A stretch of 64,000 bases of DNA. Origin: an uncultured Sphingomonadaceae bacterium. Its GTDB lineage: Bacteria; Pseudomonadota; Alphaproteobacteria; Sphingomonadales; Sphingomonadaceae. Position numbers and translations under genes: made by a program. This document shows positions 1-64,000 of this stretch, piece after piece (the first letter of the stretch is position 1; every line of letters begins with the position of its first letter). The stretch covers positions 62,001-126,000 of the forward strand of contig CALMVA010000025.1 of NCBI GenBank assembly GCA_937873035.1. Direction: 5' to 3'. The notes under the pieces are model-generated. The model ran no database searches, was not told where the DNA came from, and worked only from the letters and a program-made list of their open reading frames with translations.

Positions 1-65
1 TGTTCATTTATCGCAAGGTGCAGGGCAGCCCGCCGGCTGCCTGATCGTTCCGTTCATTCTGGATG

Positions 66-109
66 CAGGCCGACGGTGCAACGATGCGCGCGTCGGCCTG
101 TTCATTTTT
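66..109 (+). terminator. Candidate rho-independent terminator of a gene left of the window
   Basis: A perfect 10-bp inverted repeat (CAGGCCGACG at 66-75, CGTCGGCCTG at 91-100) with a 15-base loop is followed by TTCATTTTT. It lies just upstream of the SIMPL-domain gene, so it probably ends a transcript that enters from the left edge. The loop is long for an intrinsic terminator. Positions 1-65 hold a second short hairpin (24-41) without a T-run and nothing else recognisable. Confidence 0.5.
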
Positions 110-132
110 GTCGGCATCATGTGGAGAACAAG

Positions 133-858
133 ATGATGAAACCCATTCTCGCGGCAACGCTTATGGCTGGTCTGGCGATGACTGCGAGTAGCGCCGCGCT
201 GGCGCAAGCTGCTGCCGCCCCTGCAAATAGCGGAACCCGCCTTGAGTTGCAGGCGCGTGGAGAAACCAAGGTTGTGCCCGACATGGCGGTTGTCAGCGCA
301 GGCGTCGTCACGCAATCGGTGGATGCATCAACCGCGATGCGCGACAATGCAGCGCGGATGGCGCGCGTTTTCGGCGCGTTGAAGGCAGCCGGGATCGCGG
401 AAAAGGACATTCAGACCACATCGGTAAGCCTCTCGCCGCAATATCGTTACGCCAATAACGAAGCGCCCGTCATTACCGGCTATCAGGCAAGCAACACCGT
501 GTCGGTCCGCTTTCGTGACATCGGCAAGAGCGGGCAGGTGCTCGACGTGCTGGTGAAGCAGGGCGCGAACCAGATCAACGGCCCGTCGCTGGTGGTGGAA
601 AACCCGGAAGCCGCGCAAGACAAGGCCCGGCTTGAGGCGCTCAAGACCTTGCAGGCGCGGGCGGCACTTTATGCCAAGGCAAGCGGCCTGCAAGTCAAGC
701 GCATCGTTTCGATCAACGAATCGGTTGATTACAATCCGGGGCCGATGCCGCTCATGGCGCGCGCGGCGATGGCGGACATGGCAGAGGCCAAGACCAGCAT
801 TTCGGCAGGTGAACAGGCAATCGGCGTCACGTTGTCTGCCGTTTTCGAGCTGCAGTAA
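133..858 (+). CDS. SIMPL domain-containing exported protein (DUF541)
   Basis: A 241-residue protein. The start is placed at ATG 133 because a GGAGAA ribosome site sits 6-10 bases upstream and a clean signal peptide follows (positive MMK, hydrophobic core, ALA-Q cleavage near residue 24). The mature part has the features of the SIMPL/DUF541 family: an alternating LEVxARGExxVxPDxAxVxxGV start, a central amphipathic helix and a C-terminal GVTLxAVFEL strand. Family members are periplasmic or outer-membrane associated and are often linked to oxidative stress or the envelope, but no enzymatic activity is established. It converges on the GlsB-like gene with a 9-bp gap. Confidence 0.85.
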   Translation: MMKPILAATLMAGLAMTASSAALAQAAAAPANSGTRLELQARGETKVVPDMAVVSAGVVTQSVDASTAMRDNAARMARVFGALKAAGIAEKDIQTTSVSLSPQYRYANNEAPVITGYQASNTVSVRFRDIGKSGQVLDVLVKQGANQINGPSLVVENPEAAQDKARLEALKTLQARAALYAKASGLQVKRIVSINESVDYNPGPMPLMARAAMADMAEAKTSISAGEQAIGVTLSAVFELQ

Positions 859-867
859 GCGCGGTTT

Positions 868-1131
868 TCAGAACCGGCCTGAGCGTCGCCGCCGTATCAG
901 GCCGGTCAGCCCAAGCGCAATCAGCGCGCCCGCACCGGCAGCCGCCAGCGAGAGGCCGTTCAATCCGTTGTAGAGCGTGCCGCCATTGCTGATGAGGCCC
1001 GCTGAAAAGCTGCCCAGCGCACCTGCCACGATGTTGCCCAAGGCTTCATGCGCGTGAAACTTGTGCGTGAGCGCAGTCAACAGCCAGCCAAGCGTGCCGC
1101 CGATCAGCAACAGGGCAAAGACGTTTGTCAT
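868..1131 (-). CDS. GlsB/YeaQ/YmgE family small membrane protein
   Basis: An 87-residue, glycine- and alanine-rich protein with about three hydrophobic segments (FALLLIGGTLGWLL, the NIVAGALGSFSAGL region and a C-terminal segment ending in a basic RRRRSGR tail). This layout and the GNIVxGxxGxxxG pattern match the GlsB/YeaQ/YmgE (transglycosylase-associated, DUF1269-like) stress membrane proteins. Despite the old name no transglycosylase activity is known. The start is taken at ATG 1131, since the 16 residues that could be added upstream are basic and unlike the family. Confidence 0.75.
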   Translation of the reverse strand: MTNVFALLLIGGTLGWLLTALTHKFHAHEALGNIVAGALGSFSAGLISNGGTLYNGLNGLSLAAAGAGALIALGLTGLIRRRRSGRF

Positions 1132-1180
1132 CCGGCATCGCCTAGCGGTGCGGCAGGGCGCGATCAATCTTGCAGGCACG

Positions 1181-1227
1181 AAAAAAGGGCGGCGCCAGCG
1201 GGTGAGGTGTCTCCGCTGGCGCCGCCC
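1181..1227 (-). terminator. Rho-independent terminator downstream of sciP
   Basis: A perfect 15-bp inverted repeat (GGGCGGCGCCAGCGG at 1187-1201, complement at 1213-1227) with an 11-base loop. Read on the minus strand it is followed by six T residues (the A-run at 1181-1186). It lies 21 bp past the sciP stop codon. Confidence 0.85.
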
Positions 1228-1248
1228 ATTTCATCTGTGACAAGCCGA

Positions 1249-1548
1249 TCAGTAGCGTTGCTGGCGCTCGTAAAGGCTCTTGTAATGCTGGATGCGCGTG
1301 ACGCGCAGGCCCGGCATCCCCGAACGATCGATCGCGCGCTGCCAGCCGGCAAATTCTTCCAGCGTCAGGCCGTAGCGTTCGCAGACTTCGTCCACGGTCA
1401 ACAGCCCGCCGTTGACGGCGGCGACAACTTCTGCCTTGCGGCGCACCACCCATCGCGTCGTTGACGGCGGGGGCAGCGAATCAAGCGTCAACGGTTCCCC
1501 AAGCGGCCCGATGACCTGTGCAGGACGGATTTTTTGGTTCTCGATCAT
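1249..1548 (-). CDS. sciP: SciP-like CtrA inhibitor (DUF1153)
   Basis: A 99-residue protein with the DUF1153 signature: VIGPLGxPLTLDxLPPPxTxRWVxRRKAEVVAAVxGGLL followed by a helix-turn-helix (DEVCERYGLTLEEFAGWQRAIDR) and LRxTRIQxY. In Caulobacter crescentus SciP binds CtrA and blocks its recruitment of RNA polymerase in G1, so this gene marks the cell-cycle circuit of Alphaproteobacteria. The ATG at 1548 is preferred over the GTG two codons upstream because GAGGTGG serves as its ribosome site. It has its own terminator and probably its own promoter in the long spacer to mnmA. Confidence 0.9.
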   Translation of the reverse strand: MIENQKIRPAQVIGPLGEPLTLDSLPPPSTTRWVVRRKAEVVAAVNGGLLTVDEVCERYGLTLEEFAGWQRAIDRSGMPGLRVTRIQHYKSLYERQQRY

Positions 1549-2000
1549 TACCACCTCAATGCCGGGGCGCCGCCCCGATCTGTCTTGTTGACCCCTGTTT
1601 AGGGGCGACCCGTTGAAAGATCGCTAAAGTCCCAAGGTAAATTTCCCGCTTACAATCATTTACGACCGGTAAGCAGTGTGGCCGCAGAGCAGTTGAAACT
1701 TGGTGAACACGCCGAATCGCGCGCGCTGTTTCGCGAGAGAATCGCATCCAATTCGGTTGCATTGTCGCGCGCGCCAGAAAGCACCGATGCGGTTTTCGCC
1801 TGAATACGGGCGGTTGGCGTTGTTGCCTGTCGTGCCGAAATGGTGGCGAGCAGACTTGGCAGCTCGACCGATTTGGGCCGTGCCTTTGCCTGACGGCCAG
1901 ACCTGCGCGGAAAATTCATATCCATGCGTGCGCTTTGGCATAAATGACTGAACCCAAGGTAAATTCTCGATTCAGGCTGCAAAGCGGCCTGTCACGCACT
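1549..2000. other. 452-bp spacer between sciP and mnmA with paired repeats
   Basis: No convincing gene. Minus-strand frames open through most of it (for example from 1925 to 1656) but their composition is unlike a conserved protein. Two identical 13-bp direct repeats CCCAAGGTAAATT sit at 1631-1643 and 1953-1965. Just inside them are an imperfect inverted pair, TACAATCATTTACGACC (1651-1667) and GGCATAAATGACTGAA (1937-1952). The spacer must hold the promoters of both divergent genes. Confidence 0.5.
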
Positions 2001-3119
2001 ATGTGGCCGCTCATGTTCGATCTGTTTCAGCTTGAAGGACCGGCCAAGGCGCGCCGGATTGTCGTGGCGATGTCGGGCGGGGTGGATTCCTCGGTCGTGG
2101 CGGCGCTCGCCGCACGCACAGGGGCAGAAACCATCGGCATCACGCTTCAGCTTTACGATCATGGCGCGGCGGTCAACCGGGTGGGAAGCTGCTGTGCGGG
2201 CCAAGACATTCGCGATGCGCGCGCGGTGTGTGATCGGCTGGGCATTGCCCATTATGTGTTTGACCATGAAAGCCGCTTCCGGGATTCGGTGATCGAACAG
2301 TTCGCCGATGAATATATGAGCGGGCGGACGCCTATCCCCTGCGTGCGTTGCAACATGGGGGTGAAGTTCACCGACCTTTTCCGGCTGGCCAAAGACCTTG
2401 GTGCGGATTGTTTGGCAACGGGCCATTATGTCCGCCGCGTGCTGGGTGCGCGCGGACCGGAATTGCACCGTGCGCTCGATCCTGCGCGTGACCAGAGCTA
2501 CTTCCTGTTCGCCACCACGTCCGAGCAGCTTGATTATCTTCGCTTTCCGCTTGGCGGTATGCCCAAGCCTGAAGTGCGCGCCATTGCGGAGGAAATGGGA
2601 CTTGCTGTTGCGCTCAAGCCCGACAGTCAGGACATCTGCTTCGTGCCCAATGGGGATTATGCCAGCATCGTCCGCAAGGTCCGCCCTGAGGCGGAAAGCG
2701 ATGGTGCGATTGTCGATATGGAAGGCCGCGAGATTGGCCGTCACAAGGGGCTGATCCATTATACCGTGGGCCAGCGGCGCGGGCTGGAAATCGGCGGCCT
2801 TGCAGAGCCCGTCTATGTCATCCGGCTGGAGCCTGAAACGCAGCGCGTGGTCGTTGGCCCCAAGCGCGCGCTGGCCGTGGTGGCGGCGCGCATATCGGAG
2901 CCCAATTGGCTGGGTGAGGCGCAGGGCCGCCCGGTGATGGCCAAGGTCCGCTCGCTCGCCAGGCCCGTTCCCGCGCGCATGGAAGGGGATTGGCTGCGCT
3001 TTGACGCCGCCGAATATGGCGTCGCACCGGGGCAGGCGGCGGTCCTCTATGATGGCGATCGCGTTGTCGGTGGCGGCTGGATTGAGGAAACCCAGGGCGT
3101 GCTGGAGGCCGCCCTATAG
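2001..3119 (+). CDS. mnmA: tRNA 2-thiouridine(34) synthase MnmA
   Basis: A 372-residue thiouridylase that adds sulfur to U34 of tRNA-Lys, tRNA-Glu and tRNA-Gln. The ATP pyrophosphatase P-loop SGGVDS is at residues 25-30, and the catalytic cysteine pair sits in PIPCVRCN (Cys114) and [10 protein letters not shown] (Cys213), followed by the [15 protein letters not shown] block and a C-terminal beta-barrel domain. The start is uncertain: ATG 2001 and ATG 2013 give the usual family length, while ATG 1944 adds 19 unconserved residues. None has a strong ribosome site. The next gene is 89 bp downstream. Confidence 0.93.
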
Positions 3120-3208
3120 CGCTGCTTGCTTTCGCCCCTGTGACGCTTAGGGTTTCGCCTCGCAACAAGGGGGCAATTTGATGACCTCCGTGAAAAGAGG
3201 ATGTCACC

Positions 3209-4090
3209 ATGCCTGCCCTGTCAACTCGAATCGTAAGCTTTCTGCTCCGCACGACGGGCATTTATCGCCGTATGTTCGCAGGCGGCCCGCGGATGCCCGA
3301 TTTCATCGCCAAGGCGCAAAGCGTGCCGAGCGAACCCTCCGCCAAGGTGAAGGCCGCGCTTTCGGTGACGCGCAGCGAGTTTCAGGGGCAGCCGGTGTGG
3401 GACATCGCGCCGCGTGACGGCGCGCCTTCTGCGACCGTGCTCTACTGGCATGGCGGCGGCTATATCTACCCGGCAGCGTCCGCCCATTGGGATTTCATCG
3501 CGCAAATGGCGGGCGTGCATCGCTGGCGCGTCGTGGCGCCGCTCTATCCGCTGGCTCCCGGCCATGATGCTGCCGCCATCACCGCTTTCGCGCTTGATTT
3601 CTACAAGGAGTTCGCCGCGAAAATGGGCGATGCGCCTTTCCTGATGGCAGGCGATTCCGCAGGCGGCGGGCTGACGGCGGCAACCGTTATGGCTGCGCGT
3701 GATGCCGCCTTGCCGCTGCCCGCAAAGCTCATTCTCATCTGCCCCTGGCTCAATGTGGACCCGATGCATCCCGACCAGCCGGGCATCGAACCCAATGACG
3801 CCATCCTCACCATTCGCGGCATCCGCGAGGCGGGGCTGATGTATGCGGGCGCGGCGGGCGTGAGGGACCGACGCGTCAGCCCGATCTTCGGAGACTGGGC
3901 AGGCCTGCCGCCGATCCTTGCCTTTGGCGGCGGCAGCGACATCCTCGTCGTCGATGCCCGCGCGCTCAAGGATCTGCTGCCCGCTATCGACTATGTCGAG
4001 CTGGACGGCATGATCCATGACTGGCCGATCTTCTTCTTCCCCGAAAGCCGGGACGCGCAGGCCCGCATGGCGGCGTTCGCGGCGGGGTAA
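3209..4090 (+). CDS. Alpha/beta hydrolase, HSL (hormone-sensitive lipase-like) family
   Basis: A 293-residue cytoplasmic esterase or acylhydrolase candidate. The oxyanion-hole motif HGGG starts at His81, the nucleophile elbow GDSAGG has Ser150, and the acid and base of the triad are probably Asp244 (SDILVVDAR) and His270 (MIHDW). This set defines the bacterial HSL family, whose members hydrolyse short to medium acyl esters. A GAAAAGAGG ribosome site precedes ATG 3209. It stands alone between mnmA and the convergent transporter gene. Natural substrate unknown. Confidence 0.88.
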   Translation: MPALSTRIVSFLLRTTGIYRRMFAGGPRMPDFIAKAQSVPSEPSAKVKAALSVTRSEFQGQPVWDIAPRDGAPSATVLYWHGGGYIYPAASAHWDFIAQMAGVHRWRVVAPLYPLAPGHDAAAITAFALDFYKEFAAKMGDAPFLMAGDSAGGGLTAATVMAARDAALPLPAKLILICPWLNVDPMHPDQPGIEPNDAILTIRGIREAGLMYAGAAGVRDRRVSPIFGDWAGLPPILAFGGGSDILVVDARALKDLLPAIDYVELDGMIHDWPIFFFPESRDAQARMAAFAAG

Positions 4091-4135
4091 GGGGAGGGGC
4101 GGCATCCTGAAACAAGTTCAGCATGATTGCGCGCC

Positions 4136-5035
4136 CTAGCGTTCTTCGGCGGGGTGTCCGTCGGGGTCGGGGTGGATGATGACTTCGGTGTTGGGGAACT
4201 CCGCCATCAGCTTGTCTTCCACCTCGTCCATCACACGATGCGCTTCGGCCACGGTCATATCGGCATCGACCCAGACGTGGAACTGGACGAAATCCTGGGT
4301 GCCGCTGGTGCGGGTGCGGAAATCATGGATGCCGCGCAGTTCGGGGTGCGATTCGGCGACGTGCAGGAAGCGGTCGCGCTTTTCGGGGGGCCATTCCTTG
4401 TCCATCAGCTGGTCGATCGCGTGGACGGCGACCTCGCGGGCGTGCCAGGCCAGCCACAGCGCGATGAAGACGCCGAATACAGGGTCTGCCCCGCGAATAC
4501 CCAGCACGGCATCAAGCAGCAGGGCGATGACGACCGAGCCGTTGAGCAACAGATCGCTGGTATAATGTGCGCTGTCTGCGGCGATCGCGACCGAGCCGGT
4601 CTGGCGCACGACATGGCGCTGATAGGCGACCAGCGCCAGCGTCGCGCAGATCGCAAAGAGCGACACGCCAATGCCGAGTTCGGGATTGGCGGGCTCCACG
4701 CCTGCGCCGATGCGTGCAATTGCCTGCCATGCGATGCCGATGGCCGAAGCGATGATGAGCCAGGTCTGGAACAGCGCGGCGAGCGCCTCTGCCTTGCCAT
4801 GGCCAAAGCCGTGCTGGTCATCGGCAGGTTCCGCCGCGAGCCGCACCGAAAAGAGCGTGACGAGCGAGGCGAGAATATCAAGCGCGGTATCGGCGAGCGA
4901 TCCGAGCACGGCGACCGAGCCTGTTTCCCACGCCGCCCAGATCTTGAGGCCGAGCAGTGACGCCGCCATCGCCACGCTCGCAAGTGCGGCGCGTGTCGTC
5001 AGGCTGGCGCGTTCATGATGCGGTCCGTGGGACAT
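4136..5035 (-). CDS. Cation diffusion facilitator (FieF-like metal/proton antiporter)
   Basis: A 299-residue inner-membrane exporter of divalent metals (Zn, Fe, Co or Cd). Six hydrophobic segments lie in residues 15-195. The paired metal-site motifs are present: Asp49 and Asp53 in SLADTALD (TM2) and His157 and Asp161 in AHYTSD (TM5), an arrangement like FieF. A C-terminal cytoplasmic metallochaperone-like domain follows (DFRTRTSGxxxFVQFHVWVD ... HPDPDG). It is 10 bp downstream of pdxH and probably cotranscribed with it. Confidence 0.9.
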   Translation of the reverse strand: MSHGPHHERASLTTRAALASVAMAASLLGLKIWAAWETGSVAVLGSLADTALDILASLVTLFSVRLAAEPADDQHGFGHGKAEALAALFQTWLIIASAIGIAWQAIARIGAGVEPANPELGIGVSLFAICATLALVAYQRHVVRQTGSVAIAADSAHYTSDLLLNGSVVIALLLDAVLGIRGADPVFGVFIALWLAWHAREVAVHAIDQLMDKEWPPEKRDRFLHVAESHPELRGIHDFRTRTSGTQDFVQFHVWVDADMTVAEAHRVMDEVEDKLMAEFPNTEVIIHPDPDGHPAEER

Positions 5036-5045
5036 TATGGTGCCG

Positions 5046-5621
5046 TCAGGGGTAGAGCAGGCCTTCGTCCCAGCCGCTCTCAGTGCGGATGAAGACGCGG
5101 CGATGGTGCAGGCGGTGGTCGCGGTCTTCCCAGAACTCCAGCCGGTTGGGCGTCACGCGATAGCCGCCCCAATGCGGCGGACGCGGCACATTATGGCCTT
5201 CATAGCGCGCGCGGACATCTTCAAAGCGGGCTTCAAAGGTCTCCCGGCGGTCAAGCGGGGCGGACTGGTCCGACGCCCAGGCTCCCAATTGGGAATCGCG
5301 CGCGCGCGACGCGAAATAGGCGTCTGCCTCTTGGGCCGTTACCGGGGACACCGGACCTTCGATGCGAATTTGCCGTCGCAGCGACTTCCAGTGGAAGAGC
5401 AAGGCGACATGGCCGTTTTCGTGCAGTTGCGCGGCCTTGCGGCTGTGGCCGTTGGTGTAGAACACAAAGCCGTGCGCATCGTGGCCTTTCAGTAACACCA
5501 TGCGCACACTGGGCTGGCCATCGGCCCCAACCGTTGCCAGCGCCATTGCGTTTGAATCATTGATTTCGCTGGCCCGCGCTTCCTTGAACCAGCTGTCGAA
5601 CAGGTCGAATGGATCGGTCAT
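5046..5621 (-). CDS. pdxH: Pyridoxamine/pyridoxine 5'-phosphate oxidase
   Basis: A 191-residue FMN enzyme that oxidises PNP or PMP to pyridoxal 5'-phosphate, the last step of B6 synthesis and salvage. Family signatures are present in order: AMxLATVGxDGxPSVRMVLLKG near the N-terminus, FYTNxxSRKAxQL, ALLFHWKSLxRQIRIEG, and the C-terminal WGGYRVxPxRxEFWxxRxxRLHxR block. The protein ends with the usual LYP, so it is complete. First gene of a likely two-gene unit with the downstream metal exporter. Confidence 0.95.
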   Translation of the reverse strand: MTDPFDLFDSWFKEARASEINDSNAMALATVGADGQPSVRMVLLKGHDAHGFVFYTNGHSRKAAQLHENGHVALLFHWKSLRRQIRIEGPVSPVTAQEADAYFASRARDSQLGAWASDQSAPLDRRETFEARFEDVRARYEGHNVPRPPHWGGYRVTPNRLEFWEDRDHRLHHRRVFIRTESGWDEGLLYP

Positions 5622-5667
5622 GCCCGTCTCTCTAGCCGAGCCGGGTGCGCGGGGCCAGTTGAAAGCG

Positions 5668-6204
5668 TCAGTTCTCGCGCTTCACGCGGATGCCGTGGCC
5701 GCCATTGATATTGGCCATATATCCGCCAAGCGTGGTTTTCTTGATGCGGATGGCATCGCCATTTTTGGGCTGCCGGATCGTGTCATATTCCGTTTGGCTC
5801 CAGCGGGCGCCATCTTCGAGCGTAAAGATCCACTTGCCCGAAGGGCTCATTCGCACGCCCGAAATCTTGCTGTCTATATAGTTGTCACCCTCTTCCGAGG
5901 AGTCGTCGCCGCTCTTGTTTCCGAAGAAGGGCAGCTTTCCCACAGACAGGCCGAAGAGGCTTTTCTTGGCCTGTTTGATCTGCCCTTTATCGACCACAAC
6001 GACTTCCTGCTTGGCCTCGGCCTCGTCAAGAAGCGCCACCTGCGCGTCGAAACAGGCCAGTCGCTGGCCGCTGTCGCTCAGGCCGCGGCAATCGATAAGC
6101 TTTTGGAAAATGGCAGGCCGTGGTTCTGGCTTTTCGGCAGCCGTAGCGGCCGATGCGCACAAGATGCATATTTGCGCGGCTGCAAAAGTAACAATGTTGC
6201 GCAT
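5668..6204 (-). CDS. Exported protein of unknown function
   Basis: A 178-residue protein not assignable to a characterised family. ATG 6204 is chosen because an AGAAGAAA ribosome site precedes it and a signal peptide follows (MRNIVTFAAAQ...ATAAEK). The mature N-terminal part has two cysteines in a LIDCRGLSDSGQRLACFDAQV pattern, typical of small envelope proteins of sphingomonads. The C-terminal half (GVRMSPSGKWIFTLEDGARWSQTE ... GGYMANINGGHGIRVKR) looks like a small beta-barrel. It diverges from the large TonB receptor across a 280-bp spacer. Confidence 0.7.
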   Translation of the reverse strand: MRNIVTFAAAQICILCASAATAAEKPEPRPAIFQKLIDCRGLSDSGQRLACFDAQVALLDEAEAKQEVVVVDKGQIKQAKKSLFGLSVGKLPFFGNKSGDDSSEEGDNYIDSKISGVRMSPSGKWIFTLEDGARWSQTEYDTIRQPKNGDAIRIKKTTLGGYMANINGGHGIRVKREN

Positions 6205-6484
6205 TTTTCTTCTCCGTTGAACATCGATTGTCATTGGGTCAGGTTTTTGCCCAAAACCGGGGCTGTTCGCCAGTGTTGCAGAAACAACACAATCAGTCGC
6301 TAACCGTCCCAAACCCGTGCCTTCTTGATTGCTTTGCAGTGCAGCGCGGCGCAATGCCATCCTCAAGCTGGCACAGGGGATGGTGTGGGCGCATTGCGTT
6401 CGTATGCCGAAATCCCTTGAACTGGCGATGCAAAGCGAAGTGGTCCGTCATGAGGCGGCCACTATCCAGAAAAGGGACTGGACC

Positions 6485-9478
6485 GTGAAAAAGATCCAAA
6501 AGTTTTCAAGCCTGAAGGCTGGCGCTGCGCCGGTCGTTCTCGGCCTTGCGCTGCTCGCCGCTCCGGCGTTCGCGCAGACGGCTGAAGAAGATGTGGCTAC
6601 TGACGAAATCATCGTCACCGGCACGCTCATCTCGAATCCGAACCTCGACCGCTCGTCGCCGGTTCTGGCAACGACCGCCGATCAGATCGAACTCAAGCAG
6701 AACAACACGGCTGAAGACATTCTCCGTGAAATTCCGGGCATCGTGCCCTCGATCGGTTCTGCGGTGAACAACGGCAACGGCGGTGCGTCGTTCGTCAACC
6801 TTCGTGGCCTCGGCTCGAACCGCAACATCGTTCTCCTCGACGGCAGCCGTCTGGCTCCTGCTGAACTGAACGGCCGTTTCGACCTTAACAACGTTCCGAT
6901 CGCGCTCGTCGATCGCGTGGACGTTCTGACCGGCGGCGCTTCGACGACCTACGGCGCTGACGCGATTTCCGGCGTGGTGAACTTCATCACCAAGCAGGAC
7001 TTCTCCGGCATGGAAGTCAACCTGTCGAACCAGCTCACCGAAAAGGGCGACGGCAACTACTTCCGCGCTGACCTTACGCTGGGTGCAAACTTCGACGACG
7101 GCCGTGGCAACGTTGTGTTCGCGGTTGGCTATCAGCAGTCGGACCCGGTTTATCAGGGCGACCGTGCATTCTCGGTCGACCAGGTCGACTCGTTCACGGG
7201 CGGCGTCGGTGGTTCGGGCACGTCGGTTCCTTCGCGTTTCACCAACGTGAACGTTTCGGGCGCTGACTCGATCACCACGGGCTGCGGCGGCGCTGAGCAG
7301 CCGGCTTGTAACGCCGTTCAGGGCAACCGTCAGGTGACGGCAGCCGGTGGCGCGTTCCGCACCACCTCGGCGTTCGATCCGTTCAACTTCAACCCGTACA
7401 ACATCTTCCAGACGCCGTTCGAGCGCTTCAACATCTATGGCGCCGGTCGTTATGAAGTCAGCGATGCGATTGAAGTCTACACGCGCGGCATCTTCTCGAA
7501 GAACACCGTCAGCACGATCATCGCGCCGTCGGGTGCCTTCGGCATCTCGGTTGTCGTTCCGCTCAGCAACCCGTATCTGACGACGGCTCAGCGCAACGCG
7601 TTCTGCGCCTTCGACACCACGCCGGGTGTTGGCTACACGCCGCGCTTCGACGCAGCCACCTGCGCTGCTGCCGCAACCGCGACCAGCCCGACCGACCCGA
7701 ACTACCGCACCGTCACGACCACGCTGTCGCGTCGCGCGGTTGAATTCGGTCCGCGTATCTCGGACTTCACCACCACGTTCTTCGACTATAAGGTCGGCGC
7801 GCGCGGCGGCATCACCGACTCCATCAACTGGGATGTCTTCGGTGCCTATGGCGAATCGGAAAATATGCAGACCCAGCAGGGCTACTGGCTGAACAGCCGC
7901 GTCCGTCAGGCGCTGCTCGCCACCAACACCAACACCTGCTTGACCGACACCAACGGCTGCGTTCCGCTGAACGTGTTTGGTGCACAGGGTTCGATCACGC
8001 CTGCCATGAACGCGTTCCTGAGCGCAAACAGCCAGGTTTCGACGAAGACCTCGCTTGCTCAGGCTGGCGGCACGATCAACGGTGACGTTGGCTTCACCTC
8101 GCCCTGGGCGGGTGACTCGGTCGCGTTCGCGGTCGGTGGCGAATATCGCAAGTATCGCGCTTCGCAGGAATCCGATCTGCTCTCGCAGTCGGGCGATCTC
8201 GGTGGCGCCGGTGGCGCTGCGCCGAACATCGCGGGCGGCTACAACGTCTATGAAGCCTTCGGCGAAGTCGTTCTTCCGCTGGTTCAGGACAAGCCCTTCT
8301 TCCAGGATCTGACGCTTGAAGCTGGCATCCGTTATTCGGATTACAGCGTCGATGCAGCAGGTGCTGCGGGCTACAGCACGACGACCTGGAAGGCCGGCGG
8401 CAGCTGGACCCCGGTTGAAGGCATCAAGATTCGTGGTAACTTCGCTCACGCCGTGCGTGCGCCGAACATCGCGGAACTCTTCTCGCCGCAGAACACCGGC
8501 CTCACCAACCTTGCCAGCGACCCGTGCGCCGGCGCTGCGCCGACGACCAATGCCAATCTTGGTGCAGTCTGCGTTGCTCAGGGTGCGCTGCCTTCGCAGC
8601 TCGGCTCGATCATCAACGATCCGGCGGGCCAGGTGAACTCGACCGGCGGTGGCAACCTGAACATCGGCCCGGAAACGTCGAACAGCTACACCCTCGGTGC
8701 AGTGTTCACGCCCGCTCCGCGTCTCAGCCTGACGATCGATTACTACAACATCAAGATTAAGGGTGCGATCACGAACCCGACTCCTGATGACGTGATCGAC
8801 GCTTGCTTCGGCAACATCACGTCGGCCAGCGCAACTGACCCGGCTTGCACCAGCATCCGCCGCGATCCGTCGACGGGCGCGCTGTTCGGTGAAGCTTCGG
8901 TTGTCGCCGGTCTGCCGCAGACGCTGTCGAACCTCGGCCGCCTCTCGACCGACGGTGTTGACGTTGCCCTGAACTACTCGCGTGACCTTGGTTTCGCGAA
9001 CTGGTCGATGGCTGCCATCGGCAACTGGACGAACTCGTCCAAGTTCCAGGCGACCCCGACCTCGGTCAACCGTGACTGCGTCGGCCTCTATGGCGTGAAC
9101 TGCGGCTCGATCCAGCCGAAGTTCCAGTTCTCGGTTCGTAACACCTTCGACATCAACGACCTGGTCGAGCTTTCGGTCCTGTGGCGTTATATCGATGGCG
9201 TGAAGTATGAAGACGGTGACGCTTTCGTTGGCACGCTCAACGGCAAGCAGGTCGACTTCAACTCGATCCCGGCCGAACACTACTTCGACCTGACCAGCCG
9301 GTTCCACGTGTCGGATCAGGTGACCCTGACCTTCACCGTTCAGAACCTGCTGAACAACAAGCCGAAGGTTGTTGGTAACACGATCGGTTCCACCAGCTAC
9401 AACAGCGGTAACGTCTATCCGTCGACCTACGACGCGCTGGGCCGCCGCTACGGCATCGCAGCCAAGCTGCGCTTCTGA
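6485..9478 (+). CDS. TonB-dependent receptor, large, highly expressed type
   Basis: A 997-residue outer-membrane transporter. The GTG at 6485 is preferred as start: AAGGGA precedes it and a signal peptide follows (MKKIQKFSSLKAG...PAFAQ). A TonB-box-like DEIIVTG is followed by the plug domain (PGIVPSIGSAVNNGN ... LRGLGSNRNIVLLDGSRL ... VDVLTGGASTTYGADAISGVVNF) and a 22-strand barrel ending in an aromatic residue (KLRF). Twelve cysteines occur as six close pairs in barrel loops. Codon choice (CGT, GGT, GTT, GCT, AAC, TTC) differs from the neighbours and resembles a very highly expressed gene. The substrate is unknown; proteins of this type often import peptides, glycans or siderophores. Confidence 0.93.
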   Translation: MKKIQKFSSLKAGAAPVVLGLALLAAPAFAQTAEEDVATDEIIVTGTLISNPNLDRSSPVLATTADQIELKQNNTAEDILREIPGIVPSIGSAVNNGNGGASFVNLRGLGSNRNIVLLDGSRLAPAELNGRFDLNNVPIALVDRVDVLTGGASTTYGADAISGVVNFITKQDFSGMEVNLSNQLTEKGDGNYFRADLTLGANFDDGRGNVVFAVGYQQSDPVYQGDRAFSVDQVDSFTGGVGGSGTSVPSRFTNVNVSGADSITTGCGGAEQPACNAVQGNRQVTAAGGAFRTTSAFDPFNFNPYNIFQTPFERFNIYGAGRYEVSDAIEVYTRGIFSKNTVSTIIAPSGAFGISVVVPLSNPYLTTAQRNAFCAFDTTPGVGYTPRFDAATCAAAATATSPTDPNYRTVTTTLSRRAVEFGPRISDFTTTFFDYKVGARGGITDSINWDVFGAYGESENMQTQQGYWLNSRVRQALLATNTNTCLTDTNGCVPLNVFGAQGSITPAMNAFLSANSQVSTKTSLAQAGGTINGDVGFTSPWAGDSVAFAVGGEYRKYRASQESDLLSQSGDLGGAGGAAPNIAGGYNVYEAFGEVVLPLVQDKPFFQDLTLEAGIRYSDYSVDAAGAAGYSTTTWKAGGSWTPVEGIKIRGNFAHAVRAPNIAELFSPQNTGLTNLASDPCAGAAPTTNANLGAVCVAQGALPSQLGSIINDPAGQVNSTGGGNLNIGPETSNSYTLGAVFTPAPRLSLTIDYYNIKIKGAITNPTPDDVIDACFGNITSASATDPACTSIRRDPSTGALFGEASVVAGLPQTLSNLGRLSTDGVDVALNYSRDLGFANWSMAAIGNWTNSSKFQATPTSVNRDCVGLYGVNCGSIQPKFQFSVRNTFDINDLVELSVLWRYIDGVKYEDGDAFVGTLNGKQVDFNSIPAEHYFDLTSRFHVSDQVTLTFTVQNLLNNKPKVVGNTIGSTSYNSGNVYPSTYDALGRRYGIAAKLRF

Positions 9479-9503
9479 TCGCTCACGCGACTGTGAAGTG
9501 GGA

Positions 9504-9535
9504 AGGGTCGGCAGAAATGCCGGCCCTTTCTTTTT
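9504..9535 (+). terminator. Rho-independent terminator of the large TonB receptor gene
   Basis: A 10-bp stem (AGGGTCGGCA at 9504-9513 with TGCCGGCCCT at 9518-9527, one G-U pair) closed by a GAAA tetraloop and followed by TTCTTTTT. It lies 26 bp after the stop codon. Confidence 0.9.
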
Positions 9536-9660
9536 GTGCGGATGACGCGTCAGCGCATCGCGGATGTGCCGTCAGTCAGAAATGAGCGCGGATGTGATGT
9601 GGCAGGTGATGGAATGTCAGGCCGGGCGGTGCGGCTCCATGGTGCGCTAGTCTAACGCTG

Positions 9661-10686
9661 CTACAATGCGGCGGGCAGCTCCATCGGGATGCCGCTATTG
9701 GCGGCAATGACACCCGCCCATTCGGCCACCTTCGCCACCTCATCTGCATGAAGCTGCGCGCCCTGTGCAGCGTCTCTCGATCGCTGGCCGGAGGCAAAAT
9801 CAGCGCCCGTTTTCGCGTTGCGGCCAAAGATCGGCCCTGCCGCAATTTCACGGGCCTCCCCGGTCGTCAGGGCAACGCCGAAATGCTGTGCGAGGGCAGA
9901 TGATATTTCCGCGGGCCGCGCGACGAGGGCATCGCTATTGAGCGTGGCAACGCGTGCGCCAAAGCGTTGCGTAAGCGTCGTGAACTGCTGATGCTGGGCG
10001 AGCCAGCCGACGGCGGCAATCTGAATATCGGTCAGCGACATATAGCTTGCCGGATCGATGCCAAGCCCGACCATGTTTTCGCGCACAAGCTTTCCAAACA
10101 GGTCGCGGACCCACAACCGCCCCCACATTCCCTTGCGCGCGATTGACGCAAGATAGTCCGTCAAGGGGGCGTGGATGAGCAAAGCGCGCGCTTCAGGGCG
10201 CATTGTCAAAATGCCCGGTATCAAGCCGTTGACCACATTGGACGGCTTTACAATCACCGCCTCGCCGGGGGTGAAAGGTCGCGCCAGCAGGCCAAGCGCG
10301 CCGTCCAGAACCTGAGCGACCTTCGCGCCATCGGGGCGCTGATGCCGCCACCCGGTAATGTCGTTCAGCAGAACCGGCTCTTTCAGTCCCATCGATCGGC
10401 CCGGCAGGTCAAACAACCGTGCCAGCAGAGTTGAACAGCAAAATGCCGAATGAAAGATGAAATGGATGGGGGCAGGGCGCGGCCGCACGCGCATCACATC
10501 ATCCCGCCGCAGAATGATCGGCTGTTTTCCGGCCAGATATTCGTCGGTCAGAAACGGGGCTGCCGCGTGTTCTGCCCGTGAGACCGGGACGAAATGAAAC
10601 GCGTCATGGCCGGGATCATATCGATGCGCCAGCATCTCGGCATCCGCGACGATCACTGCAATGTCGATGGAGGCTGGCCCTGTCAT
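9661..10686 (-). CDS. Sulfotransferase-like P-loop protein of unknown substrate
   Basis: A 341-residue protein with sulfotransferase-like features: residues 78-88 (FHSAFCCSTLL) resemble the 5'-phosphosulfate-binding loop at the end of strand 1, and LKEP at 101-104 resembles the KDP/KEP that follows it. The usual RSGT of the PAPS loop is not present, so real sulfotransferase activity is uncertain. No signal peptide is visible. It diverges from the TPR-aspartyl hydroxylase gene (86 bp between starts). This pairing next to a TonB receptor suggests related roles, by inference only. Confidence 0.6.
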   Translation of the reverse strand: MTGPASIDIAVIVADAEMLAHRYDPGHDAFHFVPVSRAEHAAAPFLTDEYLAGKQPIILRRDDVMRVRPRPAPIHFIFHSAFCCSTLLARLFDLPGRSMGLKEPVLLNDITGWRHQRPDGAKVAQVLDGALGLLARPFTPGEAVIVKPSNVVNGLIPGILTMRPEARALLIHAPLTDYLASIARKGMWGRLWVRDLFGKLVRENMVGLGIDPASYMSLTDIQIAAVGWLAQHQQFTTLTQRFGARVATLNSDALVARPAEISSALAQHFGVALTTGEAREIAAGPIFGRNAKTGADFASGQRSRDAAQGAQLHADEVAKVAEWAGVIAANSGIPMELPAAL

Positions 10687-10772
10687 GAAAGTTCACCTTT
10701 GCATGGGCGCAATATCATGACAAGCGGCCAGATCATTTGTGCGCGGCAGAGGTTGTGCTAGTCGTTGCATCG

Positions 10773-12056
10773 ATGAGCATCACCGCAAATTCCGCGACTG
10801 CTGAAAAGGCAGGTCAGTTGTTCCAGCAAGCTGTTGAGGCGCGACGGCAGGGCGATCTTGCACAGACAAAGCGCCTTTTGGATGAGGTGCTGGTGTTTGT
10901 TCCGGCGCAGCCTCAGGCGCTCAATATGCGGGCAATGCTGGCGCTCCAATCGGGCGATGCCGAAGCGGCGCTCAGTGACTTTGAGCGGGCGGTTGAGGCT
11001 GACCCCAACGAGCCGACATTGAGGATGAACATCGCCTCGGCGCAACGCGCACTTGGCGATGATGAGGGAGAGCGCCGCGCCTTGCAGCAGGCGATCGACA
11101 TCGATCAGCGCCAGATCATGGCGCAGCTGCGGCTGGCAGAACTGCAAGAGCGTCTCGATGAACGCCAGAATGCGTCAGACAGCTGGAGCAAGGTCGTTGC
11201 GCTTGTGGCAATGCTCGATACGGTTCCTCAGGGCCTCGCCGATGCCGCCGCGCATGGCCGCGCTTATGTGGAACAGCACCGCGCGCAATTTGCCGACAAG
11301 ATCGAGCAGGGGCTGATCACGGAGCTGGCCGACGCGGATGAAACCGCCAGACGGCGCTTTCAGGCGTGTCTTGACCGTGAGTTCGGGCGGCGAACGATTT
11401 ACGCCAATCAATGTTCGGGCATCCATTATCCCTTTCTACCGGCAGATGAATATTTTGATCGCAAACACTTCCCGTGGTTCGCGGAACTCGAAGCGCGCAC
11501 TGACGCCATTCGGCGGGAGTTTCTGGCGCTTTACGAAGGTGCCAAGGGCAATATTCGCCCCTATGTAAGTCAGGATCCCGGCACGCCGGAGAATAAATGG
11601 ACTGCGCTCAATGACTCGCTGGATTGGGGCGCCTGTTTTCTCTGGGAATATGGCGTGCGCAATGAGGCGGTATGTGCGCTTTGCCCTGAAACCGCAGCCG
11701 CAATTGATGCCATCCCGCGCGCGGACATTCCCGGCAGGGCCCCCTCGGCATTTTTTTCGCTCCTGAAACCGCACAGCCACATTCCGCCGCATACGGGCGT
11801 CACCAATACGCGCGCGATCATCCATCTGCCGCTGATCGTTCCGCCCGGCTGTGCCTTCCGTGTGGGTGGTGAAACCCGCGTGTGGGAAGAGGGCAAGGCC
11901 TTCGCCTTTGACGATTCAATCGACCATGAGGCCTGGAATAATAGCGACCAATTGCGCGTGATATTGATCCTTGATGTCTGGAATCCGCATTTGTCGGTTG
12001 CGGAGCAGCAGTTGTTGAGGCAGTTTTATGCGATTGCTGACGCCAACAGACAGTAG
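10773..12056 (+). CDS. TPR-containing aspartyl/asparaginyl beta-hydroxylase
   Basis: A 427-residue protein. Residues 10-140 form tetratricopeptide repeats (AGQLFQQAVEARRQGD..., AEAALSDFERAVEADPNEP...), and the C-terminal 200 residues are an Asp_Arg_Hydrox domain, an Fe(II)/2-oxoglutarate oxygenase. The iron ligands are probably His336 or His340 in HIPPHTG and His385 in DHEAWN, with an arginine in RVILILD for 2-oxoglutarate. Related enzymes hydroxylate Asp or Asn in proteins or small molecules. ATG 10773 is used because residues upstream are not TPR-like. A small exported protein gene follows 28 bp downstream. Confidence 0.85.
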   Translation: MSITANSATAEKAGQLFQQAVEARRQGDLAQTKRLLDEVLVFVPAQPQALNMRAMLALQSGDAEAALSDFERAVEADPNEPTLRMNIASAQRALGDDEGERRALQQAIDIDQRQIMAQLRLAELQERLDERQNASDSWSKVVALVAMLDTVPQGLADAAAHGRAYVEQHRAQFADKIEQGLITELADADETARRRFQACLDREFGRRTIYANQCSGIHYPFLPADEYFDRKHFPWFAELEARTDAIRREFLALYEGAKGNIRPYVSQDPGTPENKWTALNDSLDWGACFLWEYGVRNEAVCALCPETAAAIDAIPRADIPGRAPSAFFSLLKPHSHIPPHTGVTNTRAIIHLPLIVPPGCAFRVGGETRVWEEGKAFAFDDSIDHEAWNNSDQLRVILILDVWNPHLSVAEQQLLRQFYAIADANRQ

Positions 12057-12084
12057 GTTGGCGGCTTTTGTCAGGAGATTAAAA

Positions 12085-12339
12085 GTGCGTATTCTTAATG
12101 CTGCGATTGCCGTCGCATTGCTGTCGTCCGGCACGGTGATGGCAGAAAAGCCTGCAAAGCTTGACCGTAGCGATCCCAATGCGGTGCGCTGCAAAAGCCT
12201 GAAAGTTACTGGTTCGCTGGTGAAGCGCGAACGCATCTGCCGCACCAATGCGGAATGGCGCGCGTCGAGCGATCAGGAAAACCGTGACGCCGAAAATCTT
12301 ATCGAACGCTCGCGTTCCGGCATGAACCCCAACGGCTGA
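12085..12339 (+). CDS. Small exported two-cysteine protein
   Basis: An 84-residue protein starting at GTG 12085 behind AGGAG. It has a signal peptide (MRILNAAIAVALLSSGTVMA), then a short basic and acidic domain with two cysteines in the pattern RCKSLKVTGSLVKRERICRTNAEW. This spacing recurs in small sphingomonad exported proteins of unknown function and would allow one disulfide. It is followed directly by a strong terminator. It may be cotranscribed with the aspartyl hydroxylase gene. Confidence 0.7.
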   Translation: MRILNAAIAVALLSSGTVMAEKPAKLDRSDPNAVRCKSLKVTGSLVKRERICRTNAEWRASSDQENRDAENLIERSRSGMNPNG

Positions 12340-12343
12340 TTCA

Positions 12344-12386
12344 AGGCCCCCTCCCCATCGAAGCCGATGGGGAGGGGGCCTTTCCT
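12344..12386 (+). terminator. Strong terminator between converging genes
   Basis: A perfect 17-bp stem (12344-12360 with 12365-12381) closed by AAGC and followed by TTCCTC. It lies directly after the 84-residue protein gene and within 5 bp of the clpB stop codon. The symmetric stem may also serve clpB, although no T-run is seen on the minus strand. Confidence 0.75.
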
Positions 12387-14959
12387 CAACTCAACTCAAG
12401 CTGACCATCGCCCTCATCGACGTGCACTGTTGTGCCGTCGGGAACGTTGCCGCGCAGGATCATGTCGGCGAGCGGGTCTTGCAGATATTTCTGCACCGCC
12501 CGCTTCAAGGGCCGTGCCCCATAAACGGGGTCGTAGCCCACTCGCCCAAGCCAGGCGCGCGCGGCGTCGGTCAGGTCGAGCTTCACCTTGCGTTCGGCGA
12601 GCAGTTTGCCGACGCGGCCCACCTGAATGTCCACAATCGGTCCCATATGCTCGGCGCCCAGCCGGTGGAAGAGAATGATCTCGTCCAGCCGGTTGAGGAA
12701 TTCGGGGCGGAAATGCCCGCGCACAATGTCCATCACCTGCGGCTCGACGCTCTCCACGCTCTCGCCTTCGCCCAGCCCCGCGATGAACTGCGAGCCAAGG
12801 TTTGAGGTGAGCACGATGATCGTGTTGGTAAAGTCCACCGTGCGGCCCTGACCATCAGTCAGGCGGCCATCATCCAGCACTTGCAGCAGCACGTTGAACA
12901 CATCGCCATGCGCCTTTTCCACCTCGTCGAACAGCACGACCTGATAAGGCCTGCGCCGCACGGCTTCGGTCAGCACGCCGCCTTCTTCATAGCCGACATA
13001 GCCCGGCGGTGCACCGATGAGCCGCGCGACCGAGTGTTTCTCCATAAACTCCGACATATCGATGCGGACCATTGCGGTATCGTCATCGAACATGAAGCCG
13101 GCGAGTGCCTTGGTCAGTTCGGTCTTGCCGACGCCCGTCGGCCCCAGAAACAGGAAGCTGCCGAGCGGGCGATTGGGATCTTGCAGCCCCGCCCGCGCAC
13201 GGCGGACCGCGGTGGAGACGGCCTTTACCGCCTCGGCCTGTCCAATGACACGCTTGCCCAGCTCCTGCTCCATCTGGAGCAGTTTTTCGCGCTCGCCCTC
13301 CAGCATCTTGTCAACGGGAATTCCCGTCCAGCGCGAGACGATGGAGGCAATGTCATCCTGCGTCACTTCCTCGCGCAGCATCGCGCCTTCCGCGGCGCCT
13401 TGTGCATCTTCAAGCTGCTTTTCGAGCGCCGGGATCGTGCCGTAGGAAAGCTCGCCCGCCTTGGCCAGATCGCCCATACGCTGTGCCTGATCGAGCTGGC
13501 TGCGGGCGGCATCAAGCTGTTCCTTGATGCGTGCTTCGGCGTTGATCTTATCCTTTTCGGCCTGCCAACGCTGCGTGAGCGAGGCGGATTGCTCCTCAAA
13601 ATTGGCCAGCTCGCCCTTCAGTGTTTCCAGCCGGTCCTTCGACGCCGCGTCGGTTTCCTTCTCCAACGCGAGCTGCTCGATCTTGAGCTGGATGATCTTG
13701 CGGTCGAGCGTTTCAATCTCTTCCGGCTTTGATTCCACTTCCATGCGGATGCGGCTCGCAGCCTCGTCCATCAGGTCGATCGCCTTGTCGGGCAGGAAAC
13801 GGTCGGTAATGTAGCGATTGGAGAGCGTGGCCGCCGCCACCAGCGCGCCATCGGTGATGCGCACGCCGTGGTGCAGCTCGTATTTTTCCTTGAGGCCACG
13901 CAGGATCGAGATCGTGTCTTCCACCGTCGGCTCGCCCACGAAGACGGGCTGGAAGCGCCGCTGGAGGGCTGCGTCCTTTTCCACATATTTGCGATATTCA
14001 TCGAGCGTGGTCGCGCCGATGCAGTGCAGTTCGCCACGCGCCAAAGCAGGCTTGAGCAAATTAGAGGCATCCATCGCGCCATCGGTTTTGCCAGCGCCAA
14101 TCAGCGTGTGCATCTCGTCGATGAAGAGCACCACTTGCCCTTCGGCGGCCTTCACCTCGTCGAGCACGCCTTTCAGCCGCTCTTCAAACTCGCCGCGATA
14201 TTTGGCACCCGCGATGAGCGCGCCCATGTCGAGCGCCATCAGCGTGCGGTCCTTGAGCGTATCGGGCACGTCGCCATTGGCGATGCGCAGCGCAAGGCCC
14301 TCGGCAATCGCGGTCTTGCCGACGCCGGGATCACCGATCAGCACGGGGTTGTTCTTGGTGCGGCGCGCAAGGATCTGCACGGTGCGACGGATCTCCTCGT
14401 CGCGGCCAATCACGGGATCAAGCTTGCCGTCGCGCGCCGCCTCGGTCAGATCGCGGGCGAATTTCTTCAAGGCGTCATAGCGGTCTTCGGCGGATGCCGT
14501 ATCCGCCGTCTTGCCCTTGCGCAGTTCGTTGATCGCGGCGTTGAGCGTTTCCGCCTTGAGACCTGCCTTGGCAAGCGCCTTGCCCGCTTCGGTTGTGCCA
14601 GACAGTGTGAGGGCGAGCAAAAGCCGCTCCACAGTGACGAAGCTGTCGCCCGCCTTTGCGGCGATCTGCTCAGCCTGATCGAGCACGCGAACAAGATCAT
14701 TGTCGAGGCCGGGCGGCTGGTTCGCACCAGAGCCGGAGACGGCGGGAATTTTTGCAAGCGCGGCATCTGTTTCGCGCGTCGCGGCAGCGGCATCCGCGCC
14801 TGCGGCCTTGATAAGCCCGGCACACATACCTTCATTGTCTTCCAGCAGCGCCTTTAACAGATGCTCCGGCGCGATCCGCTGGTGGTTGAGGCGGATGGCA
14901 ACGGTCTGGGCCGATTGCAGAAAACCCTTCGCACGGTCAGTGAATTTTTCGAGGTTCAT
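12386..14959 (-). CDS. clpB: ATP-dependent disaggregase ClpB
   Basis: An 857-residue Hsp104/ClpB chaperone that resolubilises aggregated proteins with DnaK. It has, in order, an N-terminal repeat domain ([18 protein letters not shown]), nucleotide-binding domain 1 ([15 protein letters not shown], pore loop [12 protein letters not shown]), the coiled-coil M domain (about residues 400-530) and nucleotide-binding domain 2 ([24 protein letters not shown] pore loop, [11 protein letters not shown]). The length matches the family, so it is complete. A candidate heat-shock promoter lies 30-56 bp upstream. Confidence 0.97.
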
Positions 14960-14987
14960 GGGCGTTCCCCCTTCCTTTCACCACAGG

Positions 14988-15015
14988 ATGTAGTGTTGCA
15001 TAATCGCCACACAAG
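14988..15015 (-). promoter_or_regulatory. Candidate RpoH (sigma-32) promoter of clpB
   Basis: Read on the minus strand, CTTGTGT (complement of 15009-15015) is followed after 13 bases by CACTACAT (complement of 14988-14995). This fits the sigma-32 pattern of a CTTG-type -35 and a degenerate CCCCATNT -10 with 13-14 bp spacing. It ends 29 bp before the clpB ATG. Confidence 0.5.
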
Positions 15016-15032
15016 GGGGCCGTTGCGCTTTA

Positions 15033-16382
15033 TCAGTTTGGCGGGGTTGATGCTGCCCGCGTCTCCCCCGTTGCCAGCCGACGGATGAGGTCGCGCGCCG
15101 GGCCAAGCGCCCGTGTCACCAGCAGCGCAGCGGGCGGAAGTGTCAGGCAGGCGGTGATCGCCAGCCCCTCTCCCAACCGGGCAGGGCTGCCGAGCAGTTG
15201 CTCTGTGAGCAACGCCGTCATCACTGGGCCAAGGCCAAGGCCGATCAGATTGGCGCAGAGCATATAGACAGCAGCGGCCTGCCCCCGGATGGGGGCGGGG
15301 GCAATCATCTGCATGGTCGCGCCTTGCAGCCCGCCATGCAACGAGATGATGAAGATGGCGAGCGCCAGCAGCGCGAGGCTGAGGCTCTTGTCGGCAACCA
15401 GCATGGCCGAGATGAAGAGCGGCGCCTGCACGATGATGGAGAACAGCGTGACGCGCAGCGGCGCCTCCGGCTTGCCACGTCGACCCAGTGCGTCTGACGC
15501 TGCCCCGCCGACGAGCATCCCCGCCGTGCCGCCGATCAGCAGCATCAGACCCATGGCGAGGCCGGTTTCTCCAGGGCCAAGGCCGTGGCTGCGCATCAGA
15601 AAGGCGGGCACCCATGTTACGAGCGCATAGCTGGGGATGACCATGAGCGAATAGCCGAACAAAATGGGCAAAACCGCGCGGCGCTCTTCGATAATCCACC
15701 GCAGGACGATCAAGAAACCCGGCGCATCGGCCTTGGTGCGGCCGCTGCGTCCCGGCTCGCGGATCGTCAGGATGAGCAGCGCCACCAGCAGCCCGGCCAG
15801 CCCGACGACGACAAATGCCGATTGCCATGGGCGCAACAGGCCGAGCAGCGGAACAAGGATATCGCCCTTGGCCTGAAGCGCGTGGACAGCCGCGCCGCCA
15901 ACCAGCATGGCGATGCCGCCGCCGATGGACACGCCAGAGGCATAGATGCCCGTTGCCACCCCCAGTTCTTCGCGGCGAAAATAGTCAGGCAACAGCGAGT
16001 AGGTGGCTGGCGTCAACGTCGCCTCGCCAATGCCTACGCCCACGCGCGCTAGGAAGAGCTGGACAAAGGATCGGGCCAAGCCGCACGCTGCGGTTGCAGC
16101 ACTCCAGAAGAGGATACCAAAAAAGATGAGCCGCGGGCGCTGGACCCGGTCGGCCAGCCAGCCACAGGGCAGGCCGAGCAGCGTATAGAACAGCGCGAAG
16201 GCAAAGCCGGACAACAGGCTCAGTTCTACATCGCTTGCGTGCAGGTCTTGCTTGATCGGTTCGACCAGAAGGCCAAGGATCGTGCGATCGACAAAGGCGC
16301 TGATATAGGCCAGCAGCAGCACGGCGAGCACATACCAGCGGTAAATGCCAGGGCGGGTTGCAGGGGTTGTGTCAGCGTGCAT
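15033..16382 (-). CDS. MFS transporter, spinster-like family
   Basis: A 449-residue inner-membrane protein with twelve predicted helices. It has the MFS signature between TM2 and TM3 (GLPCGWLADRVQRP) and the D-R pair in TM1 (YISAFVDRTILGLLVEPIKQDL) typical of the bacterial spinster-like group often linked to catabolic clusters. ATG 16382 is chosen: GGAG lies 8 bases upstream, whereas the GTG at 16391 overlaps it. It diverges from a MarR regulator gene (97 bp), so that regulator may control it. The cargo is unknown; an acid or aromatic related to the adjacent catabolic island is plausible. Confidence 0.85.
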   Translation of the reverse strand: MHADTTPATRPGIYRWYVLAVLLLAYISAFVDRTILGLLVEPIKQDLHASDVELSLLSGFAFALFYTLLGLPCGWLADRVQRPRLIFFGILFWSAATAACGLARSFVQLFLARVGVGIGEATLTPATYSLLPDYFRREELGVATGIYASGVSIGGGIAMLVGGAAVHALQAKGDILVPLLGLLRPWQSAFVVVGLAGLLVALLILTIREPGRSGRTKADAPGFLIVLRWIIEERRAVLPILFGYSLMVIPSYALVTWVPAFLMRSHGLGPGETGLAMGLMLLIGGTAGMLVGGAASDALGRRGKPEAPLRVTLFSIIVQAPLFISAMLVADKSLSLALLALAIFIISLHGGLQGATMQMIAPAPIRGQAAAVYMLCANLIGLGLGPVMTALLTEQLLGSPARLGEGLAITACLTLPPAALLVTRALGPARDLIRRLATGETRAASTPPN

Positions 16383-16479
16383 CTTCGGCACTCCGTTCTT
16401 GTGTGATATTGCCAGTGAGGCCGCATCGGGGCATGAGCGTTGCCACTGCCGGCCCGGACGGGCCAGATTGTTTGCGTTG

Positions 16480-16953
16480 ATGGAGCCGCCATTGAAGATT
16501 GCTGATCCAGCCTATCTCATCATTCCGCTGCTGCAAGGCTGGGAGTGGTTTGACGATGGGTTGCAACATTCGTTGCGGCAGCGCGGTTGGACGGAGCTGA
16601 CCCGACCGGAATCGATGGTGATGATTCACGTCATCCTTGGGATGCGGCGTCCCACCGAAATCGCGCGAAGCCTTGGGCTGACCCGTCAGGCCATCCATCG
16701 CACCATCGGCATCATTCGGGAAAAGGGGCTGTTCGTCCTCTTGCCCGACCCCGATGATGGGCGTGGATCGCTGATCGGGCTGACAGAGGTGGGGGAGGCG
16801 ATGCGCACCGACGCGCAACATATTGTGCGGCTGATGTTTGCAGAACTGGTGCGGCGCATCGGTGAAAAGCGTATGAACGGGCTGATTGATGCGCTCACGG
16901 CAGAATGGGGCGCGTCTCCCGCATTTGGCAAGGATGATCGGCTGATCCGCTGA
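16480..16953 (+). CDS. MarR family transcriptional regulator (paralogue 1)
   Basis: A 157-residue winged-helix regulator. The DNA-binding part covers about residues 40-110: RPTEIARSLGLTRQAIHRTIGIIREKGL is the helix-turn-helix and LLPDPDDGRGSLIGLT the wing. Dimer helices flank it. It is paralogous to the MarR gene at 29976; the two share FEDGL/FDDGL, LxxxGWTxxTRPxS/TRSQS, the helix-turn-helix spacing and a PDPxD wing. It opens the catabolic island, divergent from an MFS gene, and is a candidate binder of the GTCAA-N5-TTGAC operators, although no such site lies in its own promoter. Confidence 0.85.
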   Translation: MEPPLKIADPAYLIIPLLQGWEWFDDGLQHSLRQRGWTELTRPESMVMIHVILGMRRPTEIARSLGLTRQAIHRTIGIIREKGLFVLLPDPDDGRGSLIGLTEVGEAMRTDAQHIVRLMFAELVRRIGEKRMNGLIDALTAEWGASPAFGKDDRLIR

Positions 16954-17076
16954 TCTGGCGTGGCGCACTCTATGTGCGTCGGGCCGGGCTGGGCCGCGAG
17001 GTGCGATCGTTTTTTCTCCCCTGTGCCGCCTTGCGGCTTTTCTATGGCCCTGCTTGTTGCCTATCCCATGTAAATC

Positions 17077-17091
17077 GTCAATTCATTTGAC
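17077..17091 (+). promoter_or_regulatory. Operator-like palindrome, copy A (exact)
   Basis: GTCAATTCATTTGAC, an exact GTCAA-N5-TTGAC, continuing as AATA. It lies 103 bp upstream of the first VOC gene in a 241-bp spacer after the MarR gene. Nothing else is recognisable in that spacer. Confidence 0.65.
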
Positions 17092-17194
17092 AATATTTTG
17101 ATGGTGTCGCAGACAGACTCCATTGGAATGGAGGCACATTCCGGCCTCCCGTCCGCGCGTGAACGGTAAATTGTTGCGTGAAGGAGTATGTGCG

Positions 17195-17773
17195 ATGACA
17201 ACATCTCATCCCGAAGCCCGCCCGATCATGGGTGTCCATCATGGTGCGTATCGCTGCCGCGATGCCGAGCAGACGATCTGGTTTTACTGCGATGTGCTGG
17301 GCCTTGTTGATCCCACCGGCATCGTGCTGGAGGAAGTGACCGGAACCGGCGAGCACGACCCCTATCTCCATCTCTTCCTGCGGATGGGCAATGGTGAGTT
17401 TCTGGCCTTTTTCGATGCGCCGGGGTCTGCCCGCCCCGACTCGTTCGAGCGCAAGGACAGTTTTGATCTGCACTGGGCCTTTGAGGTTGCAAACGAAGCG
17501 GATTTGCTGGCGATGCAGAAGCGCATCAACAGCTTTGGCGTCAGCGCGGTTGGCCCGGTTGACCATGGTTTCGTCAAGTCGGTCTATATGTATGACCCCA
17601 ATGGCATCCAGATGGAACTGACATACCGCGTGCCTGAGCATGACCGGATATTGGGTGAGGCAACGGCGGCTTTCCCGGCCAAACTTGCCGAATGGACAAA
17701 GCGCACCCGCGCGCAGAAAGAAGCCAAGTTTGGCGCAGAAGCGATTGATCGCCGCAGCCGCCACGTAAGCTGA
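17195..17773 (+). CDS. VOC superfamily enzyme (glyoxalase/extradiol dioxygenase fold), paralogue 1
   Basis: A 192-residue protein behind a perfect AAGGAG. It has two beta-alpha-beta-beta-beta modules and a likely 2-His-1-Glu metal site: His16 (GVHHGAYR), His93 (DLHWAFEV) and Glu141 (GIQMELTYR). This fits the VOC superfamily, which includes glyoxalases, epimerases and type I extradiol dioxygenases; the single-domain size does not decide between them. It shares the GPVDHGFVKSVYMYDPNGIQME stretch almost residue for residue with the VOC protein at 20148. First gene of a unit with an alpha/beta hydrolase (10-bp gap) and a CoA-transferase. Confidence 0.85.
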   Translation: MTTSHPEARPIMGVHHGAYRCRDAEQTIWFYCDVLGLVDPTGIVLEEVTGTGEHDPYLHLFLRMGNGEFLAFFDAPGSARPDSFERKDSFDLHWAFEVANEADLLAMQKRINSFGVSAVGPVDHGFVKSVYMYDPNGIQMELTYRVPEHDRILGEATAAFPAKLAEWTKRTRAQKEAKFGAEAIDRRSRHVS

Positions 17774-17783
17774 GGAGAGTGCA

Positions 17784-18926
17784 TTGAAATACGAGCGTAT
17801 TCCCTATCTGGTCCTGTTCAGCGAACAGAGCGCCTTCAAGGACACTTATGGCGGTGAAATCGGCAAGGTGTCGGTTGAATGTCAGCTGCTGAAGCCGGAA
17901 GGGCCGTGCGACAGCGTGGTGATTTTTTCGCGCCCCAGTGGCGGCGGGGGGTATCTGCCGCTGGTCGGCGCGATTGCGCGGATGGGTATTCCGACGATCT
18001 ATTGCAACCCGCGCTATCGGGGCAATGATACGGCACTCATCATGGAACGGGCGGCGATGGATCTGGCCGCGTGCGTGCGCGATGCCAAGGAGCGGCTGGG
18101 ATATAAGAAGGTCTATCTGGGCGGCTGGTCAGGTGGCGGATCGCTCTCGATGTTCTATCAGGCCGAAGCTCAGGATCCCCGCGTCACGCATACCCCGGCG
18201 GGTGATCCTTATGATCTGACGGCTGCAAAGTTCATCCCGGCGGATGGCGTGATGCTGCTCGCCGCCCACCTTTCTCGCAACCTGACGCTGACCGAGTGGA
18301 TGGACCCTTCAATCGAGGATGAAAGCCGCCCGTGGGATCGCAACCCGGCATGGAACCTCTACGCGCCCGATGGGCCGAAGCCGCCTTTTTCTGCTGAGTT
18401 TGTCGCCGAGTTCCGCGAGCGGCAAATCGCCCGCAACCGGCGCATTACGAAATGGGTGAAGGAGCAGCTGGCCGATCTGAAGGCGCAGGGTCTTGAAAAC
18501 CATGAACGCTGCTTCACCGTGCAGGGCACCATGGCCGATCCGCGCTGGGTGGACCCGCTGGTTGATCCCAACGATCGCCAGCCCAACCATTGTATGCTGG
18601 GCGATCCCTTTGTCGTGAATGATGGTCCGGTCGGCCTTGCTCGCTTCACCACGCTGCGGTCCTGGTTGTCGCAATGGTCTTATGACGATTCCCAGGCCGA
18701 TGGTCTGAAATGCGCGGCGCGGATCGAATGTCCGATGCTGGTGATTGAAAACAGCGCGGATGATGCCTGCACGCCAAGCCATGCCGGGCGCTTGATGGCG
18801 GCCGCCAGCCGGTGCGACATCGAGCACCATGTTATCAAGGGTGCGAACCACTATTATTTCGGTCAGCCTGAACAGCAGCAGCAGGCCGCACAAGTGGTGC
18901 GTGACTGGGTGATGGCGCAGGCGTGA
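17784..18926 (+). CDS. Alpha/beta hydrolase of the catabolic island
   Basis: A 380-residue protein with an unusual TTG start supported by the strong ribosome site GAGGAGAG. The nucleophile elbow is GWSGGGS (Ser116), the acid is probably in NSADDACTPSH and the base in the C-terminal GANHYYFGQ. An insertion of roughly 150 residues between the elbow and the acid (residues 140-300) forms a large cap. Its position between a VOC enzyme and a CoA-transferase suggests hydrolysis of an ester or a C-C bond in a ring-cleavage or acyl-CoA route, by inference. Its stop overlaps the start region of the next gene (GTGA). Confidence 0.83.
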   Translation: MKYERIPYLVLFSEQSAFKDTYGGEIGKVSVECQLLKPEGPCDSVVIFSRPSGGGGYLPLVGAIARMGIPTIYCNPRYRGNDTALIMERAAMDLAACVRDAKERLGYKKVYLGGWSGGGSLSMFYQAEAQDPRVTHTPAGDPYDLTAAKFIPADGVMLLAAHLSRNLTLTEWMDPSIEDESRPWDRNPAWNLYAPDGPKPPFSAEFVAEFRERQIARNRRITKWVKEQLADLKAQGLENHERCFTVQGTMADPRWVDPLVDPNDRQPNHCMLGDPFVVNDGPVGLARFTTLRSWLSQWSYDDSQADGLKCAARIECPMLVIENSADDACTPSHAGRLMAAASRCDIEHHVIKGANHYYFGQPEQQQQAAQVVRDWVMAQA

Positions 18927-18928
18927 CC

Positions 18929-20119
18929 ATGGAAAATAATGGTGCGCTCAAGGGCGTGAAAGTGGTTGAGCTTGGTCAGTTGATCGCAGGTCCGTTCTGC
19001 GGTCAGCTGCTGGGCGATATGGGCGCGGATGTGGTGAAGATCGAGCCACCCGGCTCTGGCGATCCCATGCGCCAATGGGGCAATGGCGAGCACAAGCTGT
19101 GGTGGCAGGTCATCGGGCGCAACAAGCGTTCGGTGACAGCCAATCTGCGCGTTGCGCAAGGGCAGGAGCTTGCCCGCCGCCTGCTGGCCGATGCAGACAT
19201 CATGATTGAAAACTTCAAGCCGGGCACGGTGGAGAAATGGGGGCTGGGGCCAGAGGCGCTTCATGCCATCAACCCGCGTCTCATCATCGTGCGGATGAGT
19301 GGCTACGGCCAGACCGGCCCCTATTCAAGCCGCGCGGGCTTTGGCGGCATTGGCGAGGCGATGGGCGGGTGGCGCGCGATTGTGGGCGATCCCGACCGCG
19401 CACCAAGCCGGATGGGCGTTTCCATCGGCGATACGCTGGCCGCCACCTATGGTTGCATGGGCGCGCTTGCTGCGCTGCGGGCGCGTGACGAGACGGGGCG
19501 GGGGCAGGTTGTCGATTCCGCACTTTATGAGGCCGTGCTTCAGGTGATGGAGAGCCTTGTTCCTGAATATGATGCGATGGGGCTTGTTCGCCAGCGGTCA
19601 GGCTCGATCCTGCCGGGTATCGCGCCATCGAATGTGTATCGCTGCCGCGATGGTGAATATATGATCGGCGGCAATGGCGATGCGATTTTCACCCGGCTCG
19701 CCGAGGCGATGGGGCGGCCCGAACTTGCCGCCGACCCGCGCTATGCCACGCACGTCGCGCGCGGGGAGCATCAGGCAGAGCTTGATGCGCTCATCGAAGG
19801 CTGGACGCAGACGCTTAGCGTGGATGAGCTGGAGGCGCTTATGATCGCGCAGTCCGTGCCCGCGGGCCGGATTTTCACGGGCAAGGAAATGCTCGCAGAC
19901 CCGCATTTTCAGGCGCGCGAGGCGCTGGTCGCTGTCGATCACCCGCATTTCGGCAAGGTGCGGATGCAAGCGCCGATGCCCAAATTGTCGGATACGCCAT
20001 CTGCCGTGCGCCGCCGCGCGCCGGATCGGCCGGGCGAACATAATGCCGAAGTCTATGGAGAGCGTTTGGGGCTGGACGCGGACGCCCTCAACGCGCTTGC
20101 CGCGCAGGGGATCATCTGA
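18929..20119 (+). CDS. Family III CoA-transferase (CaiB/BaiF)
   Basis: A 396-residue CoA-transferase. The N-terminal Rossmann-like half starts LKGVKVVELGQLIAGPF and contains GADVVKIEPPGxGDPMR; the catalytic aspartate that forms the anhydride with the acyl group is most likely Asp168 in VSIGDTLAATYG. Family members move CoA between carboxylic acids without ATP (formate, carnitine, bile acid and aromatic substrates). GTG 18923 overlaps the previous stop and is an alternative start; ATG 18929 is preferred. Last gene of the plus-strand unit, converging on the VOC gene at 20148. Confidence 0.9.
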   Translation: MENNGALKGVKVVELGQLIAGPFCGQLLGDMGADVVKIEPPGSGDPMRQWGNGEHKLWWQVIGRNKRSVTANLRVAQGQELARRLLADADIMIENFKPGTVEKWGLGPEALHAINPRLIIVRMSGYGQTGPYSSRAGFGGIGEAMGGWRAIVGDPDRAPSRMGVSIGDTLAATYGCMGALAALRARDETGRGQVVDSALYEAVLQVMESLVPEYDAMGLVRQRSGSILPGIAPSNVYRCRDGEYMIGGNGDAIFTRLAEAMGRPELAADPRYATHVARGEHQAELDALIEGWTQTLSVDELEALMIAQSVPAGRIFTGKEMLADPHFQAREALVAVDHPHFGKVRMQAPMPKLSDTPSAVRRRAPDRPGEHNAEVYGERLGLDADALNALAAQGII

Positions 20120-20147
20120 TCCCTTACGCGGCGGGCGGGCTGCCCGT

Positions 20148-20843
20148 TCAGGCGTCGCGCTGGGGCGGCTGATAGGGTGGCAGGCCTTCATAGACGCTAT
20201 CGGGCGTAAGCAGCATCTTGCGATATTGCTCTTCCGGGTAGGCAAGGTTCGGCACTGCCGCATCATAAGCAGGCTGTGGCACGGGCGTGGGGCCGGCATA
20301 GGGCGCGGGGTTCTTCATCCGCGCGGCTTCTTCATCGGTCACGCCAAAGCTCGCCAAAATATCAGGATCAACCCAGGTCTTGGCGTCGAGCACACGATAG
20401 TTGGTCGCCACTTCCAGCGTCATATTCTCCGGCCCGGCAAAGTAGATGGACTTGCAAAAGCCATGGTCGATTGGCCCCATTACCGGGATGCCATGGCTGC
20501 GGACGCGATCCCGCATGGCATAGAGCGTCGCTTCATCAGGCGCGCGAAAGGCGGTGTGCTGCAATACGCCGGGCGCGGCCGGAATTTCGCCACGACCCGC
20601 ATGGGTAACACCCATGGTTGTCGGGATATTCTCTCCGCCGGGCACGTGAACGAGCGAGAAGAGGCTGTCGTCCGCCATTTTGAGGAAGGCGTGTGCTGCG
20701 CCCTCCACGCCATGCATCTCGAAAATGGCAACCAGCGGAAAGCCCAGAACCTGCGTGAAAAATTCCAGCTGCTTCTTCATGTCACCGGCCATGAAGGCGA
20801 TGTGGTGAACCCCATCGGGGTGCTGTTCGGTGGCGTGTGTCAT
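20148..20843 (-). CDS. VOC superfamily enzyme, paralogue 2
   Basis: A 231-residue relative of the VOC protein at 17195 with a longer C-terminal tail rich in proline and tyrosine. The likely metal ligands are His14 (GVHHIAF), His96 (LQHTAFRA) and Glu144 (MTLEVATNYR). The GPIDHGFCKSIYFAGPEN stretch matches the first paralogue. Glyoxalase/extradiol-type chemistry is likely, but the substrate is unknown. Last gene of a minus-strand unit with an acyl-CoA ligase (23-bp gap) and a crotonase. Confidence 0.83.
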   Translation of the reverse strand: MTHATEQHPDGVHHIAFMAGDMKKQLEFFTQVLGFPLVAIFEMHGVEGAAHAFLKMADDSLFSLVHVPGGENIPTTMGVTHAGRGEIPAAPGVLQHTAFRAPDEATLYAMRDRVRSHGIPVMGPIDHGFCKSIYFAGPENMTLEVATNYRVLDAKTWVDPDILASFGVTDEEAARMKNPAPYAGPTPVPQPAYDAAVPNLAYPEEQYRKMLLTPDSVYEGLPPYQPPQRDA

Positions 20844-20866
20844 GCTTTTTCCTCTTTCATCTGCGT

Positions 20867-22423
20867 TCAGGCGCGGGCTTTGGCGATTTCCCGCAATTCC
20901 TTTTTGGCGACCTTGTTGAGTTCGGCACGGGGAAATTCATCCATGAAGATGACATCGACCGGCACCTTGAAGTCCGAAAGGTTCTGGCGGCAGGCCTCGA
21001 TAATCGCGGCGGCGAGCGCGTCTGAAGGGGCTGCCGCGCGAATGAAGGCAACGGGCACCTCGTCCAGCATGGGGTGCGGCCTGCCGACAATGGCGGCTTC
21101 GCCCACGCCGGGCACGCCCGCGATCACGGACTCGATTTCCGACGCGGCGACATTTTCCGCGCCCACCTTCAACATATCCTTGGCGCGGTCGGCAAAGCGC
21201 AGATGGCCGTCCGCCACCTGATAAACGCGGTCGCCGGTATCGAACCAGCCTTCGGCATCAAAGCTGGCAGCGGTTGCTTCTGGGTTGTCGAGATATTCAA
21301 GAAACAGGGCACGCCCTCGCTTGCCGCGGATTTTCAGCAACCCGGTTTCACCCTTGGCGACAGGTTCCCCGTTTTCTCCCACGATCTTCAACTCATATTC
21401 GGGCGCGGGCATCCCCATGGAATGGAGTGGGGCGGGCAGATGCGGCGGCCCCCAGGTGCCGTGTGTCACGGTTTCGGTCATGCCCCATGCGCCGACGATG
21501 GAGAGGTTGAAGCGCGCATCCAGCCCGCCCAAATTGGCCGCGCCCGCGACCCAGTGGCGAAAGCGATGTTCGGGCGGCACATCCTGCGTGACGAGCGCCT
21601 GAATGGCAAAGGGGATGACATTGCCCCATGTGCAGCCATGTTTGAGCGCCACGGGCCAGAAGCGGCTGGCCGAGAACCGGGGTTGCAGCACCATTTTTCC
21701 GCCCGACCATGCCACGCAGAAATGCCCCCAGCTCATCGCGTTGGTGTGGCAAAGCGGGGTAAAGACAAGCGCGCAATCATCCGGGCCGATCTGGTTGTGC
21801 GCAGCGCCAATATGCCCGCCCCACAGCACATTGGCGTGCGTCCACACCACGCCCTTGGGGCGCGAGGTGGTGCCAGATGTATATTGCACCGATACCGGCG
21901 TCATCGGATCAAGCGGCTCGGTCTTGAGCGCGGCGCCATCGCCCGTGATGGCAGAAAAGGGGAGGATGCCCTCCGGCAGCACCGTGCCCGCCGCGTCGGG
22001 AATAGCGGCGATCCAATCAAGCCTGGCTCCTGTTTCGGCAATCAGGCCGAGATAGCCGCTTTCCACAATTGCCGCACGGGCGCGGCAATGCGTGATGAAA
22101 TAGGCCATCTCGCCCACCGCCGCACGCGGATTGGTGGTGACAACGACGATGCCCAGCAGCGCGCAGGCATACCAGGTGAACAGAAATTCCGGGCCGTTAT
22201 TGGCATGAAGCAGCAGCACATCGCCCTTGTTGAGCCCTTTGTCTCTAAGGCCAGCGGCGACGGCGCGCACTTCGGCATAAAAGGCGCCATAGCTCCATTC
22301 GCGCGGCGCGGCGTCAAACGGTTCCCATGCCAGAAAGATGGCGTCGGGCCGCTTTTCGGCCTGCGCGCGAAGAAGCCAGTGAACATCCTTATCTGCATAG
22401 GGATCAAGCGCCGTCATGGTCAT
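20867..22423 (-). CDS. AMP-dependent acyl-CoA synthetase (ligase 1)
   Basis: A 518-residue adenylate-forming enzyme. Core motifs are present: the P-loop YTSGTTSRPKG, WGMTET, the hinge region GWFDTGDRVYQVADGHLRFADRAKDMLKVGAENVAASEIE, and the catalytic lysine region near the C-terminus (ELNKVAKKELRE). It should activate an organic acid to its CoA thioester. The start ATG overlaps the crotonase stop (ATGA), so translation is probably coupled. A second in-frame ATG lies two codons in. Confidence 0.92.
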   Translation of the reverse strand: MTMTALDPYADKDVHWLLRAQAEKRPDAIFLAWEPFDAAPREWSYGAFYAEVRAVAAGLRDKGLNKGDVLLLHANNGPEFLFTWYACALLGIVVVTTNPRAAVGEMAYFITHCRARAAIVESGYLGLIAETGARLDWIAAIPDAAGTVLPEGILPFSAITGDGAALKTEPLDPMTPVSVQYTSGTTSRPKGVVWTHANVLWGGHIGAAHNQIGPDDCALVFTPLCHTNAMSWGHFCVAWSGGKMVLQPRFSASRFWPVALKHGCTWGNVIPFAIQALVTQDVPPEHRFRHWVAGAANLGGLDARFNLSIVGAWGMTETVTHGTWGPPHLPAPLHSMGMPAPEYELKIVGENGEPVAKGETGLLKIRGKRGRALFLEYLDNPEATAASFDAEGWFDTGDRVYQVADGHLRFADRAKDMLKVGAENVAASEIESVIAGVPGVGEAAIVGRPHPMLDEVPVAFIRAAAPSDALAAAIIEACRQNLSDFKVPVDVIFMDEFPRAELNKVAKKELREIAKARA

Positions 22424-23277
22424 TTGCCTGTAAATACCGGGTTGTAGGCGGCAGGATCAGGGTTGCCGAGCCACATGGCAAGTGCATTGCGCACGTCTTC
22501 GCTATGAATAACCTTTTCCAGCTCTTCGGTTTCCTTGGCGAAGAAATCGAGCTGGCCCTGGCTTGTGCCTGCGCCGACCAGCACCTTTACGCCGCGCAAG
22601 GCGAGCGGCGCACGCTTCGCCATATTGGCAACGAAGGCTGCGACATCCGCCTCATAGCTTTCTACCGGATAGAGGCGTGAAATGAGGCCGATTTCCAGCG
22701 CATGGGCGGGCGGCATGAACTCCCCGTGGAGTAGCACGTCCAGTGCCTTTGCGCGGCCCAGCAGGCGCACGCAATGCCATGCGCCGCCACCGCCGGGCAC
22801 AAGGCCAAAGCTCGTTTGCGGCAGGGCGAAGGTCGCTTCGGGGTGGTCCATCATCAAGCGGAAGTCGAATGAGAGGGAGAATTCGCACCCGCCGCCGCCG
22901 ACAATGCCGTTGATGGCCGCAATGGTAACGGCTTTCAGGTTCTGGATGCGCAGGGCGAGCAAATGAATACTGCTGACGAGCGCGGGGATCTGGCGATGGA
23001 TTTCCAGCAATTCTTCGGCGCGCGAAGGACCATCGCCTGTCGCCTCTTCATTGCCTTCGGCCAGCGCCTGCATTTCTGTGAGGTCCATCCAGCGCAGGAA
23101 GACGCCATTTTCGCCCGTGACGAGAAAGACGCGAACGCTGTCATCCGCTTCAATCTCGCTGAGCAGATGGTGCAGTTCGCCCAGCATCCGGCTGTTGAGC
23201 ACCTGAAGCGGCGGATTGCTCATCCGGCACGTGACGACCGCATTGTCGCGGCTGACCTGAAGGTGGCGATATTTCAT
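22420..23277 (-). CDS. Crotonase-fold enoyl-CoA hydratase/isomerase with one catalytic Glu
   Basis: A 285-residue crotonase. ATG 23277 is preceded by GAGGAAG. The oxyanion-hole region GIVGGGGCEFSLSFDFR carries Glu132, equivalent to the first catalytic glutamate of enoyl-CoA hydratase, but the second position reads LPQTSFGLVPGGGG with Gln154 in place of glutamate. Such single-Glu members include isomerases, hydrolases and lyases rather than standard hydratases. An insertion around residues 72-105 is also unlike FadB. First gene of a minus-strand unit under the operator at 23365, followed by a ligase and a VOC enzyme. Confidence 0.87.
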   Translation of the reverse strand: MKYRHLQVSRDNAVVTCRMSNPPLQVLNSRMLGELHHLLSEIEADDSVRVFLVTGENGVFLRWMDLTEMQALAEGNEEATGDGPSRAEELLEIHRQIPALVSSIHLLALRIQNLKAVTIAAINGIVGGGGCEFSLSFDFRLMMDHPEATFALPQTSFGLVPGGGGAWHCVRLLGRAKALDVLLHGEFMPPAHALEIGLISRLYPVESYEADVAAFVANMAKRAPLALRGVKVLVGAGTSQGQLDFFAKETEELEKVIHSEDVRNALAMWLGNPDPAAYNPVFTGK

Positions 23278-23364
23278 GAGCTTCTTCCTCTCCGTCAGGC
23301 GTGGCAGGGGCGCTCTGCCCCTTGTCCTCATCTGCGGCCAACCGTTGCGCGGCTCAAAAATAAT

Positions 23365-23379
23365 GTCAATTACATTTAC
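23365..23379 (-). promoter_or_regulatory. Operator-like palindrome, copy B' (9/10)
   Basis: Minus-strand reading GTAAATGTAATTGAC, one mismatch from GTCAA-N5-TTGAC, continuing as ATTA. It lies 88 bp upstream of the crotonase start, in the divergent spacer shared with the GlcG-like gene. Confidence 0.6.
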
Positions 23380-23420
23380 GAATAATCACGTGGTTGACAG
23401 TCCCGCGCAGAGCGTGGAAT

Positions 23421-23435
23421 GTCATAAATATTGAC
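23421..23435 (+). promoter_or_regulatory. Operator-like palindrome, copy B (9/10)
   Basis: GTCATAAATATTGAC, one mismatch, continuing as AATTA, 23 bp upstream of the GlcG-like gene start. Together with copy B' each arm of the divergent promoter has its own site. Confidence 0.6.
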
Positions 23436-23457
23436 AATTATCCAGGAGAGATCAGGC

Positions 23458-23886
23458 GTGGCGAAGACATTGACGATGCAGGTGATGTCCAATGAACTGG
23501 CCGATGCGCTGATGCAGGGTGCGGTTGCCAAGGCGCAGGAAATGGCCGTGCCGATGTGCATTGCGCTGTGCGATCCTTCGGGCACGCTCATCCAGTTTCG
23601 CCGCATGGACCATGCCGCATTGCTCAGCGTCCAGATTGCGCAAGACAAGGCGTTTACGGCTGTCTCCTTCGGCATGGCGACGCACGAGTGGCATGATTTC
23701 ATCAAGGATGATGCGCCCTTGCTGCACGGCATCGTCCACACCCCGCGCCTTGTTGTATTTGGTGGCGGCTATCCGGTGAAGGTCGATGGCCAGCTGGTTG
23801 GCGGCATCGGCGTGAGCGGTGGTCACTATTCGCATGACATGGAGGTTGCCCGCGCAGGTCTGGCCGCCGCCGGTCTTTCGGTCTGA
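23458..23886 (+). CDS. GlcG/HbpS-like heme-binding family protein (DUF336)
   Basis: A 142-residue protein starting at GTG 23458 behind AGGAGAG. It has the GlcG/HbpS fold signatures: an N-terminal helix (SNELADALMQGAVAKAQEMAVPMCIALCDPSG), RMDHAALLSVQIAQDKAFTAVSFG, and the C-terminal GGGYPVKVDGQLVGGIGVSGG. HbpS of Streptomyces binds heme, but most family members of catabolic operons have unknown roles. It precedes an acyl-CoA-dehydrogenase-fold oxygenase by 14 bp, so an accessory role for that enzyme is plausible but unproven. Confidence 0.85.
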   Translation: MAKTLTMQVMSNELADALMQGAVAKAQEMAVPMCIALCDPSGTLIQFRRMDHAALLSVQIAQDKAFTAVSFGMATHEWHDFIKDDAPLLHGIVHTPRLVVFGGGYPVKVDGQLVGGIGVSGGHYSHDMEVARAGLAAAGLSV

Positions 23887-23900
23887 GGGGGGAGGGCGAC

Positions 23901-25049
23901 ATGGTCACCGACGCGGAACTCATTGAACGCGCCCGCGTGCTCGCTCCCGCAATCAAGGCGCGCGCGGCAGAGGCGGCGCAGCTTCGCCGCCCGCATGATG
24001 AAACGATTCGCGAACTGGCGGAGGCCGGTATTCTCCAGATGTTCGTGCCCAAGCGTTGGGGCGGCTCTGAAGCGCGGCTTGAAACCATGATGGAGGTGGT
24101 GGAACTGCTCGCGGCGGCCTGCCCATCTACCGGCTGGATTGCAGCCTTCTACATCAGCCACAATATCTATGTCGCCAAATTCCCGGAGGCGACGCAGGAG
24201 GAGCTGTTTGCCCCACGCGGATTTGTTCAACTGCCCGCGGGAACGGCGCCCGATATGGTGGCGCGCAAGGTCGATGGCGGATGGGATGTCAGCGGCCGCG
24301 CCGGTTGGGGATCGGGCGTGATGCACGCCGACTGGGTGCTGATGAGCGGAAAGGCCGAAGATGGCCCGCGCTCTTTCCTCATGCCCGCCTCGTCGGTCGA
24401 GGTGATCGACAACTGGCACTATGCAGGGATGGCAGGCACCGGCAGCAATGATTATGTCGCGCGCAACGTTTTTGTGCCGGATCGTCACGCGATTACCGCG
24501 GCCGAATTTCATCGCGGCGCGACCCAAGGCTCCAGCATCCATGCCAACCCGCTCTTTTCGATTCCCTTCCTCGTTTCAGCCTATTGCACGATCCTGCCCG
24601 TGCTGACGGGAACGTTGATGGGCGCGCTGGCCGCGCTGGAAGATGTGCTGGAACGGCGCGTGCGCAATTTCAGCGGCGTCGTCGCCAAGGATCAGCAGTT
24701 GACCCATGTGACCTTGGGAGAAATGCAGATCGCAACCGGCGCAGCGGGCGACATGGCCCGCGCGGTTTATGCGCGTGCGGCAGACATTCTCGCCAGCCGC
24801 CCGTTCAGCGTGGAAGACCGACTGCTTGCCAAGGGGCGAACGGCGTTCATTTCAAAACATTGTCGCGATACGGGCAATGCGATGATGGCGGCGGCGGGGG
24901 CCTCCAGCTTTCATCTCGATCAGCCCCTCCAGCGCATCTGGCGCGATCTCAACACGGTTTGCAGTCACGCCTTCTGGGATTGGGATGCAACCCGCGAGCT
25001 GACCGGACGCCAGCATTTCGGCCTGCCGCTCAATCATCCACTCGTCTGA
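23901..25049 (+). CDS. Acyl-CoA-dehydrogenase-fold flavin oxygenase (HpaH/HsaA-like), paralogue 1
   Basis: A 382-residue protein of the group D flavin-dependent monooxygenase type, with the N-terminal helical domain (PHDETIRELAEAGILQMFVPKRWGG), middle beta domain (GWDVSGRAGWGSGVMHADWVLMSG ... GMAGTGSNDYVARNVFVPD) and C-terminal four-helix domain ending QRIWRDLNTVCSHAFWDWD. It lacks the catalytic glutamate block of true acyl-CoA dehydrogenases, which points to hydroxylation using reduced flavin supplied by a separate reductase; none is encoded in the window. It is related to the gene at 28652. Confidence 0.83.
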   Translation: MVTDAELIERARVLAPAIKARAAEAAQLRRPHDETIRELAEAGILQMFVPKRWGGSEARLETMMEVVELLAAACPSTGWIAAFYISHNIYVAKFPEATQEELFAPRGFVQLPAGTAPDMVARKVDGGWDVSGRAGWGSGVMHADWVLMSGKAEDGPRSFLMPASSVEVIDNWHYAGMAGTGSNDYVARNVFVPDRHAITAAEFHRGATQGSSIHANPLFSIPFLVSAYCTILPVLTGTLMGALAALEDVLERRVRNFSGVVAKDQQLTHVTLGEMQIATGAAGDMARAVYARAADILASRPFSVEDRLLAKGRTAFISKHCRDTGNAMMAAAGASSFHLDQPLQRIWRDLNTVCSHAFWDWDATRELTGRQHFGLPLNHPLV

Positions 25050-25066
25050 TCTCAGGCGGCAATCTC

Positions 25067-25081
25067 GACAATTTTATTGAC
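25067..25081 (+). promoter_or_regulatory. Operator-like palindrome, copy C1 (9/10)
   Basis: GACAATTTTATTGAC, one mismatch, continuing as AATC, 77 bp upstream of the TonB receptor start. The 16 bases CAATTTTATTGACAAT are identical to the minus-strand reading of copy E 7 kb away. Confidence 0.6.
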
Positions 25082-25103
25082 AATCATTTTGGCCGGGTTA
25101 TCC

Positions 25104-25118
25104 GTCAACTATGTTGAC
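25104..25118 (+). promoter_or_regulatory. Operator-like palindrome, copy C2 (exact)
   Basis: GTCAACTATGTTGAC, an exact GTCAA-N5-TTGAC, 39 bp upstream of the TonB receptor start and 22 bp past copy C1. Confidence 0.65.
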
Positions 25119-25157
25119 TGATAACAGTCACGACCGAGGATGAGGGAGGGGATTGCT

Positions 25158-27341
25158 ATGATGAACGCGCGCAAACTTATGTTGGGTGTGGCGGTGTCGG
25201 CGATCGCGTTTGGCGCGAGCGGCATGGCGCAGGCACAAGAGGCTGATACGTCAGGTCAGGGCCTGGCAGAAATCGTCGTGACGGCGCAAAAGCGCGAAAC
25301 CAAGCTGGAAACGACCCCTGCGACCATCAACGTTGTCGGCGGTGAGCAGCTCGCCAATATGGGTGTCGTGGAAATCAAGGGGCTGGCGGCCAATGTCCCC
25401 GGTTTCACCATGCATGAATCGCCCGGCGGTCTGAGCGGCGTCAGCTTGCGCGGCGTTGGCACCTCGGCTGGCAGCCAGGTGTTCGAGCAGTCGGTCGGCC
25501 TGTTTGTCGATGGCATCTACCATCCGCGCGCGCGCCAGTATCGCGATGCGCTGTTCGACGTCGAGCGCGTCGAAGTCGTCAAGGGCAGCCAGGGCGTGCT
25601 GTTCGGCAAGAATACGAGCGTGGGCGCCGTGAGCGTCATCTCGCGCGGGCCGGGCGAGCAGACCGGCGGTTATGTTCAGGGGCAGATTGAAGCCAATTAC
25701 GGCAGCTATGCATTTGAAGGCGCAGTCGATTTTGTCGCCAGCGACACTTTCAAGCTGCGCATCGCGGGGCTCTATGACAAGCAAAAGGGCTATATCGAAA
25801 ACGTCAGCAAAACCCGTGACGAGCCGTCAGGCGACCGCCACGTCATCCGCGCCGTGGCGGAGTGGGATCCCAGCGACACGATTTCGGTGCGCGCCAAATC
25901 GCAGTTCAGCAAACTCGATTTTCTGGGCAATAATTTTGAGTTCATCGCCAATCAGAACGTCGCCGGCCTTCAGGCGCTTGGCGTGGTCGACGGCGGCCTT
26001 GCCAATTATGTGAAGTATGAAGATGCGGGCACGGCCGGGATCATCAACGACATCCAGAAGAGCCAGGATCACGCGCTGGAAGTCAATATCGATCTGGGTG
26101 GGGACTACACGCTGACCTCGGCGACCGGCTATTCAAAGTTTGACTTCGTCAACGGCTTTGACTCGGACTCGACGCCCACAGTCTTCCTCTTTTCGCAGTT
26201 CAACGAGGGTTTCGACCAGTTCAGTCAGGAAGTGCGGCTTACGTCGCCCGCCGGGCGGCCGATCGAGTTCATCGTCGGCGCATTTTATCTGAATTCAGAA
26301 ACCAACTATAATTACTACACCTATTATAACGGTTTCCCGGTGTTGGGCGGCCTTTACGGCACGGTTCGCCAAGATTTCAACCAGAAGGAAAATACCTTCG
26401 CGGGCTTTGGGCAGGCGACGTGGCACATTGCGGATGATGTCCAGTTTCTGCTCGGCGGTCGTCTGACGACCGACAAGAAGAACGCTGATTTCCAGAAATT
26501 CCTCGTTGATGATCTGGGTCGCCCGGCAGGCCTCGTCGCGCTGGTGGGCAACGGGCCGTTCCATGCCGTGAGTGTGCGCGACACGACTTTCGATTTCTCT
26601 GGAACGCTCAGCTACAACCCCACAGAATCGTCAACGCTCTACATTTCGGCAGGGCAGGGCAACAAGGGGTCCGGCTTCGTCAATCAGGCCGCACTTGCAG
26701 CGCCATTTCCTTCAACCTTCCTTGTGCCGGTCGAGCGGGTGCGCACGGTTGAAGCGGGCGTGAAGGGACGTTTTCTTGATGGGCGCGCTTATGTGTCGCT
26801 CGCGGCCTATCATCTCGACATCAAGGACTATCAGGACAGTTTCTACAACTCGACCGCGCGTGCCTTCCAGGTCCGCTCGCTTGATGCCAAGAGCACGGGC
26901 ATCGAGGCTGAAGGCCAGTTCCAGCTGGCACGCGGGCTGACGGCCTATGGCAACTTTGCGTGGAACCCGTCTGCCAAGCTCGACAATGGCGAGCGGATGC
27001 AGCGTTCGCCGCGCTTTACCTCCACGCTCGGCATGAGGTTCAACGTGCCTCTGTCGGACGATGTGAAGCTCTCTGGCTTTGGCCAGTATCTGCACTCAAG
27101 CACGATGCTGCACCAGCCTGCCTCTGCACCGGGTGACAATACGAGCCATCCCTATGATCTGGTGAGCGCGCGCGTGGAACTGGAATATGTGCCGCTGGGT
27201 CTGAGCTTCTTCATCAACGGCCAGAATCTGACGAAAGACGTCTATCGGACCTTCTCCTTCGGCAGTCCGGTGGGCTTGGGTCAGGTGGGTGCGCTCAACG
27301 AGCCGCGCACGATCGTTTTTGGCCTGCGCAAGACTTTCTGA
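25158..27341 (+). CDS. TonB-dependent receptor of the catabolic island
   Basis: A 727-residue outer-membrane receptor. ATG 25158 follows GGGAGGGGA and gives a signal peptide (MMNARKLMLGVAVSAIAFG...AQAQ). The TonB box region is LAEIVVTAQKRETKLETTP; the plug has PGFTMHESPGGLSGVSLRGVG and VFEQSVGLFVDGIY, then RVEVVKGSQGVLFGKNTSVGAVSVIS; the barrel ends in KTF. This FecA-like sphingomonad group often carries hydrophobic or aromatic compounds across the outer membrane. Two operator copies precede it. Codon use is ordinary for the window, unlike the receptor at 6485. Confidence 0.92.
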   Translation: MMNARKLMLGVAVSAIAFGASGMAQAQEADTSGQGLAEIVVTAQKRETKLETTPATINVVGGEQLANMGVVEIKGLAANVPGFTMHESPGGLSGVSLRGVGTSAGSQVFEQSVGLFVDGIYHPRARQYRDALFDVERVEVVKGSQGVLFGKNTSVGAVSVISRGPGEQTGGYVQGQIEANYGSYAFEGAVDFVASDTFKLRIAGLYDKQKGYIENVSKTRDEPSGDRHVIRAVAEWDPSDTISVRAKSQFSKLDFLGNNFEFIANQNVAGLQALGVVDGGLANYVKYEDAGTAGIINDIQKSQDHALEVNIDLGGDYTLTSATGYSKFDFVNGFDSDSTPTVFLFSQFNEGFDQFSQEVRLTSPAGRPIEFIVGAFYLNSETNYNYYTYYNGFPVLGGLYGTVRQDFNQKENTFAGFGQATWHIADDVQFLLGGRLTTDKKNADFQKFLVDDLGRPAGLVALVGNGPFHAVSVRDTTFDFSGTLSYNPTESSTLYISAGQGNKGSGFVNQAALAAPFPSTFLVPVERVRTVEAGVKGRFLDGRAYVSLAAYHLDIKDYQDSFYNSTARAFQVRSLDAKSTGIEAEGQFQLARGLTAYGNFAWNPSAKLDNGERMQRSPRFTSTLGMRFNVPLSDDVKLSGFGQYLHSSTMLHQPASAPGDNTSHPYDLVSARVELEYVPLGLSFFINGQNLTKDVYRTFSFGSPVGLGQVGALNEPRTIVFGLRKTF

Positions 27342-27365
27342 CGCACGGCTGAAGTCCGAATATAA

Positions 27366-27405
27366 AAAGCCCCGGAAAGCAGCTTGCTTTCCGGGGCTTT
27401 TTTTC
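27366..27405 (+). terminator. Terminator between TonB receptor and P450 genes
   Basis: A perfect 15-bp stem (27366-27380 with 27386-27400) with a 5-base loop, followed by a run of T residues and preceded by an A-run. It can work in both directions for the converging receptor and P450 genes. Confidence 0.9.
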
Positions 27406-27419
27406 ATCGCCGATCAATT

Positions 27420-28643
27420 TTAGCCGTTGAGATTGACCGAAAGGGTTTTCATCGCCTGCACAAGGTTTGAGCGCAGCAGCCTTGGCTGAACCGTGACGGA
27501 ATAATTGGGAAATGCCGACAGGAACGCCGAGAGGATCATGCGCAACTGCAACTGGGCCAGCCGCGCGCCAAGGCAGTTGTGCACCCCATAGCCGAAGGAC
27601 AGATGGCGCTGCGCATTGTCGCGGTTCAGGTCAAGGCGGTGCGGGTCTGCAAAGATCGCCGGATCGTGATTGCCAGCACCGTAGAGAAGCGCGACGCGTT
27701 CTCCCGCTGCAATCTGCGTTCCACCCACGACCACGTCATTCAGAGCGGTGCGCGCCATCTGGAAAACCGGGCTGAACCAGCGCAGGATTTCGGGGATGGC
27801 GGCTGCTATTCTGTCGGGGTTGTTGAGGAGCAGGCGGCGCTGGTCCGGGTTTTCGGCCAACCCCCATATGGCACCCGCAAGCGAGCTGCGCGTGGTTTCA
27901 TTCCCGGCCGAGATCATATTTGAAAAGAAGCTTTTCTGCTCGATTTCGGTCAGGGGCTGATCGTCGATCCGGGCATGGGCGATGAGCGTCAGAAGATCGT
28001 CACGCGGGTCGCGGCGGCGTTGTTCCAGCAGATGCCAGGCATAGTCGAAGATTGCGAGATAATTGTCATTGGCGATGTCGAGCGAGGGTGACTGCTCTGG
28101 ATCATCAATGCCGAAGACGGCGTTGGTAAATTCAAATACGCGCCATTCGTCTTCTTCGGGCACGCCCATGGCGGCACAGACCGTCTTGATGGGCACGATG
28201 GCCGCAACCTCGGTGATAACGTCCACCTCATCGCGTCCGCGCAGCCCCTCAATCAGCGCATTGACGGATGCCTCGATACGCGGCTCGAAACGACGCAGTG
28301 CCGAAGGCATGAAAGCCGATGCGACGATGGCGCGGAAGGCCTGATGCTCTGGATTGTCCATGGCGAGCATGAAGCGGCGCAGCACCTCAATGATCTGCGG
28401 GTCCATGGCGACATGGCTGTCAGTCGGGATGCGGAAGCCCAGTGTGGACGTGAAGTTGGCCGAATCCAATGAAACGGCGCGGATGTCCTCAAAGCGGGTC
28501 AGTGCCCAAAAGTCGGGCTGCGCGTCAGACCCCGGATGACGCCAGACCGGGCTGGTCGCGCGCATCTCGTCATAAACGGCATGGGGATGGCCGTTGCGGA
28601 ACGTGTCAGGATCGATGACGTTGAACGTGCTGGTGATGGTCAT
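27420..28643 (-). CDS. Cytochrome P450
   Basis: A 407-residue soluble bacterial P450. The I-helix oxygen-activation motif is AGNETT (246-251), the K-helix EILR is at 285-288, and the heme-binding loop is FGYGVHNCLGARLA with Cys357 as the iron ligand. All core elements are intact, so it should be active given a ferredoxin and reductase, which are not encoded in the window. It lies 8 bp downstream of the oxygenase gene at 28652 and is probably cotranscribed. It likely hydroxylates the island's substrate or an early intermediate. Confidence 0.95.
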   Translation of the reverse strand: MTITSTFNVIDPDTFRNGHPHAVYDEMRATSPVWRHPGSDAQPDFWALTRFEDIRAVSLDSANFTSTLGFRIPTDSHVAMDPQIIEVLRRFMLAMDNPEHQAFRAIVASAFMPSALRRFEPRIEASVNALIEGLRGRDEVDVITEVAAIVPIKTVCAAMGVPEEDEWRVFEFTNAVFGIDDPEQSPSLDIANDNYLAIFDYAWHLLEQRRRDPRDDLLTLIAHARIDDQPLTEIEQKSFFSNMISAGNETTRSSLAGAIWGLAENPDQRRLLLNNPDRIAAAIPEILRWFSPVFQMARTALNDVVVGGTQIAAGERVALLYGAGNHDPAIFADPHRLDLNRDNAQRHLSFGYGVHNCLGARLAQLQLRMILSAFLSAFPNYSVTVQPRLLRSNLVQAMKTLSVNLNG

Positions 28644-28651
28644 GGCGTCGC

Positions 28652-29836
28652 TCAGATAAGATCGGCCGGCGTGGTTGGAAAACCAAGCGCAACCTTGCCA
28701 GCCAGAACACAGGTTCGGTCCCAGTCAAACATGACATGGCCACGCATGACCTGAATGTCGCGCAGCTGGCGTTGCAGCGGCGCATTGACATGGCTCGCGC
28801 TCGCGCCTGCAACGGCGGCCAGCGTGTCGACAGCGCTGTTGGCGAGGCGGACAATCTGTGCGCCTGCCAGCCGAAGCGCAACCTGCGCATCCAGGGAGGC
28901 CTGCGCTCCATTTGGTCCTTCGCGCTCGATCACCGCGCGGGCATTGTCCCATGCGAGGCGGGCGGCGCTGACATCGGCTGTGGCCTCGCCCAGCCGCAGG
29001 TGGATCGACTGCTGCTCGCCCTGCTTCACGCCGCCGCTAAAGGCTTGGAGCTTGGTCTTCATCCGCTCGGTAAACCAGAGGAGTGCCGCTTCCGCCGCGC
29101 CAAGCGCAGGCGTGGCCGCGACCATCGCCAGCCCGGCGCGCAGCGGGTAGCTGAGCGTTGATCCGGGGTGCAGCGCCTCACCTGGGGATGATCCCGCAGC
29201 CATTTGGCGTGCAGGCAGCGTCATATGCTCTGGCACAAATATATCGCGCACGACCACGGCGTTGCTTCCCGTCGCCGCCATGCCGGACATGAACCAGATA
29301 TCCTCAACCTCTGTCTGGCCAATGGGCAGCGCGCAGAAGCGCGGCTCGCCCGTTTCGCTGTCGATGCCGTTCACCAGAATCCAGTCTGCATGGTTGATGG
29401 CGGTGGCCCATTCCCAGCGGCCCTTGACGCGGTATCCACCGTCAACGCGCGTGGCGGTGCCCGTGGGCGCAAGCGGAGCGGGGGCAAGCGGCATCCTGCC
29501 ATCCTTGAAGAATTCTGCCTGCGCTTCGGCCGGAAATTTGGCGAGCATCCATGCATGGAGCGACAGGAACGACAAGGTCCATGCAGCAGAGGCGCAGCCC
29601 CGGCTCAGTCGGCGGACGACGTCCATGAATTCAGCGAAGGTTGCGCCTTGCCCGCCCGCCGTGACCGGCGCGAGCAATGCAAAAAAGCCGGCATCGTGCG
29701 CGGCCTGAATGGTTTCAGGCTGAAGTGTGCGAAGCTGCTCTGCCTCTGGCGCGCGTTCCGCCAGCTTTTCAGCAAGCGCATCGGCCCAGTCTGCCCAGCT
29801 TTCTCCGTTGCGTGTCCGCAAGCCTGCTCCACTCAT
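28652..29836 (-). CDS. Acyl-CoA-dehydrogenase-fold flavin oxygenase (HpaH/HsaA-like), paralogue 2
   Basis: A 394-residue relative of the protein at 23901. The same landmarks occur: WxxxINHADWILVNG, SGMAATGSNAVVVRDIFVPE, FSGGVKQGEQQSIHLRLGEA, and the C-terminal LQRQLRDIQVMRGHVMFDWD, which aligns with the HAFWDWD end of paralogue 1. No acyl-CoA dehydrogenase glutamate is visible. Flavin-dependent hydroxylation is the best guess. ATG 29836 is used, with GGGAG upstream. Likely first gene of a two-gene unit with the P450, read from the divergent spacer holding operator D. Confidence 0.82.
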   Translation of the reverse strand: MSGAGLRTRNGESWADWADALAEKLAERAPEAEQLRTLQPETIQAAHDAGFFALLAPVTAGGQGATFAEFMDVVRRLSRGCASAAWTLSFLSLHAWMLAKFPAEAQAEFFKDGRMPLAPAPLAPTGTATRVDGGYRVKGRWEWATAINHADWILVNGIDSETGEPRFCALPIGQTEVEDIWFMSGMAATGSNAVVVRDIFVPEHMTLPARQMAAGSSPGEALHPGSTLSYPLRAGLAMVAATPALGAAEAALLWFTERMKTKLQAFSGGVKQGEQQSIHLRLGEATADVSAARLAWDNARAVIEREGPNGAQASLDAQVALRLAGAQIVRLANSAVDTLAAVAGASASHVNAPLQRQLRDIQVMRGHVMFDWDRTCVLAGKVALGFPTTPADLI

Positions 29837-29896
29837 TCCATCCACTCCCTTATGCCGGATATGATCTGACCGGATATTGGCGGGTGAGAAATAATA

Positions 29897-29911
29897 GTCA
29901 AGAAACTTTAC
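29897..29911 (-). promoter_or_regulatory. Operator-like palindrome, copy D (9/10)
   Basis: Minus-strand reading GTAAAGTTTCTTGAC, one mismatch, continuing as TATTA. It lies 61 bp upstream of the oxygenase gene and 65 bp upstream of the divergent MarR gene, so it could serve both, including autoregulation. Confidence 0.6.
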
Positions 29912-29975
29912 ATTATTGATGCGACAAGGGGACAATCTCCTTGCCACGGCAGTGCGAAACAGGAATGGAAGCGCA

Positions 29976-30395
29976 ATGGAAAATACGCTTTTAATGCTTG
30001 ATCTTATGCGCGCCTTCTACTGGTTTGAAGATGGTCTGCGATCTCGACTCGCAGCACTCGGCTGGACCAATGTGACCCGATCTCAATCGCTTGTGCTGAC
30101 CAATATCGCCAATGGCGTGACGCGCGCCTCGCACATTGCGGCAAACCTTGGCGTTTCGCGTCAGGCGATGAGCCAGTTGCTGGGAGAGATGATCGCCGGC
30201 GGGCTGGTTGAGGTTGAGCCTGACCCGGCTGATCGCCGTGCCCAGCGCGTGCAGTTCGCCCCTGCGGGTGAGGGGATTCGTGAAGCGGCGCAAAAGATTT
30301 TGCGTGATCTGGAGCGGGAGATGGAACGCGGCGTTGGCAAGAGCCGTATGGATGGATTGCGCGTGGCGTTGCGCAGTGTGCCCGCTGCTGACTGA
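29976..30395 (+). CDS. MarR family transcriptional regulator (paralogue 2)
   Basis: A 139-residue winged-helix protein starting at ATG 29976 behind AGGA. The helix-turn-helix is TRASHIAANLGVSRQAMSQLLGEMIAGGLVEVEPDPADRRAQRVQF, with the wing DPADRRAQ containing the Asp-Arg pair typical of MarR. It is paralogous to the regulator at 16480. The operator-like palindrome D in its promoter and the six related sites nearby make it the best candidate for the regulator of the island, but this is inference. Confidence 0.88.
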   Translation: MENTLLMLDLMRAFYWFEDGLRSRLAALGWTNVTRSQSLVLTNIANGVTRASHIAANLGVSRQAMSQLLGEMIAGGLVEVEPDPADRRAQRVQFAPAGEGIREAAQKILRDLEREMERGVGKSRMDGLRVALRSVPAAD

Positions 30396-30407
30396 CGCGC
30401 CTTGCCC

Positions 30408-31937
30408 TCAGGCAGAAATCGCGCGGGTATGGCCACTCCAATAAGGCTCGCGCAATTCTGCCTTCAGGATTTTGCCGGCCGGGCTGCGGGGCAGGAGGTC
30501 GCTTCGGAACTCCCATGTCTTTGGGCATTTGTAGCGCGCGAGCCGTTCCCGCAGATAGTCCAGCAGGTCGCTTTCTGAGGGGGCTTGCGCCAGCGGCACA
30601 ATAATCGCGTGGACGCGCTCACCCCATCGTTCGTCGGGAATACCGATCACCGCACATTCGCGCACCGCAGGATGCAGACCAAGCGCATTTTCGACTTCGA
30701 TCGAATAGACGTTTTCCGCGCCCGTCACGATCATGTCCTTCATCCGGTCGGTGATGTAGATATAGCCGTCGTCATCCATATAGCCCGCGTCTTGCGAGTG
30801 CATCCACCCGCCGCGCAGCGCGCTGGCGGTCTCATCCGGGCGGTTCCAATAGCCCGCCATCACGCACGGGCCGCGCCCAACGATTTCCCCCATCGTGCCA
30901 CGCGGCAGTTCATTGCCATCGGGGTCGACCACCATCACTTCAAAGCCATATCCCGGCACACCGGCGGATCGCAGCTTGCCAAGGCCCGATGCGGCGTCGT
31001 GCTGGTCTGGCAGCAAAAAGGTGATGGAAGGCATTTCCGTCATGCCGAAGCCCTGAATGAACTGGATGCCGGAGAGCCGCTGCTGCGCGCGCTCCAGCGT
31101 TGCGACGGGCATGGGCGATCCGCCATAGCCGAGCATCTTGAGCGACGAGAGGTCGTGCGCTGCAAGGTCAGCGCGGCTCAGTGCGTCGATCACCGCAGGC
31201 ACGGTAAAAACGTGCGTCACGCGGTGGCGCGCGACCTGCGTCATGATCGACTCTGCATCAAAGGTGGGCGTAAAGATGTGCGTGCCCCCCGTCATCGTGA
31301 CGCTGAACATCCCGATGTCGGCCAAATGAAACATCGGCGCGCTGTGCAGGTTGATGCAGCTGGCATCAAAGCGGATCATCATCACGAGGTTGAAGGCAAC
31401 GGACACCAGATTGCGATGCGTGAGCATCACGCCCTTGGGCAGGCCAGTGGTGCCCCCAGTGTAGAAAACTCCCGCAAGATCGGCATCGCCGCGCCCGGCA
31501 TCTTCAATTGGGGCAAGGGCTGCGGCGCGACGGCGGAGCCCGCCGCCCGCCTCGTCCATCGGCTCAATCTTCAAACCCGGTAGCTGAGTGGCAATCGCCT
31601 CAGCCTGCGTGGCGAAGGCATCACCCGTCAGGAGCAGCGCCGCGCCGACATCGTCGAGCTGGAAAACAAGTTCTGGCGCGGTCAGGCGGGTGTTGAGCGG
31701 AACGATGACCGCGCCCGCCCAGAAGGTGGCGAAATAGAGATCAAAATACTGGTCGCTATTGGTGGCGAGCACCGCCACCCGATCCCCCGTGCCAACCCCA
31801 AGCGACCGCAGCAGCGCGGCGAGATGCGCCACATCCTCGGCCACTTGCGACCATGTGCGGCGGCGCTCGCCATCTATGGTGGCCATGCCATGAGGATGCA
31901 TCCGCGCAGAGCGGTGAAGGCCTTGGGTTAGTTGCAC
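30408..31937 (-). CDS. AMP-dependent acyl-CoA synthetase (ligase 2)
   Basis: A 509-residue adenylate-forming enzyme: P-loop YTGGTTGLPKG, GFGMTEM, GWMHSQDAGYMDDDGYIYITDRMKDMIVTGAENVYSIEVE and the C-terminal PRSPAGKILKAELRE with the catalytic lysine. It resembles long-chain or aromatic acid CoA ligases. The apparent start is GTG 31937; no strong ribosome site is visible. It is single in its unit, read from the spacer with operator E, and converges on the MarR gene with a 12-bp gap. The island therefore has two different acid-activating enzymes. Confidence 0.92.
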   Translation of the reverse strand: MQLTQGLHRSARMHPHGMATIDGERRRTWSQVAEDVAHLAALLRSLGVGTGDRVAVLATNSDQYFDLYFATFWAGAVIVPLNTRLTAPELVFQLDDVGAALLLTGDAFATQAEAIATQLPGLKIEPMDEAGGGLRRRAAALAPIEDAGRGDADLAGVFYTGGTTGLPKGVMLTHRNLVSVAFNLVMMIRFDASCINLHSAPMFHLADIGMFSVTMTGGTHIFTPTFDAESIMTQVARHRVTHVFTVPAVIDALSRADLAAHDLSSLKMLGYGGSPMPVATLERAQQRLSGIQFIQGFGMTEMPSITFLLPDQHDAASGLGKLRSAGVPGYGFEVMVVDPDGNELPRGTMGEIVGRGPCVMAGYWNRPDETASALRGGWMHSQDAGYMDDDGYIYITDRMKDMIVTGAENVYSIEVENALGLHPAVRECAVIGIPDERWGERVHAIIVPLAQAPSESDLLDYLRERLARYKCPKTWEFRSDLLPRSPAGKILKAELREPYWSGHTRAISA

Positions 31938-32023
31938 GCGCGGTTCGCCCTGAAGAGGTGATCTGATGACAAGGGGGCGCGCTTCGCCCCCTTCAGACGG
32001 TCCTGTGCGATACCATGTTAATT

Positions 32024-32038
32024 GTCAATAAAATTGCC
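32024..32038 (-). promoter_or_regulatory. Operator-like palindrome, copy E (9/10)
   Basis: Minus-strand reading GGCAATTTTATTGAC, one mismatch, continuing as AATTA, 87 bp upstream of the ligase 2 gene. It lies between that gene and the stop of the M28 peptidase gene, which points toward it on the same strand. Confidence 0.6.
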
Positions 32039-32066
32039 TATTCCGTTCCGCAGATGCAGCTGCGTT

Positions 32067-33703
32067 TCACTGGCGCTTGGCCTTGGGCGCGTCGGGCGCG
32101 AAGACTTTGCCAAAGAAGCTGTCAGAATACCATTTGGGCGCTTCGGGGGCGTTGGCGATTTCGGTTGCGATCAGCGTGTTGATGTGCGCGAACTTTGCGC
32201 CGGAATTCCAGTCAAACGGCAGGTTCAGGTCGTCCGACACGCGGTGGTAATGCGTTTTCAAAAAGTCGGTAAAGGCCGCCGCCCCGCCATTTGCATGGCC
32301 CGTGACGAGAAACACCGAGGGGATACCCCGTTGCACGAACCGATAATGGTCAGACCGGGTGAAGAGGCCCTCTTCGGGCATGGGGTCGGGCGAGAGCTTC
32401 ACATTGTCCTTGGCGGTGGCCGCAGCGACGATGGGGCCAAGCGTTGAATGTTCCGCGCCAAAGGCAATCACATCGCTGAAATCATAGGTCAGGATCGGCA
32501 TATCGAGATTGACGACGCCCACCACTTTGCCGCTGCCAACGACGGGGAAGCGTGAGAGATAATCTGCGCCCAGCAGGCCTTTTTCTTCAGCCGTCACGGC
32601 GGCGAACAGCACCGGGCGGCGGGGACGCTCTGGTGCAGCGGCCATGGCGCGTGCCGCTTCCAGCATGGTGGCGATGCCAACCGCATTGTCCATTGCGCCG
32701 TTGTTGATGCGGTCCGCCTTGTCGTCGGTGCGCAGCCCGATATGGTCGAGATGGCCCATTACCAGCACATATTCATTGGCGAGTGCGGGGTCGGACCCCG
32801 GCAGAAGCCCCACGACATTGGGACTGGTGAAGTGTGAGAGCGTTGCCGTGCGGCTGATGACGGCGGTCTTCTTGATGGCAAAGGCCTTGGGTTGACCACC
32901 CTTCTGGTCGGCGAGTTGAAGAATGTCGTCAAGCGTGCGCCCGGTGCCCGCGAACAGTGCTTCCGCCGCAGGCCGGTCAAGCGTGGCCGATGCGCGGATA
33001 TTGGGTGAGCTGTCGAAGATGGAGCCATCGGCATTGGACCAGCGGACCGAGCGATTGTCCGCAAATTCGATGACGCGCGCCCATGGCGTCTGCTTTTCGC
33101 GTTCCAGCGTGCGGATCGAGATGAGCCCGATGGCGCCGCGCTGTGAAAGGACTTTCGCCTTCTCGGCATTGAGATGCGCGCCGATGTCGCTGGCCACGCC
33201 CTTGGGGAAGCCGCTCAGGCAGGCGACGATCTTGCCCTTGACGTTCAGGCCTGAAAGCCCGCGCAGGCCAAGCTCTGGCCGGTCGATGCAGAAGCCGCCA
33301 AACACGACCTCGCCTTCCACGCGCTCGCCGCCTTTGGGGCCACCGCCGGACACAATAGCGTCCTTCTTATGCGCAAAGCTTGTGCCGCCAATCGTGAGCA
33401 CCGCATCGGCATTGGGCTTGATCTCGACAAAGGGCACCTGCTGAAACCAGCCGCCATTCACGGCGGGTTTGAGACCCATGCTGTCAAAGCGGGTCGCGAC
33501 ATAACGCGCGGCAATCTCGTGCCCGCGTGAGCCGGTGTCGCGGCCTTCCAGCAGGTCGTCCGCCAGAAACTCAACGTGCGCGCGCACCGCATCGGCGGTG
33601 ATGGGGTTTGCAGGCGGCGTTTGCGCCAGCGCGGCGACGGGGAGGAGCGACAGAAGGCGACGGGGAGGAGCGACAGAAGAGGCAATAGGGCAAGAGCGCG
33701 CAT
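32067..33703 (-). CDS. M28 family metallopeptidase, frameshifted in its signal peptide
   Basis: The body encodes a zinc exopeptidase with a PA-type insertion. Likely metal ligands are in GHLDHIG, NGAMDNAVG, VTAEEKGLLGA, VNLDMP and SDHYRFVQRGIP. A good signal peptide begins at ATG 33703 (MRALALLPLLSLLPVA) but lies in a different frame: the 23 bases 33634-33656 are repeated at 33657-33679. With one copy removed the reading is ...LLPVAALAQTPPANP..., an intact 537-residue exported peptidase. As written, translation from ATG 33703 stops near 33458 after about 81 residues. No good alternative start is seen in the body frame. It diverges from an exported M16 peptidase. Confidence 0.8.
33634..33679. 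repeat. 23-bp perfect tandem duplication in the M28 signal-peptide region
   Basis: Two identical adjacent copies, 33634-33656 and 33657-33679, each beginning GCGACGGGGAGG and ending GCGACAGAAG. As 23 is not a multiple of three, the copy number sets the reading frame of the peptidase gene. Confidence 0.95.
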
Positions 33704-33910
33704 GGAGTGATCCGCTTGATAAAGATGGCGCTGCCTTGCCGATTGCGCAGGCAGCGTCAATCGCAGCGGGCCTTGTGAGCGGATGATTTCGGTCGTTCGT
33801 CCGCGTGCGTTGGTCGTTCATCGAAAATCGCGGCCTGATCGTCGCGCCCGTTGCGCGAGCCGTGCACCGCATTAGAACATCCCGATCATTTTCCAGCCCA
33901 AGGACAGTCC

Positions 33911-36802
33911 ATGCGTATTTTTGCTCTCGCGCTTCTTGCCAGCACGGTGATGGTGTCTCCCGCTGTCGCCCAGCAGATCGGCAAGCCGACACCGGTTTCT
34001 TCGCTCGTTAAGCAGGTCAACATCCCGCACGAACAATTCACGCTTGCCAATGGCCTGCGCGTTATCGTTCACACCGACCGCAAGGCCCCGGTGGTTGCGG
34101 TTTCAGTGTGGTATGATGTTGGCTCCAAGCATGAGCCCAAGGGAAAGACGGGCTTTGCCCATCTGTTTGAGCATCTGATGTTCAACGGCTCGGAAAACGC
34201 CGATGGCGACTTCTTCACGCCGCTCCAGAATATGGGTGCGACCGACTTTAACGGCACGACCTGGTTTGACCGCACCAATTATTTCGAAACCGTCCCCAAG
34301 GGCGCGCTGGAACGCGCGTTGTTCCTCGAAAGCGACCGTATGGGCCATCTGCTTGGCGCCGTGACGCAAGACAAGCTGAGCAACCAGATTGGCGTCGTGC
34401 AGAATGAAAAGCGTCAGGGCGACAACCAGCCTTACGGCCTTGTTGAATATGCGCAGTTGAAGGGCACTGTGCCGGCGGACCATCCTTACGGCCATTCGAC
34501 CATCGGCTCGATGGCTGATCTTGATGCCGCGAGCCTTGAGGATGTGAAGAACTGGTTCCGTGCGCATTACGGGCCCAACAACGCCGTGCTGGTGCTCGCA
34601 GGGGACATCGACGCCAAAGCGGCAAAGCCGCTCGTCGAGAAGTGGTTTGGCGATATTCCGGCAGGCCCCAGGCAGGCACGTCTTACGGTGGCGGTGCCGA
34701 CGCTTGATGCGCCCAGGTCTGAAGTGATGAAGGACAATGTGGCAACGACGCGCCACTATCGCTACTGGGCGGTGCCCGGCATCGACAGCACCGATGCAGT
34801 GCCCCTGAAGGTGGCGGCGACGGTGCTGGGAGGCCTTGCCAGCTCGCGGCTCGACAATGCGCTTGTGCGGGGCGAGAAGCTCGCGGTTGCGGTGACGGCG
34901 AGCTATCAGGATTTTGCGCAGCTCGGCTGGGTTGAAGTGACGGCGGATGTCCGCCCCGGCGTTGATTCCGCGCTTGTTGCCAAGCGGCTCGACGAGATTC
35001 TGGCAGACTTCATCAAGACCGGGCCCACGGCGGACGAAGTGCGCCGCGTGGCGACGCGCGCGGTGGCCGAGCGGATCGACGGGCTGGAGCAGGTTGGCGG
35101 CTTCGGCGGCAAGGCCGTCGCGCTGGCGGAGGGTGAGCTGTATCGCGACGATGCCGACGCCTATAAGAAAGACTTGGTCGCGCTGTCGAAGGTCAAGCCT
35201 GCCGAAGTCACCAAGGCAATGCAAAAGTGGCTGACGCGCCCGGTTTACGCGCTCACGGTGGTTCCCGGCGAGCGCGAGGCCTATCAGGAATCGGGTTCGG
35301 TCAAGCCGGGCGGGGCAACGCAGGCACCCTCATATTATCGTGCACCCCAGGCGGGTGAACAGCCGCTGGCGCCGCCCGCGCGTGTCGGTGCGGAGGAAAT
35401 GCAGGCCGGTGCCTCCGGCCCGCTTGCGGCTGCCGACCGCTCGAAACTGCCCGATGTCGGCGCGATTGCCGATCTCGACTTCCCGACGGTGGAGCGCGCC
35501 AAGCTCTCGAACGGGGTTCCGATCGTCTATGTCCAGCGCAATGCCGTGCCGATGACGCAAGTCTCGGTCAGCTTCGATGCCGGCAATGCGGCGGACCCGC
35601 GCGACCGGCTGGGCACGCAGTCCTTCATGCTTTCGCTGCTCGATGAAGGTGCGGCCGGGATGACGTCGGTCCAGATCGCGGAAGCGCAGGAGCGTCTTGG
35701 TGCGACGATCGGCTCAGGCGCGTCAATGGACCGGACCACGGTCAATCTCTCGGCGTTGTCGGCCAATCTCGATCCGTCGTTGGCGCTGCTTGCCGATGTG
35801 GTGCTCAAGCCTGATTTTGCGCCCGCTGAGGTGGAGCGGCTGCGCAGCCAGCAACTGGCGCGTATCCAATCTGAACTGAAAGCGCCGCAGAGCATCGCTC
35901 TGCGCACGCTGCCGCCGCTGCTGTTTGGCAACCAGCATCCTTATGGCGTGTCGTTTACCGGCACGGGCGATGCCGCGACGGTCGCCTCGGTGACGCGCGA
36001 CGAGCTGGTCGGCTTCCATCACAAATGGCTGCGGCCCGAAAAGGCGACGATCTTCGTCGTGAGCGATCAGCCGCTGGCGAAGATCGTGAAGACGCTCGAT
36101 GCCAAGTTCGGCAAATGGCCGGTGACGGGCGCAGCAGGCACCAAGGCGGAAGGCGGTCCCGTTCCCGCCGCGCAGCCGAGGATCGTGCTCGTGGATCGCC
36201 CGGATTCGCCGCAATCCTATATTCTGGCCGGGCAAGTCCTGCCGAAAAAGGGCACCGATGACATTGAAACCCTGATTACGGCGAACCAGGCGGTGGGCGC
36301 AGGCTTCCTCTCGCGCATCAACATGGATCTGCGCGAGACGCGGGGCTGGTCTTATGGCGTGCGCGGTTCGATCAACCGTGTTGCAGGCGATGTGCCCTAT
36401 ATCGTCTATGCCCCCGTGCAGGCGGACCGGACGGGCGAATCGATTGCCGCGCTTCGGGCTGATTATAAGGAATTCCTGACGAGCAAGGGCGTGACGGATG
36501 AAGAACGCACCCGGATCGTCAACGGAAACGTGCTTGAGCTTCCGGGCAGCTACGAAACGTCGGACGCGGTGCTGGGGGCCATCCAGCGCAATGCACTCTA
36601 CAAGCGGTCGGATGATTTCTACGATTCCCTAGCGTCACGCTATCGCGGCATGACGCGTGGGCAGCTTGATGCCGCAATCCGCGCCGTGCTCAACCCCGAT
36701 CAGTTTTTGTGGGTCGTGGTGGGTGATGCAAAAATTGTGCGTCCGCAGCTTGAAAAACTCGGCCTTCCGATTGAACAACTGTCAGCAACCGCGGGCAAAT
36801 GA
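33911..36802 (+). CDS. Exported M16 family zinc peptidase, two-domain
   Basis: A 963-residue periplasmic protein: signal peptide (MRIFALALLASTVMVSPAVAQ), then the first M16 domain with the inverted zinc motif HLFEH (His84, Glu87, His88) and the third ligand Glu166 in QNEKRQG. A second M16-like half starts near residue 530 (LSNGVPIVYVQRNAVPMTQVSVSFDAGN) without an HxxEH motif and should be the inactive partner of the clamshell. R/Y residues of the substrate pocket near RETRGWSYGVRG are present. ATG 33911 follows AGGACAG. The 207-bp spacer to the M28 gene holds nothing else recognisable. Confidence 0.93.
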   Translation: MRIFALALLASTVMVSPAVAQQIGKPTPVSSLVKQVNIPHEQFTLANGLRVIVHTDRKAPVVAVSVWYDVGSKHEPKGKTGFAHLFEHLMFNGSENADGDFFTPLQNMGATDFNGTTWFDRTNYFETVPKGALERALFLESDRMGHLLGAVTQDKLSNQIGVVQNEKRQGDNQPYGLVEYAQLKGTVPADHPYGHSTIGSMADLDAASLEDVKNWFRAHYGPNNAVLVLAGDIDAKAAKPLVEKWFGDIPAGPRQARLTVAVPTLDAPRSEVMKDNVATTRHYRYWAVPGIDSTDAVPLKVAATVLGGLASSRLDNALVRGEKLAVAVTASYQDFAQLGWVEVTADVRPGVDSALVAKRLDEILADFIKTGPTADEVRRVATRAVAERIDGLEQVGGFGGKAVALAEGELYRDDADAYKKDLVALSKVKPAEVTKAMQKWLTRPVYALTVVPGEREAYQESGSVKPGGATQAPSYYRAPQAGEQPLAPPARVGAEEMQAGASGPLAAADRSKLPDVGAIADLDFPTVERAKLSNGVPIVYVQRNAVPMTQVSVSFDAGNAADPRDRLGTQSFMLSLLDEGAAGMTSVQIAEAQERLGATIGSGASMDRTTVNLSALSANLDPSLALLADVVLKPDFAPAEVERLRSQQLARIQSELKAPQSIALRTLPPLLFGNQHPYGVSFTGTGDAATVASVTRDELVGFHHKWLRPEKATIFVVSDQPLAKIVKTLDAKFGKWPVTGAAGTKAEGGPVPAAQPRIVLVDRPDSPQSYILAGQVLPKKGTDDIETLITANQAVGAGFLSRINMDLRETRGWSYGVRGSINRVAGDVPYIVYAPVQADRTGESIAALRADYKEFLTSKGVTDEERTRIVNGNVLELPGSYETSDAVLGAIQRNALYKRSDDFYDSLASRYRGMTRGQLDAAIRAVLNPDQFLWVVVGDAKIVRPQLEKLGLPIEQLSATAGK

Positions 36803-36833
36803 TTCCCCCGGAGGCTATTGAAGGAGAGACGTG

Positions 36834-37133
36834 ATGGGCGTTGCAGGAACTTATGAATGTGTTGTGAAATCGCCGCTGGGTGACCAGAAGTCGACGATGG
36901 TGGTCAATGTTGATGGTGACAGCTGGAGCGGCACCAATTCGGGCGCGCAGGGCTCGGTCGACATCACCGACGGCAAGGTCGATGGCAACACGCTGACCTG
37001 GTCGATGAAGATGACGGTGCCGATGCCGATGACGCTGGAAGGCACCGCAACGGTCGATGGCGACACCGTGACCGGTTCGGTCAAAGCGGGCGCTTTCGGC
37101 ACCTTCCCGCTGTCGGGCACGCGCGTCGGTTGA
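36834..37133 (+). CDS. Small beta-rich protein of unknown function
   Basis: A 99-residue protein; ATG 36834 lies 7 bases after AGGAG. It has no signal peptide and consists of short predicted strands (GTYECVVKSPLGDQKSTMVVNVDGDSWSG..., ...GKVDGNTLTWSMKMTVPMPMTLEGTATVDGDTVTGSVKAG) like a minimal lipocalin-type barrel. Similar small proteins are found near hydrolases and CoA enzymes in sphingomonads, without known function. It follows the M16 gene by 31 bp and ends before a strong terminator. Confidence 0.75.
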   Translation: MGVAGTYECVVKSPLGDQKSTMVVNVDGDSWSGTNSGAQGSVDITDGKVDGNTLTWSMKMTVPMPMTLEGTATVDGDTVTGSVKAGAFGTFPLSGTRVG

Positions 37134-37194
37134 CGTGATTTTACGTCTGGCGGAAATGCTGGGCAATTCGACATCCCACGATGTTGAAAATCTG

Positions 37195-37235
37195 GAGCGC
37201 GGTTTTGGGTCTGCCAAAGCCGCGCTCTTTTCTTT
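37195..37235 (+). terminator. Rho-independent terminator
   Basis: A 14-bp stem (GAGCGCGGTTTTGG at 37195-37208 with CCAAAGCCGCGCTC at 37214-37227, one G-U pair) with a 5-base loop and a TTTTCTTT tail. It ends the M16 and small-protein transcript. Confidence 0.9.
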
Positions 37236-37341
37236 GCGGCGCGCGCTGCCATTATAGGGCCAAATATCGCTACTCAAAAATCAATCAGACAAGACGCGAT
37301 AGCTTAAGGTGCGCGTGGAGCGAGGGGAAGGAATTGCTGGG

Positions 37342-38889
37342 ATGAACGGCGCAGAAGCTTTTATCAATACACTGGCAGAATGTGGTGTGGAGGTGTGTTT
37401 CGCCAACCCCGGCACGTCTGAAATGCAGCTTGTGGCAGCGGTTGACCGCCAACATGGGATGCGCGCCGTGCTCGGCCTCTTTGAAGGCGTGGTGACGGGC
37501 GCTGCGGACGGCTATGGCCGCATGGCGGATAAACCGGCCATTACGCTTCTCCATCTGGGGCCGGGGCTGGGCAACGGCCTTGCCAATCTGCACAATGCCC
37601 GCCGTGCGGGATCGCCCGTCATCAACATGGTTGGCGATCATGCGACCTACCATCGTCATTATGATGCGCCGTTGACATCGGACGTGACCGGCGTTGCGGC
37701 CCCCATGTCTGACTGGGTGCGCATTTCGCGCTCGGAGCGTGATCTGGCGCAGGCCGGTGCCGAAGCCTTTTCGGTTGCCCAGAGCTATCCCGGCAAGGTC
37801 GCCACTGTCATCGTGCCTGCAGACCATGCCTGGACCGAAGGCTCTGCCATGGTTGCGCCGCTGGCCATTCCGCAGGTCGCGTGTGCGCCGCAAGAGGCGA
37901 TTGACGCCGCCGCCGCTGCCCTGCGCGAAAGCAAGGGGCCTGCCGTCCTGTTTCTCGGTGGGCGTGCGTTGCGGGATGGCGCGCTTCAGGCCGCGGGACG
38001 TATAGCCGCAGCAACCGGGGCACGGCTGATTTGCGAAACCTTTGCCGCCCGTCATCAGCGGGGTGCGGGGCGGATCGCTGTGGAGCGGCTGCCCTATTTC
38101 GGCGAGCAGGCCGAAGCTTATCTCGCCGAGTTCAAGACTCTTGTCTTTGTCGGATGCGAGCCGCCCGTTTCGTTTTTCGCTTATCCCGGCAAACCGAGCT
38201 GGCTTTCCCCACCGGGCGCGACGATCGTCCGTCTGGCGTCGATGCGCGAAGATGCGCAGGCGGCGCTGGAAGGGCTGGCAACCGCGCTTGATGCGCCAGC
38301 AGAGCCTGCACTTGTCCAGCAGCCGACGACGTATCCAGCCGAGCCGGGCAAGCTCAACAGCGGCAATCTGGGTGCGATCTTTGCCGAGCTTCTGCCCGAA
38401 GGCGCGATTGTTTCGGATGAAGGCGCAACTCAAGGCGGTGCTGCCTATGTGATGAGTGCGGGCTCAAGACCGCATGATTGGATGCAGCTGACCGGCGGGT
38501 CCATTGGGCAGGGCCTTCCCCTGGCGGTCGGCGCGGCGGTGGCCTGCCCGGACCGCAAGGTCATCGCACTGCATGGCGATGGTGGAGCGATGTATACCAA
38601 TCAGGCGCTGTGGACGATGGCGCGCGAGAAGCTCGACGTGACGACGATCATTCTCAACAACAGCTCTTATGCCATCCTGAATATCGAGTTGGCGCGCGTC
38701 GGTGCGCAAAACCCTGGCCCCAAAGCGTTGTCGATGCTTGATCTTGGCAATCCGACGATCAACTGGACGCAGCTGGCGCAAGGCATGGGGGTTTCGGCGG
38801 AACGGGTTGAAACCGCTGAGGCATTTCGCGCGGCATTGGCGCACGCGCTTGCGCATAAGGGGCCGTATCTGATTGAGGCGATGCTCTAG
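37342..38889 (+). CDS. Thiamine diphosphate-dependent enzyme (acetolactate synthase large subunit-like)
   Basis: A 515-residue ThDP enzyme. The N-terminal Pyr domain has the cofactor-activating glutamate, Glu48 (GLFEGVVTGAADGYGR). The C-terminal PP domain has the ThDP/Mg motif HGDGGAMYTNQALWTMAREKLDVTTIILNNSSY. No regulatory subunit gene follows and the length is short for IlvB, so a 2-oxoacid decarboxylase or carboligase (benzoylformate decarboxylase or 2-hydroxyacyl-CoA lyase type) is as likely as acetolactate synthesis. Its stop overlaps by one base the GTG of the FMN 2-hydroxyacid oxidase gene, so the two are probably linked in function. Confidence 0.87.
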   Translation: MNGAEAFINTLAECGVEVCFANPGTSEMQLVAAVDRQHGMRAVLGLFEGVVTGAADGYGRMADKPAITLLHLGPGLGNGLANLHNARRAGSPVINMVGDHATYHRHYDAPLTSDVTGVAAPMSDWVRISRSERDLAQAGAEAFSVAQSYPGKVATVIVPADHAWTEGSAMVAPLAIPQVACAPQEAIDAAAAALRESKGPAVLFLGGRALRDGALQAAGRIAAATGARLICETFAARHQRGAGRIAVERLPYFGEQAEAYLAEFKTLVFVGCEPPVSFFAYPGKPSWLSPPGATIVRLASMREDAQAALEGLATALDAPAEPALVQQPTTYPAEPGKLNSGNLGAIFAELLPEGAIVSDEGATQGGAAYVMSAGSRPHDWMQLTGGSIGQGLPLAVGAAVACPDRKVIALHGDGGAMYTNQALWTMAREKLDVTTIILNNSSYAILNIELARVGAQNPGPKALSMLDLGNPTINWTQLAQGMGVSAERVETAEAFRAALAHALAHKGPYLIEAML

Positions 38890-40055
38890 TGGCTCGCTCG
38901 CTCGATTTGCTGCCTGCGTCCTTTGGTGATTTTCGGCGCAAGGCGGCAAAGCGCCTTCCAAGATTCCTGTTCGATTATATTGACGGCGGCTCTGGCGCGG
39001 AAGTCACGCTACGGCGCAACACTGCGGATTGGGAAGCGGTGCAATTGACCCAGAAGGTCTTGCATGATGCGACCAGGCTGGACTGCGCGGTCGATCTGTT
39101 TGGAGAGCGGCTGGAGATGCCGCTGGTTCTGGCCCCGGTCGGCATGGGGGGCATGACGGCCCGGCGAGGTGAGGTTCAGGCCAAGCGGGCGGCAGACAAA
39201 GCGGGCATCCCCTTCTGCTTGTCCACAGTGGGCATCTGCTCGCTGGAGGAGGTCGGTTCGGTATCTGACCGGCCAGCCTGGTTTCAGCTCTATATGCTCA
39301 AGGATCGGGCGGTGGTGAAGGAGATACTCGACAACGCATGGGCGTTGGGCGTGCGGACGCTGGCTTTCACGATTGATCTCAATGTGCTTGGCACGCGCTA
39401 TAGAGATATTCGAAATGGAATGGCGGGCGGTCTTGGCCTGTGGGGCAAATTGCGCTCCGGCCCGATTGATTTTGCCCTACACCCGCGCTGGGCGTTCGAC
39501 GTAGGACTGTTCGGTCGGCCCCATGGCCTTGGCAACCTCACGGCCTATGTGAAGGGCGGGAGCCACACGCGTGACTTCCAGCGCTGGGTTGGCGCACAGT
39601 TCGACAGCTCGGTCACATGGAAGGATATTGAGTGGCTGCGCAGCGTCTGGAAGGGCAATTTGCTCCTGAAAGGTATTCTCGACATTGAGGACGCCCGGCA
39701 GGCGGTTGCGCTGGGGGCTGATGGCATGGTTGTTTCCAACCATGGCGGGCGGCAGCTAGACGGTGTCGCGTCGACGGCCGTTATGCTGCCGCGCATCGCC
39801 GATGCGGTGGGGAGCGAGACGGTGCTTCTGGTCGATGGCGGAATTCGCACGGGGCAGGATCTGGTCCGCGCGCTGGCTTTGGGCGCGCGCGCCGCGCTCA
39901 TCGGTCGACCATGGGCGATGGCGATGGCCGCAGGCGGTGAGGCCGCGCTCAGCCGTTATCTGGACCTTGTGCGCACCGATATGCGCGTGGCGATGGCGCT
40001 GAGTGGCGTCAGCACTGCGGGCGCCATTGATCGGGCCATCATTTTCGACGCGTAA
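38889..40055 (+). CDS. FMN-dependent L-2-hydroxyacid oxidase/dehydrogenase (LldD family)
   Basis: A 388-residue TIM-barrel flavoenzyme that oxidises L-2-hydroxy acids to 2-oxo acids. It opens like the family (FGDFRRKAAKRLPRFLFDYIDGGSGAEVTLRRN), has APVGMGGM, and carries the catalytic histidine in SNHGGRQLDG (His285), followed by the FMN-phosphate loop LVDGGIRTGQD and GRPW. Substrate could be lactate, mandelate or glycolate; the sequence does not decide. The GTG start overlaps the stop of the ThDP enzyme, and the gene converges on an FAD-dependent D-2-hydroxyacid dehydrogenase with an 8-bp gap. Confidence 0.92.
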   Translation: MARSLDLLPASFGDFRRKAAKRLPRFLFDYIDGGSGAEVTLRRNTADWEAVQLTQKVLHDATRLDCAVDLFGERLEMPLVLAPVGMGGMTARRGEVQAKRAADKAGIPFCLSTVGICSLEEVGSVSDRPAWFQLYMLKDRAVVKEILDNAWALGVRTLAFTIDLNVLGTRYRDIRNGMAGGLGLWGKLRSGPIDFALHPRWAFDVGLFGRPHGLGNLTAYVKGGSHTRDFQRWVGAQFDSSVTWKDIEWLRSVWKGNLLLKGILDIEDARQAVALGADGMVVSNHGGRQLDGVASTAVMLPRIADAVGSETVLLVDGGIRTGQDLVRALALGARAALIGRPWAMAMAAGGEAALSRYLDLVRTDMRVAMALSGVSTAGAIDRAIIFDA

Positions 40056-40063
40056 GAACGGTC

Positions 40064-41446
40064 TCAGCCCAGCACTTTTCCGGGGTTGAGGATGTTGGTG
40101 GGGTCCATTGCCGCCTTGATGGTGCGCATCAGCGCGATTTCAGCAGGGGATCGCGTGATGTGTAGCCAGCCCCGCTTGTCGAGGCCGATGCCGTGTTCGG
40201 CCGATATGGATCCGCCGTGCGGCACAAGTCCGTTATAGACGATCTGTTCGATCTGATATTTGGTTTCCGGTGTATAGGGCTCGGTGCGAAGCACGATATG
40301 CAGATTGCCGTCGCCGATATGGCCAAACACGACGAGTTTGACGCCATCGCCCAGCTCTGAGCGCATATCGGCCTCCAGCTTTTGGACATAACCGTCCATC
40401 GCGATAATGGGCAGGCTGACATCAAGGCTCATCATCGGCATCAATCGCAATGCCAGCGTGCGCACATCGTCGCGGATCGCCCATATCTGCTCGGCCTGCG
40501 CCTTGCTGGAGGCGATCACGGCATCAACGGCGCCCTGTTCCAGTGCTTCGCCCAGCACGGTTTCAAACAGTTCTGCATCGCGTTCCTGATCGGTCCCGCT
40601 CGCTTCCACGATAACATAATAGCCATGACCGCCCGGTAGCGGAGGAACATGATTGCCAGACTGGATGGCGATTTCATCATAGAAGCTGTGCCACATCACT
40701 TCAAAGGAGGTGAGCATCGCACCCAGCCGTTTGCCAGCATGAACGAAAAGTGCCTGCACCGCATCGAAGCTGTCGAGTGCAAGCAAGGCGGTGCTGGTGG
40801 AAAGTGGCGCGGGTTGAAGTTTCAACACCGCGCGTGTGACGATGCCGAGCGTGCCCTCTGTGCCGATGAAGAGTTGTTTTACGTCATAAGCGGCATTGTT
40901 CTTCAACAGCACATTCATCGCCGAGATGATCGTGCCATCGGCCAGCACCGCTTCAATGCCCAGAACGCTGTCGCGCATCATGCCATAGCGGATGACTGCA
41001 TTGCCTCCGGCGTTGGTCGATATGCCGCCGCCAATGGTGGCGGTGCCGCGTGCGCCCCAATCGACCGCAAATTTGAGGCCAGCCTCGCTCGCGGCTTCCT
41101 GCACCGACTGAACCGCACAGCCTGCCTGAACTGTCATCGTCCGGCCAATCGGGTCGATGGCCTCGATAGTGCGCATCCGCTCCAGCGAAATCTGGATTTC
41201 GTCAGGCGTGCAAGTGGAGCCATGCACAAGCCCGGTATAGCCCCCCGCGGGGACGACCTTTTGTCCTGCGGCGTGACACAGCTTCATCACCTCGGACAAT
41301 TCCGTTGTGGTCGCAGGCCTGACAATGGCGTGCGCCTCAACCATGGATACGCCCATGGCATCCGCGCTACGGCTGGAGACATCCTCCCCGGTCAGCAGCC
41401 CTTGTGAGCCAACGATAGCGGCTATCCGGTCCAGCAGGTCGGTCAT
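40064..41446 (-). CDS. FAD-binding oxidase (GlcD / D-lactate dehydrogenase type)
   Basis: A 460-residue VAO/PCMH-type flavoprotein. The FAD domain has AHAIVRPATTTELSEVMKLCHAAGQKVVPAGGYTGLVHGST and GRGTATIGGGISTNAGGNAVIRYG; the C-terminal substrate domain has FGHIGDGNLHIVL and HGGSISAEHGIGLDKRGWL, histidine motifs typical of D-lactate, D-2-hydroxyglutarate and glycolate dehydrogenases. ATG 41446 follows GGAGAGA. It probably oxidises a D-2-hydroxy acid and converges on the L-specific enzyme. Confidence 0.92.
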   Translation of the reverse strand: MTDLLDRIAAIVGSQGLLTGEDVSSRSADAMGVSMVEAHAIVRPATTTELSEVMKLCHAAGQKVVPAGGYTGLVHGSTCTPDEIQISLERMRTIEAIDPIGRTMTVQAGCAVQSVQEAASEAGLKFAVDWGARGTATIGGGISTNAGGNAVIRYGMMRDSVLGIEAVLADGTIISAMNVLLKNNAAYDVKQLFIGTEGTLGIVTRAVLKLQPAPLSTSTALLALDSFDAVQALFVHAGKRLGAMLTSFEVMWHSFYDEIAIQSGNHVPPLPGGHGYYVIVEASGTDQERDAELFETVLGEALEQGAVDAVIASSKAQAEQIWAIRDDVRTLALRLMPMMSLDVSLPIIAMDGYVQKLEADMRSELGDGVKLVVFGHIGDGNLHIVLRTEPYTPETKYQIEQIVYNGLVPHGGSISAEHGIGLDKRGWLHITRSPAEIALMRTIKAAMDPTNILNPGKVLG

Positions 41447-41491
41447 AGCGTCTCTCCAGCGCAATGGGTTGGCGGTATCCGGGGCGACCAA

Positions 41492-41529
41492 GAATAAAGG
41501 CCCGCCATCCTGTGGGGAGGGCGGGCCTT
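41492..41529 (-). terminator. Terminator of the tol-pal transcript
   Basis: A 10-bp stem (41497-41506 with 41520-41529) whose minus-strand reading ends in TTTATTCTT. It lies 33 bp beyond the pal stop codon. Confidence 0.85.
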
Positions 41530-41561
41530 CTTGATCGTCATGGGGTGTCCCCAACGCCTGT

Positions 41562-42071
41562 TTACTGAACCGTCACAGAGACGGCCCGGCGGTTCTTCGC
41601 CCAATCGGCTTCGGTTGAACCAAGCGCTTCGGGCCGTTCTTTGCCATAGCTCACGGTGCTGACGCGCGCGGCGTCAATGCCAAGGGCGGCGAGCGCGTTC
41701 TTGGCGGCGTTCGCACGGCGTGCGCCGAGTGCGATATTGTAGTCGCGTGTGCCGCGCTCGTCGCAATGGCCTTCAATGGTCACGCGCACATTGGGATATT
41801 TTTTGAGCCATACCGCCTGGCTTGCCAACACGGACTGGTCTTCGGCATCAATGTCTGACTTGTCGGTGTCGAAATAGATGCGGTCATTGGCAATGCTGGC
41901 CACAAAGTCCGCTTGTGATCCCGGTGCCGGGCCGGTCGTTTCGGTTGCGCCTGTATTGCCCTCGGCACCCACGGGCGGCGGCGGAAGATCCTGGGGCTTG
42001 TCCTTCTTGGCGCAGCCCGCAACGGCGATGAGGCAGGTCGCCATCAGGATAGCAGCCGTCTTCTTGTTCAT
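41562..42071 (-). CDS. pal: Peptidoglycan-associated lipoprotein Pal
   Basis: A 169-residue outer-membrane lipoprotein. The lipobox is LIAVAGC with Cys20 as the lipidated residue, then a Pro-rich linker and an OmpA-C domain (IYFDTDKSDIDAEDQSVL ... VTIEGHCDERGTRDYNIALGARRANAAKNAL ... SYGKERPE) that binds meso-diaminopimelate of peptidoglycan. It is the last gene of the ybgC-tolQRAB-pal operon and is followed by a terminator. An 80-bp spacer separates it from tolB and may hold an internal promoter. Confidence 0.97.
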   Translation of the reverse strand: MNKKTAAILMATCLIAVAGCAKKDKPQDLPPPPVGAEGNTGATETTGPAPGSQADFVASIANDRIYFDTDKSDIDAEDQSVLASQAVWLKKYPNVRVTIEGHCDERGTRDYNIALGARRANAAKNALAALGIDAARVSTVSYGKERPEALGSTEADWAKNRRAVSVTVQ

Positions 42072-42151
42072 GTTGTAACTCCTGTGTTTGGCCTTCCACC
42101 CCGTATGCAGGGCAGGATCGGCAGAAAGGGACGTGGCGTCAAGCCCGTACG

Positions 42152-43477
42152 TCAGGGCAGCAATGGACCCCATGCAGGGTCAGACCCATCGACGGGCGTT
42201 TCGATGCGGCGCTCTTTTGCTCCGGTCACATCAACCTGCATCACGCTTGTCTTGCCCGATCCCTGATAGGTGCGGAAGAACTGGATGACGCGGCCATTGG
42301 GAGACCATGTGGGCGCTTCATCCTGCCAGCTATTTGTCAGCAGCTTTTCGCCACCTCCGCTGGGGCTCATCACGCCGATGCGGAAGGCCCCGCCGCCGAT
42401 CTTGGTGAAGGCCACCAGATTTCCGCGCGGGCTCCATTCCGGCGTGGCGTAATTGCCATTGCCAAAGCTGATGCGCTGCTGGGCGGTGCCGTCGGCGTTC
42501 ATCACATAGATTTGCTGCTTGCCGGAGCGGTCGCTTTCAAACACGATCTTGGAACCATCGGGAGAATAGCTGCCGCCCGTTTCAATCGCGGGCGAGTCAG
42601 TGAGGCGCACCGGCGTTCCGCCACCTGCGGCGGAGACGGAATAGAGATCGGTATTGCCGCCAACGCTCATCGAATACAGGATCGTCTTGCCATTGGGCGA
42701 CCAGCGCGGGCTGAACGTCTGGTTGGGGCTTTCGGTCACGAGCCGTTGGCGGCCGCTGGCGATGTCATAGACATAAACGCGTGCGCGCCGCTCGATATAT
42801 GAAACATAGACGATCGACTTGTAATCGGGCGAGAAGCGCGGGGTGAGCGCAATTGCCTGCCCGTTGGTGATGAAGCGGTGGTTCGCGCCATCCGAATCCA
42901 TGATCGCCAGCCGCTTCACGCGGTTTCCCTTGGGGCCGGTCTCGGCGATATAGGCGATGCGGCTGTCGAAGAACGGGTTTTCACCCGACAGGCGTGAATA
43001 AATGGCGTCAGCGCATTTGTGCGCCGCGCGTCGCCAGTCCCGTGGGCCAACGACATAGCCCTGCCGCACCATCTCGGACTTGAGGGACACGTCATAGAGA
43101 TAGCAGCCGATTGTCAGCGTGCCGTCGGTGTTGTTGCGGACAAAGCCGTGCACAAGATTTTCGGCATTCATCGCCGCCCATTCGCCAAAGGCGGGTGCGG
43201 TCACTTCGCCCATCGCAATGGCGCGCAGCCCGGCGGGGCCTTTGGGTGAGAATACATCGGTTGCATTGAGGTCATTCGAGATGATCTCGGCAACCTTGCG
43301 TCCAAGCTCTCCTGTTTGCCCGGCAGGGGTCGCGACATCGGCCGGTGTCGCAAGTGGCGGGACGGCCACGACAAACCCTTCAGCGGGCGTTTCATCGGTG
43401 ATCGTGCCGGTGATCTGTGCAGCGGCAGGCCCGGCCAGCGCGAGCGCGAACAGGGCGACAGGGAAGGAAAGGCGCAT
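42152..43477 (-). CDS. tolB: Tol-Pal system beta-propeller protein TolB
   Basis: A 441-residue periplasmic protein with a signal peptide (MRLSFPVALFALALAGPAAAQ), an N-terminal alpha/beta domain and a six-bladed beta-propeller built from repeats such as FSPDYKSIVYVS, WSPNGKTILYSM, YSPDGSKIVFES and WSPRGNLVAFT. It links Pal with the TolQRA inner-membrane motor during constriction of the envelope. Length is normal. It begins 1 bp after the tolA stop codon. Confidence 0.97.
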   Translation of the reverse strand: MRLSFPVALFALALAGPAAAQITGTITDETPAEGFVVAVPPLATPADVATPAGQTGELGRKVAEIISNDLNATDVFSPKGPAGLRAIAMGEVTAPAFGEWAAMNAENLVHGFVRNNTDGTLTIGCYLYDVSLKSEMVRQGYVVGPRDWRRAAHKCADAIYSRLSGENPFFDSRIAYIAETGPKGNRVKRLAIMDSDGANHRFITNGQAIALTPRFSPDYKSIVYVSYIERRARVYVYDIASGRQRLVTESPNQTFSPRWSPNGKTILYSMSVGGNTDLYSVSAAGGGTPVRLTDSPAIETGGSYSPDGSKIVFESDRSGKQQIYVMNADGTAQQRISFGNGNYATPEWSPRGNLVAFTKIGGGAFRIGVMSPSGGGEKLLTNSWQDEAPTWSPNGRVIQFFRTYQGSGKTSVMQVDVTGAKERRIETPVDGSDPAWGPLLP

Positions 43478-43478
43478 A

Positions 43479-44345
43479 TCAGTTCAACCTCTTGTCGAAT
43501 GTCAGCGGCCCAAGCGATTGCCAGATGGCATAGTGCTCGGACGGCAGGTCAAAGGGGGCAGCGCGGCGCACGGCGTTTACAGCGCGCTCGGCGTGCAGGG
43601 CTTTCAAGTTGGAATTATTCTCATTGTCGCCCGACTGGCTGACAACGGTGATGCTGCCAACCGACCCGTCGGGCTTCAATGTGACAACAAGCTGCGTGCG
43701 CAGAAGTTCCGCATCCACCCCTGTCGGCGCGCGCCAATAGCGTTTGATCTTCACGAACAGCGCCTGAATGAAGCTCGCTTCAAGCTGGGCTGCGGTCTTG
43801 GTGGCGGGCGTGCCGCTGCCTTGCGCTGCGGTGCCGCGGCCTGTGCCCGGTGCGCGGGCATTTTCGCTGCTGGCGGCCTGCGAAAGCTGCGCGCCAAGGC
43901 CGCCGAGACGTGAGGGGCGGGGCTTTGCCTGCGCCTTGGCGTCGGCCTTGGCCAGTGGCGTTGCGGGCGTCTCTACCTTTTTCGGCTTGGGTGCATCGGC
44001 TGTCTTGGCGAGTGGCCTTGGCTCAACCTTTTTGGGCGGGGCTTTTGCGACAGCGACCAGCTTGGGCGGCGGAGGGGCGGCAACCGGCGTTGGCGGCGGT
44101 GGCGCGGCAACGGGTTCAGGTGCTGCTGCGGCGGGCGTTTGTGCGGCCGGAGGCGCACTCGCTTCCCTCACCGCATCGGGGGCTGCCGTTACCAGCGACT
44201 TTGCGTCGATCAGTTCGACCTCAATGGGCGGGTTGAGCGGGGGCAGCTTGGCTGTTGGGCGCAACAGGCTTACCGACAGCGCGCCAAACAGCAGCGCATG
44301 GCCGAGAATGGCAATGCCAAGTCCTGTGCGATCGGCGCGATCCAC
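43479..44345 (-). CDS. tolA: TolA-like energy-transducing protein
   Basis: A 288-residue protein with one N-terminal membrane helix (GLGIAILGHALLFGALSVSLL), a long Pro/Ala/Lys-rich periplasmic linker (about residues 55-180, including PPPPTPVAAPPPPK-like runs and Lys/Ala stretches) and a C-terminal TolA/TonB-like domain (VKIKRYWRAPTGVDAELLRTQLVVTLKPDGSVGS...). It starts with GTG. Position between tolR and tolB identifies it, since the sequence is poorly conserved. It connects the TolQR motor to TolB and Pal. Confidence 0.9.
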   Translation of the reverse strand: MDRADRTGLGIAILGHALLFGALSVSLLRPTAKLPPLNPPIEVELIDAKSLVTAAPDAVREASAPPAAQTPAAAAPEPVAAPPPPTPVAAPPPPKLVAVAKAPPKKVEPRPLAKTADAPKPKKVETPATPLAKADAKAQAKPRPSRLGGLGAQLSQAASSENARAPGTGRGTAAQGSGTPATKTAAQLEASFIQALFVKIKRYWRAPTGVDAELLRTQLVVTLKPDGSVGSITVVSQSGDNENNSNLKALHAERAVNAVRRAAPFDLPSEHYAIWQSLGPLTFDKRLN

Positions 44346-44349
44346 GGGG

Positions 44350-44781
44350 CTAGCGCTCCGTGCCCTCGGTGGTGACGAGCGCCACGCGGTTCAACCCCGC
44401 ACGGTTGATTTCACCCATCACGCGCATCACCTCGCCATAATCAAGGCCGCGGTCGGCGCGCAGATAGACTTGCGGGCCTTGTGCGCCACCCTTGGCCGCG
44501 ATCTCGGCAAGCCGCGCAGGCAGGTCTGCTGCGCTAATCTCAGCCTCATCAACGAAAAGCTTGCCATCGGCATCGAGCGAGACTTGCACCGGCTTGTCGC
44601 CCTGATCGAGCGCTTTGGCGCGGCTGTCGGGCAGGTTTATGGGCACGCCCGCCACAAGCAAGGGCGCCGTCACCATGAAGATGATGAGCAGCACCAGCAT
44701 GACATCGACCAGCGGCGTCACGTTGATCTCGGCCATCGGCGCGCGTTTGCGGCCCGACCGCGCGGACTGGATCGGTCCCAT
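44350..44781 (-). CDS. tolR: Tol-Pal motor protein TolR (ExbD family)
   Basis: A 143-residue ExbD/TolR protein with a single membrane helix (INVTPLVDVMLVLLIIFMVTAPLL) that includes the aspartate needed for proton-driven motion (PLVDVML), and a periplasmic domain (VYLRADRGLDYGEVMRVMGEINRAGLNRVALVT). It forms the inner-membrane motor with TolQ, whose gene lies 3 bp upstream. Confidence 0.96.
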   Translation of the reverse strand: MGPIQSARSGRKRAPMAEINVTPLVDVMLVLLIIFMVTAPLLVAGVPINLPDSRAKALDQGDKPVQVSLDADGKLFVDEAEISAADLPARLAEIAAKGGAQGPQVYLRADRGLDYGEVMRVMGEINRAGLNRVALVTTEGTER

Positions 44782-44784
44782 CGC

Positions 44785-45471
44785 TTAAAGCTCCAGCTCG
44801 CGGCTGAGCGTTGCGTGGAAGGTATCGGCAAATCGTGTCAGGCGCGCTTCCAGCCGGTTCAGGCCATGGCCAAAGCGGTTATAGGCAATCACCGCAGGGA
44901 TCGCCGCGAACAGGCCGATCGCGGTTGCAAACAGCGCCTCGGCAATGCCGGGGGCCACCACCGCAAGCGAGGTGTTCTGCTGGTCCGCAATCGCGGTGAA
45001 GCTGCGCATGATGCCCCAGACGGTGCCGAACAGGCCGACAAAAGGCGCAACGCTGCCGACCGTCGCCAGAATGTTCAGCCGATCTCCCAGTCGGTCGAGT
45101 TCCGCGGCGACGGCCGTGCCCATGGCGGTCGCAAGGCGTGCGCGGGTGCCGTCCCGATCAATATTGGTGCGGCCCGTTGATCGCCGCCATTCAAACATCG
45201 CCGCCTGAAACACACGCGCCGTCGGCAACGCATTGTCCTTATGCTGCTTGTAGAAGGCGTCGGTATTTTCTGCCTTCCAGAAATCGCGCTCAAAGGCGTC
45301 GGTATCGCGTGCCGTGGTGCGCATCCGCGCCCAGTGCGAAACGATGATCGACCATGTCCAGATGCTTGCTCCCAAGAGGCCGAGCATCACGATTTTCACC
45401 ACAATATCGGCCTGAAGGAACAGGGCCAGCGGAGAAAGGCTGGCGGCTTGGGTGGCGATTACTGGCGTCAT
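44785..45471 (-). CDS. tolQ: Tol-Pal motor protein TolQ
   Basis: A 228-residue inner-membrane protein of the MotA/TolQ/ExbB family with three membrane helices: one near residues 20-45, and the conserved pair around LNILATVGSVAPFVGLFGTVWGIM and GIAEALFATAIGLFAAIPAVIAYN. It forms the pentameric stator around TolR. Its ATG overlaps the ybgC stop codon (ATGA), which suggests translational coupling. Confidence 0.97.
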   Translation of the reverse strand: MTPVIATQAASLSPLALFLQADIVVKIVMLGLLGASIWTWSIIVSHWARMRTTARDTDAFERDFWKAENTDAFYKQHKDNALPTARVFQAAMFEWRRSTGRTNIDRDGTRARLATAMGTAVAAELDRLGDRLNILATVGSVAPFVGLFGTVWGIMRSFTAIADQQNTSLAVVAPGIAEALFATAIGLFAAIPAVIAYNRFGHGLNRLEARLTRFADTFHATLSRELEL

Positions 45472-45947
45472 ATCTTCTCGTTTTCTGTTTCTGTTTGTGC
45501 GGGCAACAACTGCTCAAAAGCGTCCATCCACGCGCGGGGCTGGCGACGGGGCCGTCCTTCAGGCGTGATGAACGCCGCTGTTACGCGGGCTTCAGCCATC
45601 AGTTCATCTCCCAACATGACTCTTTGATGAATCACACAGGCCGCGGCGCGCAATTGTTCCACCGTCGAGACGATCAGCAGCGCATCATCGAACCTTGCGG
45701 GGCGGCGATATTTGATGTGGAGATCGGCGACCGCATAGACGCCTTCGCCTGCTGCATAGGCTTCGCGCTGGCCAATGCCCGCCACGCGCAGCATATCGGA
45801 CCGGGCCCGCTCCATGAAGCGCAGATAATTGGCGTGATAAACCACGCCTGAAAAATCTGTATCCTCAAAATAAACGCGCACCGGAAAACGATGTTCGCGG
45901 CCAACAAAGTGGCCTGCGGTCGGCGCATCGGGATCAAAGGAGCTCAT
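45468..45947 (-). CDS. ybgC: Acyl-CoA thioesterase YbgC
   Basis: A 159-residue hot-dog-fold thioesterase, the usual first gene of tol-pal operons. The active-site motif VYFEDTDFSGVVYHANYLRFMERARSDML carries the catalytic aspartate in YFEDTD. E. coli YbgC acts on short-chain and acyl-ACP related thioesters and interacts with phospholipid synthesis enzymes. ATG 45947 gives the family length. Ribosome site is weak. The upstream ruvB stop is 49 bp away, so the operon may continue from the ruv genes. Confidence 0.93.
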   Translation of the reverse strand: MSSFDPDAPTAGHFVGREHRFPVRVYFEDTDFSGVVYHANYLRFMERARSDMLRVAGIGQREAYAAGEGVYAVADLHIKYRRPARFDDALLIVSTVEQLRAAACVIHQRVMLGDELMAEARVTAAFITPEGRPRRQPRAWMDAFEQLLPAQTETENEKI

Positions 45948-45996
45948 GGGGAAAGGCTTTAGACCAAGTGAAACGGGAAATGAATCCCAAGCGATG

Positions 45997-47022
45997 TCAC
46001 TTTGAATCGAAAAGCCCATCTTGAGATCCGGCAGGCGGATTGAGGCCCAGATGCTTCCAGCCGGGCGGGTTCAACTGGCGGCCGCGCGCGGTGCGGGCAA
46101 TGAGCCCCAGCTGGAGCAGATAAGGCTCCACGACATCCTCAATCGTGTCACGCGGTTCGGAAAGGCCCGCCGCCAGCGCCTCAACGCCCACCGGACCGCC
46201 GCGATAAATATCGGCGATCATGGTCAGATAGCGTCGGTCCATGGCATCAAGGCCGAGCGCGTCGACTTCGAGCCGGTTGAGCGCGGCATCGGCAATCTTC
46301 GCAGTGACGATTTCTTCGCCCGCGACATTGGCAAAATCGCGCACGCGACGCAGCAGGCGGCCCGCGATGCGCGGCGTGCCGCGTGATCTTTTGGCGATTT
46401 CGTGCGCGCCATCCTCGGCAATGCCCAGCCCCAAAAGGCCCGCTGCACGCCGGATGACCTGCTCCAGCTCGCCATGGCTGTAGAATTGCAGGCGGATGGG
46501 GATGCCGAAGCGATCTCGCAGCGGGGTTGTCAGCAGGCCTTGCCGTGTCGTGGCCCCCACAAGCGTAAACTTGGGCAGGTCGATCCGCACCGAGCGGGCG
46601 GATGGCCCTTCGCCAATCATGATGTCGAGCGCGCGGTCTTCCATCGCGGGGTAGAGCACTTCTTCAACCGCCGGATTGAGGCGATGAATTTCGTCGATGA
46701 AGAGAACGTCGCCATCCTCCAGATTGGTCAGAAGGGCTGCAAGATCGCCCGATTTGGCGATGACCGGCCCGGATGTGGCACGAAAGCCGACGCCCATTTC
46801 CTTGGCCACGATTTGGGCAAGCGTCGTCTTGCCCAAGCCCGGCGGGCCGAAGAACAGCACATGGTCCAGCGCATCGCCACGTGACCTGGCGGCCTCCACA
46901 AACACGCGCAAATTCTCGCGCGCGGCCTTTTGCCCGACAAATTCGTCAAGCGACTTGGGGCGCAGCGCAGCATCCACGTCTTCAGGGCGGCGGGAAGCGG
47001 CAATGAGGCGGTCGTCGGTCAT
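45997..47022 (-). CDS. ruvB: Holliday junction branch migration helicase RuvB
   Basis: A 341-residue AAA+ motor. It begins with the family hallmark [12 protein letters not shown], has Walker A GPPGLGKT, Walker B DEIH, sensor 1 GATTR and a C-terminal winged-helix domain ending near PPGWKHLGL. It pumps DNA through RuvA-bound Holliday junctions. Its ATG overlaps the ruvA stop codon by four bases. Confidence 0.98.
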
Positions 47023-47615
47023 TTTGCGGCCTTTTTAAGCGCCAGCCGCACCAGCGCGTCGAGCGTGGCGTTGTCGCCGAGTTCGGCTTCGGCTTCGGCA
47101 ACGGCGCTATTGGCTTCGGCGGATTTGAAGCCAAGGCCGGTGAGCGCGGAAACCGCATCGGCAGTGTGGCCGGTGAGGGACGCAGGCGCACTGCCTGCGG
47201 GGCCGAGCACGACGCCGCCCACCTTGTCCTTCAGTTCGCGCACGATGCGTTCGGCAAGCTTGGGGCCAACGCCATTGGCGCGCGCGACCATCGCCTTGTC
47301 CTGCTGCGACACGGCGCGGGTCAGCTCTTCAGGGCTGAGCGTCGAGAGGATCGAGAGCGCAACGCGCCCGCCCACGCCCTGCACGCCCGTCAACAGGCGG
47401 AACCATTCGCGCTCGCCATGGTTGCCGAAGGCGAAGAGCGTCATCGCGTCTTCGCGGACCTGCATCTCGGTGAGCAGCATCACATTGCTGCCAATGCCGC
47501 CAATCGCCGCCAGCGTGCGCGAGGAGGCCTGCACAAGATAGCCGACGCCGCTCACGTCGATCACGGCATGGTCGGCGGTGGCTTCGACAAGTGTTCCTGT
47601 GAGGCGGGCGATCAT
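47019..47615 (-). CDS. ruvA: Holliday junction DNA-binding protein RuvA
   Basis: A 198-residue tetrameric junction-binding protein. Domain I ([11 protein letters not shown] ... [12 protein letters not shown]), the two helix-hairpin-helix motifs of domain II ([18 protein letters not shown] and [20 protein letters not shown]) and domain III, which contacts RuvB ([20 protein letters not shown]), are all present. Its distance to ruvC (275 bp) is filled by repeats, so it may have its own promoter. Confidence 0.97.
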
Positions 47616-47690
47616 GTTTGTTCCTTAACCGTTCTCATGGCGCGAAGTCGAGAGGCTGTGTCGACTTCGCGGTAATCAGCACCACTTCAC

Positions 47691-47763
47691 CCTTTTGCCA
47701 GATCGGCGCAGGCTGGCATCCGTTGCTCGGCGGCGGGAGACCCCAGCCTTCGCTGGGGTGACG
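47691..47763. repeat. Dispersed intergenic palindromic repeat, copy 1 (degenerate)
   Basis: Two adjoining hairpin modules, GCGCAGGCTGGCATC and ACCCCAGCCTTCGCTGGGGT, in the ruvA-ruvC spacer. It matches copies 2 and 3 but its first end is degenerate. Confidence 0.7.
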
Positions 47764-47800
47764 AAAACGAGGTGCCGCGCCTGGCGTCTCGTTCCCCACC

Positions 47801-47870
47801 CGTCATGCCAGCGCAGGCTGGCATCTGTTGCGCGGAAATTTGGAGGCCCCGGTCTCTGCTGGGGTGACGG
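47801..47870. repeat. Dispersed intergenic palindromic repeat, copy 2
   Basis: Begins CGTCATGCCAGCGCAGGCTG and ends CTGCTGGGGTGACGG, so the outer ends CGTCA/TGACG are inverted and each half forms a hairpin. Same family as 62243-62303. Confidence 0.8.
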
Positions 47871-47890
47871 ATAAAATGAGCGCGGAGAGA

Positions 47891-48376
47891 CTATCCCAAT
47901 CGCCGTGCACTCGCCACATGGTGGGCATGGGTGATGGCAACCGCGAGCGCATCTGCGGCATCGGGGCCTGCGATCTTCACGCCCGGCAGAAGCCGCGTCA
48001 CCATCGCATGAACCTGCGCCTTGTCGGCATTGCCGATGCCGACGACCGCCTTCTTGACGAGGCGGGCGGCATATTCACCGACATCAAGCCCCGCGCGTGC
48101 CGCTGCCAGCAGGACCACACCGCGCGCCTGACCCAGCTTGAGCGTCGATTGCGGGTTGGCGTTGAAGAACACCTCTTCCACCGCCGCGCCATCGGGGCGG
48201 TGCTCCAGAATGATGTCGGTCAACGCGCGATCAAGTTCCACAAGCCGCGCGGGCAAAGGGGCCTTGCTGTTGGTGGAAACCTGCCCGTTGCCAAGATGTG
48301 ACAGGCGGTTCCCTTCGCTGGCGATCAGGCCCCAGCCGGTTGTGCCAAGGCCAGGATCGAGGCCGAGAATAATCAT
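47891..48376 (-). CDS. ruvC: Holliday junction resolvase RuvC
   Basis: A 161-residue RNase H-fold endonuclease that cuts junctions held by RuvAB. It starts MIILGLDPG with the first catalytic aspartate (Asp7), has a glutamate in [23 protein letters not shown], and the C-terminal aspartates in [15 protein letters not shown]. Its ATG overlaps the stop codon of the DUF559 gene (ATGA). In relatives yebC and ruvC are direct neighbours, so the gene in between is an insertion. Confidence 0.97.
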
Positions 48377-48777
48377 ATGAAGCCCCTCCCCTTCAGGGGA
48401 GGGGTTGGGGTGGGGGCGAGGCCCGGCCAACGATCGGGCAGGGATTGCAGGCGGGATAATATCATTTCCAGCACGCCATGGACGTTGGCACCGACATCTC
48501 GGTTTGTAAAATGAAGCACCGCGAAACCTTGATTTTGGAGATATGAATCTCGCGATCTGTCGCGCGCATCGTTATGCGTGTCGCCATCAATCTCGATAAC
48601 CAGCCCCTTGGAGGGACAGAAGAAATCGACGATGAAATTGCCGATCACCTGCTGACGGCGAAACTTGTAGCCGCCAAGCTGCGAGCGGCTAAGGTGCTTC
48701 CATATGATTTTTTCAAAGGGCGTGGGCGCGTTTCTAAGGCAGGTGGCACGCTTTGCGAGTTCAGCCGGTTCGACCAT
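48373..48777 (-). CDS. DUF559 (Vsr-like) endonuclease-fold protein inserted between yebC and ruvC
   Basis: A 134-residue PD-(D/E)XK-type protein. The core reads [49 protein letters not shown], then [19 protein letters not shown], matching DUF559/Vsr-like nucleases, with the likely catalytic Asp of VDFF and Glu-x-Asp of VIEIDG. The role of the family is unknown. Its coding region runs from one inverted repeat into the other: the start abuts the right copy, and the last residues ([13 protein letters not shown]) are encoded by the left copy. Its stop overlaps the ruvC start. Confidence 0.88.
48383..48419. repeat. Left inverted repeat of the DUF559 insertion
   Basis: About 37 bp, starting CCCCTCCCCTTCAGGGG and continuing GTTGGGGTGGGGGCGA. 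It is nearly the exact reverse complement of 48778-48815 and itself contains an 11-bp palindromic arm pair. Confidence 0.9.
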
Positions 48778-48815
48778 CGTCCCCACCCCAACCCCTCCCC
48801 TGAAGGGGAGGGGTT
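48778..48815. repeat. Right inverted repeat of the DUF559 insertion
   Basis: Starts CGTCCCCACCCCAACCCC and ends GAAGGGGAGGGGTT; complement of the left copy with about one difference over the shared 36 bp. It fills the gap between the yebC stop and the DUF559 start. Confidence 0.9.
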
Positions 48816-48822
48816 ATTTGGA

Positions 48823-49566
48823 TCAGCCCAGCTTCTCCATGATTTCGTCGGAAACGTCGTAATTGCCCCACACGGTCTGCACGTCGTCATCGTCCTCAAG
48901 CGTGTCGATCATCTTGAGGAGCTTGCCGGCATCCTCTTCGCTGACGGCGACCGTGATGGTCGGGCGCCAGGCGAGTTTGACGCCTTCGGGATCGCCCAGT
49001 GCGCCTTCAAGCGCCTTGGCGACGGGGTGGAGATTTTCCACCGAGGTCCAGATCGAGTGGCCGTCCTCGGACGATTCAACATCGTCTGCGCCGGCTTCGA
49101 GTGCGGCTTCAAACACCTTGTCGGCATCGCCGGCACCTGCGCCATATTCGATGAGGCCAAGCCGGTCGAAGCCGTGGGCCACCGACCCTGCCGTGCCGAG
49201 ATTGCCGCCATTCTTTGAAAAGGCGGTGCGCACGTTGGTGGCGGTGCGGTTGCGGTTGTCGGTCAGCGCCTCGACGATGATCGCGGTGCCGCCGGGGCCA
49301 TAGCCTTCATAGCGGACTTCTTCGTAATTATCACCATCGCTGCCGCTTGCCTTGTCGATCGCGCGCTGGATATTGTCCTTGGGCATCGATTGCGCGCGCG
49401 CGGCGAGAATGGCGGCGCGCAGGCGGGCGTTGGCGTCCGGGTCTGGCAGGCCCATCTTGGCCGCGACGGTGATTTCACGGCTCAGCTTCGAAAAGGCGGC
49501 AGAACGCTTTTTGTCCTGCGCACCCTTGCGGTGCATGATGTTCTTGAATTTGGAATGACCTGCCAT
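48823..49566 (-). CDS. yebC: YebC/PmpR family protein
   Basis: A 247-residue protein opening [21 protein letters not shown], followed by [29 protein letters not shown], the DNKxRTxxxVRxxFxKxGG motif and acidic C-terminal domains. Members were described as DNA-binding regulators, and more recent work ties YebC-like proteins to relief of ribosome stalling. It is upstream of ruvC, from which it is now separated by the DUF559 insertion. Confidence 0.95.
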
Positions 49567-49575
49567 GTCCGTAAC

Positions 49576-49896
49576 TTACCCCAATTTTACTGCGGTGCCC
49601 GAAGCGGTGACCATCAGCATGGTGCCGCCCTGTCCCAGCGTTTCATAATCCAGATCGACGCCAATCACGGCATCTGCGCCAAGCGCGCGGGCTTCGGCCT
49701 TCAGCTCTTCCAGCGCGGTTGCACGGGCATCGCGCAAGGTGCTTTCATACGCGCCAGAGCGGCCGCCCACGATGTCTCGGATGCCGGCGAACAAATCCTT
49801 GAAGATGTTCGCGCCAACGATGACTTCGCCCGTTACCACGCCCAGATAGTCCTTGGCCGGGCGGCCCTCGATCACATTCGTCGTTGAAACCAGCAT
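49576..49896 (-). CDS. YbjQ family protein (DUF74)
   Basis: A 106-residue protein with the YbjQ/UPF0145 hallmarks: [49 protein letters not shown] and [18 protein letters not shown]. Crystal structures show pentameric assemblies of this family, but no function is known. Complete. It lies 9 bp upstream of yebC and may be cotranscribed with it. Confidence 0.9.
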
Positions 49897-49958
49897 CGCG
49901 CATCTCCTTATTTTGAAAGGGATGGATAAGGCTTGGTCGCCCGGTTGCGCAAGGTCGA

Positions 49959-50198
49959 TCAGTCGAGGCCGAGTGCCGCCTTATATGTATCGAGAATTGC
50001 TTCCATTTCCGCGCGGTCATGGGCTTCCATCTTCCGCAGGCGGACGATCTGGCGCATGATCTTGGCGTCATAGCCGCGCGACTTGGCTTCCGAATAGACA
50101 TCACGGATGTCGTCGGCGATGCCCTTCTTTTCTTCTTCAAGGCGTTCGATACGCTCGATCAGCAGGCGAAGCTCGTCTGCCGCAACATTTTCACTCAT
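49959..50198 (-). CDS. gapR: GapR-like nucleoid-associated protein (DUF2312)
   Basis: A 79-residue all-helical protein: [46 protein letters not shown]. The long coiled-coil N-terminus and the basic KSRGYDxKxMRxIxxLRK segment define DUF2312, which in Caulobacter is GapR. GapR clamps overtwisted, AT-rich DNA ahead of replication forks and highly transcribed genes. With sciP this is the second cell-cycle related protein in the window. Confidence 0.93.
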
Positions 50199-50278
50199 GA
50201 TTGTCTCCGGTCGGATGGAATGTCCCGCGCCCTAGGCGAGCGCGGGGATTCTCTCAAGACCTGTCGAGGTCGAAATGG

Positions 50279-52282
50279 TCAGGCTTTGGCTTTCAGGCTT
50301 TCGGCCACCTTCACGCCATGGCGCTCCAGCGCCTCGACGATCTTGCCAGCGCCTTCCAGATCACCCCAGAACATCGGGCCGCCGCGATAGACCGGCCAGC
50401 CATAGCCGTAGATCCACACGACATCGATGTCGGAGGCGCGCTGCGCCTTGCCTTCTTCAAGGATTTTATAGCCTTCATTGACCATCGGGTAGAGCGTGCG
50501 CTCGATGATTTCCTGATCGGTGATGTCGCGCTTGGCGAGGTTCGACTTGGACCGGAATTCCTCGATGATGGCGAGTGCTTCGGCGCTGGGCGTTGCGTTG
50601 CGCTTCTCGTCATAGTCGTAAAAGCCTTTGCCGTTCTTCTGGCCAAAGCGACCGGCGGCGCACATCGCATCGCGGATCGTTTCGACGCGGGTCGGATCAC
50701 GATGCCAGCCAATATCAAGGCCTGCGAGGTCCGACATCTGGAACGGCCCCATCGGCATCCCGAAATCGGTATGGACCTTGTCGATCTGTGCAGGTGTTGC
50801 GCCTTCGAGCAGAAGCTGGTTGGCAGGCAACTGGCGCTGCGAGAGCATACGGTTGCCGATAAAGCCGTGGCACACGCCCGCGACGACCGCGACCTTGCCG
50901 ATCTTCTTCGCAAGCGCCATCACCGTTGCCAGCACATCGAGCGCGGTTGCATCACCGCGCACCACTTCTAGGAGCTTCATGACATTGGCGGGCGAGAAGA
51001 AGTGCATCCCCAGCACATCGGCAGGGCGCTTGGTGGCGCCTGCAATCTCGTTCACGTCGAGATAGGAGGTGTTGGAGGCAAGAATGGCGCCCTGCTTCAC
51101 AATGCCGTCAAGCTTGCCGAACACGTCCTTCTTGACGTCCATATTTTCATAGACCGCTTCGATGACGAGATCGCAATCGGCCAGTGCGCCAAAATCAAGG
51201 CTGGGCGTCAGCAGGCCCATCATCTGCTCGACCTTTTCGGCCGTAAAGCGGCCCTTGGCAGCCGATGCCTCATAATTCTTGCGGATGATGCCCACGCCGC
51301 GATCAAGCGCTTCTGCTGCCATTTCGACGATGGTGACGGGGATGCCTGCTGCAAGGAAGTTCATGGTGATGCCGCCACCCATGGTGCCAGCCCCGATAAC
51401 GCCCACCTTCCTGATGGCGCGCAACTGCGTGTCTTTGGGCAGGCCATCAATCTTGGCGGCTTGCCGTTCGGCAAAGAACATATGGCGCTGTGCAGCAGAC
51501 TGGCTGCCGCCCATCAGTTTGAGGAACTCGGTCCGCTCAAACTTCAGGCCTTCATCAATGTCAGGGTTTGTAGCGGCGGCGGCAACACAGCGCAGATTGG
51601 CATAGGGCGCTTCAAAGCCCTTCCACTTGCGGGCGTTTTCAGCTTCGAGCCTGGCGATGATTGCCGTATCTCCCTTGACCGGAAGGTCACGGGTCGGACG
51701 CGGGCCCTTGGCGATCATCTGGCGCGCAAAGGCAATGGCGTCTTCGGCAAGTGTGGCTTCTCCAGCCACCGCATCGACAAGACTGATGTCGAGCGCCTTG
51801 TTTGCCGAAATCGGTTCACCAAGCCCACACATGATGGCGGCTTGTTCTACACCCACCACGCGCGGCAGTCGCTGGGTGCCGCCACCGCCGGGAAGAAGGC
51901 CGAGCTTGACTTCGGGCACGCCCAGCTTCGCCGAGGGCACAGCGATGCGATAATGGCAGACAAGCGCCGTTTCGAGGCCGCCGCCAAGCGCCGTGCCATG
52001 GATGGCCGCGACAATGGGCTTGGGCGCGGTTTCCATCGTGTTGAGGACCGAGGCAAAGTCCGGGCCCTGCGGCGCTTTTCCGAACTCGGTGATGTCGGCA
52101 CCCGCAATGAAGGTTGCGCCATCGCAGCGCAGCACCATTGCCTTCACCCCGTCATCGGCAAGGCCCTGAGCGATGCCATCGGCAATGCCCTGCCGGACGT
52201 GCCAGCTCAGCGCATTGACCGGCGGGTTATTGACGAGAAGGACGAGAACATCGCCATGACGTTCGGTTGTTACGGACTGCAT
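50279..52282 (-). CDS. Bifunctional enoyl-CoA hydratase/3-hydroxyacyl-CoA dehydrogenase (FadJ/FadB alpha-like)
   Basis: A 667-residue beta-oxidation multienzyme. The N-terminal crotonase domain has both catalytic glutamates ([19 protein letters not shown] and [20 protein letters not shown]). The dehydrogenase part has the NAD loop [24 protein letters not shown], the catalytic His/Glu block [15 protein letters not shown] and two C-terminal helical domains. It is shorter than E. coli FadJ (714). No thiolase gene adjoins it, so it may serve the adjacent specialised acyl-CoA route rather than general fatty acid oxidation. Confidence 0.93.
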
Positions 52283-52297
52283 GATTGTCTCCAGAGT

Positions 52298-53500
52298 TCA
52301 GGCGGCGAGCGCCGCATACATGAGCGTGCGGATTTCGCGGCGAATGGGGTAGGTGGACGAGGGCATCAACTGCGTCATGAAGACCATGCTGATGTGCTCA
52401 ACCGGATCGATGAGGAAGGCGGTGGAATACATACCACCCCAGTAGAATTCGCCTTTGGAACCCGCGAGCGTGGTTGCCGCCGGGTCGATATTGCAGGCAA
52501 AGCCAAGGCCAAAGCCGATCCCGGCATTTTCCGCCTCACTGAACAGCGATTTGCTGTGCTGCGTCAGATCTCCGCCGCCGGGCAGATGATTGGCGGTCAT
52601 CAATTCAAGCGTTTTGGGGCTGATGATCTGCTCGCCATCGAGCGCGCCGCCGTTGAGCAGCATCCGGCAGAAGCGGTGATAGTCCGCAACCGTCGAGGCA
52701 AGGCCGCCGCCGCCCGAATGGAATTTGCGCGGGTGCGCCCATCCGCTTTCGGCGCCTGCCTTGTCAGACAGCTTCATCTTCTCGGTCGGGTGCCACGCAT
52801 AAGCGGCAGGCAGGCGGTGCGCCTTGTCCTTGGTGACAAGGAACGAGGTATCGACCATGCCGAGCGGGCCGAAGATGTGCTTTTGGAAATAATCGCCCAA
52901 TGACAGGCCGGAGACGCGCGCAATGATGACGCCGACGAGATCGGTCGACACCGAATAATTCCAGCAGGTGCCGGGATCGAATTCGAGCGGAATATCCTTC
53001 AGGATGCCGACAAATTCGTCATTGTCCCATTTGGACCAGCTTTCGACATCGGTCTTGCGATAGGCCGCGTCGATGTTGCTGCGCTCCTGAAAGCTGTAGG
53101 TGAAGCCTGCCGTGTGGCGCATCAGGTCGATGACGCGCAGCGGCGCTGTGGGCGGACGCGAGACGAAGGGCACATTGCCGCCGCCCGCCACGAACACGCC
53201 GAGCTTGCTGAACTCAGGAATATATTTCGCTACCGGGTCCGACAGCGCGATGAGGCCCTGTTCAACCAGCTGCATCAGCGCGATCGAGGTGATCGGCTTG
53301 GTCATCGAGGCGATACGGAAAATCGCATCCTGCTCCACGCCCGAATTCCACAGATATGCAATCTCGTCACCGCGTCCGATGAGCAGCGATCCGTGCGGGA
53401 GCAGGCCGGTGTCGAGATACTTGTTCTGGATGAAGGTGCCGATCCGGTCGAGCCGGTCGGGCAGGAAGCCGAGTTCCTTGGGGTTGCTTGCCTGAAGCAT
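52298..53500 (-). CDS. Serine hydrolase of the beta-lactamase/EstB family
   Basis: A 400-residue class C beta-lactamase-fold protein. Catalytic Ser65 and Lys68 are in RIASMTK, the tyrosine is Tyr182 in CWNYSVS, and the third motif (KTG in lactamases) is replaced by HSGGGGLAST. No signal peptide is seen, so a cytoplasmic esterase or acyl hydrolase is more likely than drug resistance. It sits 15 bp upstream of the fadJ-like gene and 2 bp downstream of an SDR gene. Confidence 0.88.
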   Translation of the reverse strand: MLQASNPKELGFLPDRLDRIGTFIQNKYLDTGLLPHGSLLIGRGDEIAYLWNSGVEQDAIFRIASMTKPITSIALMQLVEQGLIALSDPVAKYIPEFSKLGVFVAGGGNVPFVSRPPTAPLRVIDLMRHTAGFTYSFQERSNIDAAYRKTDVESWSKWDNDEFVGILKDIPLEFDPGTCWNYSVSTDLVGVIIARVSGLSLGDYFQKHIFGPLGMVDTSFLVTKDKAHRLPAAYAWHPTEKMKLSDKAGAESGWAHPRKFHSGGGGLASTVADYHRFCRMLLNGGALDGEQIISPKTLELMTANHLPGGGDLTQHSKSLFSEAENAGIGFGLGFACNIDPAATTLAGSKGEFYWGGMYSTAFLIDPVEHISMVFMTQLMPSSTYPIRREIRTLMYAALAA

Positions 53501-53502
53501 CG

Positions 53503-54306
53503 TCAGACCGCCGTCTGGCCAGTGAGCTGGCGTGTCACGGGGTGCGAGCTGGAAAGCCCGCCATCAACCGCAATCGCCTGTCCGTTGACATAGCTTGCCT
53601 GATCCGAAGCAAGGAACAGCGCGACATTGGCAAGCTCATCGGGCTGGGCCGCGCGCCGCAGCGGGTTGAGGCGTCCCACCTTATGCATCACATCCTTGTC
53701 GCGCGCATAATCGAAGGTAGGCCTGGTCATGCCGGTTTCGGTAAGGCCGGGGCAGATGGCGTTCACGCGCACGCCGGTTTCCGACATTTGCTGCGCGGAC
53801 ACCATGGCGAGGTTGATGACACCCGCCTTGGAGGCCGAATAGGCCGGGCCGCCCGCGCCGGAGCGGATACCCGCAACGCTGGCGGTGAGGATGATCGAGC
53901 CGCCCTTGCCGCCGTCCATCATCGCCTGACCGGCGTGCTTCACCATCAGCCACGGGCCGATCAGGTTGACGCGCAGAATTTCTGCCCATTGTTCGGGTGT
54001 CAGATCAAAAATGCCCGCCATGCCGCCAGAAATGCCTGCATTGGCAAAGGCGACATGAAGATCACCATAGTTTTCGATGGCGGTCTTCACGAGCTTTTCG
54101 ACATCGGCTTCAACGCCCGCGTCGATCTGGAGCGCGGTTGCGGAGCCGCCTGCATCCTTCACCATCTGCGCGGTTTCGTGCACGGCCTCGGTCTTGTCGC
54201 CGAGAACGAGCTTCGCGCCTTCAGCGGCAAAGCGCAGCGCAGACGCGCGGCCGATGCCAGAGCCTGCACCCGTGATGATGGCAACCTTGCCGTTCAATGC
54301 GCCCAT
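53503..54306 (-). CDS. Short-chain dehydrogenase/reductase (SDR 1)
   Basis: A 267-residue classical SDR: cofactor loop [11 protein letters not shown] in [10 protein letters not shown], catalytic Ser in [14 protein letters not shown] with the catalytic Tyr and Lys, and the C-terminal DGGLSSSHP. An aspartate after strand 2 (LVLGDKTE) favours NAD over NADP. Its ATG is 2 bp from the stop of the upstream SDR gene. Likely oxidises a hydroxyacyl-CoA or alcohol intermediate; exact substrate unknown. Confidence 0.92.
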
Positions 54307-54307
54307 A

Positions 54308-55081
54308 TCAACCTCCGCTAACAGTCTGGCCACCATCGATGACGAAGGTCTGGCCTGTGGTGAACGCCCCGGCACGCGAGGCGAGGAAAACGGCTGCACC
54401 CGCAATCTCTTCCGGTTCGCCGATGCGGCGTAACGGAGAGCGGGCGGTGGAGCGCGCCAGCGTATCGGGATTTTCCCACAATGCCTTGGCGAAATCGGTG
54501 CGGATGAGGCCGGGAGCGATGCAGTTGACGCGAACGCCCTTGGGGCCGAACTCATCAGCCAGATTGCGTGCCATCTGCATATCTGCGGCCTTGGAGATGC
54601 AATAAGCTCCAATCACGGTTGAGCCTTTGAGTCCGCCAATTGACGAGATGATGGTGATCGACCCCTGGCCGCGTTCCATCATCTCCGGTGCCACCATGTT
54701 GATGAGCCAGTGGTTGGAGAGGATGTTATTGTCCATGATCTTGCGGAACTGCTCGTCCGCAATCCCCGCTGAGGGGCCGTAATAGGGGTTGGACGCGGCA
54801 TTGCAGACAAGCGCCGTCACCTTGCCAAAGGCCCTGCGCGCTTCATCGACAAGATGCTGGAGAGCCTCCTTGGATGAGATGTTCGCCGCAACCGCAATCG
54901 CCGTGTCCGCGCCATGCTTTGCATTAAGTTCCGCGGCGACGGCATCGCAGGCGTCCTGCTTGCGGCTGGAAATGACGACTTTGGCTCCCTGAATCGCCAT
55001 TTCCTCGGCAATCGCCTTGCCGATGCCGCGGGAAGACCCGGTGATGAGGGCAACCTGCCCCGTCATGTCGAACAGCGACAT
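54308..55081 (-). CDS. Short-chain dehydrogenase/reductase (SDR 2)
   Basis: A 257-residue SDR with [13 protein letters not shown] in place of the usual NNAG, catalytic Ser in ISSIGGLKG, Tyr-x-x-x-Lys as YCISK, and [16 protein letters not shown] after strand 2 (VVISSRKQD) favours NADP. ATG 55081 is chosen because AAGGTGA precedes it; a GTG three codons upstream is the alternative. Confidence 0.92.
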
Positions 55082-55132
55082 ATGGCTCACCTTCGTTTCA
55101 TTTCCCTCTATCGCAAGGGGAGAGGAAGTTAA

Positions 55133-56206
55133 CTAGGCGCCCGCCTTTACAGCGTAGCTCCAGGCAATGTCTGCGAGCGGCGAAACGCGCTCCGACATTG
55201 TCTTGGCGTGGGCCGAGTTGGCCGTGCCGTCGATTACGCGCTTCTTGATGCCTTGCATGATGCCTGCGAGGCGGAAGAAGTTGTAAGCGAAATACCAGTT
55301 CATGTCCGGCACGCCGTCACGGCCCGTTGCGGCACAATAACGTTCCACCACTTCGTCCAGTTCGGGGATGCCAAGCGCCTTGCGATCAAGGTCCTGCACG
55401 CCGGAACGGCCGCCATTATCCGTCACCCACGCCATGGCGACATAGGTGAAGTCTGACAGCGGATCGCCCAGCGTTGACAGTTCCCAATCGAGAACCGCGA
55501 GCACCTTCGCCTCTTCCGGCGCGAAGATCATATTGTCGATGCGATAATCGCCATGGACGATGGAGGTGCGCGTCTGCTCAGGCAGCGTTGCGGGCAGCCA
55601 TTCGATCAAACGTTCCATCACCGGCATATGCTCGGTTTCGGAGAGCTTATATTGTTTGGTCCAGCGGTCGATCTGGCGACCGAAATAATTGCCGGGCTTG
55701 CCGAACGCCGAAAGCCCCGCTTCTTCGATGCTGACATTGTGGAGTGCCGCCAGCGTGTCGATCATCGCATCATAGGTGGCGCGGCGGAACTCTGGCGTGG
55801 CCCCCGGCATCGATCCGTCCCAGATCGTCCGGCCTTCCACCATGCCCATGACGTAGAACCAGCTGCCCAGCACCGAATCATCGGTGCACAGGCCATAGGG
55901 CTTCGCCACGGGAAAGCCCGTGGGGTAGAGGCCGTTGATCGCCTTGAACTCGCGGTCCACCGCATGGGCGCTGGGCAGCAGTGGCCCAAAGGGTTTGCGG
56001 CGCAGCACATAAGAGCCGCTCTTGGCGTTGATGCGGTAAGTGGGGTTGGATTGGCCGCCTGCGAATTTGAAGACCTCAAGCGGGCCTTCAAATCCGGCGA
56101 CATTTTCCTGCATCCAGGCGGTCAGTTTGGTTTCATCCAGCGCATCCGCGCCTTCTGCCTTGGATACACCTGAAAAGGCGGTCTGTGCGTCCATTGCCTG
56201 CGTCAT
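55133..56206 (-). CDS. APH-like phosphotransferase (ACAD10/11 N-terminal type, LvaA-like)
   Basis: A 357-residue protein kinase-fold enzyme with the Brenner motif HGDYRIDN (218-225) and the magnesium aspartate in LDWE (239-242); the P-loop region is FAGGQSNPTYRI. This group corresponds to the kinase domains of human ACAD10/11 and LvaA of Pseudomonas putida, which phosphorylate the 4-hydroxyl group of 4-hydroxyacyl-CoA. The ADH gene overlaps by 4 bp upstream and an ACAD10/11-like dehydrogenase precedes that, so a similar two-step dehydration is plausible. Confidence 0.87.
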   Translation of the reverse strand: MTQAMDAQTAFSGVSKAEGADALDETKLTAWMQENVAGFEGPLEVFKFAGGQSNPTYRINAKSGSYVLRRKPFGPLLPSAHAVDREFKAINGLYPTGFPVAKPYGLCTDDSVLGSWFYVMGMVEGRTIWDGSMPGATPEFRRATYDAMIDTLAALHNVSIEEAGLSAFGKPGNYFGRQIDRWTKQYKLSETEHMPVMERLIEWLPATLPEQTRTSIVHGDYRIDNMIFAPEEAKVLAVLDWELSTLGDPLSDFTYVAMAWVTDNGGRSGVQDLDRKALGIPELDEVVERYCAATGRDGVPDMNWYFAYNFFRLAGIMQGIKKRVIDGTANSAHAKTMSERVSPLADIAWSYAVKAGA

Positions 56207-57291
56207 TGGTCAAACACGATAACGCTGCGCGCGGAATCGCCCTTCTTCATTTTTTCAAAACCGTCATTGATGCCCGAAAGCGGAATCCGTTCGGCAATGA
56301 TGCTGTCGAGATCAAGCATCCCGCGAATGTAGAAGTCCACCAGTCTCGGAATATCAACGGGGAAGCGGTTGCCGCCCATGATCGCGCCCTGCAACTTCTT
56401 GCCGGAGAGCAAGTCCATCGCCGAGAGGCCGACCTTCTCAGCAAGCGGCATCATGCCAAGGATGGTTGCGGTGCCACCACGCCGCAGCACGCTGACGGCA
56501 AGATTGGCCGAAGCCGGGCGACCAACGGCTTCAATGGCGTGATCCACGCCGCCCTTGGTCATCTCGACGATCTGCGCGGCAGCACCACCGGCGGTCGCGT
56601 CGATTACGTCGGTTGCGCCGAGCTTCAAGGCGAGCGCGCGCTTTTCGGGGATGGGGTCTGCCGCGATGATGCGGCCCGCGCCCGCGATCTTGGCGGCGTT
56701 GATCGTGGCCAGCCCCACGCCGCCGCAGCCGACCACGGTCACAGTTTCACCGGGTGTCAGCTTGCAGGCGTTGAAAATCGCACCCGCCCCCGTGGTGACG
56801 GCGCAGCCGATGACGGCGGCGCGATCCAGCGGCATTTCCGGGTCGATCTTCACACAGGCGTGTTCGTGCACCAGCATCTGCTCTGCAAAAGCAGACAGAT
56901 TGAGCATCTGGTTGACGGCGGAACCATCTGCACGCGTCAGGCGCGGCGCTTCACCGGGCTGGCGGCGCGTGTCACCACCAAGGCACAGTGACATCCGGCC
57001 TGTCACGCAGAACTCGCAATGGCCGCAAAAGGCCGAGAGGCAGGTGACGACCGCGTCACCCGGCTTCACGGTGCGGACTTCGCTGCCCACGGCTTCGACG
57101 ATGCCGGCAGCCTCGTGGCCCGGAACCGCCGGAAGCGGATGTGGGTAGGCACCATCGATGAAGTGAAGATCCGAATGGCACAGGCCACAGGCGGCGGTGC
57201 GGATGAGCACTTCATGCGGGCCGGGCTTGGAGATTGAAAGTTCTTCAATCTCCAGCGGCCTGCCCGGCTGGATGAGGACTGCGGCCTTCAT
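56203..57291 (-). CDS. Zinc-dependent alcohol dehydrogenase
   Basis: A 362-residue medium-chain dehydrogenase. Catalytic zinc ligands are Cys in ACGLCHSD and His in GHEAAGIVE; the structural zinc site is the four-cysteine cluster [17 protein letters not shown]. The NAD-binding loop is [20 protein letters not shown], with Asp after strand 2 ([10 protein letters not shown]) favouring NAD. It resembles class III type enzymes but the substrate is not clear. It overlaps both neighbours by 4 bp, so it belongs to the operon with the ACAD and kinase genes. Confidence 0.92.
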
Positions 57292-58571
57292 CGTGTCACC
57301 GCCAGATCGCCGGAGGACAGTTCCCTGGGCCGGGCTGCACCATATTTGCCCAGCTCAAGCCGGGCGATGGCGCGGTTGTGAACTTCATCGGGACCATCGG
57401 CAAGGCGCAGCGTGCGTTGGTGCGCCCAGGCCGAGGCAAGGCCATAATCTTCCGAAACGCCGCCACCGCCATGCGCCTGAATGGCATCGTCGATGATCTT
57501 GAGCGCCATATTGGGGGCCTGAACCTTAATCATCGCGATTTCGGCGGCAGCCGCCTTATTGCCCACCGTATCCATCATCTGCGCGGCCTTGAGGCAAAGC
57601 AGGCGGGGCATTTCCAGATCAATGCGCGCGCGGGCGATGCGCTCGTGCCACACGGTCTGTTCGGCAATCGTCTTGCCAAAGGCGACGCGGGTGGTGAGGC
57701 GACGGCACATTTTCTCAAGGGCTTCTTCCGCCACGCCTATGGTGCGCATACAGTGGTGGATGCGGCCCGGCCCAAGGCGGCCCTGCGCGATTTCAAACCC
57801 GCGGCCTTCACCATAGATGATGTTTTCAGCCGGGACGCGCACATCCTTGAGTTCGATTTCCATATGGCCGTGCGGCGCATCATCATAGCCGAAGACGGGC
57901 AGGTGGCGCAGGATGTTCACCCCCGGCGCATCAAGCGGCATCAGGATTTGTGACTGCTGCTGGTGCTTTTGCGCGCCAAGATCGGTCTTGCCCATGACGA
58001 TAGCGATTTTGCAGCGCGGGTCGCCCGCGCCCGATGACCACCATTTGCGGCCATTGATGACATAATGGTCGCCATCGCGGGTGATGCGCGTTTCGATGTT
58101 GGTGGCGTCGGAAGAGGCGACCTGCGGTTCGGTCATCAAAAAGGCAGAGCGGATCTCGCCATTCATCAGTGGAACGAGCCACTGCTTCTTCTGTTCCGCC
58201 GTGCCGTAGCGGTTGAGGACTTCCATGTTGCCCGTGTCGGGCGCGGAGCAATTGAAGATTTCCGACGAGATGCCCACGCGACCCATTTCTTCGGCGCACA
58301 GGGCATATTCGACGTTCGTCAGCATCGGGCCTTCAAACTCCACCGTCGTATCGACATGGGGGTTCGCGCCTACGGGCGGCATGAAGAGGTTCCAGATACC
58401 GGCGGCCTTGGCGCGGGCTTTTTCTTCCTCAAGGACGTTCAGGACTTTCCAGCGGTCACCCGTGGCTTGCTCGGCGTGGTAATCCTTCACACGCGGGCGG
58501 ACATACTGGTCGATATGGTTCCTGACGCGGTCGCGCCAATAGCTCTCGCGCTCGGTGAGGGTGAAGTCCAT
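57288..58571 (-). CDS. Acyl-CoA dehydrogenase, ACAD10/11-like
   Basis: A 427-residue flavoprotein with the ACAD fold: N-terminal helices, a middle beta domain ([19 protein letters not shown] ... [24 protein letters not shown]) and the C-terminal domain ([21 protein letters not shown]...[24 protein letters not shown]). The usual catalytic YEGT is replaced by LADGPDEVH, putting Asp392 where the glutamate normally stands; this is typical of the ACAD10/11 subgroup. First gene of an operon with an ADH and an APH-like kinase; an operator-like palindrome lies 20-36 bp upstream. Confidence 0.92.
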
Positions 58572-58590
58572 GTGAGTCGTCCTCTTCTAT

Positions 58591-58607
58591 GTTTACGTTT
58601 ACGTCAC
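58591..58607 (-). promoter_or_regulatory. Palindromic operator-like site of the second catabolic region, copy 1
   Basis: GTTTACGTTTACGTCAC; the halves TTTACGT and ACGTCAC form an imperfect palindrome with two central bases. It lies upstream of the ACAD10/11-like operon. A related palindrome is at 61012-61029. Confidence 0.5.
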
Positions 58608-58638
58608 TGTCAGCTTTCGGGGCGCATTTCCAGCCCCT

Positions 58639-60075
58639 TCAAACGCCTTTTGAACTTGCCCCTGCGCCAAGCTGGCGCACGCGTTCCTCATGGTCGTGGC
58701 GACGGATGGGGAAGCGCACGAAAATGATCGCCGAGGCCGTGGTAAAGACCGCGATGATGGCGATATAGGCCATGGTCAGCCGGTCCACGACAAGCGGGGA
58801 AACAAGGTCAGGCGAGGTGCGCGTCGACAGCCCGGCCCAGCTGATGATGAGGCCTGAGGTGAAGATGCCGACGCCCGTGGCGCACTTCTGGATGAAGAAG
58901 TTTCCGGCAAAGAATATGCCTTCGGTGCGCCGCCCCGTCTTCAGCTCCGCATCCTCCACAATATCGGCGATCATGGATGAGGCTGAAATCGAAACCGTAA
59001 CGCCAAAGGCATTGGCGAGGAAGAAAACCACAAAGATGCCCCATGTGGAGGCGGCGGTGCCTGCTTCTGGCCACAGGCCTGCAACACGCAGCAGATAAGG
59101 CGAGACGCCCAGACAGACGCTGATGACGGAGGCATAAGCTGCGGTGTGGGGCTTGTCCCACCGCCGGTTGAGCGGGCTGACGAGGAAAAAGGCCACGACC
59201 ACGCTCAGGAACAGCACCACGGGATAGAGGCTGAAGGCATCCTGATCGAACTGCCATGCATAAAGGTAGAGATAGTTGGAGATTGAAAAGGTAATCCCTT
59301 GGCTGATGACCGCGCAGCCCGCTGCGCCCACGAAGATCGCAAAGGCGCGGTTGGACAATGACTCGCGGATTTCATCCAGCGCGTGTGAAATGCTGGTCGG
59401 AACGGGGCGCGTTGCGGGCCAATGGGCGACGCGCTTGTGCTGCCCGGCGGCGGAAAGTAGCACCGTCAACGCAATCAGCAGGCCGCCAAACAGCCCATAT
59501 TCCCAATAACCATCCGGGTTGAGCTGGCCGACCTTATGGCCCGCATCGGCGCGCAGGAACACGCCATAAGCCAAAAATAGCATCAACAGCCCGCCTGCCC
59601 AGCCAAAGAGGTAGCGAAAGCGCATCAGCCCCGTTCGCTCGTCATAATCGCGCGTCAACTCTGGCACGAGCGCCACCGAGGGCACTTCGCACGCTGAAAC
59701 GAGCGCACGCACGAGAACGGCGGTGGAGACAAGGTAAAGGAAGATATGCCCGTCTGCTGCGGCCGGGGGTGACCAGAGCAAAAGCCAGGCAAAACCGAGC
59801 GGAATGGGCGCGGCGTAGAGCCAGGGCAGCCGCCGCCCGAAGCGCGTATAGGTTCGGTCGCTCAGATGTCCGATCAGAGGATCGATGAAGGCATCAATCA
59901 CAAGTGCCAGCATCAGCGCGGTTGAGACGAGTGTCGCCTCAAGCCCCAGCACCTGATTGTAGAACAGCAACAAGAAGGTCGAGAACCCGTTGTCCTTGAC
60001 CCCATAGGCAATGCTGCCCAGGCCATGGACGAGCTTCAGCCGAAGCGGAAGCCGTCCTTCAGAGGGCGCGCTCAT
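58639..60075 (-). CDS. MFS transporter of the GPH (glycoside-pentoside-hexuronide) type
   Basis: A 478-residue, twelve-helix symporter-like protein with MelB-type features: LGSIAYGVKDNGFSTFLLLFYNQVLGL in helix 1, the aspartate-rich DAFIDPLIGHLSDRTYTRFGRRLPWLYAAP region and a matching second half. GPH members take up sugars, but sphingomonad relatives are common in steroid and acid catabolic clusters. Its start overlaps the SDR 3 stop by 4 bp, so the two are coupled. Confidence 0.87.
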   Translation of the reverse strand: MSAPSEGRLPLRLKLVHGLGSIAYGVKDNGFSTFLLLFYNQVLGLEATLVSTALMLALVIDAFIDPLIGHLSDRTYTRFGRRLPWLYAAPIPLGFAWLLLWSPPAAADGHIFLYLVSTAVLVRALVSACEVPSVALVPELTRDYDERTGLMRFRYLFGWAGGLLMLFLAYGVFLRADAGHKVGQLNPDGYWEYGLFGGLLIALTVLLSAAGQHKRVAHWPATRPVPTSISHALDEIRESLSNRAFAIFVGAAGCAVISQGITFSISNYLYLYAWQFDQDAFSLYPVVLFLSVVVAFFLVSPLNRRWDKPHTAAYASVISVCLGVSPYLLRVAGLWPEAGTAASTWGIFVVFFLANAFGVTVSISASSMIADIVEDAELKTGRRTEGIFFAGNFFIQKCATGVGIFTSGLIISWAGLSTRTSPDLVSPLVVDRLTMAYIAIIAVFTTASAIIFVRFPIRRHDHEERVRQLGAGASSKGV

Positions 60076-60917
60076 CCCTGCGGCGTATCGACATAAGCCT
60101 GCAATGCATCGAAAATGCCCGGCGCTTCGGGGTTCCAGCTATGTGGCTGGCCCGTGGTGATGCCGCCATCCACCACGAAGTGCGTGCCAGTGATGAAGCC
60201 CGCTTCCTTCGAGGCGAGAAAGGCGACCATGTTCGCAATGTCCTCTGGGCGGCCGCCGCGCTTCACCGGTTGGGTGTGGTTGGCGATTTCCCAAATGATC
60301 TTGTTGGCCTCGTCACGCTTGTCTTCCGGCACGTCCATCGAGGCCGAGAAGATGTTGGTCTGGATGAAGCCGGGGCAAATGGCGTTCATGCGGATATTGT
60401 GCTTCGCCAGGTCCGTCGCGCCGACCTTGGTGAGGTGGATGACGCCGCATTTGGCCACAGCATAGGCGGTGGGTGAATAGCCCGCGCCAAGCCCGGCGAC
60501 GCTGGCGGTGTTGACAATGGCGGCGCCTTCACGGCCAATCATGTGCGGCACGGCATAGCGCACGCCCATGGCAACCGAGCGCAGCAGCAGGTCCATCGTG
60601 CGATCCCAGCCTTCCGGCTCAATCTCTTCAATCGGGGCCTTGTCGCCGCCTGCGCCGGCATTGTTGAAGACGACATCAATGCCGCCCGTCTTTTCGGCAG
60701 CAAAATCCATGAGTGCCTTGATGTCGGCTGTGCTGCACACGTCAGTGCGCTTGAAGAAGATCTTGCCGTTCGAGGTTGCGGCCAGTTCCTCGCCGCCCGC
60801 CTGATCTATGTCACCCGCGATGACGGTTGCACCTTCAGACGCGAACAACAGGCAGGTCGCCTTGCCAATGCCCGATGCCGCACCCGTAATGATGACCGTT
60901 TTACCCGCGAATCTCAT
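60072..60917 (-). CDS. Short-chain dehydrogenase/reductase (SDR 3)
   Basis: A 281-residue SDR: TGAASGIG, NNAGAGG, catalytic Ser in VNTASVAGL, YAVAK, and a long loop (ETNIFSASMDVPEDKRDEANK region) before FVVDGGITTGQPHSW. Asp after strand 2 (VIAGDIDQ) favours NAD. It starts the transcription unit with the GPH-type transporter and diverges from an acyl-CoA dehydrogenase gene across 156 bp that hold operator copy 2. Confidence 0.92.
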   Translation of the reverse strand: MRFAGKTVIITGAASGIGKATCLLFASEGATVIAGDIDQAGGEELAATSNGKIFFKRTDVCSTADIKALMDFAAEKTGGIDVVFNNAGAGGDKAPIEEIEPEGWDRTMDLLLRSVAMGVRYAVPHMIGREGAAIVNTASVAGLGAGYSPTAYAVAKCGVIHLTKVGATDLAKHNIRMNAICPGFIQTNIFSASMDVPEDKRDEANKIIWEIANHTQPVKRGGRPEDIANMVAFLASKEAGFITGTHFVVDGGITTGQPHSWNPEAPGIFDALQAYVDTPQG

Positions 60918-61011
60918 GTCTCTCTCCTGTCTCTTTGGCGAGTCATCCTGTCGGCCCTGCGCGCTTTGTCAACGCGTTCGCGCCTGCCGCTACGGAATGC
61001 TTTGCTCACCA

Positions 61012-61029
61012 GTTGACGCTTGCGTAAAC
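61012..61029. promoter_or_regulatory. Palindromic operator-like site of the second catabolic region, copy 2
   Basis: GTTGACGC-TT-GCGTAAAC, an 18-bp near-perfect palindrome in the SDR 3 / acyl-CoA dehydrogenase divergent spacer. Its minus-strand reading GTTTACGC-AA-GCGTCAAC aligns with copy 1. The rest of the spacer holds nothing else recognisable. Confidence 0.55.
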
Positions 61030-61073
61030 CGCAAAGCCCGACTTACACAGACGGCCGAAAATAGGAGATGCCG

Positions 61074-62234
61074 ATGACTGACCTCGATGCCTTCCGCAAC
61101 GAAACGAGGGCATGGCTCGAAGCCAATTGCCCGTCCGAAATGCGCCAGCCCGTAAAGGGGGATGAAGACGTCTGCTGGGGCGGGCGCAACTGGGTTTTCT
61201 CAAGCCCGGCGCAAAAGCAGTGGCTTGAGGCGATGGCGGCGAAGGGCTGGACCGTGCCCGACTGGCCGGTCGCATATGGCGGCGGCGGGCTGACGGCTGA
61301 ACAGACCAAAATTCTCCGGCAGGAAATGGCAAGCCTTGGCTGCCGCTCGCCGCTTAACAGCTTTGGCATCTGGATGCTTGGCCCGGCGCTCCTCAAGTTC
61401 GGCAGCGAAGAGCAGAAGCTCCATTATCTGCCACAGATTGCGCGCGGTGAAATTCGCTGGTGTCAGGGCTATTCTGAACCCGGTTCGGGATCGGACCTCG
61501 TGTCGCTCCAGACCTATGGCGAAGACAAGGGCGATCACTGGGTGGTCAACGGCCAGAAGATCTGGACGAGCTATGCCGACAAGGCGGACTGGATTTTCTG
61601 CCTCGTCCGCACCAACAAGGAAGACAAATATCGCGGCATCAGCTTCCTCTTGTTTGACATGACGACACCGGGCGTGTCGACCAAGCCGATCCTGCTGATC
61701 TCGGGCGCATCGCCCTTCTGCGAAACCTTCTTCGACAATGTCGTGGTGCCCAAGCACCAGATTGTCGGTGAACTGAACCGTGGCTGGGATGTTGCCAAAT
61801 ATCTGCTTGGCCATGAGCGCGAGATGATCTCGGGCATGGGCGGCGATGGCGGCATGGCGTCACTCGGATCCTTCTACGCCGATGTCCTTGCGGACAACCC
61901 CGTGCTGCGCGCGGAAATGGCGATGTTCGAGGTGGAAAACCTTGCCTATCGCGCCCACTCCGAACGCTTCATGGATGAGTGGAAGACGGGTCGTGCACAC
62001 CCGGCTTATTCCAACCTCATGAAATATGTCGGCACCGAGCTGAACAAGAAGCGCCATGAGCTGGTGATGGCTGCAGGCGGCTCTGACGCGCTCGAATGGG
62101 AAAGCGAACGCACCCATGGCGGGGCACGCCCCCGCGCGTGGCTGCGCACCAAGGCCAACAGCATTGAGGGCGGCACGAGCGAAGTCATGCTCAACGTCGT
62201 TTCCAAGCGCATTCTCGATATGCCAGGCACCTAG
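61074..62234 (+). CDS. Acyl-CoA dehydrogenase, subunit-like 1 of a tandem pair
   Basis: A 386-residue ACAD. ATG 61074 is preferred, six bases after GGAG; ATG 61068 would leave no spacing. Signatures: GWSEPGSGSDLVSLQT-like loop (GYSEPGSGSDL), GQKIWTSYADKADWIFCLVRT, and the C-terminal SIEGGTSEVMLN with the glutamate in the position expected for the catalytic base. The second dehydrogenase of the tandem (62327) lacks this block, so the two may form a heteromer as in the FadE pairs of mycobacterial steroid catabolism. Confidence 0.93.
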   Translation: MTDLDAFRNETRAWLEANCPSEMRQPVKGDEDVCWGGRNWVFSSPAQKQWLEAMAAKGWTVPDWPVAYGGGGLTAEQTKILRQEMASLGCRSPLNSFGIWMLGPALLKFGSEEQKLHYLPQIARGEIRWCQGYSEPGSGSDLVSLQTYGEDKGDHWVVNGQKIWTSYADKADWIFCLVRTNKEDKYRGISFLLFDMTTPGVSTKPILLISGASPFCETFFDNVVVPKHQIVGELNRGWDVAKYLLGHEREMISGMGGDGGMASLGSFYADVLADNPVLRAEMAMFEVENLAYRAHSERFMDEWKTGRAHPAYSNLMKYVGTELNKKRHELVMAAGGSDALEWESERTHGGARPRAWLRTKANSIEGGTSEVMLNVVSKRILDMPGT

Positions 62235-62242
62235 GGCTGCAT

Positions 62243-62303
62243 CGTCATGCCAGCGCAGGCTGGTATCTTGTTTGGCTAGACCCCGGCCTTTGCTGGGGTG
62301 ACG
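62243..62303. repeat. Dispersed intergenic palindromic repeat, copy 3
   Basis: Begins CGTCATGCCAGCGCAGGCTG and ends CTTTGCTGGGGTGACGC. Same family as the two copies in the ruvA-ruvC spacer, here between the paired dehydrogenase genes. Confidence 0.85.
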
Positions 62304-62326
62304 CGATATTTCAAGGATCTACATCC

Positions 62327-63463
62327 ATGGGACTCTACCACACTGAAGATCAGACGATGCTCAAGGACAGCGTCGCACCGTTCCTTGCCGAAAATGGCTC
62401 GGTCAAGCATTTGCGCGCGCTGCGTGACAGCAAGGATGCGGCGGGTTTCTCGCGCGATCTCTGGTCGCAATTTGCCGAAATGGGCCTCAACGGCATCCTC
62501 ATTCCTGAAGCCGAAGGCGGGCTTGGCCTTGGCCATGTTGAAGCGGGCATCGTGCTTGAGGAAATCGGCCGCAACCTCACGCCATCACCCTTCCTCTCAA
62601 CGGCCGTCGCCGCGGTTGAGGCGCTGAAATCGGCCAGTGCCGATCTGCGTGGACAATGGTTCCCGAAGATCGCGGGCGGCGAGGCCGTCGTCGCGCTCGC
62701 GCTGGAAGAAGGCAAGAAGCACAACCCGGCTGGCGTTGCGCTCAAGGCCGAGCGTTCAGGCAATGGCTTCAAGCTGACGGGTGCCAAGAACTTTGTCGTT
62801 CATGGCCATGTTGCCGATATGCTGCTCGTTTCCGCCCGGCCTGCGGGTGCGGGGGGTGAAGAGGCGGCCATCGCGCTTTCCGCCGTGCCCGCCAATGCGG
62901 CCGGGCTGACGGCGGGAGCGGATCGTCTGGTCGATTCCTCCGTCGCGGCGCGCCTTGCCTTTGATGGCGTGCAGGTGGATGCCGATGCCGTGGTGGGCGA
63001 GGTTGATGCCGGTTGGGCGGTGCTGACCCGCCTGTTCAATGCAGGCCGCCTTGGCGCGTCGGCAGAGCTGGTCGGCGTCGGCAATGGCGCGATGGACATG
63101 ACCTTCGATTACCTCAAGCAGCGCAAGCAGTTCGGCAAGGTGATCGGGGAGTTTCAGGCCCTCCAGCACCGCGCGGCGCATCTCTATGGCGAGATGGAAG
63201 GCGCACGCTCCATCGTGCTCAAGGCGCAGCAGATGCTCGACAATGGCGATCCGCGTGGCGAGATGTTCGTTTCCGCCGCCAAGGCCAAGGCGGGCAAGGC
63301 CAGCAACCTTGCGGTGCGCGAAGGTGTGCAGATGCATGGCGGCATCGGCATGACCGACGAATATGACATCGGCCTTTTCATGAAGCGCGAACGTGCGCTC
63401 AACGAAGTGTTTGGCGATCTCTATTTCCACGCCGACAAACTCGCCTCGATGAACGGATATTGA
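62327..63463 (+). CDS. Acyl-CoA dehydrogenase, subunit-like 2 of a tandem pair
   Basis: A 378-residue ACAD with AAGGAT upstream. It has the N-terminal domain (LWSQFAEMGLNGILIPEAEGGLGLG), the middle domain (GFKLTGAKNFVVHGHVADMLLVSAR) and FDYLKQRKQFGKVIGEFQALQHRAA, but the C-terminal end (GIGMTDEYDIGLFMKRERALNEVFGD) lacks the EG[TG] catalytic block. This is the pattern of the non-catalytic partner in two-gene dehydrogenases. The stop overlaps the start of the following SDR gene (TGATG). Confidence 0.92.
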   Translation: MGLYHTEDQTMLKDSVAPFLAENGSVKHLRALRDSKDAAGFSRDLWSQFAEMGLNGILIPEAEGGLGLGHVEAGIVLEEIGRNLTPSPFLSTAVAAVEALKSASADLRGQWFPKIAGGEAVVALALEEGKKHNPAGVALKAERSGNGFKLTGAKNFVVHGHVADMLLVSARPAGAGGEEAAIALSAVPANAAGLTAGADRLVDSSVAARLAFDGVQVDADAVVGEVDAGWAVLTRLFNAGRLGASAELVGVGNGAMDMTFDYLKQRKQFGKVIGEFQALQHRAAHLYGEMEGARSIVLKAQQMLDNGDPRGEMFVSAAKAKAGKASNLAVREGVQMHGGIGMTDEYDIGLFMKRERALNEVFGDLYFHADKLASMNGY

Positions 63464-64000
63464 TGATGGATGTAAACAAGCTTTTCAGCCTTCAGGGGCG
63501 TGTCGCGCTGGTCACGGGCGGCTCCAAGAATCTGGGCCGCCACATTGCCGAAGGCTTCATCGCACAAGGCGCCAAGGTCTATATCACCTCGCGCAAGGCC
63601 GAATCCTGCGAGGAGACGGCGGCAGAGCTTGGGCCGAACTGCATCGCGCTACCGATGGACGTGTCCTCGGTGGAAGGCTGCAAGGCGCTTGCCGCTGCCT
63701 TTGCCGCACGCGAGGAGAAGCTCGACATCCTCGTCAACAATGCTGGCGCTGCCTGGGGCGCTCCCTTTGAGGAGTTTCCCGAAGTGGGCTGGGACAAGGT
63801 GATGGATCTTAACGTCAAGGGCCCCTTCTTCCTGACGCAGGCGCTCTACCCGCAATTGAAGGCCGCAGCCTCGATGGCGCAGCCTGCCAAGGTCATCAAT
63901 ATCGGCTCGATTGACGGCATCCGCCTCAACCCGTGGGAAACCTATAGCTACCACGCGTCAAAAGCGGCGATCCTTTATCTCACCAAACGCATGGCAGCGC
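63463..64000 (+). CDS. Short-chain dehydrogenase/reductase (SDR 4), cut by the window edge
   Basis: The first 179 codons of an SDR; the rest lies beyond the window. Cofactor loop TGGSKNLGR, SRK after strand 2 (favouring NADP), NNAG in LVNNAGAAWG, catalytic Ser in NIGSIDG and Tyr-x-x-x-Lys as YHASK are all present. Two ATG codons in a row (63463, 63466) overlap the previous stop, so the gene is coupled to the dehydrogenase pair. Confidence 0.9.
   Translation, partial: MMDVNKLFSLQGRVALVTGGSKNLGRHIAEGFIAQGAKVYITSRKAESCEETAAELGPNCIALPMDVSSVEGCKALAAAFAAREEKLDILVNNAGAAWGAPFEEFPEVGWDKVMDLNVKGPFFLTQALYPQLKAAASMAQPAKVINIGSIDGIRLNPWETYSYHASKAAILYLTKRMAA

Follow-up and report, generated by a model that had tools for sequence, protein, structure and literature searches.

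A 23-bp tandem duplication puts an M28-family metallopeptidase gene out of frame with its own start codon in a Sphingomonadaceae genome

Introduction

Simple-sequence-repeat contingency loci typically consist of many short units and are maintained across strains. Phase variation at such loci proceeds by a slipped-strand mechanism (PMC12817950). Spontaneous and reversible duplications inside open reading frames have also been described, at the pneumococcal type 3 capsule locus, cap8E/wchA and tts (Waite et al. 2001, 2003, as these studies are cited in PMC4022640 and PMC4243769).

Here we analyze a locus that resembles both systems in part, located in a 64-kb stretch of DNA (the window) from an uncultured freshwater Sphingomonadaceae bacterium. 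As in the contingency loci, a change in repeat number moves the gene in or out of frame; in contrast to them, the locus has a 23-mer that is present twice in a single lineage, with no such doubling in its relatives. As in the pneumococcal capsule genes, a short random tandem duplication inactivates an open reading frame and could in principle be lost precisely. However, the pneumococcal duplication is reported to be reversible and tied to a phenotype, whereas the one described here concerns an exported peptidase known from one sequence. The encoded mature enzyme matches the M28 zinc metallopeptidases (PF04389), its nearest solved relatives by sequence being bacterial leucyl aminopeptidases such as 1RTQ and 1AMP, but unlike in that family the host assembly places the start codon in a different frame from the enzyme.

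Results

The duplication sits where an M28-family metallopeptidase gene, read on the minus strand from ATG 33703, encodes its signal peptide (Table 1). Followed from that position, the minus strand runs through ATGCGCGCTCTTGCCCTATTGCCTC, then through the two exact copies (33678-33656 and 33655-33633, with 1 additional matching base at 33679) and on into GCGCTGGCGCAAACG. TRF assigns the array a period of 23, 2.04 copies and 100% matches, and it is the sole exact array among the TRF reports for the window. The first-pass annotation had described two perfect adjacent copies in this signal peptide; the positions it gave, and the signal peptide it derived for a single copy (ending in LLPVAALAQ), are accurate to one base. 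Random sequence of 64 kb would contain an exact 23-bp tandem about 1e-9 times (64000 x 4^-23), and a chance origin of the duplication is not plausible. A search of 99 further genomes from the family gave 1 match to the 23-mer, with 2 mismatches. Microhomology at the unit ends amounts, by inspection, to just 1 bp. Hairpin-driven slippage was considered as a source of the duplication and rejected, since the DNA of the locus folds no better than shuffled sequences and forms no notable hairpin. Elsewhere in the window, TRF reports a 22-bp tandem at 10916-10960, which is imperfect (82% matches).

Table 1. Features of the M28 locus, in window coordinates
Feature	Position	Strand	Basis
Frame of the mature M28-family metallopeptidase, without damage but shifted relative to its own start codon	32067..33625	minus	PF04389, open frame, pN/pS
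Frame opened by the conserved ATG in the assembly: 81 aa (MRALALLPLLSLLPVAFCRSSPSPRWRKRR...), stop 33460-33458, truncated product	33458..33703	minus	Translation
Exact tandem duplication, 2 units of TTCTGTCGCTCCTCCCCGTCGCC	33633..33679	minus	TRF and exact coordinates
TTGACG, probable -35 element of the M28 promoter	33755..33760	minus	Invariant in 10/10 aligned upstream regions
Divergent neighbour gene, putative M16-type peptidase by HxxEH-type motif	33912..36802	plus	ORF list

The unit length leaves a remainder on division by three (23 mod 3 = 2), which breaks the reading frame, and the shift occurs after 'MRALALLPLLSLLPVA'. With one copy, ATG 33703 would open MRALALLPLLSLLPVAALAQ and then the entire peptidase, a product of 537 aa comprising a short signal peptide (MRALALLPLLSLLPVAALA-Q) and the M28 peptidase domain. 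As assembled, the frame of the same ATG stops after 81 residues, which bears out the earlier claim that the signal peptide is out of frame. The peptidase belongs to the M28 family by its match to Pfam PF04389 (E=5.4e-39, 134.4 bits vs a curated cut-off of 21.3); the NCBIfam equivalog models all scored under cut-off.

No stop codon interrupts the peptidase frame across the duplication, and the frame is still open 387 nt 5' of the matched region. It is conceivable from this openness that the gene is still functional, with translation starting at GTG 33992, ATG 33872 or ATG 33821 (the nearest upstream ATG), with ...PPRRLLSLLPVAALAQ acting as a long-N-region signal peptide and with the second copy keeping RR-LLSLLPVAALAQ in frame. 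We give this reading very little credence. All three starts are located 5' of the invariant TTGACG element and were rejected on account of that position; in addition, GTG 33992 is antisense within the divergent M16-like gene, ATG 33872 falls just 40 bp ahead of that gene's start, and none of the genus relatives requires a start of this kind, as in each of them the conserved element is directly followed by a short MR... signal peptide. Between this element and the duplication, the peptidase frame contains no ATG, GTG or TTG, and the gene is therefore not expected to give a normal secreted product. The first start downstream of the duplication is GTG 33587, from which the enzyme is encoded without a signal peptide. 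Ribosomal frameshifting was likewise tried and rejected: a -1 shift would bring the peptidase back into frame, yet inspection of the zero-frame codons around the duplication revealed no canonical X XXY YYZ heptamer. Judged from the arrangement of frames and starts, the secreted enzyme has likely been lost as a result of the duplication, although some leaky product could still be made through a non-standard start or frameshifting.

The ORF list contains an intact ORF of 641 aa from GTG 33992, and the locus is a case in which gene callers may report this protein as intact with a spurious N-terminus. In such an annotation, the ~120 residues ahead of the mature enzyme would be mostly spurious and would mask the frameshift. 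At its 5' end the peptidase frame, open over 32067-33992 on the minus strand, overlaps the beginning of the divergent M16-like gene in antisense. Homologues of this neighbour lie divergently beside the M28 orthologue at three genus loci (L028, L031, L033) and at three more distant loci (L036, L037, L038). Relatives also share a GCAA(G/C) motif at most about 25 bases after TTGACG, and we infer that the two motifs together form the promoter sequence of the M28 gene; a generic sigma-70 scan gave no full promoter match.

Orthologues were taken from same-genus genomes and from named genomes, with one genome per species. The named close relatives include Sphingomonadales MAGs and Chakrabartia godavariana PRB40, a strain since reclassified in Aquisediminimonas (PMC12210278). 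The comparison with orthologues that the first-pass annotation had suggested was run on this set, and a single copy is present in all nine same-genus orthologues (70-79% aa identity), in which start codon, MR... signal peptide and mature enzyme share one frame. Their TTGACG elements are identical to that of the window, and in the alignment the extra bases of the window form a private insertion. The duplication is therefore the derived state. Among the more distant orthologues that were inspected, none carries the doubled segment, and at one genome per species no variation in copy number was seen at the site among relatives, apart from the host genome itself.

Beyond the duplication, the gene is in good order. 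The mature peptidase frame has zero internal stops, and its pairwise pN/pS against eight orthologues (0.14-0.18/0.55-0.61) falls in the range of intact orthologue pairs at similar distance. This is the pattern of a recent pseudogene, in which the orthologues are intact and single-copy and there has been little further decay. Because the two copies are identical and the mature frame is undamaged, the duplication appears to be either recent or confined to the assembly, an age that is read from copy identity and the absence of further damage rather than from dated strains. The proposal of a recent inactivating mutation, already made in the first-pass annotation, is thus well supported by the single-copy state of the genus orthologues, by the lack of a conventional in-frame start and by the undamaged remainder of the gene.

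A survey for exact tandem arrays (unit 10-300 bp) covered 1.93 Mb, about 70% of the host genome. It found 13 arrays, nine of them with a unit that is a multiple of three, as would follow if arrays that break the frame are normally purged; the four others are the 23-bp duplication and arrays with units of 104, 14 and 101 bp. The 23-bp duplication is the sole exact tandem (unit of at least 10 bp) seen to break a conserved gene in the 1.93 Mb, and use of such repeats as a genome-wide regulatory device was not seen in the sequence surveyed. The 104-bp array (2.87 copies; L162:1-298, G000:C29) lies at the extreme end of a contig, where it probably broke the assembly, and the true array may be longer. 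The 14-bp tandem (2.57 copies; L178:5948-5983, G000:C45) adjoins CCAGCGAAGGCTGG-type repeat sequence in a region with no evident conserved gene, and the 101-bp exact tandem (2.26 copies; L216:5094-5321, G000:C83) is found a few bases 3' of a tRNA-Leu (taa) at 5004-5089.

These data also bear on whether the second copy could be a local assembly error, in which two contig ends that overlap by 23 bp were abutted, so that the true chromosome has one copy. The draft genome is in 94 contigs, deleting one copy gives back an ideal gene and nothing else in the gene is damaged, as such an error would produce. However, the site lies deep inside a 135-kb contig, a genome-wide search placed the 23-mer at this single locus, and no comparable exact duplication breaks another conserved gene in the sequence surveyed, so that we consider an error of this kind unlikely. 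Moreover, there were no true frameshifts among 173 orthologue pairs with genome G001, two apparent cases being dismissed as annotation effects (in one the query was over-extended, in the other an antisense ORF was spurious). Together with the status of the duplication as the sole gene-breaking repeat, this argues against a generally poor assembly.

A different account of the same repeat is an evolved phase-variation switch, in which a slippage-prone tract is kept in the signal peptide and cells alternate between secreting and non-secreting states. Such a switch would profit from copies that are perfect and adjacent and from a unit that is not a multiple of three, as a change in repeat number alters the frame here just as it does in phase-variable loci, and pneumococcal capsule expression is controlled by spontaneous reversible duplications in the accounts given in PMC4022640 and PMC4243769. 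We nevertheless regard an evolved switch as very unlikely, since a second copy is present at the site in no relative, there are just two copies rather than a longer array, no similar frame-breaking tandem occurs in the other conserved genes sampled and a notable DNA hairpin is absent. The reversible on/off switch raised in the first-pass annotation consequently survives in one respect, as perfect copies could be lost by slippage, while the relatives and the sampled conserved genes speak against the switch itself. That slippage between one and two copies might generate secreting and non-secreting cells, as a bet on sharing a public-good enzyme, can be given scarcely any weight.

Discussion

The duplication, known from one assembly at the level of sequence, is real in sequence, ordinary in kind and a mutation of one lineage. 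We think it likely that it represents a one-off, recent loss of function that is potentially revertible. In this model, a spontaneous 23-bp tandem duplication, probably produced by replication slippage or template switching, would have arisen recently in the strain or species. The resulting shift in the signal-peptide codons would cause the conserved ATG to yield an 81-aa dead product, with little or no secreted enzyme. Precise reversion is possible in principle because the copies are exact and adjacent, and the loss of one copy might restore the gene at low frequency. By analogy, the host locus would work, at most, like the pneumococcal capsule duplications, with which it shares the type of lesion. 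If real, it would illustrate cleanly how an exported enzyme can be knocked out in a potentially reversible way, and if copy number proves to be mixed in natural populations it would become a test case for the loss and regain of a secreted enzyme.

The distribution of M28 genes fits such a loss. One complete genus genome, G003, has no match to the M28 gene and G012 contains a 32% relative only, while the host genome encodes two distant M28 paralogues whose signal peptides are intact; this pattern suggests that the M28 gene is dispensable.
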